Source: Fischerella thermalis PCC 7521
GTDB lineage: Bacteria; Cyanobacteriota; Cyanobacteriia; Cyanobacteriales; Nostocaceae
DNA: 64,000 nucleotides
Direction: 5' to 3'
Assembly (NCBI RefSeq): GCF_000317225.1
Contig: NZ_AJLL01000103.1
Coordinates: forward strand, 1 to 64,000
Shown here: in pieces, positions 1-64,000 of the stretch
Position numbering within the stretch: position 1 is the stretch's first letter
Layout of the letters: every line of letters starts with the position of its first letter
Notes under the pieces: model-generated
Database searches by the model: none
The model's input: the letters and a program-made list of their open reading frames with translations, nothing else
What the model was told of the DNA's origin: nothing
Translations under genes and position numbers: made by a program

Positions 1-288
1 TATTTTCTCTTTTAATTGAAAAACTCAATTCTTGGCATTCTTGGCATCTTGGCGGTTCATTATACCCTGCGGGAAGCCGCTACGCGTCTACATCCCCATT
101 TTATGCAACGCCATTTCGAGATTGTTCTTACAGTCTATTTACCAAAAAAATGTAAATAAATTTTTACAGAGAACCTGTTTGTAAGACGGGTTCTTTTCTG
201 CTGCGAGATTGCAACAGATTCGTCTCCATCGTAGCGATCGCACTCTCTGCAACGACATCCTCAAACAAAATAAAATGCGATCGCCCTA
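1..288. other. non-coding end of window with repeat debris
   Basis: I see no gene here. Positions 20-60 hold a dispersed repeat built on a CTTGGC-type unit, which recurs inside the GH116 gene near 24.6 kb. Positions 66-90 hold a GC-rich fragment (GGGAAGCCGCTACGCG) of a kind common in Nostocales spacers. A weak hairpin lies at 170-194 (AGAACC/GGTTCT) followed by three T on the plus strand; it may end a gene lying outside the window. HIP1-like GCGATCGC sites lie at 233-241 and 278-285. Confidence 0.5.
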
Positions 289-936
289 CTAAACTGCAAC
301 TTCAACAGTCCCTTGTCTCATCACTTCCGGCGCGCGTACTCTCAAACTCAGGCGATCGCAACGCACCGTTAAAAGTGGCTGACCCAAACCAATACCAGAA
401 AAAGGACTTTCTGGTGGGACTTCTAACTGGGAACCAACAAACCCTAAATTTGATTCCGCTTCAAAAATATAACTCAGTAAATCAGAATTCTTTTTACTGA
501 AACCAGACCCACCTAACCACTGTTGCCACGCGAACCAAGGCTGCTTGTAGCTCAAGCTACACAATAACTTGTGGTTTTGCCGGACAGTAACACGCTGATC
601 ATTTTCCCAGGTAAATTCAGCTAGTTCCTTCGGTAGTCCCCAAATTTCTCGACCCCCAGCTACCGAATCAGGATTATCTACATAAATATGGGAAACCCAA
701 CCACCAATCGTCCCCCGATAACCAACTAAGGCAGGTATGACAATTAATTCGCTGTACTCCAGCACTGACCCAGAACCATAATAAGACAAATACACACCAC
801 TAAATGTTTTACCAGGCCAGGCAGAGATAATTTCTAATTCAGAAGGTATCAGGTGGCGTACGCGGTCAATATTGAGCAAATGCAATGAGGCAATAGCGTA
901 GCCTTGCAGTTTCCAAGGTGCTGGGGGGTATGACAT
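289..936 (-). CDS. acetoacetate decarboxylase family protein
   Basis: A protein of about 215 residues with the acetoacetate decarboxylase fold signature. The stretch GGREIWGLPKELAEF, about 100 residues in, matches the conserved GGRE-x-GxPK core of the family. The true acetoacetate decarboxylases use a Schiff-base lysine, and the Lys in GLPK is in the conserved core, but many relatives have other or unknown activities, so the substrate is not known. I place the start at the ATG at 936 (MSYPPAPW) because an AGGAG lies at 943-947 with a 6-base spacer. A longer reading from 957 would put that ribosome site inside the gene. It stands alone on the minus strand, downstream of dnaK and its terminator, so it is probably transcribed on its own. 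Confidence 0.8.
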   Translation of the reverse strand: MSYPPAPWKLQGYAIASLHLLNIDRVRHLIPSELEIISAWPGKTFSGVYLSYYGSGSVLEYSELIVIPALVGYRGTIGGWVSHIYVDNPDSVAGGREIWGLPKELAEFTWENDQRVTVRQNHKLLCSLSYKQPWFAWQQWLGGSGFSKKNSDLLSYIFEAESNLGFVGSQLEVPPESPFSGIGLGQPLLTVRCDRLSLRVRAPEVMRQGTVEVAV

Positions 937-990
937 TTGCATCTCCTGATCAATCAACTACTAACCACTAACTATTAACTCTCCAGAAAA

Positions 991-1027
991 CAAAAAAATG
1001 ACCACCCAAAGGTATACCTTGAGTGGT
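991..1027 (-). terminator. rho-independent terminator of dnaK
   Basis: Read on the minus strand, the arms ACCACTCAAGG and CCTTTGGGTGGT form a hairpin around a TATA centre at 1001-1027. It is followed by a run of seven T at 992-998. It sits 79 bases past the dnaK stop, in the right orientation to end that transcript. Confidence 0.8.
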
Positions 1028-1105
1028 AATTGTTAAATTTGTTGTTTGTTAATAGTTGATAGTTGATTCCAACAATCAACAACTAACAACAACCAACAAT
1101 CAACA

Positions 1106-3022
1106 TTACTTAGACTCTGTGAAATCAGCGTCAATCACATCATCACCGCCACCACCAGTAGAGGAGGAAGCACCAGCACCAGCATCTGTAGTACCAGTAC
1201 CATCACCAGTTGCACCACCACCAGCTTGCTGATAGATATTGCTACCAACAGCAAACAACGCTTGTTGTAGTTCTGGCATTAGTTTCTTGATTTGCTCGTC
1301 GTCATCTTTGCTAATCGCATCACGCAAATCTTTCACCAAACCTTCAACTTTGGTCTTGTCAGCAGCCGGGACTTTATCGCCCAACTCTTGCAATTGTTTT
1401 TCGGCTTGGTACGCCAAGGAGTCGGCTTGATTCTTGCGATCGATTTTCTCACGACGCTCTTTGTCGGCAGCAGCATTTTGCTCAGCTTCTCTTACCATCC
1501 GCTCAACGTCGGATTTATCAAGGGTAGAAGCACCTGTAATGCTAATGGACTGTTCCTTGCCAGTACCTTTATCTTTAGCAGTGACGTTTAAAATACCGTT
1601 GGCGTCAATATCGAAGGTCACTTCAATTTGGGGTACACCACGGGGTGCAGGGGGAATACCATCAAGACGGAAGGTTCCCAGACTCTTGTTATCGCCTGCC
1701 ATTTCCCGTTCGCCTTGGAGGACGTGAATTTCTACGTTGGTTTGACCATCGACGGCGGTGGAGAACACTTCTGACTTCTTAGTAGGAATAGTAGTGTTGC
1801 GAGGAATAATCTTGGTCATTACACCACCCAAGGTTTCTACACCTAGAGATAGCGGTGTTACATCTAACAACAAAATACCCGTGACATCACCAGCAAGTAC
1901 ACCAGCTTGAATCGCAGCACCAACTGCTACCACTTCATCAGGGTTAACACTTTGGTTTGGTTCTTTACCTAACATCCGCTTCACCAGGTCTTGGACAGCG
2001 GGGATACGAGTAGAACCACCCACTAGCACGACTTCATCGATATCATTCTTGGTTAACTTAGCATCGCGCAGGGCATTTTCTACAGGGATACGACAACGGT
2101 CAATTAAATCAGAACAAAGTTCTTCAAACTTGGCCCGTGTCAGAGTCATATCCAAGTGTTTGGGACCATCTTGAGTCGCAGTGATAAATGGTAAGTTGAT
2201 TTCAGCTTGGGTAACGCTAGAAAGTTCTATCTTGGCTTTTTCTGCTGCTTCTGTCAGACGTTGTAAAGCTTGTCTGTCTTTACGTAAATCAATACCTTCG
2301 TCTTTCTTAAATGCTTCTGCTAAGTAATCAACAATTTTTTTATCGAAGTCGTCACCACCAAGGTGGGTATCACCAGAAGTAGCTAGCACTTCAAACACAC
2401 CGTCACCTACTTCCAAGATGGATACGTCAAACGTACCGCCACCAAGGTCAAATACCAGGATGGTTTCGTTGCTCTTCTTATCAAAACCGTATGCTAGGGA
2501 AGCGGCGGTAGGTTCGTTGATAATCCGCAATACTTCGATCCCTGCAATTTTACCAGCATCTTTGGTAGCTTGGCGCTGAGAGTCGTTAAAGTAAGCTGGA
2601 ACAGTAATTACAGCCTGAGTTACAGTTTCGCCGATATATTTACTGGCGTCTTCTACTAGCTTGCGCAGAACTTTAGCAGAAATTTCTTCTGGTGCAAACG
2701 CTTTCCCTAGTTGGGGACATTCCAACTTCACGTTTCCACCACTTTGGACAACTTTATAGGAAACTTCTGTGGCTTCGTTTGTAACTTCTTCGTAGCGGCG
2801 ACCGATAAATCGTTTTACAGAATAAAAAGTATTTTCGGGATTCATCACCGCTTGGCGCTTGGCGATTTGCCCAACCAAGGTGTCGCCATTTTTGGCAAAC
2901 GCCACAACTGACGGTGTTGTCCGAAAACCTTCCGCATTAGCAATAACCGTGGGTTTACCACCTTCCATTACTGCTACGCAGGAGTTTGTCGTACCTAAGT
3001 CAATTCCAACTACTTTTGCCAT
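1106..3022 (-). CDS. dnaK: molecular chaperone DnaK (Hsp70)
   Basis: Hsp70 chaperone of 638 residues, full length for the family and nearly the same as E. coli DnaK. The ATPase domain starts with [15 protein letters not shown] at the N terminus and contains the phosphate-2 motif [10 protein letters not shown] around residue 193. The peptide-binding domain ([14 protein letters not shown], near residue 388) follows the conserved linker. A glycine-rich tail leads to an acidic end (DDVIDADF). It refolds proteins with DnaJ and GrpE in the cytoplasm. Cyanobacteria carry several DnaK types; the 638-residue length and short tail fit the main stress-induced DnaK2 type rather than the longer DnaK1 or DnaK3, but that assignment is from memory. 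A GGAG lies 12 bases before the ATG. The leader upstream (3100-3262) is rich in inverted repeats. I saw no CIRCE-type operator. Confidence 0.97.
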
Positions 3023-3099
3023 TGTAGGTGCTGGCTCCGTATAACTACAAATGAATGAATGGGAGTATAAGGGACTAATTTTTGAACTAACTGGTTTTT

Positions 3100-3262
3100 G
3101 AAAGCAGCCAGTCCAGCATCAATACCTTTGGTTTTTACTTGGGCAAAAACCCAAGTCTATGCTGATATATATACTGAGCCTGTGTAGCCAGTCCATGAAG
3201 GGTGGTTTTCCGAACCTTAGCAAGGGCGGTTATGCTTCATGTTTCTACTTGGCTCATATATT
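3100..3262 (-). promoter_or_regulatory. structured dnaK leader/promoter region
   Basis: Three sets of inverted repeats lie upstream of dnaK: ACTTGGG/CCCAAGT at 3137-3143 and 3150-3156 (6-base loop), CATGAAG/CTTCATG at 3194-3200 and 3235-3241, and an outer pair GAGCC/GGCTC flanked by AT-rich arms at about 3165-3180 and 3250-3260. The 10-mer AGCCAGTCCA is also repeated near 3106 and 3186. These could be operator, leader RNA structure or part of a dispersed element; the sequence alone does not decide. Confidence 0.4.
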
Positions 3263-3314
3263 TATTGCTTTCACTTCGTCTAATGTATGAGAATTAATAC
3301 TTCCTGAGATTCGG

Positions 3315-3758
3315 GTGAACCGTAATCTGATGGTCGTGTTTGCCGTCTTTTGGTTAAGTTATGATCATCGAGATGTGAGAAATACAAAAGCTTTTGATGA
3401 ATGTGCGATCGCAAATGCCAAGGAATTAATCAGTCGAACCCAACAAGAGATAGATAACGAACCGAAACAGCGGCAGTTATTAGAATTACTAGAAACTATC
3501 TTGGTTTATAAGTTTCCAAAAATGACTAGAAAGGAGATTGAACTTATGTTTGGGTTAAGCGATTTGAAACAGACACGAGTTTATCAAGAAGCCAAGCAAG
3601 AAGGTAGGCAAGAAGGCGCGCGTCAAGAAAAATTTAGAATGATACCTTTGTTGTTGAGATTGGGATTGAGTATAGAACAAGCAGCAAAAGAGCTGGATTT
3701 GAGTGTAGAAGAGGTTCTGCTAAAATCACAAAAACTATCTCAAAGTCAAGATAGTTAA
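3315..3758 (+). pseudogene. 5'-truncated Rpn/DUF2887-type nuclease (transposase-like) remnant
   Basis: From about residue 35 onward the reading frame matches the C-terminal half of the Rpn family recombination-promoting nucleases common in cyanobacteria. It has a YKFPKMTRKEIELMFGLSD block, then the Gln/Glu/Gly-rich KQEGRQEGARQE stretch and a C-terminal helix-turn-helix-like end (LGLSIEQAAKELDLSVEEV). Complete family members are about twice this length and carry a PD-(D/E)XK catalytic core at the N terminus; none is visible here. The first 30 codons have no family resemblance. I read this as a decayed fragment that has lost its nuclease domain, though the remaining frame is open. Confidence 0.7.
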
Positions 3759-3794
3759 ATAAAAAATAACAAAATTTGCACCGAAACATTATTT

Positions 3795-4796
3795 ATGCTT
3801 TCTCCCATCCTCAAAGCTAGACTCTCATCACCTTTAAAAGTTGGTAATTTTGAGGTGAACAGTCGAGTTTTGCAGTCGCCTCTTTCTGGGGTGACAGATT
3901 TGGTGTTTCGTCGCTTAGTACGCCGCTACGCACCAGATTCGATGATGTACACAGAAATGGTGAGTGCGACGGAGTTACACCATGTCAAACAATTGCCAAA
4001 AATCATGGAGGTAGACGCCAACGAACGACCTATTAGCATTCAATTATTTGATTGTCGCCCTGATTTTTTGGCAGAAGCAGCACAGAAGGCAGTGGCAGAA
4101 GGTGCAGATACGATTGATATCAATATGGGTTGCCCTGTCAATAAAATTACTAAAAAGGGTGGTGGTTCTTCGCTCCTGCGACAACCACTAGTCGCTGAGG
4201 CAATTGTGCGAGAAGTAGTCAACGCTGTGGATGTGCCTGTAACAATTAAAACTCGTATTGGCTGGAATGATGAGGAAATTACGATCCTGGATTTTGCGAA
4301 ACGGATGCAGGATGCAGGCGCACAAATGATTACAATCCACGCCCGGACTCGCGCCCAAGGTTACAATGGTAACGCCCGTTGGGAATGGATTGGCCGTGTC
4401 AAAGAAGTGCTTTCGATTCCAGTGATTGCCAATGGTGATATTTTTTCGGTAGAGTCGGCGGTGCAATGTTTACAATTAACGGGTGCTGACGGGGTAATGT
4501 GTTCGCGGGGAACATTAGGTTATCCGTTTTTGGTGGGAGAGATAGATTATTTTCTCAAGACTGGTGAGAAGTTACCACCACCAACACCAATACAGCGTTT
4601 GGAATGCGCCAAACAACATTTACAGGCACTTTGGGAATATAAAGGCGATCGCGGAATTCTGCAAGCCCGTAAACATATGACTTGGTATGCAAAAGGTTTT
4701 GTAGGTGCAGCCGAGTTGCGTGCAGAATTGAGTTTGATAGAAACGGTACACCAAGGTGTAGATTTAATTGACAAAACGATTGAGCAGTTAAATTAA
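3795..4796 (+). CDS. dusB: tRNA-dihydrouridine synthase, DusB type
   Basis: FMN-dependent enzyme of 333 residues that reduces uridines in the tRNA D-loop using NADPH. The TIM barrel shows the family motifs in order: QSPLSGVTDLVFR (27-39), the catalytic NMGCPV with Cys113, KTRIGW (152-157), the FMN-binding HARTR (182-186) and ANGDI (212-216), then GTLGYP (239-244). Length is typical for bacterial DusB. The start ATG at 3795 fits the alignment of the N-terminal beta strand. The gene stands alone between the Rpn remnant (36 bases upstream) and the MFS gene. The exact subfamily (DusB rather than DusA or DusC) rests on overall similarity, so the symbol is less certain than the function. Confidence 0.9.
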   Translation: MLSPILKARLSSPLKVGNFEVNSRVLQSPLSGVTDLVFRRLVRRYAPDSMMYTEMVSATELHHVKQLPKIMEVDANERPISIQLFDCRPDFLAEAAQKAVAEGADTIDINMGCPVNKITKKGGGSSLLRQPLVAEAIVREVVNAVDVPVTIKTRIGWNDEEITILDFAKRMQDAGAQMITIHARTRAQGYNGNARWEWIGRVKEVLSIPVIANGDIFSVESAVQCLQLTGADGVMCSRGTLGYPFLVGEIDYFLKTGEKLPPPTPIQRLECAKQHLQALWEYKGDRGILQARKHMTWYAKGFVGAAELRAELSLIETVHQGVDLIDKTIEQLN

Positions 4797-4896
4797 TACC
4801 AATTTGAAAAAAGAATAGAACACGGAAATAATATCAGACCCCTTCCCAATCCCCTGATATTAAAAGTTTTTCTTTGTTTTCCCCAGTTTCGGGGGT

Positions 4897-4920
4897 TTAA
4901 TTCGACTTTTGCAAGAAGTC
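4897..4920. repeat. dispersed repeat copy (partner at 17477-17500)
   Basis: A 24-base sequence ending in GACTTTTGCAAGAAGTC is found again at 17477-17500 with a single mismatch. Its core is itself a partial palindrome (GACTT/AAGTC around TTGCAA). Both copies lie in spacers just after an AT-rich or foldback stretch, which suggests they are the end of a larger decayed element. The rest of the 4797-5062 spacer holds nothing else I can name. Confidence 0.7.
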
Positions 4921-5062
4921 CATTAACTGCCACAATTCTAAAGTATTAGCTATTATTAAGTAATGTAACAATAGTTGTTAATCATAAGTCGCAAGTCTAT
5001 TGTCAAGGTTTTAAATTCCCTAATGCCAAGCCTAAAATCCAATGACAATTGACCATTGACTC

Positions 5063-6334
5063 TTGAGTGTTGACTTTAATTTAAATACATTTGCTGTGAA
5101 ATTACTTAATAAAATTGATACACCATTACGGCAGAACCTGCTAGTTTTATTTACAGCTGGTTTATTATTTTGGTCTAGTTTGGCTTCTTTGTTGCCAACC
5201 TTACCACTTTATCTAGAAGAGGTGGGGGCGAGTAAGCAACAAATTGGGATTTTAATGGGCAGCTTTGCGATCGGACTGCTCTTATTTCGTCCTTGGTTGG
5301 GTAATTTAGCAGACCAACAGGGTCGTAAAATTGTACTACTGATTGGAATGGTAGTGGTAGCGATCGCTCCCCTTGGTTATGAACTCACGACCAATGTACC
5401 ATTGTTAATGGTGTTGCGTGCATTTCATGGCATTAGTATCGCCGCCTTTGCTACTGGTTACATAGCGCTGGTAGCAGATTTAGCACCACCTAGCCATCGT
5501 GGTGAGATTATTGGCTACATGAGTTTAGTGAATCCGATTGGTTTAGCACTCGGACCTGCTTTGGGTGGTTATTTACAGGCTGCGGTTGGTAATACCGCAT
5601 TATTTTTGTTATCTGCGGGGTTAGGTGGGTTAGGGTTGTTATGTATTTTGCCAATTGTCAATCCACCAGTCCAGAAGCAAGCGCAAGTCGAAAACCATAA
5701 TTCTAATTTTTGGCGAATGTTGGTTAGTCCCAGGGTGAGAGTACCAGCATTCGTGATGTTAATGGTTGGTTTGACAGTTGGGACTTTGCATACCTTTGCA
5801 CCCTTGTTTATCAAATCTACTCGAGTTGACTTAAATCCTGGGTTGTTTTACACAGCTTCGGCAATCTCTAGCTTTAGTGGTAGGTTATTTATTGGTAGGG
5901 CAAGTGATCGCCTTGGGCGAGGACTTTTTGTGACTGTTGGTTTAGCTTTTTACTCTTTATCGATGGTACTGATGTGTCTAGCCAACAATGCCAGTACTTT
6001 TTTACTTGCAGCCCTGATTGAAGGTGCTGGAGGTGGTACATTAATTCCGATGATTTCAACACTCATGGCAGATCGTTCCCTTCCTCAAGAAAGGGGACGT
6101 GTTTTTGCTATCTGCATAGCTGGGTTTGATTTTGGCATAGCGATCGCAGGCCCAATTGGGGGTTTTGCTGCTGATCAATTCGGCTATCGCCTAAGCTTCG
6201 GTTTAGCAGCTGCTTTAACCGGACTTGGTATGATTGTTTTTCTTACCCAGTGCAGTAAAAATCTGCCCACTTCCCTACGTTTTGCCCTTGGTCGTGGTCA
6301 AGATTATTATGCCCTAAATGGAATTCAAGATTGA
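5063..6334 (+). CDS. MFS family drug/metabolite exporter
   Basis: Major facilitator of about 420 residues with 12 predicted membrane helices in two halves. The family motif A is present in both halves (GNLADQQGRKIVL near residue 84, and GRASDRLGRG near 279). The central cytoplasmic loop (near 210) is Gln/Asn rich. It resembles the DHA1 group of proton-driven exporters; the substrate cannot be read from sequence. There is no ATG near the start: the frame opens at a TTG (5063) directly after a stop, and an in-frame GTG at 5096 leaves 19 residues before helix 1 and is as likely. No clear ribosome site precedes either. A strong hairpin terminator follows 12 bases after the stop. Confidence 0.85.
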   Translation: MSVDFNLNTFAVKLLNKIDTPLRQNLLVLFTAGLLFWSSLASLLPTLPLYLEEVGASKQQIGILMGSFAIGLLLFRPWLGNLADQQGRKIVLLIGMVVVAIAPLGYELTTNVPLLMVLRAFHGISIAAFATGYIALVADLAPPSHRGEIIGYMSLVNPIGLALGPALGGYLQAAVGNTALFLLSAGLGGLGLLCILPIVNPPVQKQAQVENHNSNFWRMLVSPRVRVPAFVMLMVGLTVGTLHTFAPLFIKSTRVDLNPGLFYTASAISSFSGRLFIGRASDRLGRGLFVTVGLAFYSLSMVLMCLANNASTFLLAALIEGAGGGTLIPMISTLMADRSLPQERGRVFAICIAGFDFGIAIAGPIGGFAADQFGYRLSFGLAAALTGLGMIVFLTQCSKNLPTSLRFALGRGQDYYALNGIQD

Positions 6335-6345
6335 AAGCTGCAAAT

Positions 6346-6377
6346 AAAAAATGAAGAATCTAACTTCTTCATTTTTT
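6346..6377. terminator. bidirectional terminator between MFS gene and tRNA-Arg
   Basis: A perfect 13-bp inverted repeat (AAAAAATGAAGAA at 6346-6358 and its complement at 6365-6377) has a 6-base loop, giving a T run after the hairpin on both strands. It lies between the plus-strand MFS gene and the minus-strand tRNA, so it can end both transcripts. Confidence 0.85.
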
Positions 6378-6394
6378 ACTTTAGATTTGAAAAC

Positions 6395-6467
6395 GGGCGA
6401 GGAGGGATTCGAACCCCCGACACCGTGGTCCGTAGCCACGTGCTCTAGTCCACTGAGCTACACGCCC
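6395..6467 (-). tRNA. tRNA-Arg (anticodon ACG)
   Basis: On the minus strand the 73-base sequence folds as a tRNA: D arm GCTC/GAGC, anticodon stem CGTGG/CCACG around the loop CTACGGA (anticodon ACG, read as ICG for CGN codons), and T loop TTCGAAT. One acceptor pair is a T-T mismatch. No CCA is encoded. Translating the opposite strand through this tRNA gives a false N-terminal extension to moaC. Confidence 0.95.
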
Positions 6468-6506
6468 TTGCGGTCACAGAACATCATAATAACACATCGT
6501 TATCAT

Positions 6507-7022
6507 ATGACGCAAGATAATTTTCAAAATACTTCTATTGACCTTACCCACCTAGACCACCAAGGGCAAGCCCAGATGGTAGATGTATCAGAAAAACCGT
6601 CCACAGTTCGCCAAGCAACAGCAGCTGCAAGAGTGCGAATGTTAAGCGAAACTTTTGCTGCGATTCAAGCGGGAAACGCTCCCAAAGGAGATGTACTCGC
6701 AACAGCACGACTAGCAGGAATTATGGCTGCTAAACAAACAGCTAACTTGATTCCTCTATGTCACCCTTTACCTTTGCACAAAGTAGAAGTACTGTTAACA
6801 CCAGATCCACAACTGCCTGGTTATCAAATTCAAGCCACAGTTAAAACTAAAGCCGAAACAGGGGTAGAAATGGAAGCCCTCACAGCTGTTTCTGTTGCTG
6901 CTCTTACCCTTTATGATATGGCAAAAGCTTTAGAAAAATCGATTCAAATTGAATCAATTCGATTAATTAGTAAAACCGGCGGTAAATCAGATGATTTTAT
7001 CAATGACTTGCTTGGTCGCTAG
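6507..7022 (+). CDS. moaC: cyclic pyranopterin monophosphate synthase MoaC
   Basis: Second enzyme of molybdenum cofactor synthesis: it converts the MoaA product 3',8-cyclo-7,8-dihydro-GTP into cyclic pyranopterin monophosphate. The 171-residue length is normal for the family. Conserved active-site positions are visible: Lys60, His86 in LCHPL, Glu121 and Glu123 in GVEMEALT, Asp137 and Lys140 in YDMAKALEK. The start is the ATG at 6507 (MTQDNF). An open frame continues upstream to 6351, but that part is translated tRNA-Arg and should not be included. No other moa genes lie in the window. cbpM follows 90 bases downstream on the same strand. Confidence 0.95.
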
Positions 7023-7111
7023 GATTTGAGTGCGACCGAACGCGAGTGCTATAAAAAAATCCGCGATAGTAGCGCTTTTGACCCACGTTCCACACTACAA
7101 GAGGTGAAACT

Positions 7112-7417
7112 ATGAATCAAGTTAGTCTGTCACGGGTAGTTATTTCTGAAGAAGGCGATCGCCTTTACACATTTGAAAATGCAGCTATAGTTACACAAAC
7201 ATCAACTGCACTGATAGAACGCTTTGCTGCATTGGGATTGATTTCACCAATTAATTCGATGTTGCGATCGCGTGATATTGCTCGCATCGCTCAAATTCTG
7301 CGCCTACGTCGAGATTTAGGATTAAATTTAGTCGGTGCTGCAATGGTTCTAAATATGGCTGAAGAAATTGCTCAATTGCGTGCACAGTTGCAAGTTTATA
7401 AATCTCGGCAATCTTAG
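7112..7417 (+). CDS. CbpM-type chaperone modulator (MerR-like fold)
   Basis: Small protein of 101 residues resembling CbpM, the MerR-like modulator that binds the J-domain of the DnaJ homologue CbpA and blocks its co-chaperone action. The helix-turn-helix-like block YTFENAAIVTQTSTALIERFAALGLISP is followed by the RSRDIARIAQILRLRRDLGLNLVGAAMVL segment typical of MerR_2 proteins. A GAGGTG lies 7 bases before the ATG. In many bacteria cbpM lies beside cbpA; no J-domain gene is in this window, although dnaK lies 4 kb away. A DNA-binding role is a possible alternative. Confidence 0.75.
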   Translation: MNQVSLSRVVISEEGDRLYTFENAAIVTQTSTALIERFAALGLISPINSMLRSRDIARIAQILRLRRDLGLNLVGAAMVLNMAEEIAQLRAQLQVYKSRQS

Positions 7418-7520
7418 TAAGCTTTGTGTATGTTGATTTTTTGGCTAGACGGTAACAACAACCGAAAAAATCCTAAAATGGTTCAGAAACCAAATTTTAT
7501 TAAAATCTGTAACAAAGTAT

Positions 7521-7778
7521 ATGCCTCCTCGTTGGCCTCGTAAACCTGATCGCAAAGACCCAGCTTACCGCAAACTAGATGACCGGATGAATTTTGCTGT
7601 CCATGTGGCAATATTTGCAGCCTGTAATTCGGGGTTATGGTTCTTTCACAACTTCTTAAAAGCTACTTGGGAATGGCTACCTTGGGTGACAGCAGGGTGG
7701 TCAGTGATATTGTTAGCTCACCTGATTTATATTGCTGCGATCGCTAACTATTCGGAAATACCGCCCAAATCCACCTGA
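7521..7778 (+). CDS. 2TM-domain membrane protein
   Basis: An 85-residue protein with a basic N terminus (MPPRWPRKPDRKDPAYRKLDDR), then two hydrophobic segments at about 24-44 and 52-75 with a short Trp-rich turn between (WEWLPWVTAGW). This is the 2TM domain pattern found in many cyanobacterial small proteins. The function is unknown. The charged start and hydrophobic hairpin predict an inner- or thylakoid-membrane location with both ends in the cytoplasm. Confidence 0.7.
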   Translation: MPPRWPRKPDRKDPAYRKLDDRMNFAVHVAIFAACNSGLWFFHNFLKATWEWLPWVTAGWSVILLAHLIYIAAIANYSEIPPKST

Positions 7779-7891
7779 AGATGGACTGATGAAGCTGGGG
7801 CAATTGTAACTTGTGGCTGTAGAGTCTCCCAATAATTGAGCGATAATAGTTATAGTTTATAAATTCGCTTCCGTTCATTAGGGTTATTTTT

Positions 7892-8203
7892 ATGGCTAAG
7901 ACTAACACCACAGAATTACTGGAAGCCCTAGCAAATGAAATTGGCGAAAACGTTTACATGGATATTGCCAAATGGCATTTATATCTATCAAATGCCAAAT
8001 TACATACTGTAGTTGCAGAACAAGTTTATCCCTTAATCACTGCTAATAAGCCTGTAGATGAAGATGATGTCATTCAGATTCTCGAATCTATTCCTGTGAA
8101 AATTGGTGGCGGTAGAAGGGAAATTCCTCTGATTGATTTATTACCTCTGCAATGTCAGGTGAATTTGGTAGATATTTTAGAAAAATTCCAACGCGAAATG
8201 TAA
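7892..8203 (+). CDS. DUF3181 family protein
   Basis: Small acidic protein of 103 residues, conserved across cyanobacteria as DUF3181. I recognise the helical NVYMDIAKWHLYLSNAKLHTVVAEQVYPLI block and the VKIGGGRREIPLIDLLPLQC block. No catalytic motif, signal peptide or membrane helix is visible, so it is probably cytoplasmic. Function is not known to me. Confidence 0.75.
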   Translation: MAKTNTTELLEALANEIGENVYMDIAKWHLYLSNAKLHTVVAEQVYPLITANKPVDEDDVIQILESIPVKIGGGRREIPLIDLLPLQCQVNLVDILEKFQREM

Positions 8204-8534
8204 TTTTTTTCTTTTGTGTTAAGTAGATTCAAAATTACTTGACTTACCAATTCTCTTTTGAAAAGAGAATCTACAATATCAAGTCCGGCTAATTACTTAC
8301 GATATGATTGGTCTTGTAGATAATAGGTAATTGGTTTTTCCCATTACCTATTACCGGCCTTCACAGATATGATAAGTCTTTAAACGGACATGATATAACT
8401 GCGTATCAGTTCTATTTATAAATCCACTCTAGTAGCAAAAACATTTGCAAAAGATTGAGGAAAAGGACTGCTACACAGTTTTTTTATGGTTTATTTTCTA
8501 TTCAAGTAATATAAATTTACGGAGGTTATTGATT
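8204..8534. other. spacer with three palindromes
   Basis: No gene seen. A perfect 10-bp inverted repeat with a one-base loop lies at 8250-8270 (ATTCTCTTTT/AAAAGAGAAT), inside an outer pair GTAGATTC/GAATCTAC at 8223-8230 and 8267-8274. A second hairpin, TAATAGGTAAT/ATTACCTATTA with one bulge, lies at 8321-8353. The first may end the DUF3181 transcript. A GGAGG at 8521-8525 serves the next gene. Confidence 0.5.
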
Positions 8535-8753
8535 ATGTTGTTACAACTCAAAGATAGTGGTGAATTGTTGAAAATTCTTGATGTTCAAGAGTTAATTGAC
8601 CCCAACATCGATAGCATTCATGCTAGAGATCAAGAAGGTCAAGAAGAACAATCACCAGAATTTTATAAAAAAGAAGACCTCGTTTTTCCTTCAGGTGAAA
8701 ATCTACCGCGCTGTTGGATGGATGCAAATTATAGAAATGCAAAAGCTTCTTAA
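8535..8753 (+). CDS. conserved cyanobacterial small protein, function unknown
   Basis: A 72-residue acidic protein starting MLLQLKDSGELLKILDV and ending with a KKEDLVFPSGENLPRCW block that I recall from other filamentous cyanobacteria. I do not know its function. The start at 8535 is chosen because GGAGG lies at 8521-8525 with a 9-base spacer; the frame is open further upstream to 8445 but that part has no ribosome site and an unlikely composition. There is no signal peptide or membrane segment. A hairpin terminator follows 16 bases after the stop. Confidence 0.65.
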   Translation: MLLQLKDSGELLKILDVQELIDPNIDSIHARDQEGQEEQSPEFYKKEDLVFPSGENLPRCWMDANYRNAKAS

Positions 8754-8769
8754 TTTGGTCGATTGATGT

Positions 8770-8803
8770 AGAGATGCGATGTTACTTGCATCTCTGCTTT
8801 ATT
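8770..8803 (+). terminator. probable terminator after the 72-residue protein gene
   Basis: The arms AGAGATGC (8770-8777) and GCATCTCT (8788-8795) form an 8-bp stem with a 10-base loop, followed by the T-rich stretch GCTTTATTT. Confidence 0.6.
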
Positions 8804-9172
8804 TGCTAAGGTCATTTTTATTTTTTACTACTTTAGGAACTTCTAAAAAATCATGGGAGTTTCTTATAGCTTTTATTGTTTAAAATTGATGAGTAAATGT
8901 AATTATTAAAATTTGGAATTTCAAAGATAAATCTCAAAATTCAAAATTGCCATGATGGGTATTACCCATCATACTTGCAATATTGAATGAATGTTATTAT
9001 TAGCGATCGCACTTAAAAATCTTCCTCACATGTTTGAGGAGATGCAATACAAAGAGCGATATCACTGATTTTGTGCGAAACAAATCAGAATTATTTGCAA
9101 AAAGAGGGATAATAATTGTTGTGGTTAAAAGTGAGGAGACTTTCTAGCCAAGTGCCAATATAGGAGGTAAAG
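8804..9172. other. spacer with a perfect palindrome
   Basis: No gene seen. A 9-bp perfect inverted repeat with an ATT loop lies at 8952-8972 (ATGATGGGT/ACCCATCAT). A HIP1 octamer lies at 9003-9010. An AGGAGG at 9162-9167 serves the next gene. Confidence 0.5.
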
Positions 9173-9607
9173 ATGGGTCGTCTACTCTACGAAGAATCAT
9201 TGTCTTACAAGGGATATTTAATCATTCCTTTTGTTTTTGGGAAAGCGGATAATTACGAGATTTATTCGTATAAATTATTGTCAGAAATTGGTTACACAAG
9301 TAAATTCCACAAAGTGGAAAATCCAGCACAAATATATGGCAGTAGTGTCAGTAATATCCTGGATATTGCCAAAGAACATATAGACCAAAATTCAGAATTG
9401 GTCAGTGAAGGCGATTATTTTAAGAATCGCTATGTTTACCGTAATAGCCTCATAATTATTTATCGAGAAGAGGGTAAATATTTTTACGACCACTATCCAC
9501 CAGATTCATTAAATAATATTGCAGCACCCAAAATCTTCACATCAGAATATGAATGTTTGAGTTGGATCAAGCAAGGACTTGATAGCCTGCATGTGCGGCG
9601 CAGGTAG
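9173..9607 (+). CDS. hypothetical protein
   Basis: A 144-residue protein I do not recognise. It is rich in Tyr and Ile (for example YLIIPFVFGKADNYEIYSYKLL and YVYRNSLIIIYREEGKYFYDHY), giving alternating beta-strand-like segments, and ends with a helical ECLSWIKQGLDSLHVRRR. There is no signal peptide. A near-perfect AGGAGG lies 5 bases before the ATG, so translation is probably strong. Codon use looks like its neighbours. It is followed by a repeat-filled spacer. Confidence 0.65.
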   Translation: MGRLLYEESLSYKGYLIIPFVFGKADNYEIYSYKLLSEIGYTSKFHKVENPAQIYGSSVSNILDIAKEHIDQNSELVSEGDYFKNRYVYRNSLIIIYREEGKYFYDHYPPDSLNNIAAPKIFTSEYECLSWIKQGLDSLHVRRR

Positions 9608-9613
9608 TGGAAG

Positions 9614-9690
9614 ATGGGGAACTCGGGGACCCCACTCCCCTAAGGGAGTGGGGATTAGGGGCAATAGGGAGATGGGGAGATGGGGAGAAA
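9614..9690. repeat. GC-rich hairpin and short tandem repeat
   Basis: A perfect 10-bp inverted repeat, CCCCACTCCC (9630-9639) and GGGAGTGGGG (9644-9653), is followed by tandem GGGAGAT-type heptads at 9668-9687. These are short tandemly repeated sequences of the STRR kind known from heterocystous cyanobacteria. The hairpin may end the upstream transcript. Confidence 0.6.
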
Positions 9691-9742
9691 GATTTCATCC
9701 CGCTACCCATACACCCTACACCCTTGTTTCAAGCCAGATAAG

Positions 9743-11254
9743 TTAAGGTAGCCAAAAATTAGGCAAGATAGACTTACTCACATGACGCACTGTTCTATTG
9801 ACAGTTCTTGCTAGTTGAATATGAGGTTCATCAGCTGCCACTGGTAGAATTTGTGCTGGTGTTCCTTCGCCTAAGTGGGAAATCACTAAATTTGCTGCTT
9901 CTAATCCTGTGACGTAAGCTTTTTCTTGAGACCAAGAACCGTGGCAGCTAATAATCCAATCACCACTCATAAATACATTTTTTACATTAGTTTTAGCTGG
10001 TAGCATATAGCGGTAGCTACCAGGGGCAAAGTGAGTTACTGCTTGTGGTAAACGAATGACACTGTGATCGATTACTTTTGCTTGCTGAAATTCTGGAATG
10101 CAAGTTGCTAAATAACGCTGCACTATCGATACAATGTCCTGATCTTCTAGGGGAATAAATTGATTAGCATGATAAAAATCAACTTCTACTACTGTCCCTG
10201 ATTCATGTTGATATTCATCGTGTAGCGCGTTTAAGTCAAAAAATGTCCAGCCTGTAGTCTGATCAAAGCCAAAGCAAGCATTAGAAGGACGAGGAATTGT
10301 AATTTTACGGTCAAACCAAAGACGAGTTGCTAAAACATCAATCGCCCCTAAGTTATTTAAATTCCGGAATTCTGCACGAGTTTGCAAACTGCTGCTACTT
10401 GAGACAATCTTTTTCATTCCAGTGACGCCGACAGCGAAAATTACTGCATCAGCATCAAACACTTCTTCACCACAAACTACACCTGTCGCTCGATTATTAG
10501 TATCAATAATTAAGTCAGTTACACGTTTACTGGTAAGGAATCTTCCCCCCAGCTTTTCAATGTGTTGTATCCACGGACGAAATATTTTTTCTCCCACGGT
10601 TCCCCGACACCAAACCACATCAAAATCAGGTTGATGTGCCAGAATAAAAAAGTAAAGCATTCCTAAAGTAGCTGCTGCGGAACATTGTTCACCAGGTGCA
10701 AACAAGCCCACCAATAACATTGGTTCAAATGACTCGCTATAAAGTCGTGCCGAAACTCCAAAATCTTTAAACAATTCCCGCGCAGTCACAAAATCATATC
10801 GTCGCCAAGCTGCATCAGAATTATCAAAATCAATGACGGCATAAAGTAAAGGTAAGGCACTGAGGCGATCAATTAATGGCAGACGTTTAAATTGAGTATA
10901 GATAAAAGTCCCTAGAGGTGTGGGAAGTTGGGGTAAATCTTGAAAAATTGGTGATTCAACTTCTAAACCTGCGGGTGAATATTGGGAAGAACGAGTCCAA
11001 CTAGTAAAAGGGTTAATCTTTAGTTCATTAATTAGGGAAAAAATATTTCTGTAAGGATACCAAAAACCGTGAATTCCCGCTTCTACTGATCGTCCTCCTG
11101 GCGTTTTCCAACCTGCGACAAGTCCGCCAGGGTAGGAACCTGCTTCCAGAAGAGTCACATCGTATCCTTGTTTTGCTAGATGATAGGTTGCACCTAACCC
11201 AGCCCAACCTGCACCAACAACTATCACCTTTTTAGGCTGTGATGCTTCTGTCAT
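9743..11254 (-). CDS. FAD-dependent oxidoreductase, carotenoid-desaturase-like
   Basis: A 503-residue flavoprotein with an N-terminal dinucleotide-binding fold: VIVVGAGWAGLGATYHL (glycines 14, 16 and 19) followed by the acidic end of strand two (LLEAGSYPGGLV). The conserved RSVEAGIHGFWYPYRNIF block and the C-terminal VFMSGDWI...GLEAANLV FAD-binding region are those of the phytoene/zeta-carotene desaturase and amine-oxidase superfamily. The true reaction is uncertain; plausible substrates are carotenoids or related isoprenoids. The protein has no signal peptide, and enzymes of this group are membrane-associated. The gene is alone on the minus strand, with tRNA-Ala upstream of it in the same orientation about 105 bases away. 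Confidence 0.8.
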   Translation of the reverse strand: MTEASQPKKVIVVGAGWAGLGATYHLAKQGYDVTLLEAGSYPGGLVAGWKTPGGRSVEAGIHGFWYPYRNIFSLINELKINPFTSWTRSSQYSPAGLEVESPIFQDLPQLPTPLGTFIYTQFKRLPLIDRLSALPLLYAVIDFDNSDAAWRRYDFVTARELFKDFGVSARLYSESFEPMLLVGLFAPGEQCSAAATLGMLYFFILAHQPDFDVVWCRGTVGEKIFRPWIQHIEKLGGRFLTSKRVTDLIIDTNNRATGVVCGEEVFDADAVIFAVGVTGMKKIVSSSSSLQTRAEFRNLNNLGAIDVLATRLWFDRKITIPRPSNACFGFDQTTGWTFFDLNALHDEYQHESGTVVEVDFYHANQFIPLEDQDIVSIVQRYLATCIPEFQQAKVIDHSVIRLPQAVTHFAPGSYRYMLPAKTNVKNVFMSGDWIISCHGSWSQEKAYVTGLEAANLVISHLGEGTPAQILPVAADEPHIQLARTVNRTVRHVSKSILPNFWLP

Positions 11255-11359
11255 TGTTCAGTCTCCGGTTATCACTGTAGGGGTATACCCAGCCTTTGTG
11301 GTTCTAGTATTAATTTATTAGATTTTTAATAGCCAAAGTTTTGATTATGTAAAAAAAAG

Positions 11360-11432
11360 TGGAGCTAAGCGGATTCGAACCGCTGACCCCCTCAATGCCA
11401 TTGAGGTGCTCTACCAACTGAGCTATAACCCC
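11360..11432 (-). tRNA. tRNA-Ala (anticodon GGC)
   Basis: On the minus strand a complete cloverleaf is visible: acceptor GGGGTTA/TAGCTCC with two G-T pairs, D arm GCTC/GAGC, anticodon stem CCTCA/TGAGG around ATGGCAT (anticodon GGC), T arm with loop TTCGAAT, and discriminator A at 11360. No CCA is encoded. Confidence 0.95.
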
Positions 11433-11575
11433 CCATAAAGTATTGAATTGTACAGCTTTTAGCAACTTTGTATAATTGCTATGAATTTTTCACTTCCTTA
11501 ATTGTACAACAAAATTTGCTTTTTTAGCAAAAACTATCATTAATATACATTAACTGAAGCAAAGTTGCAATTAAT

Positions 11576-11773
11576 TCAGTGAGCAGTTCTCAGTAACTTG
11601 ATTGAGAGAATTTGCAGGAATTGACCACATCCAGCATCGTTAACCGATTTTGCCAATCTCGATTTGGCAAGACCTTTAATATTCAGCTTTTCGTGAGCAA
11701 CGTGCTTCTGTTGAGATAAAAGTTTTTTGGCTGTTTTGTAGTGAAAGTCCTTGCGAGTATTCGAGACTTTCAT
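11576..11773 (-). pseudogene. TnpB (IS605 OrfB) fragment
   Basis: The 65-residue frame [19 protein letters not shown]...[19 protein letters not shown] matches the central part of TnpB, the RNA-guided nuclease encoded by IS200/IS605 elements, just before its second catalytic region. The N-terminal half, the RuvC Asp/Glu residues and the zinc finger are absent, so this cannot be active. It is divergent from the TnpA fragment that begins 17 bases away, as in intact IS605-type elements. Confidence 0.8.
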
Positions 11774-11790
11774 CTGAGAATAGAAATCAG

Positions 11791-12066
11791 GTAGGAAAAT
11801 GGGAATGCAAAGTGATTGAGTTCAATGGTGAAGAAAATCACGTCCACTTGCTGTTTCAGTACCATCCGGGCGTTGAACTCAGCAAACTTGTCAATAACAT
11901 CAAAACCGTAACCAGTCGTAGGCTACGGTCGGAATTTGAAAGCAGAGTTGATGAGTTCTATCACAAAGATGTTTTATGGAATGGCTCTTACTTTATTGCG
12001 TCCTGTGGAGGTGTTACTGTTTCAACTTTGAAGCGGTACATCGAAGAACAAAATTCTCCGTCTTGA
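11791..12066 (+). pseudogene. TnpA (IS200/IS605 Y1 transposase) fragment
   Basis: The frame [20 protein letters not shown]...TLKRYIEEQNSP is the C-terminal two thirds of a Y1 HUH transposase. The HUH motif (HVH) and the catalytic Tyr region (RYIEEQ) are both kept, but about 60 N-terminal residues are missing and there is no proper start (only a GTG at 11812). Together with the adjoining TnpB fragment it marks a decayed IS200/IS605 element with an internal deletion. Confidence 0.8.
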
Positions 12067-12079
12067 TGTCTGAGAGTTT

Positions 12080-12182
12080 GTTAATTGCGGTGCTGGTAGA
12101 TTCTCGTGTCGGACATTGTTCACCTACCGCACCCCAATTAACGCGCCATTCATCTCACACCAAATCGAAGATTATGGTGTGA
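12080..12182. repeat. hairpins at the tnpA-side end of the IS200/IS605 remnant
   Basis: An imperfect inverted repeat of about 19 bp (12080-12099 and 12124-12142, one mismatch and one bulge) starts 14 bases after the tnpA stop. A second, perfect 8-bp pair TCACACCA/TGGTGTGA lies at 12155-12162 and 12175-12182. IS200/IS605 elements carry subterminal hairpins that TnpA recognises, so these are probably what is left of that end. The rest of the spacer to 12343 holds short AAAATCC repeats. Confidence 0.6.
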
Positions 12183-12343
12183 GGCTTCTGTCTTATCCAG
12201 CTAAAATCCAAAATCCGAGAAGATTGCGGATTTATCCTTGAAGTTAATCCAAAATCCAAAATCTAAAATCGGATGACTGTTCACTGATTCCCAACCACTA
12301 ACCAATACAATAGTCTGAAAATTCATAATCTCAAAAGGTTAAG

Positions 12344-13492
12344 ATGCGGGCGCTATTGTCTGGGTACTACGGGAAAGGAAATGGTGGCGATGAGGCTTTG
12401 TTGGCAACGCTACTGCAAATGTTACCATCTAATGTCACACCAGTAGTTCTTTCTGGCAATCCAGAGGAAACACACAATCGTTATGGTGTAGAAGCTTATG
12501 AACGTATGGCTTTTCCTAGCTTAATCAAAGCTTTACGTTCTTGTGATGCTCTAATTTGGGGTGGTGGTAGTTTAATTCAAGATGCTACCAGTGCGATTAG
12601 CCCATTTTACTATGGAGGCATAATGAGTGTAGCTCAAAAAATGGGCTTAAAAACTGTTGCTTGGGCTCAAGGTATCGGCCCTTTACATCGTCATGTAACG
12701 CGCTGGTTGGCACGACAAACTTTTGCAGGTTGTACGAGAGTTAGTGTACGCGATCGCGCTTCGGCAAATTTACTGTCTGATTGGCAAATTCCCCACATCC
12801 TCGCACCCGATCCGGTTTGGGCGTTACAATCCAAACCTGTAGAGACGTACCATGGTACGTCTCTACAACATGGTACGTCTCTACAACATGGTACGTCTCT
12901 ACAACATGGTACGTCTCTACAACATGGTACGTCTCTACAACATGGTACGTCTCTACAAAAGGATTTATCTGCACCGAGAGTTGCTGTCACATTGCGATCG
13001 CATCCCCTACTCACCCCGACTCGCCTCAGTCATCTGACTCGCGCCTTGGTTGATTTTCAAAAAGCTACACAGACTTTTATTGTGCTGCTACCCTTCCAAA
13101 AGGCACAAGATTTGAGTATTGCCCAAGCAATGCAATCAGCACTCAAGGATGTTAGTCAAATTCTTTGCTTGGAAGAACCACAATTGTTAAAGGGTGTGTT
13201 TCGCGGCATTGAAATGGCGATTGGAATGCGCTTACATAGTTTAATCATGGCAGCAAGCGAAGGTTGTCGCTGTTTTGCTTTGAGTTATGACCCGAAAGTT
13301 AACCGTTTAATGGAGGATTTAGATATGCCGGGGTGGGATTTGGCAAATCTACCAGATGACCCCAATATTATTAGTAAAACCTGGATTGAACATTACGCCA
13401 ATGGTGATCCACTCTCATCAGAAAAAATCCAGTTTTTAGTAGATGGGGCGCTGATTCATCGCGAGGTATTGCACCAAGCCCTAAATCATTAA
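12344..13492 (+). CDS. csaB: polysaccharide pyruvyl transferase CsaB
   Basis: Transfers pyruvate from phosphoenolpyruvate to form a ketal on a sugar of the cell-wall polysaccharide; the pyruvylated polymer is what S-layer homology (SLH) domains bind. The family pattern is clear: MRALLSGYYGKGNGGDEALL at the N terminus, WGGGSLIQD (72-80), the WAQGIGPL block, RDRAS, and the C-terminal IGMRLHSLIMAASEG block. Length is 382 residues, longer than usual for the family, because residues 170-205 are six copies of HGTSLQ encoded by an 18-bp tandem repeat, which joins the two halves of the protein. The frame is kept, so the enzyme may still work with an extended linker. An SLH-domain protein is encoded two genes downstream (13977-15758), which supports the role. 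Confidence 0.9.
   Translation: MRALLSGYYGKGNGGDEALLATLLQMLPSNVTPVVLSGNPEETHNRYGVEAYERMAFPSLIKALRSCDALIWGGGSLIQDATSAISPFYYGGIMSVAQKMGLKTVAWAQGIGPLHRHVTRWLARQTFAGCTRVSVRDRASANLLSDWQIPHILAPDPVWALQSKPVETYHGTSLQHGTSLQHGTSLQHGTSLQHGTSLQHGTSLQKDLSAPRVAVTLRSHPLLTPTRLSHLTRALVDFQKATQTFIVLLPFQKAQDLSIAQAMQSALKDVSQILCLEEPQLLKGVFRGIEMAIGMRLHSLIMAASEGCRCFALSYDPKVNRLMEDLDMPGWDLANLPDDPNIISKTWIEHYANGDPLSSEKIQFLVDGALIHREVLHQALNH
12839..12958. repeat. 28-bp palindrome with six 18-bp tandem units inside csaB
   Basis: Positions 12839-12866 form a perfect 28-bp palindrome (arm GTAGAGACGTACCA). Its right half plus AA makes an 18-bp unit (CATGGTACGTCTCTACAA) that is repeated six times without error from 12851 to 12958. 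Eighteen is a multiple of three, so copy number can change without a frameshift. There are no unique spacers, so this is not a CRISPR array. Confidence 0.97.
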
Positions 13493-13517
13493 ACACTGAT
13501 AAATTTTCACTGAACAA

Positions 13518-13589
13518 AGCCGATGGCGGGATTTGAACCCGCGACCGCCCGATTACGAATCGGGTGCTCTACCACTGAGCCACATCGGC
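13518..13589 (-). tRNA. tRNA-Thr (anticodon CGT)
   Basis: On the minus strand, the acceptor GCCGATG/CATCGGC, D arm GCTC/GAGC, anticodon stem CCCGA/TCGGG around TTCGTAA (anticodon CGT) and T arm GCGGG/CCCGC with loop TTCAAAT make a full cloverleaf of 72 bases with discriminator T at 13518. Confidence 0.95.
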
Positions 13590-13623
13590 ACAAACAATCT
13601 ATAACTATAGCATCTTTAATACC

Positions 13624-13902
13624 ATGGTACAACCGAACCCCGAAAACCGCCGCTCCCAAAGCCAGATGCATCCAGAACAGTATGCTCGTCTGAAAGCCGA
13701 AATTGCAGCCCCCTATCGCAACATACGCAAATTTATTTACCTCGGTGCTGGTGCTTCGGGTTTTATTGGTGCATTTATCTTCTTTTTTCAGGTGTTGGCT
13801 AGACGCAATCTTGATACTGCCTTACCCAATTTTGCACTACAGGTAGGAATAGTTGCTGTAGCCATCTATCTGTGGCGTTGGGAAAGTAGGCGGAAAAGCT
13901 AG
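13624..13902 (+). CDS. DUF3493 family membrane protein
   Basis: A 92-residue protein with a charged N terminus, a conserved YARLKAEIAAPYRNIRKFIY block and two hydrophobic segments (about 38-58 and 68-84), ending in a basic WRWESRRKS tail. This is the DUF3493 pattern of cyanobacteria and plastids; plant relatives are tied to photosystem II assembly (LPA proteins), which is family knowledge and not shown here. It is probably an integral thylakoid or plasma-membrane protein. It follows the minus-strand tRNA-Thr by 34 bases and starts at a plain ATG without a clear ribosome site. Confidence 0.7.
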   Translation: MVQPNPENRRSQSQMHPEQYARLKAEIAAPYRNIRKFIYLGAGASGFIGAFIFFFQVLARRNLDTALPNFALQVGIVAVAIYLWRWESRRKS

Positions 13903-13976
13903 TGGGAGGTGGGGAGGTGGGGAGAATAAACATTGATACTTGCTCCCCAATTCCCGATACCCGATCTCCAATATCT

Positions 13977-15758
13977 CTACTGCACTCTCACTAAATAGGG
14001 CGAGGAAATAGCTTGAACTTGTCCGGCGTTAACCAGTGCTTGGTAAACAAAAGCAGCTACTTCTGCCCTAGTTGCTTCACGGTTGGGATTTAGTTGTTTA
14101 GCATTTGGGTAATTTACTACCAACCCTTTTACAGTTGCTGCTGCTACTTGAGAAGTAGCATAACTAGGAATTTGGGCAGCATCTGAGTAGAAGGAAAGCA
14201 CATTCTGGTTAGTCGCAGTTAAATTCAAACCACTAGATAATGAGACAAGTACCTGTACTCGCGGGATTTGCTGTTGTGGTTTAAAGGTGCGATCAGGATA
14301 ACCAGAAACAAACCCCAATCTATAGGCATTTCTAATAGCATCATAAGCCCAAAATTTACTATTAACATCGCTGAAGTTAGCAGCTTCACGTTTCGGTTGA
14401 GTTTGGGCAAAGGCTTTAGTGACAATAGCTGCAAATTGCGCCCGTGTTACGGGATCATTAGGCTTAAAAGTACCATCTGGGAAACCAGCAATAATATTCT
14501 TAGATGCTAAAGCTTCGATATAGCTTTTAGCCCAATAACCAGCTGTTACATCCCTAAAACCGCCAGCTGGTATATCAACTGTAGAGGCAACAAATTCAAC
14601 TGAACCAGCTATTTTCTTAGTATCAATATCGTTGCCAACAGCCAAAATCTTAATCGTTTTGGTAGCGTTATTGAGGTCATAACGGGTGTTATTACGAATC
14701 AGATTACCACCAGGACTTTCGGTTGTACCAAGATCAGGCGCAGCATTGACAGTTGCTACTACACCATCCCGTTTATTTCCCTGAATAATATTCTTACGCA
14801 GGATAGGCTTAGCCGTGTTGTTAATATAAACACCGTCTTGATTGCCGATGATTTGATTTCCCTCAAGCAAAGGTGTAGCACTATCACTAACCGCCACACC
14901 AAAACCAGTATCTTCAAAGATATTATTCCGAATGACTCCAGCAGCAGATTTGGCTACTGAAAGACCATTACCTTTGTTTTGTACAAAGATGTTGTTTTCT
15001 ATCCTGGGATTACCTTTACCTGTGACAAAAACGCCATCTCTGACACTGTTAGTAAATGTACTGTTCGTGATCGTGGGGTTAGTTGATTCTACCCATACAG
15101 CCGTGCCACGAGAGTCTTGATTCGTAACCGTTACGCCTGTAATGAAGCTATCCTTTTCAGTCTTAATCGTCACATTTTGACTGGCAAAGGTAGGACTAAT
15201 GTACTTACCGCTACCGATAATTAGTACACCCTGACCTTTGGTGGCTTCATCCCCTCGTAAAATTACGCCCTGCTTAACTGTCAGCGGAAAGACTTCCCCA
15301 CTTTCTTTGTTATAAGTACCGGGTGCTAATTGAATAGTTGTACCTGGTTGAGCTTGACTAAGAGCATAGGTAATAGTTTTATAAGGTTGTGCGGTTGATG
15401 TGCCAGCACCAGCGGTATCTGAGCCAGTTGCAGGATTAACGTAGATAACGTTTCCAGTTACAGGAACTGTTGTTCCCTGAGTGGTGTTTTGAATTATTGT
15501 TTGATTAGTGTTCTGATTTCCTGTTTGAGTAGTGTTTTGAATTTCTACTTGAGTGGTATTTTGATTTCCTGTTTGAGTGGTGTTCTGATTTATTGTTTGA
15601 GTAGTATCAGCGTTTACCCCAACAGGCAAAAGCAGAGAACCACCGGAAAGCAAGAATAAAGTGGTGAGTGCTACAGGTACTCGGCAAGTATTGCAAAGGT
15701 TTTTACCAACAAGTAAGCGAATATTTTTTTGTTGAATGGGAAAACCCTGATGTTTCAT
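13977..15758 (-). CDS. secreted beta-helix (DUF1565) protein with C-terminal SLH domains
   Basis: A 593-residue exported protein. The signal peptide has an unusually long N region and a hydrophobic core at about 28-46, with likely cleavage after VNA (residue 50). Residues 52-96 are a low-complexity stretch of repeated TQT-x-x-QNT units. Residues about 104-390 are a DUF1565/right-handed beta-helix domain (VIYVNPATGSDTAGAG..., then repeated N-x-I and N-x-F turns such as RNNIF and RKNII). Three SLH domains close it (about 396-450, 459-510 and 522-580; GFPDGTFKP and GYPDRTFKP turns). It is expected to sit at the cell surface, bound to pyruvylated wall polymer. csaB, which would make that ligand, is two genes upstream on the other strand. 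The beta-helix may bind or cut polysaccharide; no catalytic residues can be named. Confidence 0.88.
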   Translation of the reverse strand: MKHQGFPIQQKNIRLLVGKNLCNTCRVPVALTTLFLLSGGSLLLPVGVNADTTQTINQNTTQTGNQNTTQVEIQNTTQTGNQNTNQTIIQNTTQGTTVPVTGNVIYVNPATGSDTAGAGTSTAQPYKTITYALSQAQPGTTIQLAPGTYNKESGEVFPLTVKQGVILRGDEATKGQGVLIIGSGKYISPTFASQNVTIKTEKDSFITGVTVTNQDSRGTAVWVESTNPTITNSTFTNSVRDGVFVTGKGNPRIENNIFVQNKGNGLSVAKSAAGVIRNNIFEDTGFGVAVSDSATPLLEGNQIIGNQDGVYINNTAKPILRKNIIQGNKRDGVVATVNAAPDLGTTESPGGNLIRNNTRYDLNNATKTIKILAVGNDIDTKKIAGSVEFVASTVDIPAGGFRDVTAGYWAKSYIEALASKNIIAGFPDGTFKPNDPVTRAQFAAIVTKAFAQTQPKREAANFSDVNSKFWAYDAIRNAYRLGFVSGYPDRTFKPQQQIPRVQVLVSLSSGLNLTATNQNVLSFYSDAAQIPSYATSQVAAATVKGLVVNYPNAKQLNPNREATRAEVAAFVYQALVNAGQVQAISSPYLVRVQ

Positions 15759-16261
15759 ATTTATTTATTACGTTTGTGATGTGCTGATTTACCGCATGTT
15801 TAGAAATGTGTCAATTGCAGCCACTCATTTGCTAAACACATGCAAAACTATAGCGGAAGACATGCACCTTTGCAGCTGGGTTCCCATGCAAAATTTAATT
15901 TCTGTTTTGTAAACTCAGAAAAATTTACAAGAAAGTTAAAGAGCAAAGCTGACTGGTGGTAAGTGTTCTGGCTGTTTTGCTTGCCTAATTTAGTCAAAGT
16001 TAGATTAAGCGATCGCTTCCCATCATTAAGTTAGCGATCACACCTTTATAGAGAATCTCTATACTTTAGTACTGTATTAGCCTGTCGTAAACACGCGTAG
16101 TACCGTGTATCCTCAAGTAAAATTATGTATATGAATGTATCATTATTTTGATTTAAAAACTTAACATTAGTACATAACTAGAAATACAAATAGACAAAAA
16201 ATAAAAAAATATTAGGAAATCAAAAAAATCAAAAATTTCTGCAAAACTAGTAATTGTTCAA

Positions 16262-16400
16262 ACGGGGTCAGCTGATATAAAGACCCTGAATATAAACCAT
16301 CATATTTAAAAGGAGTCAAAACTATTTCAAGACTCCCTATAAAGTAAAACTCACAATGTTCTAAGTGCCAAGTAACAGCTTTATATTGCTTGGCACTTTT
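16262..16400 (+). ncRNA. candidate small RNA: three successive hairpins
   Basis: Three stem-loops follow one another on the plus strand: GGGTC/GACCC at about 16265-16287, GGAGTC/GACTCC at about 16311-16338, and a perfect 10-bp AAGTGCCAAG/CTTGGCACTT at 16363-16372 and 16389-16398. The last is followed by TTAATTT, which resembles a weak terminator. No open frame spans them. I cannot match it to a known RNA family. Confidence 0.3.
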
Positions 16401-16576
16401 AATTTGCCAACTTCTAGGAAACGGAGATCGCCCTCCTAGCTTCTACGTCAGCCCCTAACCTTACGGAAAGCCACTATTGCATCTACGTGACAGAACCGCC
16501 TTTGTGGGATCTGATAACCGCGCTGGTTCAGAAGCATACTACTTCAGCTATTCAGGCAACAAATTAGCATATAAAA

Positions 16577-16612
16577 AACTGGAAGCTGCACGATTTTTGT
16601 AAGCTTCCAGTT
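16577..16612. terminator. hairpin, possible terminator
   Basis: A perfect 11-bp inverted repeat, AACTGGAAGCT (16577-16587) and AGCTTCCAGTT (16602-16612), with a 14-base loop. The downstream plus-strand sequence has no clear T run; the 5' side on the minus strand is A/T rich (TTTTTTAT), so it works better as a minus-strand terminator. No gene is known to feed it. Confidence 0.4.
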
Positions 16613-17391
16613 ATTGCTTGCTGTTTAAATAGCAAATTTAACAGTATAGGGAGGATTAGGATTAGTATTTTTGCAAGAGAGGCAAAATAGCCGGAAATCC
16701 TACCAGCCACAAAAACGATTCAACTATTACTATTACTTTTTCTGATCTTAGTTGTATTAAGTATTAGCTTATTTGAGAGAAAGCAACATCCACCACAATG
16801 TTGTAACTCCTATAAGCAATATTTAGACTTGAGCAGAAAAAGAACCACCACTAGTAATAGCTTGAGTTTAGAAGCATTCTTAGTAACTCAGGTTCGGTTA
16901 AATTTTGATTATCCTTAGCTTTGCTAAAAAAGGCTTACTAGGGTGTTCAAATACTTAACCTCACTCACTGAACAGTATTTTTGCTCGTCTCCCTTTTTCA
17001 AGTTTAATGTTTTGATTGTTATGTTAATCAATAATCATTCATTTACTTGCTCCTAACTATGGAAGTTTTAGGTAAACTAGATATCTAATTTTCTTATTTA
17101 TAATGTATAAAAACTAAATCCTTGTTGTTATGCCAAAGTGGCATATTCTTTTATCAAAGCAACTCGGAAACGTCAAGTTTTATATTATTTTTACATTTGC
17201 TTTACGTACACATAAATAATTTAATTACCCCAAATTTCGTTTTGTAGTTTTATTAGGATGTGTCATGCCGTAGGCTAACGCATCATTGAGTGTTTTTTGG
17301 TACGTTAGGATCAATGTCCATAACGCACCATACCAGAATCAAGCCCTTGTGTGTACGCTTGAGCCTCGTTTAGGGGAGGACACCAAGGTGG

Positions 17392-17500
17392 TTATACCAA
17401 GTTGTGTTTAAAAACCTCACCCCCTGAAGGGGTGCCAAAGACGGGGTGAGGTAATATCTATGAATACAACTCGGTATTAATTTGACTTTTGCAAGAAGTC
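17392..17500. repeat. foldback (MITE-like) element followed by a dispersed repeat copy
   Basis: Near-matching ends ATACCAAGTTGT (from 17395) and ACAACTCGGTAT (to 17477) point inward in opposite orientation around an inner stem CCTCACCCC/GGGGTGAGG (about 17415-17453). The element is about 90 bp with no coding capacity, so it looks like a small non-autonomous foldback element. Directly after it (17477-17500) is the 24-base repeat also seen at 4897-4920. Confidence 0.6.
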
Positions 17501-17706
17501 TAAGAAAGTTACGGAATCTAAAACAGGGTATTTCTTCTTTTTTTACCTAAATCAATCTAATAACCCCAGACCACTTTCTAAATTTGATAACTGATAAATG
17601 TCCACTGATTTAATCATTCTGCCATACCATAAATTACTAACTAGTATGGCAGGTGATGTGAAACTCAACCCAGTATATTTCTGGCTTTATTGACCCAAAA
17701 GATATC

Positions 17707-18177
17707 TTAGTTGATTTCACAAAATTTGAATGACAAATCTTGATTACTTTCTGGTTTGAGTTCCGCTTGCATTGATTGGTATTCGCGAATTTGTGTTCCT
17801 AGCCACTGGTTTTGATGACCACCACGAATTTCTCTTTTTTGTTTACCCACTACTTCTAGATAAGCCAGATCCTTGATTTTACTTAAGCAACTTTGTGAGG
17901 GATTGCTATCAGATTTTTTCTCGGAGGGAAGTTTGGCGACTTTGAGATTTTCCTTGCGCTGTTGATTAACTCTTTTGAGTTGCGAGTTTTCTTTGATTAA
18001 TCGGTTGTAGGTGCGGTAAGGAATGTAATGTAAAGGATTGTAGCCAGCAAACCGTAGTATTAAGACACAAGCCCAGGAATACTTACCTGCAAGAATGGCT
18101 TCAACTAACTGATCAAATTGTTCTGGGTTAAGAGTCTTCTCAAAGTTGCTAGTAGCGCTAGATATATTTTGGTTCAT
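17707..18177 (-). CDS. hetP: HetP family heterocyst commitment protein
   Basis: A 156-residue protein with the signature HetP block at residues 27-61: [20 protein letters not shown] followed by [17 protein letters not shown]. The rest is Lys/Gln rich and divergent, as in other family members. HetP acts late in the decision to become a heterocyst and is a direct HetR target in Anabaena PCC 7120 (established knowledge). The start is the ATG at 18177, with AGGA ten bases upstream; the frame is open further to a TTG at 18243, which I reject. The gene begins 72 bases after the HlyD-type gene on the same strand, and hetC is upstream of both, so this is a hetC-hetP type locus. Cyanobacteria have several HetP homologues; position next to hetC favours the true hetP. 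Confidence 0.88.
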
Positions 18178-18249
18178 GGTGCTGTTGTCCTGTATAGAAT
18201 AAATAAGTTTGTTAGTTTTTGTGGTGAAGAGTGACCCAAGCAAGATTTA

Positions 18250-19182
18250 TCAATCGCTTTCGCTGTTTTGCAATTCCTTCATAGGTCTGAGGAACATATC
18301 AGCAATACGGCGATGGTGAATGATTTCGGCTGTGACTACTTGTCCGGGTGTGAAGTTGACAGTTTGATTGCTATCCAAAGCTATTTCTACCCAACGCACC
18401 CAACCTAATCTTTTATCTGTTTGAGCATTCCTGGAGACTGAAACAACTCTTCCTGAGAGAATGTTGTTATTTCTATAGCTAGGAATACTCTGCTTTTGCG
18501 TTTTAGCAACATTTAGACGCTGGGAATCAAAATTGAGCTTGATTTCTACCAAATCTCCTTTATCAACAAATGCTGCTTTTTGGGAGGGTAGTATGAGCAA
18601 CAAAACCCCAGACGCATGAATTGGAGCAATTTCTGCAATAATTTGCTTAGGTTTAACTTCCTCGCCAGTACTACGGATATTTAAAGAGGACACAACCCCA
18701 TCTATAGGTGCGTACAGAGATTTTGACTTTAACTGTACTTGGCTTTTGTTGAGCAAATTTTGAGTTTCGGTAATCTTCACTACTTTACCCAACTCTTGTG
18801 GTTGAAGTTGATAAAGCTGTTGTGATGGTGCAACTTTTCCTTGAACTTGGCTGACTTGTTGTATCTTTCCAGTACAGACCCAAACTAATACAGTTGCAAA
18901 AAAAACTAGACCGCCCAACAAAATTAGATGAGGAACAATAGAAGGGCGTTGTTCTAATACTTTTTGCAAAGATGTAGAGTAATAATTACTTGTACTTGTA
19001 ATTCCTGTCTGGATTGTAGGTAGTTCTGAGAAAACTGCTCCTGGTGAAGCAACACTACCTCCGTAAATTGATGCCATTTCAGGTGTTAGAGCGTAGCAGG
19101 GATGCACATCCTGTAAGTTAATTTCTAAACTCCCTGATTGACTTGAGGTTTCGACTGCATTTGACCTGATGATTCTGTCCAT
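18250..19182 (-). CDS. short HlyD-type membrane fusion (adaptor) protein
   Basis: A 310-residue relative of the HlyD adaptors that work with peptidase-type ABC exporters. A cytoplasmic tail of about 80 residues is followed by one membrane helix (about 83-104, HLILLGGLVFFATVLVWVC). A GKVAPSQQLYQLQPQELGKVVKI segment is then joined almost at once to the second lipoyl half (LKSKSLYAPIDGVVSSLNIRSTGEEVKPKQIIAEI, about 151-186) and the beta-barrel region (to about 292). Normal members are roughly 450-550 residues and carry a long alpha-helical coiled-coil hairpin between the lipoyl halves; here it is missing together with much of the first half. It lies between hetC and hetP on the same strand. It may be a partner of HetC that no longer reaches an outer-membrane TolC channel, or a decaying gene with an intact frame. 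Confidence 0.75.
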   Translation of the reverse strand: MDRIIRSNAVETSSQSGSLEINLQDVHPCYALTPEMASIYGGSVASPGAVFSELPTIQTGITSTSNYYSTSLQKVLEQRPSIVPHLILLGGLVFFATVLVWVCTGKIQQVSQVQGKVAPSQQLYQLQPQELGKVVKITETQNLLNKSQVQLKSKSLYAPIDGVVSSLNIRSTGEEVKPKQIIAEIAPIHASGVLLLILPSQKAAFVDKGDLVEIKLNFDSQRLNVAKTQKQSIPSYRNNNILSGRVVSVSRNAQTDKRLGWVRWVEIALDSNQTVNFTPGQVVTAEIIHHRRIADMFLRPMKELQNSESD

Positions 19183-19376
19183 GAGCTGACCTAAAATCGG
19201 AAACCTGACTATGAGTTTTAGGTTTGATAAGGCAGTGACTGAGGCAAAAATTTACCTTGAGTCATCTTTGTTGAATGGTAGGAAAAAGTCTCCGTTTGGC
19301 TCTTAGTAGATGTAGTTTTGCCCTCTTGAATATTTGGCTCACTCCTAATTTAATTACTTTCCCCTGGACATGTTAC

Positions 19377-19390
19377 GTAGTTTTTTATAC
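19377..19390 (-). promoter_or_regulatory. possible NtcA site upstream of the adaptor-hetP genes
   Basis: GTAGTTTTTTATAC fits the NtcA core GTA-N8-TAC. On the minus strand a TAAATT (TA-N3-T) follows about 24 bases later, close to the usual spacing of an NtcA-activated -10 box. It lies about 195 bases before the adaptor start. This short motif also occurs by chance in AT-rich DNA. Confidence 0.4.
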
Positions 19391-19573
19391 TAAAAATTAG
19401 GAGATGTTTAAGTGAAGCTGCTGGGATTCTACAAGAGCAAAGAAAAAAATATTCATGCTTGATTTTCAAGGGCAACATTCGTACTTATACTATTTTTTTT
19501 CATGAATGTCATCTGCTGATTTTTCATTTCTTTCCGTTCGGTGTAGTCAATATTTTTCCCTATCTAACTAATT

Positions 19574-19630
19574 ATTATACAACTCAGATTTTGTCCATCA
19601 GTGTTAAATACATTAGGGGTTTCGCCCCTC
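19574..19630 (-). promoter_or_regulatory. HetR operator with -10 box upstream of adaptor-hetP
   Basis: On the minus strand 19630-19614 reads GAGGGGCGAAACCCCTA, which closely matches the 17-bp inverted repeat bound by HetR upstream of hetP in Anabaena PCC 7120 (GAGGGG-N5-CCCCTC, from memory). The flanks also match: GTAGGT before and ATG after. A perfect TATAAT lies 34 bases downstream at 19579-19574, which would place the operator at about -55 from a start near 19567. The transcript would then run through the adaptor into hetP with a leader of roughly 385 bases. Confidence 0.75.
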
Positions 19631-19952
19631 ACCTACTATTTATTTTTGACTTTGATTTTTTCAAAAATTATGAATTTCACTATGAACTTTATTGATGAGT
19701 TTTCAATAAATAGAAATACGCACATGTGATGTTGTTGATGTTTACGTGGCAGGAAAAATAATAATAGCTTTTACTGTTATAGCAAGATAATCTTGTTTGT
19801 ACTTACGACAAAAAGCTTACCTGAAATTGTTTTCAGATTAGCATTCTATTGCAAATTTATAGTAAAACTGCTGTTAATTTTACTTGAAAATAAATACTTT
19901 GCTGTAAATAAATAGTTGTGTTTTTTACCTTTTTATGGTATTATGTTTAAGG

Positions 19953-20142
19953 CACTTTTAGCAATACATCTATCAATCAAAAACAATTACTACAACAATT
20001 TTTTCGCAGAACAAATGTAGCGGTTAACGCTGTGCAAAATTATGAAGTACAGCAACTACAAAGAAAATTAGTCGCTATTGGTATCCCTCAGTATTTGAAA
20101 AATTTATTTGCATCTTTTCTGCACTCCAATTCATTGATATAG
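19953..20142 (+). other. orphan coding-like open frame, no start codon
   Basis: A 62-codon open frame on the plus strand ending at a TAG at 20140-20142, seven bases from the hetC stop on the other strand. Its translation has amphipathic, protein-like composition (KQLLQQFFRRTNVAVNAVQN, then YEVQQLQRKLVAIGIPQYLK, then NLFASFL). It follows an in-frame stop and has no ATG; a GTG at 20032 would give only the last 36 residues. A different frame offers an ATG at 19943 (MFKALLAIHLSIK), and a one-base slip in the A5 run near 19979-19983 would join the two. It could be a decayed or frameshifted small gene. I do not recognise the family. Confidence 0.3.
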
Positions 20143-20148
20143 GTGCGA

Positions 20149-23100
20149 TTACAGACGTAGTTGTTGTTGAAATAAGTGGTAATAAAGACCCTGAATTGTC
20201 ATTAATTGTTGATGATTGCCTTGCTCAATGAGGATACCTCGGTCTAAAACCAAAATGTGGTCAGCATGGCGAATGCTAGAAAGATGACGGGCAACAAAGA
20301 AGATAGTGGTACATGCTTCATGAGTGGAAGTGTTGCTGGAGGGACGCAAATGAGCTAGATTTGAGGTGTTATCCAGGCAACTAGTAACTTCATCTAGAAT
20401 TAGGATAGGTGGATTTCTAACTAGGGCGCGGGCGATCGCTATTTTTTGGCGCTGGTCATCAGCAAGCATTATCCCTCCCTCACCCACACGGGTGTTGTAA
20501 CCTAGAGGTAAGGCTTGGATAAAAGTGTGTGCATCTGCAACTTTAGCGGCGGCGATCGCTTCTTCTAGGGAAATCTCTGAATTAAACAGTGTGATATTTT
20601 CCAAAATGCTGCCAGCAAATAGAAAAATATCTTGCGGTACAACCCCTAATTGACCACGCAACGACTGGGGAGAAACCTCAGCAATATTATGCCCATCAAT
20701 TAAAATACGTCCGCTATGGGGACGATACAAACCTGCCAGTAAATTCACTAAAGTACTTTTACCAGAACCGTTAGTACCAACAATTCCTACAGTCTGTCCT
20801 GCTTTGATTTGAAAGGAAATATTGTGCAAGGTGTTGCGTTCTGCATTGGCATTGTAACGAAAACAAACCCGTTCAAACTGGATATCACCTCGAATCGGAG
20901 GTAAAACCATTTGTGGTTGTTGGCTATTTTCTTCTGGTTGGGTTGTAAGGATATCATCTAAACGTTCAGCACAAATCAATATCTCTTGTAACTCATCCCA
21001 CAACTTCACCAGTGCTAAAACAGGGTTGATTGTACTGCCAATCAGCATATTAAAAGCAACAAATTGACCAATTGACATCTGGTTGCCCATCACTAGCATT
21101 GCCCCGTACCATAGTAAAAAAGTGATCCCCAGATGATTGATCAAACTAGTTGCTAGCTGTAAATTATTAGCCAACTTCTGACCCCGAAATCTTGTTTGGA
21201 CGGTGTTGGTAAAACTTTCCTCCCAACGCCAGCGCATTGGACGTTCAGCAGCAGCTGTTTTAACTGTGGCTACACCAGTGACAATTTCTAGGATTGTGGA
21301 ATATTGCACCGCCGATTTTTGGTTAAGTTCTCGTGACGCATCTTTGAGAAGTGGGCTAGTTGCATTAGTCACAATCACAATGGGTAGAATTAAAAGCAAG
21401 ACAATGAGAGTCAAGCGTAAGTTGTAATATGCCATCAATCCCAAGTAAACAATCACCATGACCGCATCTAGGGTTGTACTAAGCGCTTGCTTGGTGAAAA
21501 ATAGTTGAATTTTGCGGTTTTCTTGAATACGAGTAATAATGTCTCCTGGTTGACGGGATGCAAAAAACTGCAATGGTAAGCGCAGGGTACGGCTAATAAA
21601 ACCGCCTAGTAACGTCAAATCCATGCGGTTGGAAAAATAGTCCAGCAAGTATTGGCGCACTGCTTGGACGATAATCCGCCAAATGCCAAAAAATAGAAAA
21701 CCGAAGGCGAAGATATTTAGAGTCAGAGAACTTTTATAAGGCAGAACTTGGTCAAGTACAACCTGAGTAATTAAAGGTGCTGCTAAACCAAACACTGTTA
21801 ATAGTACTGACGCTAGAACGATTTGCCCAAGTAATTCGCGGTGATGCCAAAAAGCGTGCCAAAATTCTCGTAAGGAAACTTTTTCGTTCTGTTGAGCGTC
21901 TAAGTGTTTGGTTGGGAATAATAGCAGAGCATATCCTGTCCAGTTAGCTTCAAACTCTGGACGCAAAAGCGATCGCTTGCCAATTGCGGGATCACAGAGC
22001 AATACGCGATCGCCTTTGACTCGCCAAACAACCACGTAGTGAATCCCTTGCCAATGAGCAATCCAAGGATTAGGTTGTAACTCTAATTTGCTCAAAGAAG
22101 CTCTAACTGGTAAAGCATCATAACCTAAGGTTTCTGCCGCATCCGCTAAAGACGAAAGCGAAGCCCCCATCCGGTCTGTCTGCGCTAGGTTTCGTAACTT
22201 ATTCAGGCTGAAACGCTTACCCCAGTAGAGGCTAATCATCGCCAAACACGCAGCACCACAATCAGATGAACTCTGTTGCTGGATAAAAGGATAGCGACGC
22301 CAGAGTTTGCTGACCGACCAGCGCTGTTCCCTCGGTGGTAGCAAATTCATCTCTGCATAGGTATTTTCAGAAGACACAGCCGTCGTGTCCCCCTTGTCTT
22401 CCTTGTCCCCCTTTTCCTCCTTCTCCTCCTTCTCCCCGTATCCCCCTTCTCCCTGCGTCCCCGTGTCTTCTTTCTGTTGCTTGTGGAGAAAAATTTCCGG
22501 TGCAATTGTGCTAGCTAATTCTTCATATTGTTGAGGTAGGTGGTATACTAGTAGATCCGTTTTGGCAACCCAATCTGGGATTGTAGCATCGGGGTATCCC
22601 CAGCTTTCTCCTACTTGTGGTGGCTGATTTTCTAGCGTGGCACTCAAAATTTTTCCACTCCGCAGCCAAAAGCGTCCTTTTGATGGAGGGGTCGCTTCTG
22701 CCAGGGTAGAACCAGCACTGACGCTAGCTTGTTCCAAGTAAGGTAAAAGCTGGCGTAAAGAATGGCTGGTATGTGAACGTAATTCTGTGGCGGTTTTGAA
22801 AAAAATCAAAGTTTGTCGCTCACAGGTTATCTTTTGCAAATAGCGTTGCAAATTAGGTAGTCGTTTTAACCACTGTTTCAGGTCATCTACATGTATTGAT
22901 GCAACTAAACCAGCACTAGCTGCGACTGCTCGATACCTAAAAGGCTGATTGTGGAATAAATGGTCTACTCCAAAGGTTTGCTCTGCTATTAGCAACTGAG
23001 TAGATACCTCCCGTTTCAATTTTGGATCAAATCCCAGCAGCCGCACTCGACCTTGGCAAACTAAAAAAAGAAGATTATTTTGATTTTCTGTTTCTCCTGC

Positions 23101-23295
23101 GATCGCTAACTCCGCCAACTCATCCCCTAACTGAAATTCACGCAAAACCCAAATTTGATGAAAGTCGGATGCGAGGGTTGTGTCTTCTGCGGCTATCCTC
23201 AAAAGCTTAAGGATAGTCTGTTTTGGGATTGAAAATTTCTGATTTTTTGTATAAACAGGCTCTCTGTTAACCCCTAACGACGAATACGAGTTCAT
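20149..23295 (-). CDS. hetC: HetC, peptidase-type ABC exporter for heterocyst differentiation
   Basis: A 1048-residue ABC exporter with the HetC architecture: two N-terminal cyclic-nucleotide-binding-like regions (about 30-275), a C39 peptidase domain (about 335-460), a six-helix membrane domain (about 485-770) and a C-terminal ATPase. The peptidase keeps its triad: Cys346 in SSDCGAACLAMI, His419 in GIHYVVVW, Asp435 in CDPAIG. Walker A is normal (GTNGSGKST, 840-848) and Walker B is ILILDE (964-969). The ABC signature, normally LSGGQ, reads LADDQ (944-948), and the H-loop reads VARHLS instead of the usual AHRLS, so an Arg stands where the His should be. A charged Glu/Lys/Gly linker (277-304) is encoded by a repeat. 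In Anabaena, hetC acts just after hetR in heterocyst formation. Gene order hetC-adaptor-hetP and length (HetC of PCC 7120 is about 1044 residues) support the name. Confidence 0.9.
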   Translation of the reverse strand: MNSYSSLGVNREPVYTKNQKFSIPKQTILKLLRIAAEDTTLASDFHQIWVLREFQLGDELAELAIAGETENQNNLLFLVCQGRVRLLGFDPKLKREVSTQLLIAEQTFGVDHLFHNQPFRYRAVAASAGLVASIHVDDLKQWLKRLPNLQRYLQKITCERQTLIFFKTATELRSHTSHSLRQLLPYLEQASVSAGSTLAEATPPSKGRFWLRSGKILSATLENQPPQVGESWGYPDATIPDWVAKTDLLVYHLPQQYEELASTIAPEIFLHKQQKEDTGTQGEGGYGEKEEKEEKGDKEDKGDTTAVSSENTYAEMNLLPPREQRWSVSKLWRRYPFIQQQSSSDCGAACLAMISLYWGKRFSLNKLRNLAQTDRMGASLSSLADAAETLGYDALPVRASLSKLELQPNPWIAHWQGIHYVVVWRVKGDRVLLCDPAIGKRSLLRPEFEANWTGYALLLFPTKHLDAQQNEKVSLREFWHAFWHHRELLGQIVLASVLLTVFGLAAPLITQVVLDQVLPYKSSLTLNIFAFGFLFFGIWRIIVQAVRQYLLDYFSNRMDLTLLGGFISRTLRLPLQFFASRQPGDIITRIQENRKIQLFFTKQALSTTLDAVMVIVYLGLMAYYNLRLTLIVLLLILPIVIVTNATSPLLKDASRELNQKSAVQYSTILEIVTGVATVKTAAAERPMRWRWEESFTNTVQTRFRGQKLANNLQLATSLINHLGITFLLWYGAMLVMGNQMSIGQFVAFNMLIGSTINPVLALVKLWDELQEILICAERLDDILTTQPEENSQQPQMVLPPIRGDIQFERVCFRYNANAERNTLHNISFQIKAGQTVGIVGTNGSGKSTLVNLLAGLYRPHSGRILIDGHNIAEVSPQSLRGQLGVVPQDIFLFAGSILENITLFNSEISLEEAIAAAKVADAHTFIQALPLGYNTRVGEGGIMLADDQRQKIAIARALVRNPPILILDEVTSCLDNTSNLAHLRPSSNTSTHEACTTIFFVARHLSSIRHADHILVLDRGILIEQGNHQQLMTIQGLYYHLFQQQLRL

Positions 23296-24066
23296 GTCTT
23301 AATCTCTAATGCCTGAGTAAGCTGATAAAATACCTGCTGAGGCAGCCAATGTTAGTGGATTTGATTTCATAAAGGAAGCTTGAGCTTTTGCAAAGCCCGA
23401 TTTTTTGTGTTCTTAATTACTTTTTTCAGTTTTTTTGAGTAGTTTTTTGAGAAAGAAAGTTTGTCTAATAACAGGTCAATCACTAAACTTTATTTAGTTT
23501 TTCACTAGGCTGTTAACCACCTCTTTAATGCATTTTTATAGAATTTTGATAACTTTAGTCAAGATTTTTTTGGCGATTTACCAAAGTTTTACTAAGCTTT
23601 TAATCCATATTTTCCATCTTGTGTCTCCTTTATTTGTGCTTTTAAGCACTTGTATACAGTATTACAACTCTGGCAAATCATTCCTTAAAAGGATGAGGTT
23701 GTGCTTAAAAACATCAAACTGAATTGTTGGCATTAATGGCTCCAGCCCTGTCATTTGTTTATAGGGCTTCATGTCTTGTATCTGTCACAACAGACCAAAA
23801 AACCATTATATTACCATTGCTCCAGGAGAATGCAATACATAGTGGTCTTAGCAAGTAACCATGCATCCATAAGTTAGTTGCATTTTTTTGGAGAATTCAT
23901 ATTAGTCAATTACAAGCAATTACAATCAAAACCGGATTTTTTGTCTTCATGATCAAAAAAGATGGGGATCAGGGATTGGGATCGCGAACTGGAAGAAGGA
24001 CAAGAAAGACGAGGGAGACAAGGAAGACAAACCAACCACTAACCACTAACAATCAACCAGCAACAA
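23296..24066. other. hetC upstream region
   Basis: This 771-bp spacer holds the presumed hetC promoter, a GTA-N8-TAC motif at 23652-23665, a palindrome GTGCTTTTAAGCAC at 23637-23650, a weak AGCCCT/AGGGCT hairpin at 23744-23768 and a five-codon open frame on the minus strand (23617-23600, MENMD) preceded by GGAG with a 7-base spacer. Near 23990-24035 lies a purine-rich short repeat (AAGGACAAGAAAGACGAGG type) related to the one encoded in the HetC linker. No normal-sized gene is seen. Confidence 0.5.
23652..23665 (-). promoter_or_regulatory. possible NtcA site upstream of hetC
   Basis: GTATACAGTATTAC is an exact GTA-N8-TAC, about 360 bases before the hetC start. hetC of Anabaena PCC 7120 is activated by NtcA from a promoter several hundred bases upstream of the gene (established knowledge). 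The -10 box expected about 22 bases downstream is not clear here, so the site is plausible but unproven. Confidence 0.5.
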
Positions 24067-26505
24067 CTAACCAATCATCAAATAAATTGCCCAAATTGCC
24101 ATTGCCCGCAGATAAGTACTAGCGCGGAAAGTACCGACAGCAGTAATTGCTTCTGGTGTGCGGAATTGCAATCCATTTTCGTAAATTTGCCTAACTACAG
24201 TTTCTGTCAATTTCATTGCTTCGTCTTTCATACCCATCTGCACCATGAAAGCCGCTAAACCAAAATTGATCCCCGTCCATACTTCTAAAGGATGGGTAGC
24301 TTGGGGGTTTTCTGGTGAACCATCAGGACGCAGACCATTAGCAGCACCAAACTGACCATGATGAAACTTCAGGAAACAAGCGTTGTAAACGGTTTTCAAT
24401 GCCGACAAAGCGCGATCGCGCTTTACAATATCAGGTAATCCCAACAAACGGGCATAGAACTGACCACACAATTGGTCTGCCATCACCACATCCGAACCAC
24501 TTTCGCTATCTAGTCGATAATATTGACCATTCCAGAGTTTTGCTTCATAAATGGGGCGAGATTGTTGTAACCAAGTTTCGTAGATAGATTTTTGAACCGC
24601 CAAGTCGCCAAGATCGCCAAGAAAATTTTCGGCGTTATCTGTATCTCTGCGGTTTGTTATCAAAACATCACAAATTGCGATCGCAGCTTCTAATGCTGCT
24701 AACCACAATCCACCACAATAAGCACTCACTCCCTGTAGTCGCCAATCATCAAAAGTTTGATCAGGCGCACCAGAATTTTCCGGAATCCCATCGTTATCTA
24801 TGTCAAAAGTTTTTAGATAGTCGAGGGTTTCTACAATGGCATTCCAGCATTCTGCTAGAAATGTAATATCATCAGCACCAGTGAAAAGAAAATCGCGGTA
24901 TACCTGCAAAACGAAATCACAACCTAAATCCTTCCACAAATTACAATCTTGGTAGCTGGTATAATTCGTCTTCTCCCAAACATGTTCATTAGGTGCGCCT
25001 AAATCATGAGGTGTTGCTCCTGCAACCTTTCGGATAGCAAAGGGACTTTCCGCACCGACTGTGTAGTAGTAGCCAATTACACGAGTAGTTTGATCGCTCA
25101 CTGGAATTGCGCGGGCAAACGCACGCATGACCGCCTTCTCTAATTCTGGAAACAGCATCAATAGAGCAAAAGAGCCATAAAGCCGGACATCCAAACTTTC
25201 ATACCAACGGTAGTCTAGGCACTCCAACACTGCAAACTGACCAATGGGATCACGCTCAGTTGCTGCACTCCAGAGAGTACCACCAGCAGAAAGGTCGTAA
25301 AGCTCATTAAATAAGGCCATCTTAAACCAGTCTGGTAAATCTGCACGCTCAAGAATGGGTTTCTGCCATGCTTGAATTTGTGCTTGCCAAGCCTGGTATT
25401 GTTTTAGTGCTATTAATGCGATCGCCCACGCATTCTTGCCATCATTACCAAAAAAGTCTGTATATCTGCGGTAGTAATTGATGCCGGCCGCAAATTCTGT
25501 CACCGGGAAATCCCAAGTTAAAACAAAAGGGATCTCTAGTGTTTCCCCTGGCTGTAGAGTAAAACGCACAGCAAGCGCAGCTGCAATTTGTTCACCCTCA
25601 ACTGCTGAGGTATGATCTAGATAGTTTGGTAAGGAGCCATCTTGAGCAAAACTTTGCCACACATCCTCGCCCGTGCCTCTAGGCTGCCAACGGCTATGAT
25701 AAAAAATTTCTAGTTTGGGATGTTTGCGAGTAGCAATGCACCACTGTCCTTCTCCCTCTTGGATAGGTTGATCCACGCCAACCCGACCCAGAACACAACC
25801 AATATGTTCACTATTTTCAACTAGTTGATTAAAATTATCTTTACTTTCGCCTAAGGGTGGCTGGTACTCATAAACCGGACTACCATCATCCCGCATTTTT
25901 ACCTCTGGGGATTTCAAGGCATTAGTAAACCAACCTACCATATTTTCCCAAGTGAGCATTATGCTCAAAGCAATAGATGCGTTGGTGGGATTGTGTGCTT
26001 TCCACACAAAAATTGCCACAGGGTAGCTAGTTTCTTGGTAATTATTTGCCCAGATCGGAGAAAATTGTTCACAGGTTAACTGGGTTTTATACACCTGTTC
26101 ATAAACAAACCAACTGCGCGGATAAAGGGCATGATAAGTTCCAGTGATACCTTCTTCATTTTTAATTGTTGGGTACCACTGCCAAGCAGCTAAACTCCCA
26201 TCTTCAGGTGGTTGTGTACATAAAGCATATGCCTGAGTTCCTGCTCCAGTACGTTCAAATACACTAAATTGACAACCAGGGATATTTTTAAAGACGTGTT
26301 CGCCACCATCAATATGCCACAGATTAAAATCTCCCCGCGAAGAACGACCAATACAACCTGCACCAAAACCACCTAAGGGCATTCCGTGCCAAGGCCCATC
26401 ATCAATGTTGCTAGCATAGCGAACAGTATAAGGCTTGTCCCAACCTAAACCAATGGGACGACTCCAAGTGCAAGAAGGGATTTGCGGGGAAGATTGATTT
26501 GTCAT
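24067..26505 (-). CDS. GH116 family glycoside hydrolase (GBA2-type beta-glucosidase)
   Basis: An 812-residue protein similar to the non-lysosomal glucosylceramidase/bile-acid beta-glucosidase group (GH116). The N-terminal beta domain begins with GMPLGGFGAGCIGRSSRGDFNLW (41-63). The (alpha/alpha)6 domain holds the conserved YESLDVRLYGSFAL with the likely nucleophile Glu436, and FDDW (585-588) with the likely acid/base Asp. It has no signal peptide, as is usual for the cytoplasmic or peripheral members. Its natural substrate is a beta-glucoside, possibly a glycolipid, but is not known. Residues 617-639 (TNRRDTDNAENFLGDLGD and a few more) are encoded by a copy of the CTTGGC-type dispersed repeat and probably form a surface loop. 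The gene stands alone, downstream of the hetC region and on the same strand. Confidence 0.88.
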   Translation of the reverse strand: MTNQSSPQIPSCTWSRPIGLGWDKPYTVRYASNIDDGPWHGMPLGGFGAGCIGRSSRGDFNLWHIDGGEHVFKNIPGCQFSVFERTGAGTQAYALCTQPPEDGSLAAWQWYPTIKNEEGITGTYHALYPRSWFVYEQVYKTQLTCEQFSPIWANNYQETSYPVAIFVWKAHNPTNASIALSIMLTWENMVGWFTNALKSPEVKMRDDGSPVYEYQPPLGESKDNFNQLVENSEHIGCVLGRVGVDQPIQEGEGQWCIATRKHPKLEIFYHSRWQPRGTGEDVWQSFAQDGSLPNYLDHTSAVEGEQIAAALAVRFTLQPGETLEIPFVLTWDFPVTEFAAGINYYRRYTDFFGNDGKNAWAIALIALKQYQAWQAQIQAWQKPILERADLPDWFKMALFNELYDLSAGGTLWSAATERDPIGQFAVLECLDYRWYESLDVRLYGSFALLMLFPELEKAVMRAFARAIPVSDQTTRVIGYYYTVGAESPFAIRKVAGATPHDLGAPNEHVWEKTNYTSYQDCNLWKDLGCDFVLQVYRDFLFTGADDITFLAECWNAIVETLDYLKTFDIDNDGIPENSGAPDQTFDDWRLQGVSAYCGGLWLAALEAAIAICDVLITNRRDTDNAENFLGDLGDLAVQKSIYETWLQQSRPIYEAKLWNGQYYRLDSESGSDVVMADQLCGQFYARLLGLPDIVKRDRALSALKTVYNACFLKFHHGQFGAANGLRPDGSPENPQATHPLEVWTGINFGLAAFMVQMGMKDEAMKLTETVVRQIYENGLQFRTPEAITAVGTFRASTYLRAMAIWAIYLMIG

Positions 26506-26588
26506 CGCCTGAGTTGACAGTGTGCAGTCACAATTAAAGAAGACTAGCGCGATGTGTAAATTTTCTCAAGTTGTCTGGCAATTTGATC

Positions 26589-26738
26589 CTCAAGGTTAGC
26601 GATCAAGAAAAGAAAGGCTGGCTGAAAAAAGAACATATTAAAGAGTTTCCTTGTCAAGATTTACGCACTATTGACGCTCTTTGGACAAAGTACAGCCAAG
26701 GACACTTTGGTTTTAGTGTATGGAAACTATCACCCTAA
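26589..26738 (+). pseudogene. GUN4-domain fragment
   Basis: A 49-codon frame without a start codon reads VSDQEKKGWLKKEHIKEFPC and then QDLRTIDALWTKYSQGHFGF. This is the core of the GUN4 domain (the pattern FPC-x-DLRTID-x-LW-x-KYS-x-G-x-FGFSV), which binds porphyrins in chlorophyll synthesis regulators and is widely reused in cyanobacteria. The upstream half and the C-terminal part are missing and the frame stops soon after FSVW. Its 3' end overlaps the start of the Uma2 gene in another frame. Confidence 0.75.
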
Positions 26739-27313
26739 ATGTTCCTCCTAGTGTGGCTCTCACAGATGAGCAATTTTATCATCTGTGTATGGCGAATGAA
26801 GAATGGCGCATGGAGCTAACAGCTGAAGGAGAATTAATCATTATGCCACCAACTGGTGGAGAAAGTGGGATTAGAAATTCCGAACTGAACTTACAAGTAA
26901 GTTTGTGGAACCGCCAGACAAAGCTAGGTTATGTTTTTGACTCCTCCACCATCTTTAAATTGCCTAATGGTGCAAAGCGTTCCTCTGATGTTTCTTGGGT
27001 ACGTCGGGAAAGATGGGAAGCTTTGTCTATTGAAGACAGACGAGGCTTTCCCCCTCTTTGTCCAGACTTTGCGATCGAACTACGTTCCCAAACAGATAAC
27101 TTGCCAAAATTGCAAAGCAAAATGCACGATTACCTAAACAATGGACTTCGCTTAGGTTGGTTAATTGATCACCAAACTCCCCTAGTGGAAATTTACCGCC
27201 CAAATCAGGATGTAGAAACCCTTTACTTTTCTGAACAAACTCCGACTACTTTATCAGGAGAAACTGTACTACCCGGATTTCTTCTTGACCTAGCTCCTCT
27301 TTTTAATCTTTGA
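26720..27313 (+). CDS. Uma2 family (DUF820) putative endonuclease
   Basis: A 197-residue member of the Uma2/DUF820 family, abundant in filamentous cyanobacteria. It has the family start (LTDEQFYHLCMANEEWRMELTAEGELIIMPPTGGESG) and a PD-(D/E)XK-type core (SSDVSWVRRERW, then CPDFAIELRSQTD). Complete families usually have Glu-x-Lys/Val-x-Ser after the PD; here it is ELRSQTD. The ATG at 26720 fits the family start; there is no clear ribosome site because the upstream DNA is a GUN4 remnant. These proteins are often scattered singly and their role is not settled. The convergent GIY-YIG gene ends 12 bases downstream. Confidence 0.85.
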   Translation: METITLNVPPSVALTDEQFYHLCMANEEWRMELTAEGELIIMPPTGGESGIRNSELNLQVSLWNRQTKLGYVFDSSTIFKLPNGAKRSSDVSWVRRERWEALSIEDRRGFPPLCPDFAIELRSQTDNLPKLQSKMHDYLNNGLRLGWLIDHQTPLVEIYRPNQDVETLYFSEQTPTTLSGETVLPGFLLDLAPLFNL

Positions 27314-27324
27314 TAGAAGTAGAT

Positions 27325-27870
27325 TTATTTCAAATCCAACAATCCTTCTTCCTTCAACTTGGGATTAAATCGAATTTGCATTTGCAAGCCACGTACCTCT
27401 AATACCTTTAAAATTTCCGCCTCGACTCGCCGCGCTACATTTTTAAGAATTTTCATTTTAGCTATTTCATCATTAACAGGGTTTTCGTAATTTGCTTGTT
27501 CTTCAGCGGTCATTACTGCTTTCGCATCTATTGGCTGTGTCCATTTTCCCTTTTCATTGCTGTTACCCACAGGCACACAACCATTTTCTTCTATCCAAGC
27601 CTTTTCAATATTTTCTAATACCGCACGGCTGGGACGTTCAATCGTTTGGACTTTTACCCAGTAACATTGTTGTGGCTGACGCACAATGTGTTGCTTAAGG
27701 CTGAGATAAACATCACGAGAATACCCCACAAATTGCAGCGTTTTTTGTTGGTCAAAAATTGCATAAACTCCGATTTTTCCTTGTAAATATTCAGGTAATT
27801 GTCCGTTATCGTCAATGTAAGGAATGTATTCTAAATTCGCTAAAGCAGGAATATTTGTGTCTGTAGTCAT
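27325..27870 (-). CDS. GIY-YIG nuclease family protein
   Basis: A 181-residue protein whose first half has the GIY-YIG pattern: GKIGVYAIFDQQKTLQFVGYSRDVYLSLKQH (about 31-61), with GVY and VGY as the two motif halves and Arg in the right place (YSRD), and a later Glu in RAVLENIEKAWIEENG. The second half (about 120-181) is helical and ends with an RFNPKLKEEGLLDL tail. The catalytic residues look compatible with activity, but many such proteins have no known role. It converges with the Uma2 gene. The upstream spacer (27871-27972) is filled with short TTAGTGGT-type repeats. Confidence 0.75.
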   Translation of the reverse strand: MTTDTNIPALANLEYIPYIDDNGQLPEYLQGKIGVYAIFDQQKTLQFVGYSRDVYLSLKQHIVRQPQQCYWVKVQTIERPSRAVLENIEKAWIEENGCVPVGNSNEKGKWTQPIDAKAVMTAEEQANYENPVNDEIAKMKILKNVARRVEAEILKVLEVRGLQMQIRFNPKLKEEGLLDLK

Positions 27871-27972
27871 AAAATTGAGTTAGTGGTTGGTGGTTAGTGG
27901 TTAGTCAGTAGAGACGCCAAGAACATCGCGTCTGTACGTTAGTAGTTAGTAGTTGGTATTTCCCCTTTTTCC

Positions 27973-28305
27973 CTAATCCCCAATCCCTAATTTCTTATAA
28001 ACAGCACAAAGCCGACTAGGTTTAAAAATCTTGGCTGTGAACATGAAGTTAGGCGGAACGTTGATAATGACGTACTCCTCCGATTCATGGTATTTTTCAA
28101 ATTCAGCTGGCATTCCTTTGGGAGTAGCTATACTGTAAGGAACTGGCTGAAAAAGCAATTCTGTAAATTCTACTTGTTCACACTCCAAGTTTTGGCAAAT
28201 TTGATTCAAAAATGCTTCACTAGTTAATAATTTAAATAGATTCTCTTTCGCTTGTGGTTCAAGAGTGAAACTGCTATCGAAATTTTCGATAATTTTTAAA
28301 GCCAT
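27973..28305 (-). CDS. hypothetical protein
   Basis: A 110-residue acidic protein that I cannot assign. The first half is helical (LEPQAKENLFKLLTSEAFLNQICQNLE) and the second half has short beta segments (EEYVIINVPPNFMFTAKIFKPSRL). There is no signal peptide or membrane helix. It lies upstream of the GIY-YIG gene on the same strand with a 102-base repeat-filled spacer, so co-transcription is possible. Codon use looks native. Confidence 0.6.
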   Translation of the reverse strand: MALKIIENFDSSFTLEPQAKENLFKLLTSEAFLNQICQNLECEQVEFTELLFQPVPYSIATPKGMPAEFEKYHESEEYVIINVPPNFMFTAKIFKPSRLCAVYKKLGIGD

Positions 28306-28767
28306 GTTATTGTAGAAAATTTTGCTCTACTGATAAATGTTAAAAGAGTTAGACCTCAGGAACAGTATGTTCCACAAAAATTACTAAAGAATCCTGAGAC
28401 TTAATTCACAGTATGGGATTGTGTGACTACTGTTAGCAGAGAACGATCGCTCTTGATGATGAAAAATTATGAAGACGGGTTTAGCTTCAAAAGCACCAAA
28501 AGCGCCAAAAATCTGGAGTAGGTGAGCAGAGATCGGGAATCGGGGAAAAGCAAATGTGGGGTAACAAGGGAGAGTATGAGGAGTGTGGGGAGTGAATGAC
28601 TTTTGACAAATGACTTTTGACCACTAACCACTAACAACCATCAACTAATGTAGACTCCAATACCAAAACCTGACTTTTTCTCAGAAATCATAACATTGGC
28701 GTTTTGGATGCTATATTAGTAAGTCTAGTAGTGTGTGTACATATTTATAATCTTTCTGGAACTGACT
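28306..28767. other. spacer and rpsT promoter region
   Basis: No gene seen. It contains repeat debris (ACCAAAAGCGCCAAAAA near 28490-28510; CTAACCACTAACAACC near 28622-28637) and then the rpsT promoter region. A possible -10 TATATT lies near 28711. Confidence 0.45.
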
Positions 28768-29070
28768 GTGGCGAATACAAAGTCTGCTCTCAAGCGCGCC
28801 AAAATCGCAGAGCGCAATCGTTTACGCAATAAAGCTTATAAATCAGCTGTGAAGACGCTGATGAAAAAATACTTTGCTGCGGTAGAAACCTATGCAGCAA
28901 ACCCAACCCCTGAATTACAGCAAGAAGTCCAAGCTCGGATGTCGGAAGCCTATAGCAAAATTGATAAAGCTGTGAAGCGAGGCGTCCTTCATCCCAACAA
29001 TGGGGCGAGAAAAAAATCTAGACTAGCTCAAAGGTTAAAAGCTTACACACAGCCAGCGGCCACTGCATAA
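28768..29070 (+). CDS. rpsT: 30S ribosomal protein S20
   Basis: A 100-residue basic protein with the S20 helical pattern: [33 protein letters not shown] at the start and [19 protein letters not shown] near the end. It binds 16S rRNA in the small subunit body. The start is a GTG at 28768 (the frame is open upstream to 28735, but the family begins with (M)ANTKSA). A weak GGA lies 8 bases before it. It heads the order rpsT-tatD-rpoB-rpoC1-rpoC2, which is common in cyanobacteria. Confidence 0.96.
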
Positions 29071-29162
29071 TAATAGTCAATTGTCAATTGTCAGTAGTCA
29101 ATTGTCACTCAACTTTTGACTATGGACTCTTGACTACGGACTCTTGACTAAATAAATAAACA

Positions 29163-29948
29163 ATGCAGCTAATCGATACCCACGTTCATATAAACTTTGA
29201 CGTTTTCCAGGCAGATATAGAAAAAGTGCGATCACGATGGCAACAAGCAGGTGTAGTGCGTTTAATACACTCCTGTGTCGAGCCAACGGAATTTTCTAGC
29301 ATTGCTGCTCTAGCTCATCAGTTTCCCGAAATTAGCATTGCTGTGGGGTTGCATCCTTTAGATGCAGACAAATGGAATCAGCAAACACCAGATGAGATTA
29401 AATATTTAGCTCAGTCTGGCCCTAGAGTAGTAGCTATCGGGGAAACAGGGCTAGATTTTTATAAAGCTGATAATTATGAACAGCAATGCATGGTATTTGA
29501 AGCGCAGTTAAGGATAGCTACTGAACTCAACCTACCAGTGATTATCCACTGCCGTAACGCTACGGCAGAAGTCAGGGACGTACTGCAAAAGTGGAAAAAT
29601 CTCAAAGGCGAGAGTGTACGAGGTGTAATGCACTGCTGGGGCGGAACGCCAGAGGAAACTCAATGGTTTCTAGACCTAGGCTTTTACATCAGCTTTAGCG
29701 GGACTGTTACCTTTAAAAATGCTAAACAGATTCAAGCATCTGCTGCAATGGTGAGAAGCGATCGCCTGTTAATTGAAACAGACTGTCCTTTTCTCGCACC
29801 AGTTCCAAAGCGGGGTGAAAAGCGTAATGAGCCCGCCTATGTTCGCTACGTGGCTGAACAAATAGCCCGCCTCCGAGGAGAAACAACTGAAGCGATCGCA
29901 GCTATGACTACCAAAAATGCCTGTAATCTATTCAATTTGACACTATAA
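29163..29948 (+). CDS. tatD: TatD family metal-dependent DNase
   Basis: A 261-residue TIM-barrel hydrolase. Metal ligands are visible in order: DTHVHINF (4-11), GETGLDFYK (about 97-105), IHCRNA, HCWGG and ETDCPFLAP. TatD proteins are magnesium-dependent 3'-5' nucleases linked to DNA repair and turnover. Length is typical. It lies 92 bases after rpsT in a spacer made of short TTGTCA/TTGACT repeats, and 0.67 kb before rpoB. Confidence 0.93.
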
Positions 29949-30615
29949 GCGAATATATAAAACGTAATTATGTGTATTTTCTGGAACTATCTTCTGGAAA
30001 AGAAAATTATAGGGGACAAAAATTATGATATTATTGTACCCTCCAAAAAATATTTAGTTGCGCCATAATGTTTAAGGAGGCAAATTATAAATTTTTCGGC
30101 TTTTGTTGTACTACTACTATATCACTCGACCATCCTCCTAAGCTCCATAGATGAAGCAAAAGCCCATAACCACCTAATTTCCTGTTTAGGTAGAGCTAGG
30201 TTTTGGCTCAAGCATTAAAGTTATAGAAATTTATAAACGAAATTTTCTGTGAGAATTATCCGCCAACCTCAAGCTATACAGACAAGCGCTAGGCTGAGAA
30301 AATTATTTGCTCAGTACTAGGATATCATCGCTCTGGGTTGAAAAAACCGACAGTTTACAAAGGCAACAGTCAAAAGAACTGCGTATGATCAATAGCGCGG
30401 TTTTTGGAGGGGAAGTGAAAAGAGCAAAATACATTCGGGCAAAGCTGAACCATCTTCTGTTTTTAGAAATCCAGCAAAAGGAGCAAATTCCCTATTGCCA
30501 AAATTGCTCTTTCCAGGTTTAATTGCTCCGTTTGCCTACACCTGCACTTTGCAGGTGGTGTAAGGAGAAGTTCCCACACACCAAAAAGTTTAACCAGGTT
30601 GACAAAGGTAGAGGC
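29949..30615 (+). promoter_or_regulatory. rpoB upstream region and leader with hairpin
   Basis: A 667-bp spacer without a convincing gene. Just before rpoB a perfect 8-bp hairpin with a CTT loop lies at 30539-30557 (CACCTGCA/TGCAGGTG), inside a slightly longer ACACC/GGTGT pairing. It has no T run, so it is not a plain terminator; a leader structure or protein-binding site is possible. A GAGCAA/TTGCTC pair lies near 30481-30510. Translation of 30307-30522 gives an open frame with no family resemblance, which I treat as chance. Confidence 0.45.
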
Positions 30616-33600
30616 ATGACTAACGACACAATAATGGAACCCGCCTTTTTGTTGCCCGACTTGATTGAAATCCAGCGTTCTAGTTTTCGCTGGTTTTTAG
30701 AGGAAGGGCTCATAGAAGAACTTAACTCCTTTAGTCCGATTACTGACTACACCGGCAAACTTGAGCTGCACTTTTTAGGTCAGAATTACAAACTGAAGGA
30801 ACCAAAGTACGACGTTGACGAAGCCAAGCGGCGGGATAGCACTTACGCTGTGCAAATGTACGTACCCACACGTTTGATTAACAAAGAAACAGGAGAAATT
30901 AAGGAGCAAGAAGTATTTATTGGAGATTTGCCTCTGATGACAGAGCGCGGCACGTTTATTATTAACGGTGCTGAGCGAGTGATTGTCAACCAGATCGTGC
31001 GATCGCCAGGAGTTTACTACAAATCAGAAATCGATAAAAACGGCAGGCGTACTTATTCAGCTAGTTTAATTCCTAACCGGGGAGCTTGGCTGAAATTTGA
31101 AACAGACCGTAACGACTTAGTGTGGGTACGCATTGACAAAACCCGCAAATTGTCGGCCCAAGTACTATTAAAAGCCTTGGGATTGTCAGATAACGAAATC
31201 TTTGATGCTCTGCGTCACCCCGAATATTTTCAGAAAACCATCGAAAAAGAAGGGCAATTTTCTGAAGAAGAAGCCCTGATGGAACTATATCGCAAACTGC
31301 GTCCGGGTGAGCCACCTACCGTCTTAGGTGGACAGCAACTCCTCGACTCTCGCTTTTTTGATCCCAAGCGCTATGACTTAGGGCGTGTAGGACGCTACAA
31401 ACTCAACAAAAAACTGCGTCTGCAAGTACCAGAAACCATGCGGGTACTCACCCCCCAAGATATCTTGGCGGCGGTCGATTACCTCATTAACCTGGAATAC
31501 GACATTGGTAGCATAGACGACATTGATCACCTCGGAAATCGGCGAGTTAGAAGCGTCGGTGAATTACTACAAAACCAAGTCCGGGTTGGTTTAAACCGTT
31601 TGGAGCGGATTATTCGGGAGAGGATGACTGTATCCGATGCTGAAGTTCTCACTCCAGCTTCCTTAGTTAACCCCAAGCCTTTGGTAGCAGCAATTAAAGA
31701 ATTCTTTGGCTCCAGCCAGTTGTCGCAGTTCATGGATCAAACCAACCCCTTAGCAGAATTGACACACAAACGTCGTCTTTCTGCCCTGGGACCCGGTGGT
31801 TTGACTCGCGAGCGTGCTGGTTTTGCCGTCCGTGATATTCACCCCTCCCACTACGGACGTATTTGTCCCATTGAAACACCAGAAGGTCCCAACGCTGGTT
31901 TGATTGGTTCCTTGGCAACCCATGCCCGGGTGAACCAATACGGCTTCCTAGAAACGCCCTTCCGACCAGTGGAAAATGGGCGCGTCAGATATGATTTGCC
32001 ACCAGTTTACATGACTGCCGACGAAGAAGACGATTTCCGGGTAGCGGCTGGAGATGCTCCCATAGATGAAAATGGTCATCTGATAGGGCCAGAAGTACCT
32101 GTACGCTATCGTCAGGAATTCTCCACTACAACTCCAGAACAAGTAGACTATATAGCAGTCTCCCCCGTACAAATTGTGTCGGTAGCTACGAGCATGATTC
32201 CCTTCTTGGAGCATGACGACGCTAACCGCGCTCTCATGGGGTCAAACATGCAACGTCAAGCAGTACCCCTGCTCAAGCCAGAGCGTCCATTGGTAGGGAC
32301 AGGCTTAGAAGCACAGGGAGCCAGAGACTCCGGGATGGTAATTGTCTCGCGTACCGACGGTGATGTCACCTACGTCGATGCGACCAAGATCCGGGTACGT
32401 CCACGGGTACGTCCAGGTGAGGAAAACGCCAAACCCCCTGCTGAAATCGAGTACATCTTGTCCAAGTACCAGCGCTCCAACCAAGACACATGTCTGAACC
32501 AAAAACCCCTCGTCCGCGTCGGTGAACGGGTTGTTGCTGGTCAGGTGCTAGCAGACGGTTCCTCTACCGAAGGTGGAGAATTGGCACTAGGACAAAACAT
32601 CATCGTCGCCTATATGCCTTGGGAAGGCTATAACTACGAAGACGCAATTTTGATTTCCGAAAGATTAGTACAGGATGATGTTTATACCTCAATTCACATT
32701 GAAAAATATGAAATTGAGGCTAGACAGACAAAACTGGGGCCCGAAGAAATCACCAGAGAAATTCCCAACGTCGGTGAAGATGCCCTACGAAATTTAGATG
32801 AACAGGGAATCATCCGCATCGGTGCGTGGGTAGAAGCTGGAGATATTCTCGTCGGTAAAGTCACTCCCAAAGGTGAATCAGACCAACCACCAGAAGAAAA
32901 ACTACTGCGGGCAATCTTTGGTGAAAAAGCGCGGGATGTGCGAGACAATTCCCTACGCGTACCCAATGGTGAAAAAGGACGCGTCGTAGACGTGCGGATC
33001 TTCACCCGCGAACAAGGCGATGAACTACCGCCGGGAGCCAACATGGTGGTGCGGGTGTATGTAGCCCAGAAGCGGAAAATCCAAGTCGGCGACAAAATGG
33101 CAGGACGTCACGGCAACAAAGGGATTATTTCCAAGATACTTCCAATAGAAGACATGCCCTATTTGCCTGATGGTTCACCAGTAGATATTGTCCTCAACCC
33201 CTTGGGTGTACCTAGCCGAATGAACGTTGGACAGGTATTTGAGTGTCTTTTGGGTTGGGCTGGTCACGTCATGGGAGTGCGGTTTAAGATTACGCCCTTT
33301 GACGAAATGTACGGTGAAGAAGCATCCCGCACCATTGTGCATGGCAAATTACAAGAAGCACGGGATGAAACTGGCAAAAACTGGGTATTTAACCCAGATG
33401 ACCCAGGCAAAATTATGGTATATGACGGCCGCACTGGTGAACCCTTCGACCGACCAGTAACAGTAGGTGTGGCTTACATGCTGAAACTGGTACACCTAGT
33501 AGACGATAAAATCCATGCTCGTTCTACTGGTCCATACTCCTTAGTTACCCAGCAGCCTTTGGGTGGTAAGGCCCAGCAAGGTGGTCAGCGGTTTGGAGAA

Positions 33601-33939
33601 ATGGAAGTGTGGGCATTGGAAGCCTTTGGTGCAGCTTACACATTGCAGGAATTGCTGACAGTCAAATCTGACGATATGCAAGGACGCAATGAAGCACTAA
33701 ATGCGATCGTCAAAGGCAAAGCCATTCCTCGACCGGGAACACCAGAATCTTTCAAAGTCCTAATGCGAGAATTGCAATCTCTAGGATTGGATATTGCCGT
33801 CCACAAGGTGGAAACCCAAACAGATGGCAGTACCGTAGACGTAGAAGTTGATTTAATGGCAGACAATAGTGCCCGTCGTACACCTCCACGTCCAACCTAC
33901 GAATCCTTAAGCCGCGAGTCGATGGAAGAGGAAGAATAA
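30616..33939 (+). CDS. rpoB: DNA-directed RNA polymerase subunit beta
   Basis: The 1107-residue beta subunit. Conserved landmarks are present: [19 protein letters not shown] at the start, the [16 protein letters not shown] block, the rifampicin region ([30 protein letters not shown]), [21 protein letters not shown], the NYEDAI block, [13 protein letters not shown], and the C-terminal [30 protein letters not shown]. The start is the ATG at 30616 ([16 protein letters not shown]), with AGGTAGAGG just upstream; an open frame reaches 30523 but runs through the leader hairpin. The length fits cyanobacterial beta, which lacks the large insertions of E. coli. rpoC1 follows after a 156-base spacer with a long inverted repeat. 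Confidence 0.98.
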
Positions 33940-33944
33940 ATACT

Positions 33945-34004
33945 GGTTGTTTGTTGATAGTTGGTGGTTGTTTGGATTTTCCAACCAACCAACAACAAAC
34001 AACC
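33945..34004. repeat. long inverted repeat in the rpoB-rpoC1 spacer
   Basis: GGTTGTTTGTTG (33945-33956) is complementary to 33993-34004, and an inner GTTGGTGGTTG (from 33960) pairs with CAACCAACCAAC just before it, giving a long imperfect hairpin made of the GTTGTT/TAGTGGT short repeat found in many spacers here. It has no T run after it. It could slow or partly stop transcription between rpoB and rpoC1, or simply be repeat debris. Confidence 0.7.
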
Positions 34005-34095
34005 ATCAACTAAAAACTAAATACTCCTCCCACTAGCACGGCTAATTATGCCCGTGTTGTTTGTAAAGTCATAACTTAAACGCAGCATTAAACAG

Positions 34096-35973
34096 ATGAG
34101 AAACACCCAAACTAATCAGTTTGACTACGTTAAAATCGGCTTGGCATCGCCCGAACGTATTCGTCAGTGGGGTGAAAGAACACTACCCAATGGCCAGGTC
34201 GTTGGTGAAGTTACTAAGCCGGAGACGATCAACTATCGGACTCTCAAACCAGAAATGGATGGTTTGTTCTGCGAGCGGATCTTCGGTCCGGCAAAAGATT
34301 GGGAATGTCATTGCGGTAAATATAAGAGAGTACGCCATCGGGGGATTGTTTGCGAACGTTGTGGTGTGGAAGTTACCGAATCAAGAGTACGCCGCCACCG
34401 CATGGGTTACATTAAACTCGCTGCGCCTGTAGCTCACGTTTGGTATCTCAAAGGTATTCCTAGTTATATCTCCATCCTGTTGGATATGCCACTGCGGGAT
34501 GTAGAGCAAATTGTTTATTTCAATTCCTATGTTGTTCTTAGCCCTGGTAATGCTGAAACCCTCAGCTATAAACAATTACTCAGTGAGGATCAGTGGCTAG
34601 AAATAGAAGATCAGATTTACAGCGAAGATTCAACTTTACAAGGTGTAGAGGTAGGTATTGGTGCAGAGGCATTACTGCGACTACTTGCTGATATTAACCT
34701 CGAACAAGAAGCTGAAACTCTGCGCGAAGAAATTACCACCGCCAAAGGTCAAAAACGAGCGAAGCTCATTAAACGCCTGCGGGTAATCGACAACTTTATC
34801 GCCACTGGCTCCAAACCAGAATGGATGGTAATGACAGTAATTCCTGTCATCCCACCAGATTTGCGCCCGATGGTGCAGCTTGATGGTGGACGGTTTGCAA
34901 CCAGCGACTTGAACGATTTGTATCGGCGAGTAATTAACCGCAATAACCGTCTGGCACGTTTGCAGGAAATTTTGGCTCCGGAGATTATCGTTCGCAACGA
35001 GAAGCGGATGCTACAAGAAGCGGTAGACGCATTAATTGATAATGGTCGACGCGGACGGACTGTAGTTGGAGCAAACAATAGACCCTTAAAATCTTTATCA
35101 GACATTATTGAAGGAAAACAAGGGCGCTTCCGGCAAAATTTATTGGGTAAACGGGTTGACTACTCTGGGCGTTCTGTAATTGTGGTGGGGCCAAAGTTAA
35201 ATATCCACCAATGTGGTTTGCCAAGGGAAATGGCAATTGAGCTATTCCAGCCGTTTGTGATTCACCGCCTCATTCGTAGTGGCATGGTAAACAACATTAA
35301 AGCTGCGAAAAAGCTGATCTCCCGGTCTGATCCCAGTGTTTGGGATGTCTTGGAAGAAGTGATTGAAGGACACCCAGTTTTACTCAACCGCGCTCCTACT
35401 CTGCACCGCTTGGGTATTCAGGCTTTTGAGCCAATTTTGGTAGAAGGAAGAGCAATCCAGCTACACCCATTGGTGTGTCCAGCTTTTAACGCTGACTTTG
35501 ACGGTGACCAAATGGCGGTACATGTGCCGTTATCTCTGGAATCACAAGCGGAAGCACGGTTATTGATGCTGGCTTCTAACAACATTTTGTCTCCTGCCAC
35601 AGGTAAGCCCATCATTACACCTAGCCAAGACATGGTGTTAGGTTCGTATTACTTAACCGCAGAAAATCCCCACGCTACCAAGGGTGCAGGACGCTATTTT
35701 GCTTCTTTAGACGACGTAATTATGGCTTTTGAGCAGGAACAGGTAGACCTGCACGCCTATATCTATGTCCGCTACGACGGCGAAGTTGAGTCAGACCAAG
35801 CGGATCATGAGCCACGAGAAGTGGTTAAAAATGATGATGGTAGTGTGACTAAGTTGTATAAATACCGTCGAGTCAGAGAAGACGCTCAGGGAAATCTAAT
35901 TTCTCAGTATATATACACAACTCCTGGTCGTGTAATTTACAATAAAGCAATTCAGGAAGCGCTAGCAAGTTAG
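34096..35973 (+). CDS. rpoC1: DNA-directed RNA polymerase subunit gamma (RpoC1)
   Basis: The 625-residue N-terminal part of beta-prime, which is a separate gene in cyanobacteria and plastids. The zinc-ribbon cysteines are C71, C73, C86 and C89 (CHCGKYKR...CERC). The clamp and lid region (KRLRVIDNF) is followed by [16 protein letters not shown] and the active-centre NADFDGD at 465-471, whose three Asp hold the catalytic magnesium. It starts [28 protein letters not shown], the usual family start. rpoC2 follows after 148 bases that include a dispersed repeat. Confidence 0.98.
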
Positions 35974-36032
35974 GAACTGTTGTTTGTTGTTAGTTTGCTT
36001 GTTCTTTGTAACAACCGACTAACGACCAACCC

Positions 36033-36092
36033 TTCGGGTTCGGCAGTTGCTCATGGGGGGAACCCCCTGTTCTGCGCGCTGCCTCACCATCA
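36033..36092. repeat. dispersed GC-rich repeat in the rpoC1-rpoC2 spacer
   Basis: The segment CCTTCGGGTTCGGCAGTTGC, then GGGGGGAACCCCC and CTGCGCGCTGCC, is a composite I know as a very common interspersed sequence in Nostocales genomes. It contains a GGGGG/CCCCC hairpin. It is flanked by short TAACGACCAAC and ACTAACCACTAAC repeats. Confidence 0.6.
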
Positions 36093-36121
36093 ACTACTAA
36101 CCACTAACAACTATTGACAAA

Positions 36122-39100
36122 ATGACTAACGACAAAATGATTTTCCGCAATCGCGTTGTTGACAAAGGTCAACTGCGTAATTTGATTTCTTGGGCGTTTA
36201 CGCACTATGGTACAGCGCGGACGGCTGTGATGGCGGACAAATTAAAAGATTTGGGTTTCCGCTACGCCACCAAAGCTGGTGTTTCCATCAGCGTAGAAGA
36301 TTTGATGGTTCCTCCTTCCAAGCGATCGCTCCTGGAAGCCGCAGAAGCAGAAATTCGCGCTACTGAAGAACGCTACCAACGTGGGGAAATTACGGAAGTA
36401 GAGCGCTTCCAAAAAGTAATTGATACCTGGAATGGAACTTCTGAAGCTCTCAAAGACGAAGTTGTTAGCCACTTCAAAAAGACAAATCCCCTCAACTCCG
36501 TGTATATGATGGCATTTTCCGGGGCTAGGGGTAACATTTCCCAAGTACGGCAATTGGTCGGGATGCGGGGACTGATGGCAGATCCCCAAGGGGAAATTAT
36601 CGACTTACCGATCAAAACCAACTTCCGGGAAGGACTCACCGTTACCGAATACATTATTTCCTCTTACGGTGCGCGCAAAGGCTTAGTAGATACAGCCCTC
36701 CGCACAGCAGACTCCGGTTATCTCACCCGTCGTCTGGTGGATGTTTCTCAGGATGTGATTATCCGGGAATTTGACTGTGGTACTACCAGAGGAATTCCCA
36801 TCCGGGCCATGACCGAAGGTGGTAAGACCTTGATTAGGCTAGAAACCCGCCTCATGGGACGAGTTGTGGCGGAAGATGTGGTACATCCCACCACAGGCGA
36901 AGTTATTGCACCCCGAAATACACCGATTTCTGACGACTTGGCAAAAATCATCGAAAAATCAGGTGTAACTGAAGTAGTAGTGCGATCGCCCTTGACTTGT
37001 GAAGCAGCGCGATCAGTTTGCCAACATTGCTACGGTTGGAGTTTAGCCCACGCCAAAATGGTAGATTTGGGTGAAGCTGTAGGTATTATTGCTGCCCAAA
37101 GTATCGGTGAACCAGGTACGCAGCTGACGATGCGTACTTTCCACACAGGTGGTGTATTCACTGGGGAAGTAGCTAAACAAGAACGCGCTGTAATTGATGG
37201 TACAGTCCGTTTCCCTCGCCGCTTACGCACAAGACCCTATCGTACGCGTCACGGTGAAGATGCTTTGTATGTAGAAACCAACGGCACATTAACTTTAGAT
37301 GCTGGTAACTCAACAAGCAGGGAAATTGCTGTTACCCAAGGTTCAACCCTGTACGTTGTAGATGGACAACAAGTCAAGCAAGGTCAATTAATCGCAGAAG
37401 TCGCCCTTGGCGGACGTACAACCCGCGCTAATACAGAAAAAGCCGTCAAAGACGTAGCGTCTGACTTAGCTGGGGAAGTTAAATTTGCCGATGTTGTCGC
37501 CGAACAAAAAACTGACCGTCAAGGTAACACCACCACCACAGCAGCACGAGGTGGTTTGATCTGGATTTTGTCAGGGGAAGTTTATAACTTACCACCTGGT
37601 GCGGAATTGGTAGTCAAAGAAAACGATACCGTCGCTACTAATGGCGTCCTGGCAGAAACCAAACTTACTACCCAGCATGGTGGTGTGGTACGTTTGCCCG
37701 AAGCAACCCCTGGCAAATCTACACGGGAAATTGAAATTATTACAGCTTCTGTAGTTTTAGACCAAGCCACAGTCACTGTCCAAAGCTCTCAAGGTAAAAA
37801 TAACTACTTAGTTAGCACTGGTAACAATCAAGTCTTCAACTTGAGGGCAACCCCTGGTACAAAAGTCCAAAACGGTCAGGTAGTCGCCGAACTGATTGAC
37901 GACCGCTATCGTACCACTACCGGTGGAATGCTCAAATACGCTGGTGTAGAAGTCCAGAAAAAAGGTAAAGCCAAGCAAGGCTACGAAGTGGTGCAGGGCG
38001 GAACTTTACTGTGGATTCCCGAAGAAACACACGAAGTTAATAAAGATATCTCCTTGCTGTTAGTGGAAGACGGTCAGTACGTTGAAGCTGGTACTGAGGT
38101 AGTCAAAGATATCTTCTGCCAAAACAGTGGCGTCATCGAAGTCACCCAGAAAAATGACATTCTGCGAGAAGTGGTGATTAAACCAGGAGACCTGCTAATG
38201 GTGGATGACCCAGAAGCAGTAATGAGTAAAGATAACACCTTTGTCCAACCTGGTGAAGAACTGCTGGGACAAACCTTTAATGAACTGCGCTACATTCAGT
38301 ACGTGGAAACACCAGAAGGTCCTGCCTTGTTAAGTCGTTTGGTAGTTGAGTATGCTGTACCCAACTATCCTGATGTGCCTTCTACTACATCCGTGAGCCA
38401 GCAAACAGCCCGCTCCATTCAATTGCGAGCTGTACAACGGCTGCCCTACAAAGATTCTGAACGTGTTAAATGTGTTGAAGGCGTCGAACTGCTGCGAACC
38501 CAACTAGTATTGGAAATTGAGCAAGAAGACGAGCAAGACCACACAGCCTCCCCCTTGGCAGCAGATATTGAATTGGTACCTGATGCCAATGATCCAGAAA
38601 TTCAACGTTTGCAACTGGTGATTTTGGAATCTTTAACGATTCGTCGAGATATCACCGCTGATGCTACTCAAGGTAGTACGAATACAACCCTTGAGGTTGA
38701 AGACGGACAAACTATTGCTCCTGGTGCAGTAGTAGCACGTACCCAAATCTTATGTAAAGAAGGTGGTATCGTCCGGGGCGTCAAAAAAGGTACAGAAGCT
38801 GTTCGTCGTTGCTTGGTGTTGCGTCAACAACACGACATGATCAAAATGAATTGCGCTGTCCAACCCAAAGTAAAACCGGGTGACTTGGTGGTAGAGGGTA
38901 CAGAAATTGCTCCAGGAGTCTTTGCTCAAGAATCTGGGCAAGTTGTAGCAGTGAAAAAAGCAGAAAGTGCAGGAGAAACTGCGGCTAATGAATCAGCACT
39001 GGCTACTCAAAACTACTCTGTTACCATCCGTGTTGGTCGTCCCTACCGCGTCAGTGGTGGTGCTATCTTACAAGTAGAAGACGGTGATTTGGTACAGCGC

Positions 39101-40171
39101 GGTGATAACTTGGTGTTGCTAGTATTTGAACGTGCCAAGACAGGAGACATCATCCAAGGTTTGCCCAGAATTGAAGAACTTCTCGAAGCCCGTAAGCCGA
39201 AAGAAGCATGTATATTAGCTAAGAGAGCGGGAGAAGTTAAGGTCATCTATGGTGATGGGGATGAAGCGATCGCCGTAAAAGTGATCGAACCTAACGGTGT
39301 AGTTACAGACTATACCATTGGCCCTGGACAGAACTTAGTAGTTACGGATGGGCAAACAGTCAGTGCTGGACAGCCACTCACAGATGGTCCAGCCAACCCC
39401 CACGAGATATTGGAAGTCTTCTTTAACCTTGGTTCTGAAGATGGAGTCTATGCCTGTGCTAGTCATGCCTTACAGAAGGTACAAACCTTCCTGGTAAACG
39501 AAGTACAAATGGTCTATCAGTCTCAAGGAATTGATATTGCTGATAAACACATTGAAGTGATTGTTCGCCAGATGACTTCTAAAGTGCGGGTTGATGATGG
39601 CGGTGATACCACTATGCTACCTGGTGAATTGGTAGAACTGCGTCAAATCGAACAGGTAAACGAAGCTATGGCAATTACCGGCGGCGCAAGGGCGCAATAC
39701 ACTCCCGTATTGTTGGGTATTACCAAAGCATCTTTGAATACTGATAGCTTCATCTCTGCCGCCTCCTTCCAAGAAACTACTCGGGTATTAACCGAAGCAG
39801 CAATAGAAGGTAAATCTGACTGGTTACGTGGCTTGAAAGAAAACGTGATTATCGGACGATTAATTCCTGCTGGCACAGGCTTTAATACCTACGAAGAACC
39901 TGGTATAGTCGAAGACTACACCGATTCCTTCAGCAGTAGTGTCTTAGATGAAGTTGAAGACCCATTAGATATGGTGCTGGACGATCGCACAGCCCGTACC
40001 TACAACTTGGATTCTCCAACTCTAGGAGTAGGAGAAATGACTTATGGCAGCAGACCAAAGTCGATTTTGGATGATGATGATGATTTGATTCCTGGTGAAA
40101 TCAACGATCTGACAGAAGACGACGAAGATGATTTCGATGAAGATGATTTCGAGGACGAAGACGACGAATAA
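36122..40171 (+). CDS. rpoC2: DNA-directed RNA polymerase subunit beta-prime (RpoC2)
   Basis: The 1349-residue C-terminal part of beta-prime. Zinc-binding cysteines are C219, C293, C300 and C303 ([11 protein letters not shown]). The bridge helix/trigger loop region reads [28 protein letters not shown]. It is followed by the very large cyanobacterial insertion in the trigger loop (SI3, about residues 340-980, rich in repeated barrel-sandwich folds such as V-x-x-G-x-x-L/V-x-x-G). Then come [26 protein letters not shown] and the C-terminal helices. The end is a strongly acidic tail (about 25 Asp/Glu in the last 40 residues). The ATG at 36122 is used; a second in-frame ATG lies five codons on ([14 protein letters not shown]), closer to the usual family start. 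A strong terminator follows. Confidence 0.98.
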
Positions 40172-40193
40172 ACTAGCCTAGTCATAAATTGAG

Positions 40194-40231
40194 GCGGGGA
40201 TGTGGTGAAGTTGGCTACATCCCCGCTTTTT
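40194..40231 (+). terminator. rho-independent terminator of the rpo genes
   Basis: A perfect 10-bp stem, GCGGGGATGT (40194-40203) and ACATCCCCGC (40217-40226), with a 13-base loop, is followed by TTTTT. It lies 23 bases after the rpoC2 stop. Confidence 0.95.
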
Positions 40232-41258
40232 GTTAGTCTGGGTGTATATAAAGCTTTTATAGTTTTTTTTACCAAAGAAAGGCAGAGGGTAGTCCCTATT
40301 AAACAAGTTTCACCACCAGGCATGAAAATTTAACTCTGACTACACCTCTACACCCATTTTCCAGCTAGACTCTCATGGGTGAGCGCCCACAACACTCTTG
40401 ATGAAAGAACGAACACAGTGCAAGGCGATGCACACAGATGAGATTATGGATTTGCTCCTAATTTGATTCTTGATCGCTGTTTTCAAGACGGAAAAATATA
40501 TCTGTTATATCAGCGACAGATATATCTTGAGAATTTGTAGGAAAATGAACAAGTATATTTACCCAATTGATTTTTGGCTCAGGCAATTTGAAAATCCTCG
40601 TTGACAATTTATCTCATCCTTAGGAAAAATTCGTTTTTGTTTGACAGTATTTATGAAAGCCTCTTTATATTTTGTTTTCACCACTAGAAATACGTTAAAA
40701 TTAGGTACTCGATAAATCAGTTATCTCATTCACCACCTGTTGCCAAGTGGTTGTGACCGCTTAAAATTTAACCCATCTTCAAATGATATCTATTGATAGA
40801 GGTAATAAAGTGTAAATAGCTAAAGTTCAAAGACCGATATTTAGACATCCGATCATCTGTATCCATACAATAATGTTAGCTACTAAATTAGAAAGATAGG
40901 CAGAAAGTATACTTAGAGCCTACCTGTGCAATCAAAAGCCGACTAAAATGTGAAAACAATCCATCTCCCTAATTTGGGAATATGACAAACATGAAAAAAG
41001 TAATAATTAGCTTGCTGATCGTTGAAAATAACTACTAAAACTTTTTTGAGTACTACTAAATTAGCCGGAAACCGACTAGAATGATCACAATTTAGTGGCC
41101 TTTGTAAAAAAGTCATATGCTACAAACCTTGAGAGTATCAAAAAAATCCAGGTTAAGCTAGAAAAGAGAGTTGGTGTTAGCTACCCTTCCCCCTGAGGGC
41201 AAGAAGCAAAACTCATTCTCAAACGGGAATATTTTAAAGTTGGCATTGTCCTTACTCC
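40232..41258. other. 1.0 kb spacer between rpoC2 and hisD
   Basis: I see no gene. The main feature is a perfect 10-bp inverted repeat ATATATCTGT/ACAGATATAT at 40496-40505 and 40516-40525 with a 10-base loop. The rest is AT rich with no frame of interest on either strand. The hisD promoter presumably lies in the last 200 bases. Confidence 0.45.
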
Positions 41259-42563
41259 ATGCTGCGAATCATTACTCAGCAGGCAGACGTCAGATCAGAA
41301 TTACAAAGGATCTGCGATCGCACCAATGACGAACAGGTGCTTCATAAAGAAGCAACAGTGCGGGAAGTGTTGCAAGCGGTGAAGCGCCAAGGTGATAAAG
41401 CTGTATTACATTACACAGCAGAATTTGACCATCAAATTCTCAAGCCAGAAGAACTACGGGTTACAGGTTCAGAAATAGATGCCGCCTATCAACAGGTCTC
41501 AAAAGAACTGGTGGAAGCAATTAGATTGGCTTGTCGCCAAATCGAAGTGTTTCACCGCCAACGAGTTCCGAAAAGCTGGATACATTTTGATGATGATGAA
41601 GTAGTTCTTGGCAAACGCTATACTCCTGTAGATCGAGCAGGAATCTACGTACCTGGTGGTCGTGCCGCATACCCGAGTACGGTCTTAATGAATGCAATTC
41701 CTGCTCAGGTGGCAGGAGTACGCCGTATTATTATGGTGACACCACCAGGAGCAAGTAAAACTATTTACCCAGCCGTATTGGTAGCTGCCCAAGAAGTGGG
41801 GTTGCAAGAAATTTATCGTGTCGGTGGAGCGCAAGCGATCGCTGCTTTAGCCTACGGTACGAAAACAATTCCTAAAGTCGATGTCATCACCGGTCCAGGT
41901 AACATTTATGTAACCCTAGCAAAAAAGCTGGTCTATGGGACAGTTGGTATTGATTCTTTAGCCGGACCAAGCGAAGTGCTGATTATTGCCGATGAAACCG
42001 CAAATCCCGTTCATGTAGCAGCAGATATGCTCGCACAAGCTGAACACGATCCAATGGCGGCGGCAATTTTATTGACGACAGATCCAGCTTTAGCTAAGAA
42101 CGTACAAGTTGCTGTAGAAAGACAATTGGTAGATCATCCTAGACGCACCCTTACAGAAAAAGCACTCGCCCACTATGGCTTAATTGTGATTGTTGAATCT
42201 CTACAGGCAGCAGCCGAACTCTCAAATGAATTTGCTCCCGAACACCTAGAACTAGAAGTGGAAGATCCTTGGGAGAAAGTCCTACCATTCATTCGCCATG
42301 CTGGGGCTATTTTCTTAGGCCACTCTACACCGGAAGCAGTAGGAGATTATATTGCTGGACCCAACCATACCTTACCTACCTCTGGTGCAGCTCGCTATGC
42401 TTCGCCATTAGGAGTTGAAACTTTCCTTAAACACTCAAGTATTATTCAGTACTCACAAACTGCCTTGGAGAAAGTAGCAGGCGCAATTGATGCACTAGCA
42501 GCAGCTGAAGGCTTACCTTCTCATGCTGATTCCGTAAGACGGCGAGTTCAAAAAGAAGAATAA
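41259..42563 (+). CDS. hisD: histidinol dehydrogenase
   Basis: Final enzyme of histidine synthesis: oxidises L-histidinol to histidine in two NAD-dependent steps using a zinc ion. The 434-residue protein has the family blocks DRAGIYVPGGRAAYPSTVLMNAIPAQVAGV (about 125-155), VDVITGPGNIYVTLAKKLVYG, GIDSLAGPSEVLIIAD, the zinc-binding QAEHDP, EFAPEHLELEV and AGPNHTLPTSGAARYASPLGVE. Length is typical. It stands alone, as his genes usually do in cyanobacteria. A short repeat spacer separates it from the stress-protein gene. Confidence 0.97.
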   Translation: MLRIITQQADVRSELQRICDRTNDEQVLHKEATVREVLQAVKRQGDKAVLHYTAEFDHQILKPEELRVTGSEIDAAYQQVSKELVEAIRLACRQIEVFHRQRVPKSWIHFDDDEVVLGKRYTPVDRAGIYVPGGRAAYPSTVLMNAIPAQVAGVRRIIMVTPPGASKTIYPAVLVAAQEVGLQEIYRVGGAQAIAALAYGTKTIPKVDVITGPGNIYVTLAKKLVYGTVGIDSLAGPSEVLIIADETANPVHVAADMLAQAEHDPMAAAILLTTDPALAKNVQVAVERQLVDHPRRTLTEKALAHYGLIVIVESLQAAAELSNEFAPEHLELEVEDPWEKVLPFIRHAGAIFLGHSTPEAVGDYIAGPNHTLPTSGAARYASPLGVETFLKHSSIIQYSQTALEKVAGAIDALAAAEGLPSHADSVRRRVQKEE

Positions 42564-42761
42564 ATCATATTATTGGTAGTTGATGGCTTAACAAACAACA
42601 AACAACAAATAAACACTAACAATTATTAAATTTTCTCCAGACTTTTGACAAAAACCAAATTGTAGCGTCAAACTTAAACTTTAAGCCTACATTCACCTTA
42701 GTATAATCTTGAAAATCATCAATTTTAATTACAGGGGTTTGCACTTTTGGAGATACAAGCC

Positions 42762-43187
42762 GTGCTAAAGACTATTTTGGTAGCTCTAGATTCTTCAGGC
42801 ATTGCAGAGCGAGTCATTGAAACTTTAAACGATTTAGTATTACCAAAAGACAGCAAAGTTGTCCTTTGTCATGTTTTTCCTCCCCCTGACTTAGAAATGG
42901 AATTGCCTGCCGACAAGCCTCACTCAGATTCTCCAGCTCTTTCTTATTTACAGATCGAAAAACAACTGCAATCTTACCAAGCACAGTTACCTGTGGCAAG
43001 TGAAATAGAATTAGTTACCGGTGATCCGGCAGAAGAAATCATCCGCCTTGCCAATATTTATAAAGCTGATTTAATTGTGATTGGTAGTCGGGGATTGACT
43101 GGTATGAACCGAATAGTCCAGGGTTCAGTTAGTGGTCAAGTAGTAGAAGAAGCCCATTGCTCGGTGTTTGTAGTTAAGCTTAATTGA
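42762..43187 (+). CDS. universal stress protein (UspA family)
   Basis: A 141-residue single-domain Usp. It begins with (M)LKTILVALDSSGIAERVIETL and ends with the ATP-binding pattern IVIGSRGLTGMNRIVQGSVSGQVVEEAHCSVFVV, i.e. G-x2-G-x9-G-S, so it is of the ATP-binding type. The start is set at the GTG at 42762, which follows GGAG with a 9-base spacer and gives the usual family N terminus; an in-frame TTG at 42747 is inside that ribosome site. It is probably cytoplasmic. The spacer to ppk contains a dispersed repeat. Confidence 0.9.
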   Translation: MLKTILVALDSSGIAERVIETLNDLVLPKDSKVVLCHVFPPPDLEMELPADKPHSDSPALSYLQIEKQLQSYQAQLPVASEIELVTGDPAEEIIRLANIYKADLIVIGSRGLTGMNRIVQGSVSGQVVEEAHCSVFVVKLN

Positions 43188-43826
43188 AGATAAGGCAGAG
43201 GGCAGATGGCAGAAGGGTTAAAATTTTTCATGCCCTCTTTGTGGAACAATAAATAACCAAGGATTAAATTTTTTGGCTGATAGCAAAAGTCATCTTGACA
43301 TTACTCAATAAAAGCAATGGGTCTACTTAAGTAGACTTAAGCTATGATCCAGCTATTTATTTGAGGGCGAAATGCTGGGAATTATTGAAACTGGTACAAG
43401 TTGTCAGTTAAAACCCTTAATTAAATAATTACTAAAAACATAGCTTTTAAAAAAAAGATTTTTTTGATAATTTGCTTGAAAATAAATGTGATTGTTAAGT
43501 ATTTAGCAATCCAATATCTTAGTGCTTTCACAAAAATCACAGCAAGTGTAACAAAGCTTGGCTTTGGTATTATTACAATAGAGAAATTAAGGGAAAACCC
43601 TTAGACAACTAGCTCCAAAATCTCAAACACCAACTCCAAAAGGTTGTTAGTCAACCTCCCCTGTAAAAGCGATTCGCTGAGTCTTGATTTCACTTAAATA
43701 TGATTTATGATTTATTTATCCGCTCATTAAAGTAAAAAATTTGCACATAGTTGCTCAAATTGAAATACTGATGGGTTGGTACTGAGTTCAGTTGTATGGG
43801 CTAGGCTTGCCTGTGTTTAGGTGAAC
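43188..43826. other. spacer between usp and ppk
   Basis: No gene seen in about 640 bases. It contains the dispersed repeat copy at 43275-43347 (listed separately) and AT-rich sequence. The ppk promoter probably lies in the last 250 bases; no operator is recognised. Confidence 0.45.
43275..43347. repeat. dispersed repeat copy A (partner at 53597-53667)
   Basis: The block starts GGCTGATAGCAAAAGTCATCT and ends TTAAGCTATGA; the same beginning and end occur at 53597-53667 with a divergent middle of similar size. This copy holds a perfect 16-bp palindrome GTCTACTTAAGTAGAC at 43321-43336. Two copies of this size and orientation in one window point to a small non-coding repeat family. Confidence 0.75.
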
Positions 43827-46043
43827 ATGGCGAAATCTAAGAAGACCACCAATCAACAAATTAATCTTAACGATACACAATATTACTTAAATCGTGAGTT
43901 AAGCTGGCTAGAATTCAATAGCAGAGTATTGCATGAAGCTTTAGATTCGCGCACACCCCTTTTAGAACGCCTGAAGTTCTTGGCTATCTTTAGTTCTAAC
44001 TTAGATGAGTTCTTCATGGTGCGTGTTGCAGTTTTAAAGCAACAAGTAGAAGCAAAAGTTAGCCAATTAAGTTTTGACGGTCGGACACCACAACAACAAT
44101 TGGATGATATCAGTTTTGTTTTACGTCCTTTAGTAGCCCAACAGCATCAACATTTTGAGCAAGTATTAAGACCCCTTTTAGCCAATCACAACATCCATAT
44201 TTTGGACTATATAGATTTGACTGAAAAACAGCGTAAATATTTAGACAATTATTTTGAAGAACAAATCTTTCCTGTTATCACTCCTCTTGCTGTTGACCCT
44301 AGCCATCCTTTCCCCTACATTTCTAATCTCAGTTTAAATTTAGCAGTTGTAGTTAAAAATCCAGAAACAGAAGAAGAATTTTTTGCGAGAGTTAAAGTTC
44401 CGAAAGTTCTGCCTCGATTTTTACCTTTACCCCCAGAGTTGGGAATTCAACGGCATGGTAAACCCGCTTTATGGACTGGTGTACCCTTGGAACAAGCGAT
44501 CGCTCACAATTTAGAGTCGCTTTTTCCAGGGATGAACATTCAGGAGTATCATCCCTTCCGGATTACTCGTGATGCTGATTTAGAACTAGAAGAAGATGAA
44601 GCCGACGATTTGCTACTTTTAATTGAGCAAGAACTGCGAAAACGGCGAGTCGGTGGTACTCCTGTTCGACTAGAAATTCAATCCCAAACTCCTGATGTCA
44701 TACGCAACCGACTATTGCAAGATTTAGAGTTAACTGAAAGCGATGTTTATGAAGTAGATGGTCTTTTGGGACTACACGACTTAATGTATTTTATGTCTTT
44801 GAGCGTCCCAGCAGAACTAAAAGATCCTCCTTGGCAGTCTGTTGTACCCCCTCGGCTGCAACGCATTCGCGAAGTTAATCCCAGTTCCGAGGTGTTAGAA
44901 ATAGAAGAAGGCAGAGACTTTTTTGCTGTGATTCGGGAACGAGATTTACTGGTACACCATCCCTATCAATCTTTTACAGCATCAGTAGTGCGCTTTATTA
45001 CCAGTGCTGCCCATGACCCGAATGTCTTAGCAATTAAAATGACTCTCTACCGTACTTCTGGTGATTCACCAATAATTAATGCCTTAATTGCTGCTGCCGA
45101 AAATGGCAAGCAAGTATCTGTATTGGTAGAACTGAAAGCACGGTTTGATGAAGAGAATAATATATTTTGGGCTAAGCGTTTAGAAAGCGTCGGAGTTCAC
45201 GTTGTTTACGGTCTAGTCGGTTTGAAAACCCACTCTAAAATTGTCATGGTTGTACGGCGCGAACAAGACCGTATCCGTCGCTATGTTCATATTGGTACTG
45301 GCAATTACAACCCCAAAACAGCACGATTGTATACAGATTTGGGATTGTTTACCTGTCAAGAAGACCTGGGAGCAGATGTTACAGATGTATTTAATTTCTT
45401 GACTGGATACTCACGGCAAAAGTCTTACCGCAAATTATTAGTAGCACCTGTAAATTTACGCGATCGCTTTGTTGGACTGATCGAAAGAGAAATCGAAAAT
45501 GCCCAAAAAGGCTTTTCCGGGCGTATCGTTGCCAAAATGAACTCTCTGGTCGATCCACAAATCATTTCTGAACTTTATAAAGCTTCCCGCGCAGGTGTAC
45601 AAATCGACTTAATTGTCAGGGGTATTTGCTGCTTACGTCCTGGACTTAAAGATATCAGCGAAAATATTCGCGTTATTAGTATTGTGGGTCGATTTTTAGA
45701 ACACTCCCGGATTTTTTACTTCTACAATAACGGTGAAGAAGAAATTTATATTGGCAGTGCCGACTGGATGCCCCGCAACCTGGATCGGCGAGTGGAAGTA
45801 GTTACCCCTATATTAGACCAAGATATTGCTAAGGATTTGCAAGAAATCTTGGGTATTATGTTAGCAGATAACCGCCAAGCTTGGGAGTTACAGCCAGATG
45901 GTAGCTACATTCAACGTCGTCCTGGTGAAGATTGTCCTGAGGCTAGTTCACAAAAAATTCTCATGTCTATGGCTTTAAACCCACCAGCGATCACCTCAAA
46001 CTTGATGAATTCAAGAAAGAGTTATGTGTATCCTGACAAGTAG
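43827..46043 (+). CDS. ppk: polyphosphate kinase
   Basis: Makes long-chain polyphosphate from ATP, reversibly. The 738-residue protein has all PPK1 domains: an N-terminal helical domain (YYLNRELSWLEFNSRVLHEA), a head domain, and two phospholipase-D-like catalytic halves. The autophosphorylated His is His469 in LKTHSKIVMVV and the second catalytic His is His626 in LEHSRIFYF. RRYVHIGTGNYNPKTARLYTDLGL follows the first. The start is the ATG at 43827 with AGGTG just before it; a GTG two codons upstream is within that ribosome site. Length is slightly above the E. coli enzyme (688). It is alone in its transcription unit. Confidence 0.97.
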   Translation: MAKSKKTTNQQINLNDTQYYLNRELSWLEFNSRVLHEALDSRTPLLERLKFLAIFSSNLDEFFMVRVAVLKQQVEAKVSQLSFDGRTPQQQLDDISFVLRPLVAQQHQHFEQVLRPLLANHNIHILDYIDLTEKQRKYLDNYFEEQIFPVITPLAVDPSHPFPYISNLSLNLAVVVKNPETEEEFFARVKVPKVLPRFLPLPPELGIQRHGKPALWTGVPLEQAIAHNLESLFPGMNIQEYHPFRITRDADLELEEDEADDLLLLIEQELRKRRVGGTPVRLEIQSQTPDVIRNRLLQDLELTESDVYEVDGLLGLHDLMYFMSLSVPAELKDPPWQSVVPPRLQRIREVNPSSEVLEIEEGRDFFAVIRERDLLVHHPYQSFTASVVRFITSAAHDPNVLAIKMTLYRTSGDSPIINALIAAAENGKQVSVLVELKARFDEENNIFWAKRLESVGVHVVYGLVGLKTHSKIVMVVRREQDRIRRYVHIGTGNYNPKTARLYTDLGLFTCQEDLGADVTDVFNFLTGYSRQKSYRKLLVAPVNLRDRFVGLIEREIENAQKGFSGRIVAKMNSLVDPQIISELYKASRAGVQIDLIVRGICCLRPGLKDISENIRVISIVGRFLEHSRIFYFYNNGEEEIYIGSADWMPRNLDRRVEVVTPILDQDIAKDLQEILGIMLADNRQAWELQPDGSYIQRRPGEDCPEASSQKILMSMALNPPAITSNLMNSRKSYVYPDK

Positions 46044-46199
46044 TTAAATACCTCTGTTGAAAAAATTTAATATTACTAAATATTAATATCAAATCTTGTG
46101 AAAAGATAGAATTTATTCAACCATAGGATAGAGTTAGTTCCGGTACTTATTCCCATACACTATAAAGGCTGTCATGCATTAACCTTATAGTTTGCTTGG

Positions 46200-46616
46200 A
46201 TGTTAATGTTGTCTTGTGAGTCTTCTAGCTTGCGCGTTCTAGTGGTTGATGACCACGAACTAACACGCTTAACTTTGCAATTAATATTTTCTGGTCAAGA
46301 AAATATTCAAGTTGTAGGTTTAGCCTGTAATGGTCAGGAAGCCATAGAAATGGTTAAGCGCCACAAGCCTAATGTGATTGTTCTGGACTTGCAAATGCCA
46401 GTTAAGGATGGGTGGATTGCGTCTGGTGAGATTAAAGCTATTGATCCTAGCACTCAGATTATTGCTTACTCATCGGTGGATGACTCTAAACTTATCGAAG
46501 GAAAGGCAAGAGCTTGTTTAGATGCTGTTTGTAAAAAAGATGTGCCGACCACAGAACTAGTTTCCTTGGTAAGGCAATTAGGTCAAAGGACGATTAATGG
46601 TACTTTTGCTGGATAA
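46200..46616 (+). CDS. stand-alone response regulator (REC domain)
   Basis: A 138-residue protein made of one receiver domain without an output domain. Acidic pocket Asp17 and Asp18 (LVVDDHE), phospho-acceptor Asp63 (VIVLDLQMPVKDGW) and the C-terminal Lys in CKKDV are all present, so it should be phosphorylated. LRVLVVDDHELTRLTLQLIF resembles the receiver part of NarL/LuxR-type regulators that has lost the DNA-binding half. It could act as a phosphate relay or by protein contact. Its histidine kinase is not in the window. It lies 156 bases after ppk; a link with phosphate metabolism is only a guess from position. Confidence 0.85.
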   Translation: MLMLSCESSSLRVLVVDDHELTRLTLQLIFSGQENIQVVGLACNGQEAIEMVKRHKPNVIVLDLQMPVKDGWIASGEIKAIDPSTQIIAYSSVDDSKLIEGKARACLDAVCKKDVPTTELVSLVRQLGQRTINGTFAG

Positions 46617-46738
46617 ACAAATACAAATGCTGATTTGGGAGTTTGGATATTTGAAAGAAATGGAAAAGTTGTCGATAGAACCAGAATCAAAGGTTGCTAC
46701 CGACATAGGTTTTATTGCTGTAGCTTAGTTTAGCTTAA

Positions 46739-46918
46739 TCAGATGTCTGTTTCCGGAAAGGTGCGTCTATATTCATCTATTAACTCATCCATTTCTTCCA
46801 AAGCTTGATTTACGTCTATTCTTAAAGTCCCCAAGTTTGGTTGCTCCAGTAAGCTGAGTAAGTACTCACGTTTGCTTTGAATTTGGGCAATTTTTTCTTT
46901 GATAGTTTGTGGATCCAT
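46739..46918 (-). CDS. small conserved-looking protein, 59 residues
   Basis: A short gene on the minus strand: MDPQTIKEKIAQIQSKREYL, then LSLLEQPNLGTLRIDVNQAL, ending EEMDELIDEYRRTFPETDI. The sequence is highly charged, forms two helices with heptad-like spacing and has natural codon use. A GGA lies about 11 bases before the ATG. I recall similar small proteins in other cyanobacteria but know no function. It is not overlapped by any gene on the other strand. Confidence 0.65.
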   Translation of the reverse strand: MDPQTIKEKIAQIQSKREYLLSLLEQPNLGTLRIDVNQALEEMDELIDEYRRTFPETDI

Positions 46919-47066
46919 AATTTTGGATTTCCGTCTTAAATAATATGTTCAAATTCAAAGTTAACTCAAAACAATAGAGACTTTTATCTATCCTCTTCCC
47001 TAATCTGTAGGCGATCGCCGATGATAAGAAAAACCGGTGCAAAGAAAAACTATTAAAAATTAAGTC

Positions 47067-47615
47067 ATGTTACGCCAAGTTTCTCTGGGAACCCTGGGTT
47101 TAACCATCGGTGGTATCTTAACCATCATCGGCTTCATTGCCTACGCAAACGATAATGCTACTCTCAATCTGGTTGGATTTTTTTACGGGATTCCACTAGT
47201 GCTAGGAGGGTTGGCACTTAAAGCTAATGAACTCAAACCCGTACCCTTCAGTCAAGCTACTGCGCCTACAGTTTTAGCACTGCGCCAGCAGCAAGCAACT
47301 CCCACTCAAAATAAAATTCGTAAAGACCTGACTCGTTATTCCTACGGGCAAAACGCTCATTTTGATCGTGCTTTGTCCTACTTGGGTTTAACTTCTTCAG
47401 ATGGAGAACTACCACTGATTACAGGGTTACGAGAAGAAGATATCAACGGAAATTATGCCTTGATTTTAGAATTTGATTCCTCAGCAATACCAATTGAGAT
47501 CTGGCAACAAAAACAGGAGAAAATGGTCAGTTATTTTGGTCCTGGAGTCAACGTCGAAGTCACACAGTCAGGAGAAAATATAATTGAGCTAACATTGATC
47601 GCGGCTACAAAATAG
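47067..47615 (+). CDS. DUF2854 family membrane protein
   Basis: A 182-residue cyanobacterial/plastid protein. Two hydrophobic segments lie at about 8-28 and 33-50 (LGLTIGGILTIIGFIAYA; LVGFFYGIPLVLGGLALKA). A soluble domain follows, with RYSYGQNAHFDRALSYLGL and a beta-rich C-terminal part (GNYALILEFDSSAIPIEIWQQKQEKM). I match it to DUF2854; function is unknown to me. The membrane anchor is at the N terminus with the rest probably in the cytoplasm. Confidence 0.75.
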   Translation: MLRQVSLGTLGLTIGGILTIIGFIAYANDNATLNLVGFFYGIPLVLGGLALKANELKPVPFSQATAPTVLALRQQQATPTQNKIRKDLTRYSYGQNAHFDRALSYLGLTSSDGELPLITGLREEDINGNYALILEFDSSAIPIEIWQQKQEKMVSYFGPGVNVEVTQSGENIIELTLIAATK

Positions 47616-47669
47616 TCCAATGTGAATAGTCAATAGTCAATTGTCAAAACAATGGACTATTGACTAAAT

Positions 47670-47930
47670 TTATTTCTCTAAGCGTACTGCGTACCATTGT
47701 AAATATTGCCCGGGGCCAACATCTAATTCACAACTGGTATCAAGCAAATATTTCGCTCTTGATTCGAGCGAATCCAAAGAACGTATATCAGGAGGTAAAT
47801 CTTGAGGATTGAGTTTTTGGAGAATATCTGTCAATTTTTCTAATAATTCCGATGCTGTCAAAAACTGTTCCTCTTGATTTGTCTCTAAAACAACAAAATG
47901 ATCTTGCTGGTACATTAATGAATCTGGCAT
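47670..47930 (-). CDS. CRR7-like protein (chlororespiratory reduction 7 family)
   Basis: An 86-residue protein with the pattern MYQQDHFVVLETNQEEQFLT near the start and DTSCELDVGPGQYLQWYAVR at the end. I match it to the CRR7 family, needed in plants for assembly of the chloroplast NDH-1 complex and present in cyanobacteria. The start is the ATG at 47930, which has GGAG 8 bases upstream; the frame is open a further 16 codons without a better ribosome site. There is no membrane helix. It converges with the DUF2854 gene, with a 54-base repeat spacer. Confidence 0.75.
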   Translation of the reverse strand: MPDSLMYQQDHFVVLETNQEEQFLTASELLEKLTDILQKLNPQDLPPDIRSLDSLESRAKYLLDTSCELDVGPGQYLQWYAVRLEK

Positions 47931-48363
47931 AAAAGATACTCCATAAATTTCCATAGGATGGGTGTTAAGTAGAAACAACGAAAGCTTTTCACCTATTTTT
48001 TTGCTGTCTTATCCTTATTTTTATTTATAACTTTACCTATTTATATTTTTTAGATGTTAGTTAAGTAAATTTACCAAATAATTACTATGATTGGCACAAA
48101 ATTAAATTTATCCGTTTTGACTCCATAGTTATAAATTGCACATTTACGACATACTTACGCAATCAGCCACTTTTGTCCTAACACAGTTGGTGTTTAAACA
48201 CACTGCGTAACCTTAAACTGCGAATATACATTTGAAGTTTTCAAAAAAATAGTAATTGCTTGTTTGTAGTTGGGAAATATAAATAGTAACATTTCCCTAC
48301 CTTGCAAGTGCATAGTAGGACAAAAAGGTACAAACTAACTTTGCTTTCTAGATAGATTAATCT
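47931..48363. other. AT-rich spacer
   Basis: About 430 bases without a gene that I can support. AT rich, with no strong hairpin. Confidence 0.4.
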
Positions 48364-48609
48364 ATGCAAACCATCGGTCTACCGCCACCAGATTTACAGA
48401 CAGCAAGGAGCAACACCACTTCTTACACTTACAGAGGTAGCACTGATGTCATCGTGTTGCTGTGCCATCGATACATTAGTCCACACTCACTCATACAAAA
48501 AACAAATGGCGCTACATGTTGTTTACTTTTACACAAACCAATTCCACAGGAAATAATTGAGTTGGTTCACAAAATCTGTGTTCAACCAGCAGATAACAAA
48601 GCTTTTTAG
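48364..48609 (+). CDS. doubtful small ORF
   Basis: An 81-codon frame starting MQTIGLPPPDLQTARSNTTS. It has a hydrophobic middle (DVIVLLCHRYI; ATCCLLLHKPI) and no family I recognise. No clear ribosome site precedes the ATG. Composition is only weakly coding-like. It lies just before the REC-GGDEF gene on the same strand. It may be a real small protein or chance. Confidence 0.3.
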   Translation: MQTIGLPPPDLQTARSNTTSYTYRGSTDVIVLLCHRYISPHSLIQKTNGATCCLLLHKPIPQEIIELVHKICVQPADNKAF

Positions 48610-48703
48610 AATAAAAAACATCAAAATAAACAATTTATCAGCAATAGCATAAATATATTACTTTTTCATCCTCTAAGCTTTTATTTCCTATAAAATTCAA
48701 CTC

Positions 48704-49732
48704 ATGCTAAGGATAGGCTCATTTAATTCTATTTCCAATAAACCCCCTCTGATTCTCGTAGCTGATGATGATAGAACCATGCGAATGCTGTTGCGTGAAG
48801 CTATGGAACAAGAAGGCTACCGAGTAGTCGAAGTCAGTAATGGTAAAGAGTGTTTAGATGCTTATACTGCCGTCAAGCCTGATTTAATTTTGTTAGATGT
48901 GGTCATGCCAACAATGGATGGCTTTACCTGTTGTCAGGAATTAATGCAAATTGCCAAGAAAAATTTAGTGCTAGCACTTGGCTCTCTTGACGTCTCCGGT
49001 TTTAGCAATAGCTTGATTTCTACATTTTGGGCGCGTACTCCTATACTGATGATTACAGGATTAGATGATCCTGATTCAGTAGACCGTGCTTTTGAGGCTG
49101 GAGCTAGTGATTTTGTCACGAAACCCATTCACTGGGCAGTATTGCGGCGACGGGTAAGAAAGCTATTACAACAAGGACAGGTATATAAACAGTTAGAAGC
49201 AGCCAATCAAGCTTTGCAGCAACTTGCTAACGAAGATGGCTTAACTGGGCTAGCTAATCGCCGTCGCTTTGATCAATATTTCAATTCTCAGTGGTTGGAG
49301 TTAGCACAGCAGCGATCGCCAATCTCATTAATCTTATGTGATATCGATTTTTTTAAACTTTACAACGATAAATATGGTCATCCCGCTGGGGATATCTGTT
49401 TGCAAAAAGTGGCTAATGTCTTAAAAGACACAGCCCAAAAATATCAGGACTTAGTTGCACGTTATGGAGGTGAAGAATTTGCCGTGATTTTGCCTCACAC
49501 TCATGATAGGGGTGCACTTCACGTCGCAGCAGCAATGCAGGTTGGAGTGAGAGAATTAAAAATCGTTCACTCTGGATCTACTGTTAGTCAGTTTGTAACT
49601 CTCAGTTTAGGAATCGCTACAGTTATTCCCAATTTTGAAACTTCGCCCTTAGCTTTAATTGAAGCAGCTGATAAGGCACTTTATCAAGCAAAAGCAGAGG
49701 GACGCAACCGTATTATTATTAAGCATATTTAA
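48704..49732 (+). CDS. REC-GGDEF response regulator (diguanylate cyclase)
   Basis: A 342-residue two-domain protein. The receiver domain (about 15-157) has acidic residues Asp21-Asp23 and phospho-acceptor Asp65 (LILLDVVMPTMDGF). A short helix leads to a GGDEF domain (about 172-340) with NEDGLTGLANRRRFD and the active motif GGEEF at 255-259, so it should make cyclic di-GMP. The product-inhibition site, normally R-x-x-D just before GGEEF, reads KYQD, so classical feedback is unlikely. The receiver contains about 20 extra residues (near 86-110, including LGSLDVSGFSNSLISTF) between its third helix and fourth strand, where most have a short loop. The partner kinase is not in the window. Confidence 0.9.
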   Translation: MLRIGSFNSISNKPPLILVADDDRTMRMLLREAMEQEGYRVVEVSNGKECLDAYTAVKPDLILLDVVMPTMDGFTCCQELMQIAKKNLVLALGSLDVSGFSNSLISTFWARTPILMITGLDDPDSVDRAFEAGASDFVTKPIHWAVLRRRVRKLLQQGQVYKQLEAANQALQQLANEDGLTGLANRRRFDQYFNSQWLELAQQRSPISLILCDIDFFKLYNDKYGHPAGDICLQKVANVLKDTAQKYQDLVARYGGEEFAVILPHTHDRGALHVAAAMQVGVRELKIVHSGSTVSQFVTLSLGIATVIPNFETSPLALIEAADKALYQAKAEGRNRIIIKHI

Positions 49733-49833
49733 AAATATATTTAATCAACTATTTCCAAGTAAGTCCTAAAGGTGAAAGGGTAAGGAATAGAAAGAACATT
49801 CCTTATCCTTTTTCCTTTAACCCAATACGCTTG

Positions 49834-49912
49834 GTTACTCTTTGTGTCTTAGTGTCTTGGTGGTTTCAAGATTATCTTTTTCACCACAAAGACACTAAGA
49901 CACCAAGACAAA
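49834..49912. repeat. inverted repeat of the GTCTTAGTGTCTTGG family
   Basis: CTTTGTGTCTTAGTGTCTTGG at its left side and the matching complement (CCACAAAGACACTAAGACACC and onward) at its right side form a long imperfect hairpin with a loop near 49870. It is one of the spacer repeats common in this group. It lies between two convergent genes and may help end transcription. Confidence 0.6.
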
Positions 49913-49994
49913 TCTTCACAGGGGTAGATCAAAACCTTAACTGAACCGTATTGCCCTTTAACGAAGAAGTTATTGATGCTTACCCTACGATAAT

Positions 49995-51137
49995 TTAATT
50001 CTTTTTTTTGCTTGTTTTGGTCAAGTTAGCTTTCCGCATCATTTGAGTGAGTTGGTCTAGTAATCGCACTTCTTGCTTACTGTCTTCTAATATCTTTGCT
50101 ACCGTAATCGCCCTTTCATAAAAGTTACGGGCTGTTGGGAGATTACCTAGTTGCTCATATAACTGAGCGTAGGACTCAAAAGATTTTAATTCTTCTCGCC
50201 GATTTTGTAATTCTTGAGCTAATATTAATCGCTGCTGTAGCAAGTCAAAGGCGCGTTCATAGCGTCCCACGGAACTGTGAGCAGTAACTAGACCATCAAT
50301 TGCTCGCAATTGGTTAACGCGATCGCCACTATACTTAGCAATTCGCAGTGCAGATCCATAAGTCCCGATAGTACCTTGATAATCTCCTGCTTCTAGGTAA
50401 GCATCACCTAAATTATTGAGGGTATTAGCCTCACCGATGGGATCACGAACCTGACGGCGGAAACTTAAAGCATTCTCGTAGAGTTTGATGGCTTTGTTGT
50501 AATTTCCTAGCCTTGCATTCGCTAGTCCCAAATTACTTAAAGACAGTCCTTGACCTTCAATATTTTTAACGTGGCGGGCAATTTCCACAGCTTCGGCAAA
50601 AGTTTGTAAACTAGCGTTGGGTTCCCCTTGTTGCAACAATAATGTACCAATATTATTCAGGGCGAAAATTTGGCTTTGAAAGTCATGGGTATCACGAGCG
50701 ATCGCTAGGCGTCGGCGTATGGCGTTTTCTGCTTCTTTGTAACGACCTAACTGGACATAACCTCTACCAAGGTAATCATAAATTAAACCTTGAGCGTTGA
50801 GATCACCAAGGGAGTGATAAATTTCTAGTGCTTGTAACCAAGACTCAATTGCTTTGTCAGACTTGCCAGAGGTGTGTTGCTGCTGACCGATTCGCAGCAA
50901 AGTATCTGCTTGGTCTGTGGATTGTCGCACTACAGATTTATCTATCTGACGGTGGAGTTGTTCGGTAATATCCGCAGCATTCGCCGCTATGGGATGAAAT
51001 ATAAAACTAGCAACTAAAAAGGGTAAGGGAGAAAGGGGAAGGGGTTTATTAGCTGTACTCTTTAAACTCTTGTTCCCCCGCTTGAATTTATAGATGAAAA
51101 TTTGGTTAATTTTTAGTATTAAATACCCTTGTTTCAT
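49995..51137 (-). CDS. exported tetratricopeptide-repeat protein
   Basis: A 380-residue protein with a long basic N region, a hydrophobic segment (PLPFLVASFIFHPIAANA, about 37-54) that looks like a signal peptide cleaved after ANA, then seven or so TPR units from about 75 to 365 (for example GQGLSLSNLGLANARLGNYNKAIKLYENAL and GEANTLNNLGDAYLEAGDYQGTIGTYGSAL). The TPR superhelix is a protein-binding scaffold; the partner is unknown. The Pro/Leu-rich KPLPLSPLP just before the hydrophobic core is encoded by an AGGGGAAGGGG-type repeat. The C terminus is very basic (KTSKKKN). Its start at 51137 has a weak AGGCAAAG upstream. The sigma-like gene lies upstream on the same strand. Confidence 0.82.
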   Translation of the reverse strand: MKQGYLILKINQIFIYKFKRGNKSLKSTANKPLPLSPLPFLVASFIFHPIAANAADITEQLHRQIDKSVVRQSTDQADTLLRIGQQQHTSGKSDKAIESWLQALEIYHSLGDLNAQGLIYDYLGRGYVQLGRYKEAENAIRRRLAIARDTHDFQSQIFALNNIGTLLLQQGEPNASLQTFAEAVEIARHVKNIEGQGLSLSNLGLANARLGNYNKAIKLYENALSFRRQVRDPIGEANTLNNLGDAYLEAGDYQGTIGTYGSALRIAKYSGDRVNQLRAIDGLVTAHSSVGRYERAFDLLQQRLILAQELQNRREELKSFESYAQLYEQLGNLPTARNFYERAITVAKILEDSKQEVRLLDQLTQMMRKANLTKTSKKKN

Positions 51138-51225
51138 AAACTTTGCCTGTGGAATTACGGCTTTATGCAGAATGTTTGGTATGTTTATTTAATAGCATTG
51201 CAAAATACATATAAAGTATGTATTT

Positions 51226-51864
51226 CTACGCGGTTGCGGGGGGCAGTAAATTTTCACCTAAGTAGATAGTACGAATATCTGTTGGTAATTTTTCCTCTAG
51301 CATACGATAACCTTCCTGGAGAAAATTGGCTACTTCGCTGGGAGTGATCGTTTCTCCTTCAGCTTGTAGATAGGCAGCAATTCTCGTTTCGCTCCAGTGA
51401 AAGGTTTGAGCCATTAACACCATCAAGCGTAAAATTGGCGTCATTTGGTCTAATGCTTGTTCTACATAACACCATAGTGGTACAGAGGTTGCTTTGAGAG
51501 AATAATGAATTGCTTCAGTAGGAGGAAGTTCAATCTCGTTGATGCAGTAAGCAGTCTGATCAATCAGCCAATTTTGTAAGGTCAGACTTTCCTTACCAGG
51601 TTGAGTGCTACTAAGATTAAGTCCACCCAACTCATGGTAGATATGTCGCCAAGTCAAGGCAAATAAATAATCTGCTTGTACAGGCGATCGCGCCGAGTGG
51701 CGAATTACTGTATAAACTATAGGGCTATAACGGCAAAAAATAGCTGTAAAGTACCTTCCTGACTCTGGGTGCTGCTGAAACAACTTCACGAGTTCTAGGT
51801 CAGTGTGATGGAACAGTGACTTAACCAAGGGATGATTAGCTTCAGGAAAATGAGGAATTTGCAC
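51226..51864 (-). CDS. sigma-70-like (ECF-type) cyanobacterial protein
   Basis: A 212-residue protein resembling the small sigma-like proteins of cyanobacteria. ELVKLFQQHPESGRYFTAIFCRYSPIVYTVIRHSA resembles sigma region 2. After a linker, WCYVEQALDQMTPILRLMVLMAQTFHWSETRIAAYLQAEGETITPSEVANFLQEGYRMLEEKL resembles region 4, with a helix-turn-helix (ETRIAAYL...TPSEVANFL). The match to a working sigma factor is partial: the region-2 promoter-melting residues are not obvious. It may be a divergent sigma factor or a regulator derived from one. The TPR gene follows 88 bases downstream on the same strand. Confidence 0.6.
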   Translation of the reverse strand: MQIPHFPEANHPLVKSLFHHTDLELVKLFQQHPESGRYFTAIFCRYSPIVYTVIRHSARSPVQADYLFALTWRHIYHELGGLNLSSTQPGKESLTLQNWLIDQTAYCINEIELPPTEAIHYSLKATSVPLWCYVEQALDQMTPILRLMVLMAQTFHWSETRIAAYLQAEGETITPSEVANFLQEGYRMLEEKLPTDIRTIYLGENLLPPATA

Positions 51865-52061
51865 AGTCCGATTCTGCTTATGTTGTTAGAATTAACTTGG
51901 CGATCGCAATCTTTGTTTTAATCAAATAGTCTGTTGGTGTCAGTCTGATTCGACTTCACACCAAGACGAATTAGCACTTGATACACTAGAAATAAAGACT
52001 TCATTTCAGTCATAATCTACAAAAAAAGCGGCTCCCTTATATATAATTCCCGATTCTGTTC

Positions 52062-52652
52062 ATGTTTATAGCAAGTGTGACATCATTCTTGGTTAATCCT
52101 TATACTTTTGCCTCTTTTTTACCTTCTATACCATTAGATAGCCTTTTTTCTACCCAAGGCATAATGGTAATGCTACTAGCAGCCTATGCTGGGGCTATGT
52201 GGATGTTCCTCACCAGCGCGCCAAAGGTGTACACAGTTATGGTGTCAGATTTGGAAATTGCGCGACAGTTATACGAAGGACTTCTAGATTTACCAGCAGC
52301 AGAAGTACCACTACACTACTATTACAACTATGAACAAACCATAGGAGCAACAGGAGTTGATCCGCTTTACTTAGGGAGCAGTCCTTCTTTTTCTAACAAA
52401 ATGACGAATGCAAGTGAAGGACTGTGGTATCAACTTAAGAAAAATACTCAGTTGCATGTAATTACGGGAGCTAGTTTAGGTAGCAAAAATCAACAACGTC
52501 ACGTGTGCTTCGATCATGAATGCATGGAAATGATTTTAATGCGAGTAGAAGTGCGAGGGTTGAAATTCAAAATTCGCAGCAGAAAACCTTTAAACTTTTT
52601 GGTTAAGGACTACGAAGGGCGAATTATTGAAATGGCAGAAGTTGCAAATTAA
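52062..52652 (+). CDS. glyoxalase/VOC-like protein with N-terminal membrane segment
   Basis: A 196-residue protein. A hydrophobic segment at about 33-50 (GIMVMLLAAYAGAMWMFLT) precedes a domain with VOC-fold features: VYTVMVSDLEIARQLYEGLLDLPAAEVPLHYYYN resembles the first beta-alpha-beta unit, and the last strand reads FLVKDYEGRIIEMAEV. The usual metal ligands are only partly visible. I recall similar proteins in filamentous cyanobacteria without known function. A short AT-rich spacer with a TATATA motif precedes it. The Spo0M gene follows 139 bases downstream. Confidence 0.6.
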   Translation: MFIASVTSFLVNPYTFASFLPSIPLDSLFSTQGIMVMLLAAYAGAMWMFLTSAPKVYTVMVSDLEIARQLYEGLLDLPAAEVPLHYYYNYEQTIGATGVDPLYLGSSPSFSNKMTNASEGLWYQLKKNTQLHVITGASLGSKNQQRHVCFDHECMEMILMRVEVRGLKFKIRSRKPLNFLVKDYEGRIIEMAEVAN

Positions 52653-52791
52653 AGGTAAAAATTTTTTCACAATTTCTTTTTTCGGAAAATTACAGCTTGC
52701 TTGTGTAGTTCCAACACAAGGGTGTCATATATGACACTCTCATACTAGCCAAACTAAAATAGAGCAAATCTACAGGAGTAAGCGAGAAAGA

Positions 52792-53556
52792 ATGTTTAAA
52801 AAAATGTTGGCAAGCGTTGGTATTGGCTCTGCCAAGGTTGATACACGTATTTTTAACGCTGCTGTGATCCCCGGTGATACATTGGAAGGAGAAGTCCACA
52901 TTACTGGTGGTGATGTAGCTCAGGACATCAGTGATATTTATTTGAAACTTGCCACTGAGTATGAGCGGGAAGTCGATGATTCTACCATTCATGAAGAGTG
53001 TATAATGGTCGATTACCGCTTGTTAGAACGGTTAACTGTTCAACCGAAACAAGAAATTGTAGTGCCGTTTGCCCTAGAGTTACCCTACGAGATACCCCTA
53101 ACTATAGGCAGAACACCAGTATATATCCGTACAGGCTTGGATATTAAGACTGCGATCAACCCCAGAGATAGAGATGTTTTAGAAGTTAAACCTCATCCAC
53201 TGATGCAACGAGTATTTGTAGCAGTAGAAAGATTAGGTTTTCACCTGCATAAAGTGGATTGCGAATATACCCATTCTTTTGGTGGTTCTTATCCATTTGT
53301 ACAAGAATTTGAGTTCAAACCCAGTGGAGAATACAGAAATTATCTTGATGAGTTAGAAATCATTTTCCGTTTACACCCAGGGGAGTTAGAAGTTTTGCTG
53401 GAGATTGATAAACGGGCCCGTGGTTTTGCAGGTTGGTTAAACGAAGCTTTTGATTTAGATGATCGCTATGCACGCTTTTATCTAACAGAATCAGATTTAG
53501 ATGAGGTGGATGTAGAGGCGATGATTGATGACATCATTCGCAGTCATATTCATTAA
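52792..53556 (+). CDS. Spo0M family protein
   Basis: A 254-residue member of the SpoOM/sporulation-control family, an arrestin-like fold. It begins MFKKMLASVGIGSAKVDTRI, has the two beta-sandwich halves (GDTLEGEVHITGGDVAQDISDIYLKL; then the PVYIRTGLDIKTAINPRDRDVLEV block) and ends with an acidic helical tail. In Bacillus Spo0M modulates entry into sporulation; the role in cyanobacteria is not known, though a role in cell architecture has been proposed for bacterial members. AGGAG lies 13 bases before the ATG. It is followed directly by a strong hairpin and repeat copy B. Confidence 0.88.
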   Translation: MFKKMLASVGIGSAKVDTRIFNAAVIPGDTLEGEVHITGGDVAQDISDIYLKLATEYEREVDDSTIHEECIMVDYRLLERLTVQPKQEIVVPFALELPYEIPLTIGRTPVYIRTGLDIKTAINPRDRDVLEVKPHPLMQRVFVAVERLGFHLHKVDCEYTHSFGGSYPFVQEFEFKPSGEYRNYLDELEIIFRLHPGELEVLLEIDKRARGFAGWLNEAFDLDDRYARFYLTESDLDEVDVEAMIDDIIRSHIH

Positions 53557-53577
53557 TTTTGCTTTTGTCCTATGCAC

Positions 53578-53667
53578 GCCTAGAACTTTAGTTCTAGGCT
53601 GATAGCAAAAGTCATCTCAAGATGACTGAGTATTGGATGAGTCTACTTTAGTGGAGTTAAGCTATGA
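53578..53667. repeat. hairpin plus dispersed repeat copy B
   Basis: A perfect 10-bp inverted repeat with a 2-base loop (GCCTAGAACT at 53578-53587, AGTTCTAGGC at 53590-53599) leads into the repeat shared with 43275-43347 (GGCTGATAGCAAAAGTCATCT ... TTAAGCTATGA). It begins 22 bases after the Spo0M stop, so it may also serve as a terminator. Confidence 0.75.
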
Positions 53668-53803
53668 GTGGTCAAAAAATAGGTGCAAGATGTGAAATAA
53701 GGTTTTTGGCAATTACCTAGTTGATTTTGATTAACGAACACAGATGCACACAGATACACACAGATTTAAGAATTCACATTAGGCGTGATTTTGGACTGCT
53801 ATA

Positions 53804-54640
53804 TTAATTTCCACCTACGTTCATCGCTGCTAGCATAGCTTTTTGGCTGACATCTTTATAAACAGTATCTAAATATTTCATCACTAGATCCGCAGCAGTT
53901 AAACTGGCAAGATTTTCCTCTTCTTTAGCAAGGGGAATTGACCCCAATACGTCTAAAACTGTTTCACTATTAGATGGTGCAATCACTACTAAAGAAGATT
54001 CTAATGGCTCATAATATTGCCAAAAAGATTCTAGATTTAAAGAATATTGATTTTGAGCAACTGAGTCTTGATCTGCTTGTGTTTGGTCAGTCGTGACTTC
54101 AATATTAGTACTACGTAACTGACGTAAATTACTAATAATTTGCTCTTTGGTACGTCCCCGCAATTGAAAGAGTACAAAAGGATCTTCACTAAAGCGATCG
54201 CCTAACTGATAGTAAACTGCTGCAATATGTTTGCAGGGATTTGCTTTATCAGGACAAGTACATCTACTGTGAACATCGGATAAAGTAAAAGGAAATAGAG
54301 AAAGACCATTGGCAGTAAAAACTTCTTCTATATTTTGTGGCATTTCTCCTGCTAAAAGTTTTGCCGCAAAAATTGCTTTTTGCGACATTGTTTCTACTAC
54401 GTAACCCCACTCTTCATCACTAAAAGAGTCAAGGGAAAGAGAAACTTTATAAGGTTCCGGTTCACTACCCTGTACCTTGGCTAATACCTTTGCACCCTGA
54501 AACTCAATGCTGAGAACATTACCTTGACGTGCATAATTTCTACCGCGTTCCAAACGCTTTTTAAAGCGATAGGAATCTAATAATTCTAGCCACCTTTGTG
54601 ACCACCATTCTCGGCTAGCTTGTAATGTGTAATTTGTCAT
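53804..54640 (-). CDS. SWIM zinc-finger protein
   Basis: A 278-residue protein with a SWIM zinc finger C-x-C-x(n)-C-x-H at about 127-140 (SRCTCPDKANPCKHIAAVYY). The N terminus is Trp/Arg rich (SREWWSQRWLELLDSYRFKKRLERGRNYARQGNVL), typical of SWIM proteins paired with SNF2 helicases. The Gln/Asp-rich C-terminal part (about 175-278) is variable. The gene lies directly downstream of the SNF2 helicase gene on the same strand (94-base spacer), a pairing seen in many bacteria, so the two proteins probably form a complex acting on DNA or RNA. Confidence 0.88.
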   Translation of the reverse strand: MTNYTLQASREWWSQRWLELLDSYRFKKRLERGRNYARQGNVLSIEFQGAKVLAKVQGSEPEPYKVSLSLDSFSDEEWGYVVETMSQKAIFAAKLLAGEMPQNIEEVFTANGLSLFPFTLSDVHSRCTCPDKANPCKHIAAVYYQLGDRFSEDPFVLFQLRGRTKEQIISNLRQLRSTNIEVTTDQTQADQDSVAQNQYSLNLESFWQYYEPLESSLVVIAPSNSETVLDVLGSIPLAKEEENLASLTAADLVMKYLDTVYKDVSQKAMLAAMNVGGN

Positions 54641-54734
54641 TTGTCAATAGTCAATTGTCAATGGTCATTTGTTAGTGGTTAGTGGTTGGTAGTTAGTAGT
54701 TAGTTGTTGGTTGTCTCCCCATCTTCCCATCCCC

Positions 54735-57700
54735 TCACTCTTCCTCTTCTTCAATTACTGCACTGCGATCTAGTAGTAATAAATTGCGGAGTTGGTTAGT
54801 ATCGAGTTCAGTTAACCACTCTTCACCTGCGCCAACAACTTGTTCGGCTAGTTGTTTTTTACTTTCAATCATGTCATGAATTTTCTCTTCTAAAGTACCA
54901 GTACAAACAAATTTATGCACCTGGACATTGCGGGTTTGACCGATGCGAAATACTCGGTCTGTGGCTTGATTTTCAACTGCTGGATTCCACCAACGGTCGA
55001 AGTGGAAGACGTGATTTGCACGGGTTAAATTTAATCCTACACCACCTGCTTTGAGTGACAAAATCATAATTGGTGGCCCTTGGGGATCGTGTTGGAAACG
55101 GTCGATCATTTCCTCACGTTGTTTTTTGCTGGTACTACCATACAAAAAGAATATTTCTCTTCCTAGTTGTTGTTCTAAATAGGGTTTGAGTAGTTTACCC
55201 CACTCGGCAAATTGGGTGAAAATTAAAGCGCGATCGCCTTCTGATAAAACTTCTTCTAACATTTCCTGTAACCGCAATAATTTACCAGATAACTGCGGTT
55301 CCGAAAGAGTAGTTTTTTTCAAATACTGGGCAGGATGATTGCAGACTTGTTTTAGCTTGACGAGTAAAGCTAAAATCATACCTCGACGTTGCATTCCTTC
55401 GGCTGTTTCAATTTCAGCCAATGATTCTTCTACAACTTTTTGATAAAGTTCAGCTTGTTCCAAACTCAAACCACAAAATACATTCATTTCCTGCTTTTCT
55501 GGCAAGTCTTGAATAATTTCTCGGTCAGTTTTTAAACGACGCAAAATAAATGGTTGCACTAATGAACGCAATTGATTCAATGAAGAAGTATCGCCATATT
55601 TTTCAATTGGCATAGCAAAGCGTCGTTGGAAGAACTGCTTATTTCCTAAGTACCCTGGATTGAGAAAATCCAAAATTGACCAGAGTTCTTGTAGTCTATT
55701 TTCTACGGGTGTCCCTGTCAAAGCAATTCGATAGTTTGCCTCTAACTGACGCACTGCTTGAGATTGCTTTGCCTCTGCATTTTTGATATTTTGGGCTTCA
55801 TCTAAAACAATCCCTTGCCAAGCAACACCCTGCAGTGACTTTAAATCTCGGTGAATCAGCGCATAACTAGTAATTACTAAATCATGCTTATTTGCTACTT
55901 CTACAAATGCCTTACCTTTAGGACGTTTGTCACCGTGATATTGCAAAACCTTCAGAGTCGGGGCAAATTTTTTAACTTCTCTTTCCCAGTTTCCTAATAC
56001 TGAGGTTGGGCAAACTAAAAGTGTTGGTTTTTCTAATGCATCCTGCTCTTTGAGATGTAGTAAAAAGGCAATAAATTGCACTGTTTTTCCTAATCCCATG
56101 TCGTCCGCGAGACATGCACCCAAACCCCAGCGTTCCAGAAATGCCAACCAAGCGACACCACGCTGTTGGTAGGGGCGTAGCTGTCCTTGAAAAGTGGTGG
56201 GTGTGGGTAGGGGTTTTACAGCTTTGTTATTTGTTAGGGTAGTAATTAACTCTTGTAATGCGCCTGATGCTTCAAAGCTAACTACTGGTAATTTTTCAAT
56301 TGTCTGGGTATCCCCCGTACTCAGGCGCAAAGCATCTTCCAAAGAAAGAGCCATTTGCTCTTTGCGAGAAGCAAAGAAAGCTTGTGCTGTTTTGATATCT
56401 TGGGGACGTAATTCTACCCACTCACCGTTAATTTCGACAAGGGGACTGTTCAATGCCACAAGTCTATCAAATTCCTGCTTGGAAAGAGTCTGTCCACCGA
56501 TCGCTAATTGCCACTGAAAATTTAACAAACTTTGTAAACCCAAGCGTCCCTGCTGTTGATTTGGTGTTTGGGCGGTGATTTTCAAACCCAGACGATTTGC
56601 CCATCCTTCTCGATTTGCTAAACTCGCGGGTAAAATCACACCTAAACCATTATCTTCGAGTCGCGCCTTTACCGATTTAATAAATTCGTATGCTTGCAAG
56701 GGGTGAAGGCGGCAAAATTGGGGATAACTATTTTCCAGACTGGGTGAGAGCGTTGGATACAAGCGCGATGCTAATCCCAATCCTCGTAAAAATGTTTCTT
56801 GTGGTTGTTTGATGGTACGACCACGATAAACAAAGCTTTCAACTGGATGCTGCCATATCGTCTCTGCGTCCACTAAAAATTCTGGATCATCTGGTGCTTG
56901 CAAAAAATAGGCCAAAATCCAATCTGTTTCACCTGATTCTGGGGGACGCAAGACAAAACAGGTACGAAACAGATTTTTTCCTGCTAGTTGGTATTGTAGC
57001 GGCATAGTCCAAGCTTTCAGTGCCGCTTCTAGTCGTTCTAAACCCATTGGTTCGGCGTTGACAGTATCTGACGCAGCTGTAAGAGACTGCAACCACTGTC
57101 GCACCGCACCTGGTAAAGACGCCATAACTCTCGCTTCTAGCACAGGTTGGGAACCAAACATTTCTCTGACTTGGGCATCAATTGTACTGTTGAGAAATCC
57201 CAATAATAATTCTTGTGGTTCCACAGGGAAGTCTATTGAGATGGGGTGGTGGGGTGATGGGGTGATGGGGTGATTTTTCTCCCCACCTCCTTGGTATGTC
57301 CGACAGGCTAGGGGCATTTGTTGGGAAAATTTTTCTAAGCGAGTTCCATCCAAGGCGCTATCTAAAAGTGCTTGCCACTTGGCTGTGAAAGAACCATCTG
57401 CTTGGCGTTCCAGAGTAGGCAGAAATTTACATCTTGAGATTAAATCCAAACTCCAACGGGCGATATGGGACCAAAATCTTAAATCGCCTCCGACAAAATC
57501 ATCTTCGCTGTTGCCAATACTCAAGGGTAAAGAAGTTAGAAACTTAATTGCTTCTGTAGGATTGAGACAAAAACCCTCTACTTTCCAAGGGTGTAGGTAC
57601 TGGTAAGATGTTTTTTCTAAACTTAATGCTGCTGAATGTACTGGGTGAATCAATGTTGTTCCCTCAGTTTCACCTGCTGCAAAATCAGTGGGTAGAGCAA

Positions 57701-57998
57701 TAGTTATTTGCGAGGAGGTTGGCAAAGTTTTTGTAGCAGTAGTTGTCGTTTGACGCCGCTTTGTTCGCCCAGATGCGATTGATTGCATCTCGACATGCTC
57801 TGTTGAATTAGGGATTGTAATATTACGAGAACTTAGCCACTCGCTTAGTTCGGCTGGTGCGATCGCATAAGGTAATGGTGGTATTTCTGTCAATGTATTT
57901 GGCTCGATATTTGTCCCTAGCGATCGCCAAGTCTCTCCCCAAATAAATAAACAGTTACCCTGATTTTGTAGTAACCAACTACCGTGTAAAATTGCCAT
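54735..57998 (-). CDS. SNF2/RapA-type DEAD/DEAH helicase
   Basis: A 1087-residue SNF2-family ATPase. A long N-terminal region (about 1-600, partly the bacterial SNF2-associated domain) precedes the helicase core. Motif I is DDMGLGKTVQ (about 633-642), motif II DEAQNIKN, motif III LTGTPVENR, and motifs V-VI are SLKAGGVGLNLTRANHVFHFDRWWNPAVENQATDRVFRIGQ. It moves along duplex DNA or remodels protein-DNA complexes; the cellular role is unknown. Residues 236-253 (GGGEKNHPITPSPHHPIS) are encoded by an STRR-type GGGGTGAT heptad repeat inserted in frame. The SWIM gene follows. Start at the ATG at 57998. Confidence 0.92.
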   Translation of the reverse strand: MAILHGSWLLQNQGNCLFIWGETWRSLGTNIEPNTLTEIPPLPYAIAPAELSEWLSSRNITIPNSTEHVEMQSIASGRTKRRQTTTTATKTLPTSSQITIALPTDFAAGETEGTTLIHPVHSAALSLEKTSYQYLHPWKVEGFCLNPTEAIKFLTSLPLSIGNSEDDFVGGDLRFWSHIARWSLDLISRCKFLPTLERQADGSFTAKWQALLDSALDGTRLEKFSQQMPLACRTYQGGGEKNHPITPSPHHPISIDFPVEPQELLLGFLNSTIDAQVREMFGSQPVLEARVMASLPGAVRQWLQSLTAASDTVNAEPMGLERLEAALKAWTMPLQYQLAGKNLFRTCFVLRPPESGETDWILAYFLQAPDDPEFLVDAETIWQHPVESFVYRGRTIKQPQETFLRGLGLASRLYPTLSPSLENSYPQFCRLHPLQAYEFIKSVKARLEDNGLGVILPASLANREGWANRLGLKITAQTPNQQQGRLGLQSLLNFQWQLAIGGQTLSKQEFDRLVALNSPLVEINGEWVELRPQDIKTAQAFFASRKEQMALSLEDALRLSTGDTQTIEKLPVVSFEASGALQELITTLTNNKAVKPLPTPTTFQGQLRPYQQRGVAWLAFLERWGLGACLADDMGLGKTVQFIAFLLHLKEQDALEKPTLLVCPTSVLGNWEREVKKFAPTLKVLQYHGDKRPKGKAFVEVANKHDLVITSYALIHRDLKSLQGVAWQGIVLDEAQNIKNAEAKQSQAVRQLEANYRIALTGTPVENRLQELWSILDFLNPGYLGNKQFFQRRFAMPIEKYGDTSSLNQLRSLVQPFILRRLKTDREIIQDLPEKQEMNVFCGLSLEQAELYQKVVEESLAEIETAEGMQRRGMILALLVKLKQVCNHPAQYLKKTTLSEPQLSGKLLRLQEMLEEVLSEGDRALIFTQFAEWGKLLKPYLEQQLGREIFFLYGSTSKKQREEMIDRFQHDPQGPPIMILSLKAGGVGLNLTRANHVFHFDRWWNPAVENQATDRVFRIGQTRNVQVHKFVCTGTLEEKIHDMIESKKQLAEQVVGAGEEWLTELDTNQLRNLLLLDRSAVIEEEEE

Positions 57999-58153
57999 TT
58001 GCCCACTAATTAGATTTTCGCAAAAATAAAACCTTGAATTTGCTTATTTTCTACTTTGTGAATTCCTTTATTTTTAAAAATTAAATACACATTGTTAATA
58101 ATAATTAAATTTAATTAAATACTAGAAAGTAATCTTAATCAAGTTTAGGAAAG

Positions 58154-58735
58154 ATGCAGTTACCCCTTTATAAAATTTTAAAAAATGGCATCAAAGTAGA
58201 GTTAGATTACATGCATCCAGAGGAACAAGAAGAGGTAAGGAAATTACTGAATGTTGTGATTTTAGAAGGACAAACCTATCCCCAAAAACAACCCCTCTCA
58301 CCATCAGAATTTGCAGCTTACTGGTTAACTCAGGATTCTTTTGTAGTCAGGACTGCTGCTGAATCTGCTACACACCAAGCCCAGGAAATACTGGGAGCAT
58401 TTTATCTCAGACCAAACTTTCCAGGTCGATGTAGCCATATTTGCAACGCTGGTTTTATTGTACAACCTGGCAAGCGGGGTCTCGGAATCGGGCGGTTCAT
58501 GGGAGAGGCGATGCTCTCAATTGCTGCTAGTCTCGGCTACGAGGGGGTAGTGTTCAATTTAGTCTTTGCTACTAATATAGCTTCGATTCAATTATGGAAA
58601 TCACTGGGATTCCAGATTATTGGGCAGATTCCGGCGGCGGTAAAACTAGATGTACAGCAAGTGGATGCGTTGATTATGTATAGGGGATTAAGAAATCGAG
58701 GATCGGACATTGGGCATAAACTCAGTGAACAGTAA
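58154..58735 (+). CDS. GNAT family N-acetyltransferase
   Basis: A 193-residue acetyltransferase. The acetyl-CoA-binding motif A is FIVQPGKRGLGIGRFMGEAMLSIAASLGYEGVVF (about 107-140; R/Q-x-x-G-x-G/A pattern GKRGLGIG). NIASIQLWKSLGFQIIGQIPAAVKLD is the usual C-terminal block. The substrate is unknown. The N terminus (MQLPLYKILKNGIKVELDYMHPEEQEE) is the expected first strand and helix. AGGA lies close before the ATG. The upstream spacer separates it from the divergent SNF2 gene by about 155 bases, so the two may share a control region. Confidence 0.88.
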   Translation: MQLPLYKILKNGIKVELDYMHPEEQEEVRKLLNVVILEGQTYPQKQPLSPSEFAAYWLTQDSFVVRTAAESATHQAQEILGAFYLRPNFPGRCSHICNAGFIVQPGKRGLGIGRFMGEAMLSIAASLGYEGVVFNLVFATNIASIQLWKSLGFQIIGQIPAAVKLDVQQVDALIMYRGLRNRGSDIGHKLSEQ

Positions 58736-58767
58736 CCAGTTTAATTTGATAACTGATAACTGATTAT

Positions 58768-58875
58768 TTGTCTCCCTTGTCCCCTTTGTCCCCCTTGTCC
58801 TCCTTGTCCACGCCGCGCGCTACAACGCGGGAGACCCGCGCAACGCATTGGCTCCCCTTGTCCTCCTTATCCCCG
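58768..58875. repeat. CCTTGTCC-type short tandem repeat with a GC-rich insert
   Basis: Tandem CCCCCTTGTCCTCCTTGTCC-type units surround a GC-rich fragment (CGCGGGAGACCCGCGC palindrome near 58828-58845). The same CCTTGTCC unit is read in frame inside hetC at 22384-22467. Confidence 0.75.
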
Positions 58876-58997
58876 ATCCGTTTTGTAACGAAATTGTTTA
58901 TCATTAATTCTGTATACTGCTCAAGCCAGTATTAGATCATAAATGTTAGGATTGCCACAGAGAGAGAATAGCGAGCATAGTAAGGAAAAAAAACTGA

Positions 58998-61151
58998 ATG
59001 GGAGAATTTGAGAAGTCAATATCCTTCGATGGACGGGATATTCGACTGAAGGTGGGTCTACTAGCACCCCAGGCTGGTGGATCGGTGTTGATACAATCTG
59101 GGGATACGGCAGTTCTAGTTACAGCTACGCGATCAGCAGCCAGAGAAGGCGTTGATTTTCTGCCCCTCACCGTGGATTACGAAGAAAGATTATACGCAGC
59201 AGGTAGAATCCCTGGAGGATTATTGCGACGCGAAGGTCGTCCGCCAGAGAAAGCAATTCTCACTAGTCGTCTGATTGACCGCCCTTTGCGTCCTTTGTTT
59301 CCATCTTGGTTACGGGATGATCTGCAAATTGTAGCGTTGACTCTTTCTATGGACGAGCTAGTACCGCCAGATGTGCTAGCTGTGACTGGTGCTTCTATTG
59401 CCACCTTAATGGCAAAGATTCCCTTTAATGGGCCTATGGCAGCCGTGCGCGTCGGTCTGGTGGGTGATGATTTTATTATTAACCCCACCTATGCAGAAAT
59501 CGAAGCTGGAGACCTGGATTTAGTCGTAGCAGGTTCGCCGGATGGTGTAATTATGGTGGAAGCGGGAGCTAATCAGCTACCCGAACGAGATATTATTGAG
59601 GCGATCGAATTTGGTTATGAAGCTGTGCAGGATTTAATTCGAGCGCAGCAAGATTTAATTGCGGAACTGGGGTTAGAAATAGTCCATGAAGCACCGCCAG
59701 AAGCAGATCAATCACTGAGTAACTTTATCAGCGATCGCGCTACCGAGGAAATCAAGAAAATCCTCTCGCAATTTGATTTGGATAAAACCCAACGAGATAA
59801 TGCCTTAGATGCTGTCAAAGAATCAATCGCAGCTGCGATCGCCGAACTACCAGAAGAAGATCCAATTCGAGTTGCCGCAACCGGTGATGCCAAGGCATTA
59901 GACAACACTTTCAAAGATATTACTAAAAAGCTGATGCGCCGTCAGATCATCGAAGATAATGTTCGAGTCGATGGTCGTAAGCTAGATGAAGTTCGTCCTG
60001 TTTCCTGTGCTGTTGGTTTGTTACCCAAGCGGGTTCATGGCAGCGGCTTATTCAACCGGGGTCTAACCCAAGTATTATCTGCTTGTACTCTTGGTACACC
60101 AGGTGATGTGCAATTCTTAAACGATGACTTGCAACAAGACCAGCAAAAGCGCTACATGCACCATTACAACTTCCCGCCGTTCTCCGTTGGGGAAACCAAA
60201 CCCCTGCGCGCGCCGGGACGTCGGGAAATTGGACACGGAGCACTGGCGGAGAGATCAATATTACCAGTGCTACCACCAAAAGAACAATTCCCCTACGTAA
60301 TTCGGGTAGTATCGGAAGTACTTTCTTCCAATGGTTCGACTTCGATGGGTTCGGTGTGTGGTTCCACTCTGGCTTTAATGGATGCAGGTGTGCCAATTAC
60401 CAAACCTGTTAGTGGTGCAGCTATGGGTTTGATCAAAGAAGGCGATGAAGTCCGAGTCTTGACTGATATTCAAGGCATCGAAGACTTTTTGGGTGATATG
60501 GACTTCAAAGTTGCAGGGACAGACAGTGGGATTACTGCCTTGCAAATGGATATGAAAATCAGTGGTTTGTCTTTGGAGATCATTTCTCAAGCTATCCACC
60601 AAGCTAGAGCCGCACGGTTGCATATTCTGGAGAAAATGCTCGAGACTATTGACAAACCACGCACAGAAATGTCACCCTATGCCCCACGTCTGTTAACGCT
60701 CAAGATTGATCAAGACATGATTGGTCTGGTAATCGGGCCAGGAGGTAAGACAATCAAGGGTATTACTGAGGAAACCGGCGCTAAAATTGACATTGAAGAT
60801 GATGGCACTGTCACCATTTCTGCTGTGGATGAAAACAAAGCCAAAAGAGCTAAAGGCATCATTCAAGGCATGACGCGCAAGCTGAATGAGGGTGATGTTT
60901 ACGTAGGTAGAGTGACGCGAATTATACCTATCGGCGCTTTTGTGGAGTTTCTGCCAGGTAAAGAAGGTATGATCCACATTTCTCAACTAGCTGACTACCG
61001 TGTCGGTAAGGTTGAAGATGAAGTTGCAGTTGGTGATGAAGTGATCGTCAAAGTACGTGAAATTGACAACAAGGGTAGAATCAATCTTACTCGCTTAGGC
61101 ATTCATCCCGAGCAAGCAGCAGCTGCGCGCGAACAAGCAACCTCAAAGTAA
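58998..61151 (+). CDS. pnp: polyribonucleotide nucleotidyltransferase (PNPase)
   Basis: Phosphorolytic 3'-5' exoribonuclease and RNA polymerase of the cell's RNA decay system. The 717-residue protein has two RNase PH domains (about 5-215 and 310-545), a linking helical domain, a KH domain (about 560-620, [20 protein letters not shown]) and an S1 domain (about 632-700, [20 protein letters not shown]). The second RNase PH core contains [20 protein letters not shown] and the [23 protein letters not shown] catalytic stretch. Length is typical. The ATG at 58998 is used; AAGGA lies about 13 bases before it. A HIP1-pair hairpin ends the gene region. Confidence 0.97.
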
Positions 61152-61276
61152 AGGCAGGAAGTTTGGTAGTCAGCGTTATAGAACCTTAGTTAAGGACTAA
61201 AGTCCTGGCTAAAAACGAAACACAACTAATTCACTGTTTATGGATTGAGAGCAAATCTCAAATCCATAATTGCAGT

Positions 61277-61309
61277 AGCGATCGCCAAAGCAATAAGCGA
61301 TCGCTTTGT
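61277..61309. terminator. hairpin from paired HIP1 octamers, convergent terminator
   Basis: AGCGATCGC (61277-61285) and GCGATCGCT (61297-61305) pair across an 11-base loop and are followed by TTTG on the plus strand. A second hairpin (ATGGATTGAGA/TCTCAAATCCAT with one bulge) lies just before it at 61240-61267, and a GGACT/AGTCC palindrome at about 61194-61205. They lie between pnp and the convergent adaptor gene and probably end both transcripts. Confidence 0.6.
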
Positions 61310-61314
61310 ATTAT

Positions 61315-62355
61315 TTAGTTCGGAATTACTGTTACAACTGCTGACATACCAGGAGTAATTCGCGATTCATAACCTTTAATACTCGTCGGCTCAAACGTAA
61401 TCTTTACAGGAATTCTGCGTACATTGTTGGTGAGGGCAGAATTATTTGTGTCATTGTTTTGTGGCATCAAGGCAATGCTATCAACTTTACCTGCAAAGTT
61501 GCGACTAGGAAAAGCAGCTATTTTAATGTCTGCCTTTTGTCCTGGTTGTATCTTTTCTAACTGGTTTTCTGGAAAGTTACCAATAATCCAAGGATTTGGT
61601 TGTACCACAGTGAAAAGAGTTTGGCCAGGTTCGACCCGTTGTCCTACTTGGACATTTTTATTACCAATTTTTCCAGGAACTAGAGCATTAATATTGGTGT
61701 AAGATAGCTGAAGTTCAGCTTTTTTAACCTCTGCCTGCTTCTGAGCGACTGTAGCCAATGCGGTTTTATACTGTTGTTCGTTAATATCTCTTTGTTGAGT
61801 CGCCTGTGCTTGGAGCAAATTCTGTCTGGCTTGGGTATTGTTGTCTAACGCAGATAGCTGCGGTACTGCAACAGGAACTGGGACATTCCTAATTTTTTTC
61901 TGTGCCAAAGCTGCTTGCTGTTTGGCTAACTCTAAAGATGCTTTGGCTTGAGCTAGAGATACTTGATAATCTTGAGGATCAAGTTTTACTAACAGCGTTC
62001 CCGGAGTAACTACTTGGTTCTCGTTGACAGCAATTTGGCTAACTATCCCTGAGATGCGAGAAGTAACAGGATAAATGTCTGCGGTAACATAGGCATTATC
62101 GGTTTGGGGAAATCTTTGAGCATATTGCCATTGACGGTATGCGTAAATTCCTGAGGCGATCGCTCCTGCACCTAAAATTACTCCTACTACCACTATAGGC
62201 AGCAGACGACTCCGAGATAGAGGCACTTTTGTTTTAACATTACCGTTTGATGCAGCAGGAGCGATAGCTGTAACCTCTTGTTCCACAACTGGAGTTTTTT
62301 GCTCCTCCAATCCTGTAGCTTGTTGTGTGTGTTGTACAGAATCTAAACGTTCCAT
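61315..62355 (-). CDS. HlyD/EmrA-type membrane fusion protein
   Basis: A 346-residue periplasmic adaptor with a cytoplasmic tail, one membrane helix (about 51-70, LLPIVVVGVILGAGAIASGIYAY), a lipoyl half (TDNAYVTADIYPVTSRISGIVSQIAVNENQVVTPGTLL), a coiled-coil hairpin (about 125-215, rich in Ala/Gln/Lys) and the second lipoyl half with beta barrel (INALVPGKIGNKNVQVGQRVEPGQTLF). This is the EmrA pattern, which normally works with an MFS or ABC pump and TolC. The start is the ATG at 62355 (MERLDSVQ), with GAGGGTG 5 bases upstream; a longer frame to 62430 lacks one. An ABC-2 permease gene lies 0.28 kb upstream on the same strand, but it is of a different exporter type. Confidence 0.88.
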   Translation of the reverse strand: MERLDSVQHTQQATGLEEQKTPVVEQEVTAIAPAASNGNVKTKVPLSRSRLLPIVVVGVILGAGAIASGIYAYRQWQYAQRFPQTDNAYVTADIYPVTSRISGIVSQIAVNENQVVTPGTLLVKLDPQDYQVSLAQAKASLELAKQQAALAQKKIRNVPVPVAVPQLSALDNNTQARQNLLQAQATQQRDINEQQYKTALATVAQKQAEVKKAELQLSYTNINALVPGKIGNKNVQVGQRVEPGQTLFTVVQPNPWIIGNFPENQLEKIQPGQKADIKIAAFPSRNFAGKVDSIALMPQNNDTNNSALTNNVRRIPVKITFEPTSIKGYESRITPGMSAVVTVIPN

Positions 62356-62634
62356 CAGCCACCCTCTATTAAGCAATGATTGAAGATTTATTATTAAAAA
62401 CTGACAAATATACACAAGTACCTTTGGCACAAGGTGCTAGGAGCAAAGTTTATTTTATTATAGGCTTTTGCCTTCTTTTTTTACTTTGATATTTATTTCT
62501 GTAGTGCTTGATTAACAACTTATACCAAATTGAGATAGGTGTAATTTTTTATTTATCTGGAATAACTGTAAAAGTAAAGAATTTCCAATCAAAAAAAATA
62601 TAAAGTTGGTATTAAGCGATCGCCTGATAGTAAT

Positions 62635-63426
62635 TCATGCTCCCATTCCTGAATAACGCTTCAATCCCTGTCGCCATAACCAACGATTTAGACCCAAAAA
62701 CAACACAATCCAACCAATCATTGATAACAGCCCCTGTGTCAAATTTACAGGTATCCCTACCAAAATACTGGCAGGAAAATTAATTAAATAGGGAAAAGGA
62801 GTCAAAAGTACCACCGTCCGGACTGGCTCCGGAAAAACCTCTAAAGGGGCAATCATCCCAGACAAAAATAAAAAGAACAAAAACCAGAAATTTTCTATAG
62901 CGCTGGCTCTTTCTGTCCAAAAGGAAAATATAGAAAAAGTGTGTTGAATAACGAAACGCAAAATAAAAGCTAATATCACTACAAAACTAAACAATAACAG
63001 AGTTCCTAAACTTGGTATCCAAAATGCTTGGGGATACAGGATAAAAAACAATCCTACTAATAGAATTGCGAACGGGATACGGGCAGCTCTTTCACTAACA
63101 TGAGCAGCAACGTGATGCCATACTGGATCAATTGGTTGTAACAACCGGTTAGAAAGTTTACCTTCTACTACTTCCCTTTCCACCTCCCAAATTACCCATA
63201 CAACTGTGAATTGTCTGACAAGAAAAACAGCCAAAAAGTAACGAGCAAAATCCACAGGTGTTAAACCAAATTGTCCGCCTTGAGCAGCTTGTATCCAAAC
63301 TCCCATCAAGATAATAGGTAAAGAACCAGCTAACACCCATAAAATTAGTTCTGCTCGGTATTCCACCATATAAGCGTAGTACACAGACAGAAAAGTTAAT
63401 GTTGTTTTGATTAGTCTTTTCATCAT
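62635..63426 (-). CDS. ABC-2 type exporter permease
   Basis: A 263-residue integral membrane protein with about six hydrophobic segments (from about 30, 60, 110, 140, 175 and 230). VYYAYMVEYRAELILWVLAGSLPIILMGVWIQAA and FTVVWVIWEVEREVVEGKLSNRLLQPIDPVWHH are the conserved start and first cytoplasmic loop of the ABC-2/DUF990-like permeases that pair with a single ATPase gene. The ATPase gene lies just upstream (63513 onward) on the same strand, separated by 86 bases of short ACAACCA-type repeats. Substrate unknown; relatives export drugs, lipids or polysaccharides. Confidence 0.85.
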   Translation of the reverse strand: MMKRLIKTTLTFLSVYYAYMVEYRAELILWVLAGSLPIILMGVWIQAAQGGQFGLTPVDFARYFLAVFLVRQFTVVWVIWEVEREVVEGKLSNRLLQPIDPVWHHVAAHVSERAARIPFAILLVGLFFILYPQAFWIPSLGTLLLFSFVVILAFILRFVIQHTFSIFSFWTERASAIENFWFLFFLFLSGMIAPLEVFPEPVRTVVLLTPFPYLINFPASILVGIPVNLTQGLLSMIGWIVLFLGLNRWLWRQGLKRYSGMGA

Positions 63427-63512
63427 TAGTCAATAGTCCATAGTCCATAGTCAATAGTTATTGGTTACTAACCACCCACAGCCAACAACCAAAAAACAAC
63501 AAACAACACTTT

Positions 63513-64000
63513 TTAACTACTTACCACTCCTGCTTGAAATACTCTGCCAATTACTTCTTCTACTGGTGGTTCAGTCACCTTTAAATCAATCACATCCAAA
63601 TCTGCTAAAATCCGCGAGACGGTGCGTGTTAGTTCTTCTTGCTGTACCATAAAACACACCATCCTTCCGTCTAACTTTTGGACATCACCATAGAACATGA
63701 GTCTTTGTTTAGATAGAGGTTGTGTTAATTCCACATGTACCTCTCGATAAGGTGCAAATTTTTCCAACAGTCCATCTAAACTACCGTCATACATCAACTT
63801 ACCTTGGTGAATTAATAATACCCGTTGACACAGAGCGGTAATATCTGCCATGTAGTGACTCGTCAACAATACTGTGGCTTGATAACGCTGATTATATTCT
63901 CGTAAAAAATCCCGCACTCCCACCTGAGCATTGACATCTAGTCCTAAAGTTGGTTCATCTAAAAACAGCACTAGGGGACGGTGCAAAAGTGCTGCCAAAA
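63513..64000 (-). CDS. ABC transporter ATP-binding protein (partial, runs off window)
   Basis: Only the C-terminal 162 residues are inside the window. Walker B is LVLFLDEPTLGLDVNAQ (near the first visible residues), the H-loop is TVLLTSHYMADITALCQRVLLIHQGKLMYDG, and a C-terminal extension typical of ABC-2 exporters with an altered tail follows. Walker A and the signature lie outside. It pairs with the ABC-2 permease 86 bases downstream. Confidence 0.9.
   Translation of the reverse strand, partial: LAALLHRPLVLFLDEPTLGLDVNAQVGVRDFLREYNQRYQATVLLTSHYMADITALCQRVLLIHQGKLMYDGSLDGLLEKFAPYREVHVELTQPLSKQRLMFYGDVQKLDGRMVCFMVQQEELTRTVSRILADLDVIDLKVTEPPVEEVIGRVFQAGVVSS

Follow-up and report, generated by a model that had tools for sequence, protein, structure and literature searches.

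A conserved HetR-type operator upstream of an eroding HlyD-like gene and hetP in Fischerella thermalis PCC 7521

A 17-bp inverted repeat in the hetC-hetP spacer of Fischerella thermalis PCC 7521 is very probably a HetR operator of the hetP transcription unit, in which a gene for an HlyD-like adaptor would be included by position. Comparison of related genomes lends good support to a predicted adaptor-hetP operon under HetR. The repeat lies in a stretch of 64,000 nucleotides (contig NZ_AJLL01000103.1, positions 1 to 64,000), referred to here as the window, and the features under discussion, in the direction of transcription, are as follows.

20149..23295, minus strand: hetC, encoding a C39 peptidase plus ABC exporter (open reading frame and domain search)
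19614..19630, minus strand: HetR-type operator GAGGGGCGAAACCCCTA, found at the same place before hetP in same-family genomes
19560..19597, minus strand: block A, consensus GGGACAAAATnnAAAGTTGcACAATACnTAAGTAAATAT, containing the -10 box of the original prediction (80-genome conservation profile)
19574..19579, minus strand: P1, candidate -10 hexamer TATAAT; start predicted near 19567, with the operator centred at -55
19536..19549, minus strand: block B, consensus TTCAGTAAATTTAAC (80-genome conservation profile)
19481..19516, minus strand: block C, holding the P2 candidate
19484..19512, minus strand: P2, candidate core promoter ATGACA-N17-TATAAG; start predicted near 19477, with the operator centred at about -145
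19298..19316, minus strand: leader block D, ACTACATCTACTAAGAGCC (consensus ACTGCATCTACCAAGAGCC), strongly conserved
19138..19191, minus strand: adaptor start element, GGTCAGCTC-ATG...CAA, conserved at the nucleotide level
18250..19182, minus strand: HlyD-like adaptor open reading frame (ORF), 310 aa
17707..18177, minus strand: hetP, likely start ATG 18177, with the frame open from TTG 18243

The plus strand reads TAGGGGTTTCGCCCCTC at positions 19614-19630, and hence the minus strand from 19630 to 19614 reads GAGGGGCGAAACCCCTA; re-reading the sequence gave the repeat letter by letter as originally reported, and the TATAAT noted 34 bases downstream of it is found at exactly that distance, at 19579-19574 of the minus strand. 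Of the 12 positions that are fixed in the HetR site GAGGGGN5CCCCTC (17 bp), the repeat matches 11, the last being A instead of C, and the GGGN5CCC core is present. On its own the motif is not significant, either in the window, where GAGGGGN5CCCCTC with up to two mismatches has two matches against 0.75 expected (equalled in 19 of 100 shuffles), or in the 5.44-Mb genome, where GAGGGGN5CCCC occurs at five distinct places, as many as a reversed control pattern. TATAAT occurs 19 times on the two strands of the window versus 45.9 in shuffles, so that, by simple arithmetic, any 60 bases on a single strand have a chance of about 1% of holding one. What is decisive for the putative operator is its position and conservation, not the motif alone. 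A further GGGN5CCC repeat, GATGGGTATTACCCATC, with two mismatches to the HetR site, lies at 8954-8970 on the plus strand of the window.

For the comparison, each genome contributed the 5 kb that precede its best hetP match, which in some genomes may be a paralogue. The same-family set comprised 107 genomes, namely our own and 106 others (all 87 genomes with a match in a first search, and 19 of 20 later additions), and the outside set was drawn from other families of the same order, in which 18 genomes had a match and 11 of these were used. An operator was counted where GGGGN5CCCC, with at least 9 of the 12 positions, lay between the end of hetC (or 2.5 kb) and hetP. This rule rendered an operator before hetP in 101 of the 107 same-family genomes, with scores of 9-12 out of 12, and in none of the 11 genomes from other families of the order, while dinucleotide shuffles of the same regions gave a mean of 0.15 operators and a maximum of one in 20 rounds; a chance motif is ruled out by the 101 occurrences against the 0.15 expected. 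The motif thus stands at the same position in relatives, where the original prediction had suggested looking for it, even if two of the positives (L078 and L116) are doubtful and look spurious, the match lying inside a neighbouring long ORF and block C being absent. Six genomes (L045, L079, L087, L106, L117 and L120) show no operator at the score of the rule; L106 has a weaker repeat, TAGGGGGTGTCACCCCCTA. In an alignment of 80 genomes, the GGGG and CCCC of the operator are 100% conserved and the loop is free. It had been anticipated that the motif would be conserved while its flanks drift, and the operator core is indeed the most conserved stretch, but some 150 nt downstream of it are conserved too. 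The operator lies upstream of the HlyD-like ORF in all 64 genomes that have both, and two more GGGN5CCC sites are found between the adaptor start and hetP, in L092 (9 of 12) and L100 (8 of 12).

Two observations concern the fate of the region in single genomes. In L049, L050, L067, L089 and others the 5 kb preceding hetP contain no HetC match, and yet the operator, often together with an adaptor remnant, is kept, so that the operator appears to outlive the neighbouring hetC. In L045 (G010), blocks A and C are retained and the operator is missing, a natural operator loss, which indicates that the promoter can do without the operator.

The genome of strain PCC 7521 contains a single HetR gene, with HetR_C over the cut-off, whose product aligns with the crystallised Fischerella HetR (3QOD; DNA complexes 4IZZ, 4J00 and 4J01) along its whole length (298 of 298 residues), the printed alignment showing no mismatch. 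According to the available text of PMC4192349, the hetP promoter of PCC 7120 contains a sequence bound by HetR, GAGGGGTCTAACCCCTC, and the hetC-hetP spacer is covered by a ChIP peak of HetR at 3431297..3432038. Gel shifts described in the accessible part of PMC4649674 found GGGN5CCC to be indispensable for HetR and the other tested bases dispensable, and therefore the one off-consensus base of the present operator should not matter. The hetP operator of Anabaena/Nostoc PCC 7120 and the one described here share the 17-bp layout, the GGGGN5CCCC core and the location in the spacer downstream of hetC; they differ in the last base pair, which is off consensus here, and in the HlyD-like gene, which here lies between the operator and hetP. 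In the nine g39 genomes fetched, which we take to be near PCC 7120, such an ORF was not detected. Genome comparison supports the proposal that the repeat is an operator of the HetR type already familiar from hetP promoters. A HetR site before hetP is textbook knowledge and not new.

The promoters of hetZ provide a limited yardstick, their HetR site being located in a conserved coding region. In Nodularia, the HetR site of hetZ extends from 56 to 17 nt ahead of the mapped start, and the table of starts in the available text gives no mapped hetP start (PMC3610870). The hetZ HetR site, GGGTCAAGCCCAGCA, is conserved in our own genome (G000:C22) and is, like the hetP operator, a HetR-type repeat upstream of a long leader; unlike it, the site lies within a neighbouring coding region, with 23 nt to its -10 box, not 34. 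Elsewhere in the genome, GAGGGGTAATACCCCTA (L135, G000:C8:33296-33310) is found about 100 nt upstream of an ORF reading like a GGDEF response regulator, a possible further HetR target, and an operator with 12 of the 12 positions, GAGGGGTGAAACCCCTC (L136, G000:C46:13595-13611), lies about 700 nt upstream of an ORF reading like a PAS-type regulator.

The hetP product is recognised by the NCBIfam HetP_family model (NF037966; 5e-36, 122.2 bits, over the cut-off of 45), and its likely start follows the stop of the HlyD-like gene by only about 70 nt. With the adaptor gene placed between operator and hetP, and so narrow a gap behind it, the adaptor should share the control of hetP and would be, by position, HetR-controlled as well, as the original prediction had proposed. 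An HlyD-like protein is also present in the relatives Fischerella muscicola PCC 73103 and PCC 7414, Fischerella sp. PCC 9431, Pelatocladus and Westiellopsis. In Mastigocladus UU774, in which hetP is single-copy, the available text of PMC9284123 gives hetC as BLD44_008735 and hetP as BLD44_008725, numbers that fit a gene between the two; according to the same text, hetP of this hot-spring Mastigocladus laminosus was not significantly changed by nitrogen stress in samples taken at day 12. This observation, as far as the available text goes, counts as a point against the operator reading, together with a motif no rarer than its controls, the six of 107 genomes lacking a site and the second site of L092.

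Two promoter candidates follow the operator. The start at about 19567 claimed from P1 is not established: TATAAT occupies the aligned position in 12 of the 99 operator-bearing genomes, CACAAT in 27, even though the hexamer was taken as the best match within a short range, a choice that favours the consensus, and a start at about 19477 is predicted instead from a -35/-10 pair that lies 90 nt further along and is better conserved. Eleven of the 12 genomes with TATAAT belong to the Fischerella group, the twelfth being L099, and ten of these 11 form one supported set in a tree of HetC (69 ORFs, quick method); the eleventh, L053, has the same genus number as two of the other ten. The sixth base of the hexamer, T, is 65% conserved in the 80-genome alignment, and a promoter scan of the window copy found no good -35 box at 16-18 bp from TATAAT. 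P1 does not look, therefore, like a conserved sigma-70 promoter, in spite of its perfect -10 box in this genome, although activator-dependent promoters may lack a -35 box. P2, on the other hand, has the form of a conserved sigma-70 promoter with a 17-bp spacer, 10 of 12 bases agreeing with the consensus by count. It is found, by a loose criterion, in 98 of the 99 genomes, with ATGACA in 70 of the 98, TATAAA in 68 and TATAAG in 14; the promoter scan omits it because T is demanded at position 6. Among the 107 same-family genomes, 93 have block C with up to 8 mismatches in 30 positions, and in 90 it stands at a distance of 93-100 nt behind the operator; in the 11 outside genomes it is absent, the best match having nine mismatches. 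P2 is thus far better conserved than P1 and could serve as the principal or the basal start, and two starts, P1 and P2, are possible. As far as the open-licence literature goes, the conserved block behind the operator is new.

It could be, with a probability a little below even, that HetR works on P1 as first proposed, with a start at about 19567, P2 then being of no relevance or a start of its own that does not depend on HetR. P1 resembles the hetZ promoter, the distance from operator to -10 box being 34 nt versus 23 nt in the hetZ promoters, an extra helical turn. This spacing, the conservation of block A and the match of TATAAT to the consensus in six of six positions would agree with P1, against the mostly different aligned hexamer with its variable last base and the better conservation of P2. 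That HetR acts at a distance on P2, with the main HetR-dependent start at about 19477, likewise has a probability a little below even: ATGACA-N17-TATAAA/G is nearly fixed at 93-100 nt from the operator in 90 genomes, but an activator centred at about -145 would be unusual, P2 is so close to the consensus that it may need no activator, and block C could be taken, too, for a start in the minus-to-plus direction (TATACT). In PCC 7120, an antisense RNA in the hetC-hetP spacer increases by 12 h (available text of PMC3141674), and block C could also serve an antisense start.

The antisense RNA of PCC 7120 (PMC3141674, available text) is also one of the reasons for considering the repeat an RNA feature, either a hetC terminator or an antisense-RNA hairpin, and not an operator; the other is that a scan of the minus strand marks the hairpin and the weak T run behind it as resembling a terminator. 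This reading is very improbable, since the repeat lies more than 500 nt beyond the hetC stop with a T run of AATGTATTTA, conservation tracks the HetR contact bases, the loop being free to vary, and the sequence matches hetP sites bound experimentally (PMC4192349, available text). No Rfam family scores above its gathering score in 17500-20400. A terminator as the main reading was rejected in view of the weak T run and the distance to hetC.

Between the promoters and hetP, two further elements are conserved. The first 45 nt of the adaptor gene and the preceding 9 nt hardly vary, even at third codon positions, and this start element is conserved at the nucleotide level in about 70 same-family genomes. 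Third-position conservation is 0.86-1.00 at codons 4-9 (49 non-redundant rows); at codon 7, Ser and Leu alternate and the third base is kept. The element is retained even before ORFs of 19-41 codons (L052, L069, L113, L043, L064, L062 and L107), and looks as if it were under RNA or DNA constraint. Block D is partly complementary to it, the window pair having a mismatch in the middle; across the 69 of 76 rows with a D match of at least 13, 433 of 483 cells pair versus 426.4 in shuffles, and 14 of 2000 shuffles reach 433. With alifold, the energy was 0, and hence no consensus RNA structure emerged, both around the start element and in the sequence immediately before it. Block D and its surroundings were also considered as a small coding gene under conservation, a reading rejected because the indels are not in triplets. 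Further genomic copies of the start element were also rejected, five of the six near-match places being in or antisense to unrelated coding ORFs (four in one gene family and one in a response regulator) and the sixth likewise in a long ORF. Nothing on the hetP leader was found in the open-licence literature.

The HlyD-like protein itself was described as an adaptor, and a working adaptor is not supported by the window copy, in which the first lipoyl half and the whole alpha-hairpin are missing, with a gap between ELGKVVK and ITETQNLL, so that it falls short of the two lipoyl halves plus alpha-hairpin of a type I secretion HlyD. It resembles the HlyD-type membrane fusion proteins of PCATs in the position of its gene beside a PCAT (hetC), a transmembrane helix, the second lipoyl half and barrel residues, and differs from them in the missing parts and in scoring below the NCBIfam cut-off (TIGR01843, 61.3 bits versus 208.65, over model positions 253-414 only). 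A structure model is too poor to judge (mean pLDDT 38.7). With a profile iterated on its own hits, whose weakest rows (E >1e-6) are doubtful, an adaptor-related ORF was detected in 67 of the 107 same-family regions (E <=1e-3; 55 at E <=1e-10). These ORFs measure 61-438 codons from stop to stop, many of them under 210; in nine of the 11 outside genomes the ORF has 537-643 codons, and the outside adaptors show both lipoyl halves and a long hairpin in the protein alignment. In the same alignment, PCC 7414 and two others have a shortened hairpin. The deletion in the named relatives differs from that of the window copy, and the HetC tree pairs L100 (337 codons) with L150 (404 codons) as sisters, from which it follows that the hairpin was lost at least three times within the window's group.

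Rates of substitution point in the same direction. The dN/dS of the adaptor is 0.28-0.42 in the window's genus and its sister genus and 0.27-1.08 in other pairs (23 of 24 pairs computed), compared with 0.02-0.24 for hetP in 21 of the same pairs (two L100 pairs with eight usable codons being left out), 0.20-0.38 for hetC (10 pairs) and 0.17-0.21 for outside adaptors (three pairs), a pattern indicating weak and falling constraint. The window adaptor looks, from these comparisons, like an old exporter partner of HetC in decay. That it is a working, HetR-induced partner of HetC is unlikely. Such a role would agree with an in-frame gene in the window's relatives, with the constraint still evident in that group and with the transmembrane helix and C-terminal barrel residues kept; it is opposed by the missing lipoyl half and hairpin, the partial TIGR01843 match, the short ORFs of the family and the dN/dS of up to 1.08 elsewhere, against that of hetP. 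No paper joining hetP, hetC and HlyD was found in the open-licence literature, as far as which goes the adaptor gene between hetC and hetP and its graded loss are new.

From the sequence of the repeat, its place and conservation, the gene order and the intact HetR gene matching the crystallised one, we infer binding by HetR, activation and adaptor-hetP co-transcription. After nitrogen step-down, a HetR dimer would bind GGGN5CCC at 19630-19614 and raise minus-strand transcription through the HlyD-like gene into hetP. HetR control of the adaptor, a decaying HetC partner, is then probably a passenger of HetR control of hetP. HetR control would be placed upstream of the whole adaptor-hetP unit, and the conserved downstream block offers exact mutation targets in the hetP promoter.

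HetC is a peptidase-containing exporter essential for heterocysts, and the decay of the adaptor is relevant to the case made in the literature for HetC as an exporter to the periplasm. By the present comparison, the adaptor gene had its place in the hetC-hetP interval, behind the HetR operator, with a complete gene outside the family and graded decay inside it, so that the absence of an adaptor becomes a testable evolutionary series. A wider picture, which we advance as a tentative and rather doubtful one, is that in the heterocyst lineage HetR captured an old hetC-adaptor-hetP promoter as the adaptor lost its outer-membrane reach, HetC being now a periplasmic exporter and the first 50 nt of the adaptor gene an RNA-level control in the hetP leader. 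If this is true, the hairpin was shortened in every adaptor found and removed independently several times, the gene being finally lost, and HetC would have changed from export to the outside to delivering a signal into the periplasm between cells.
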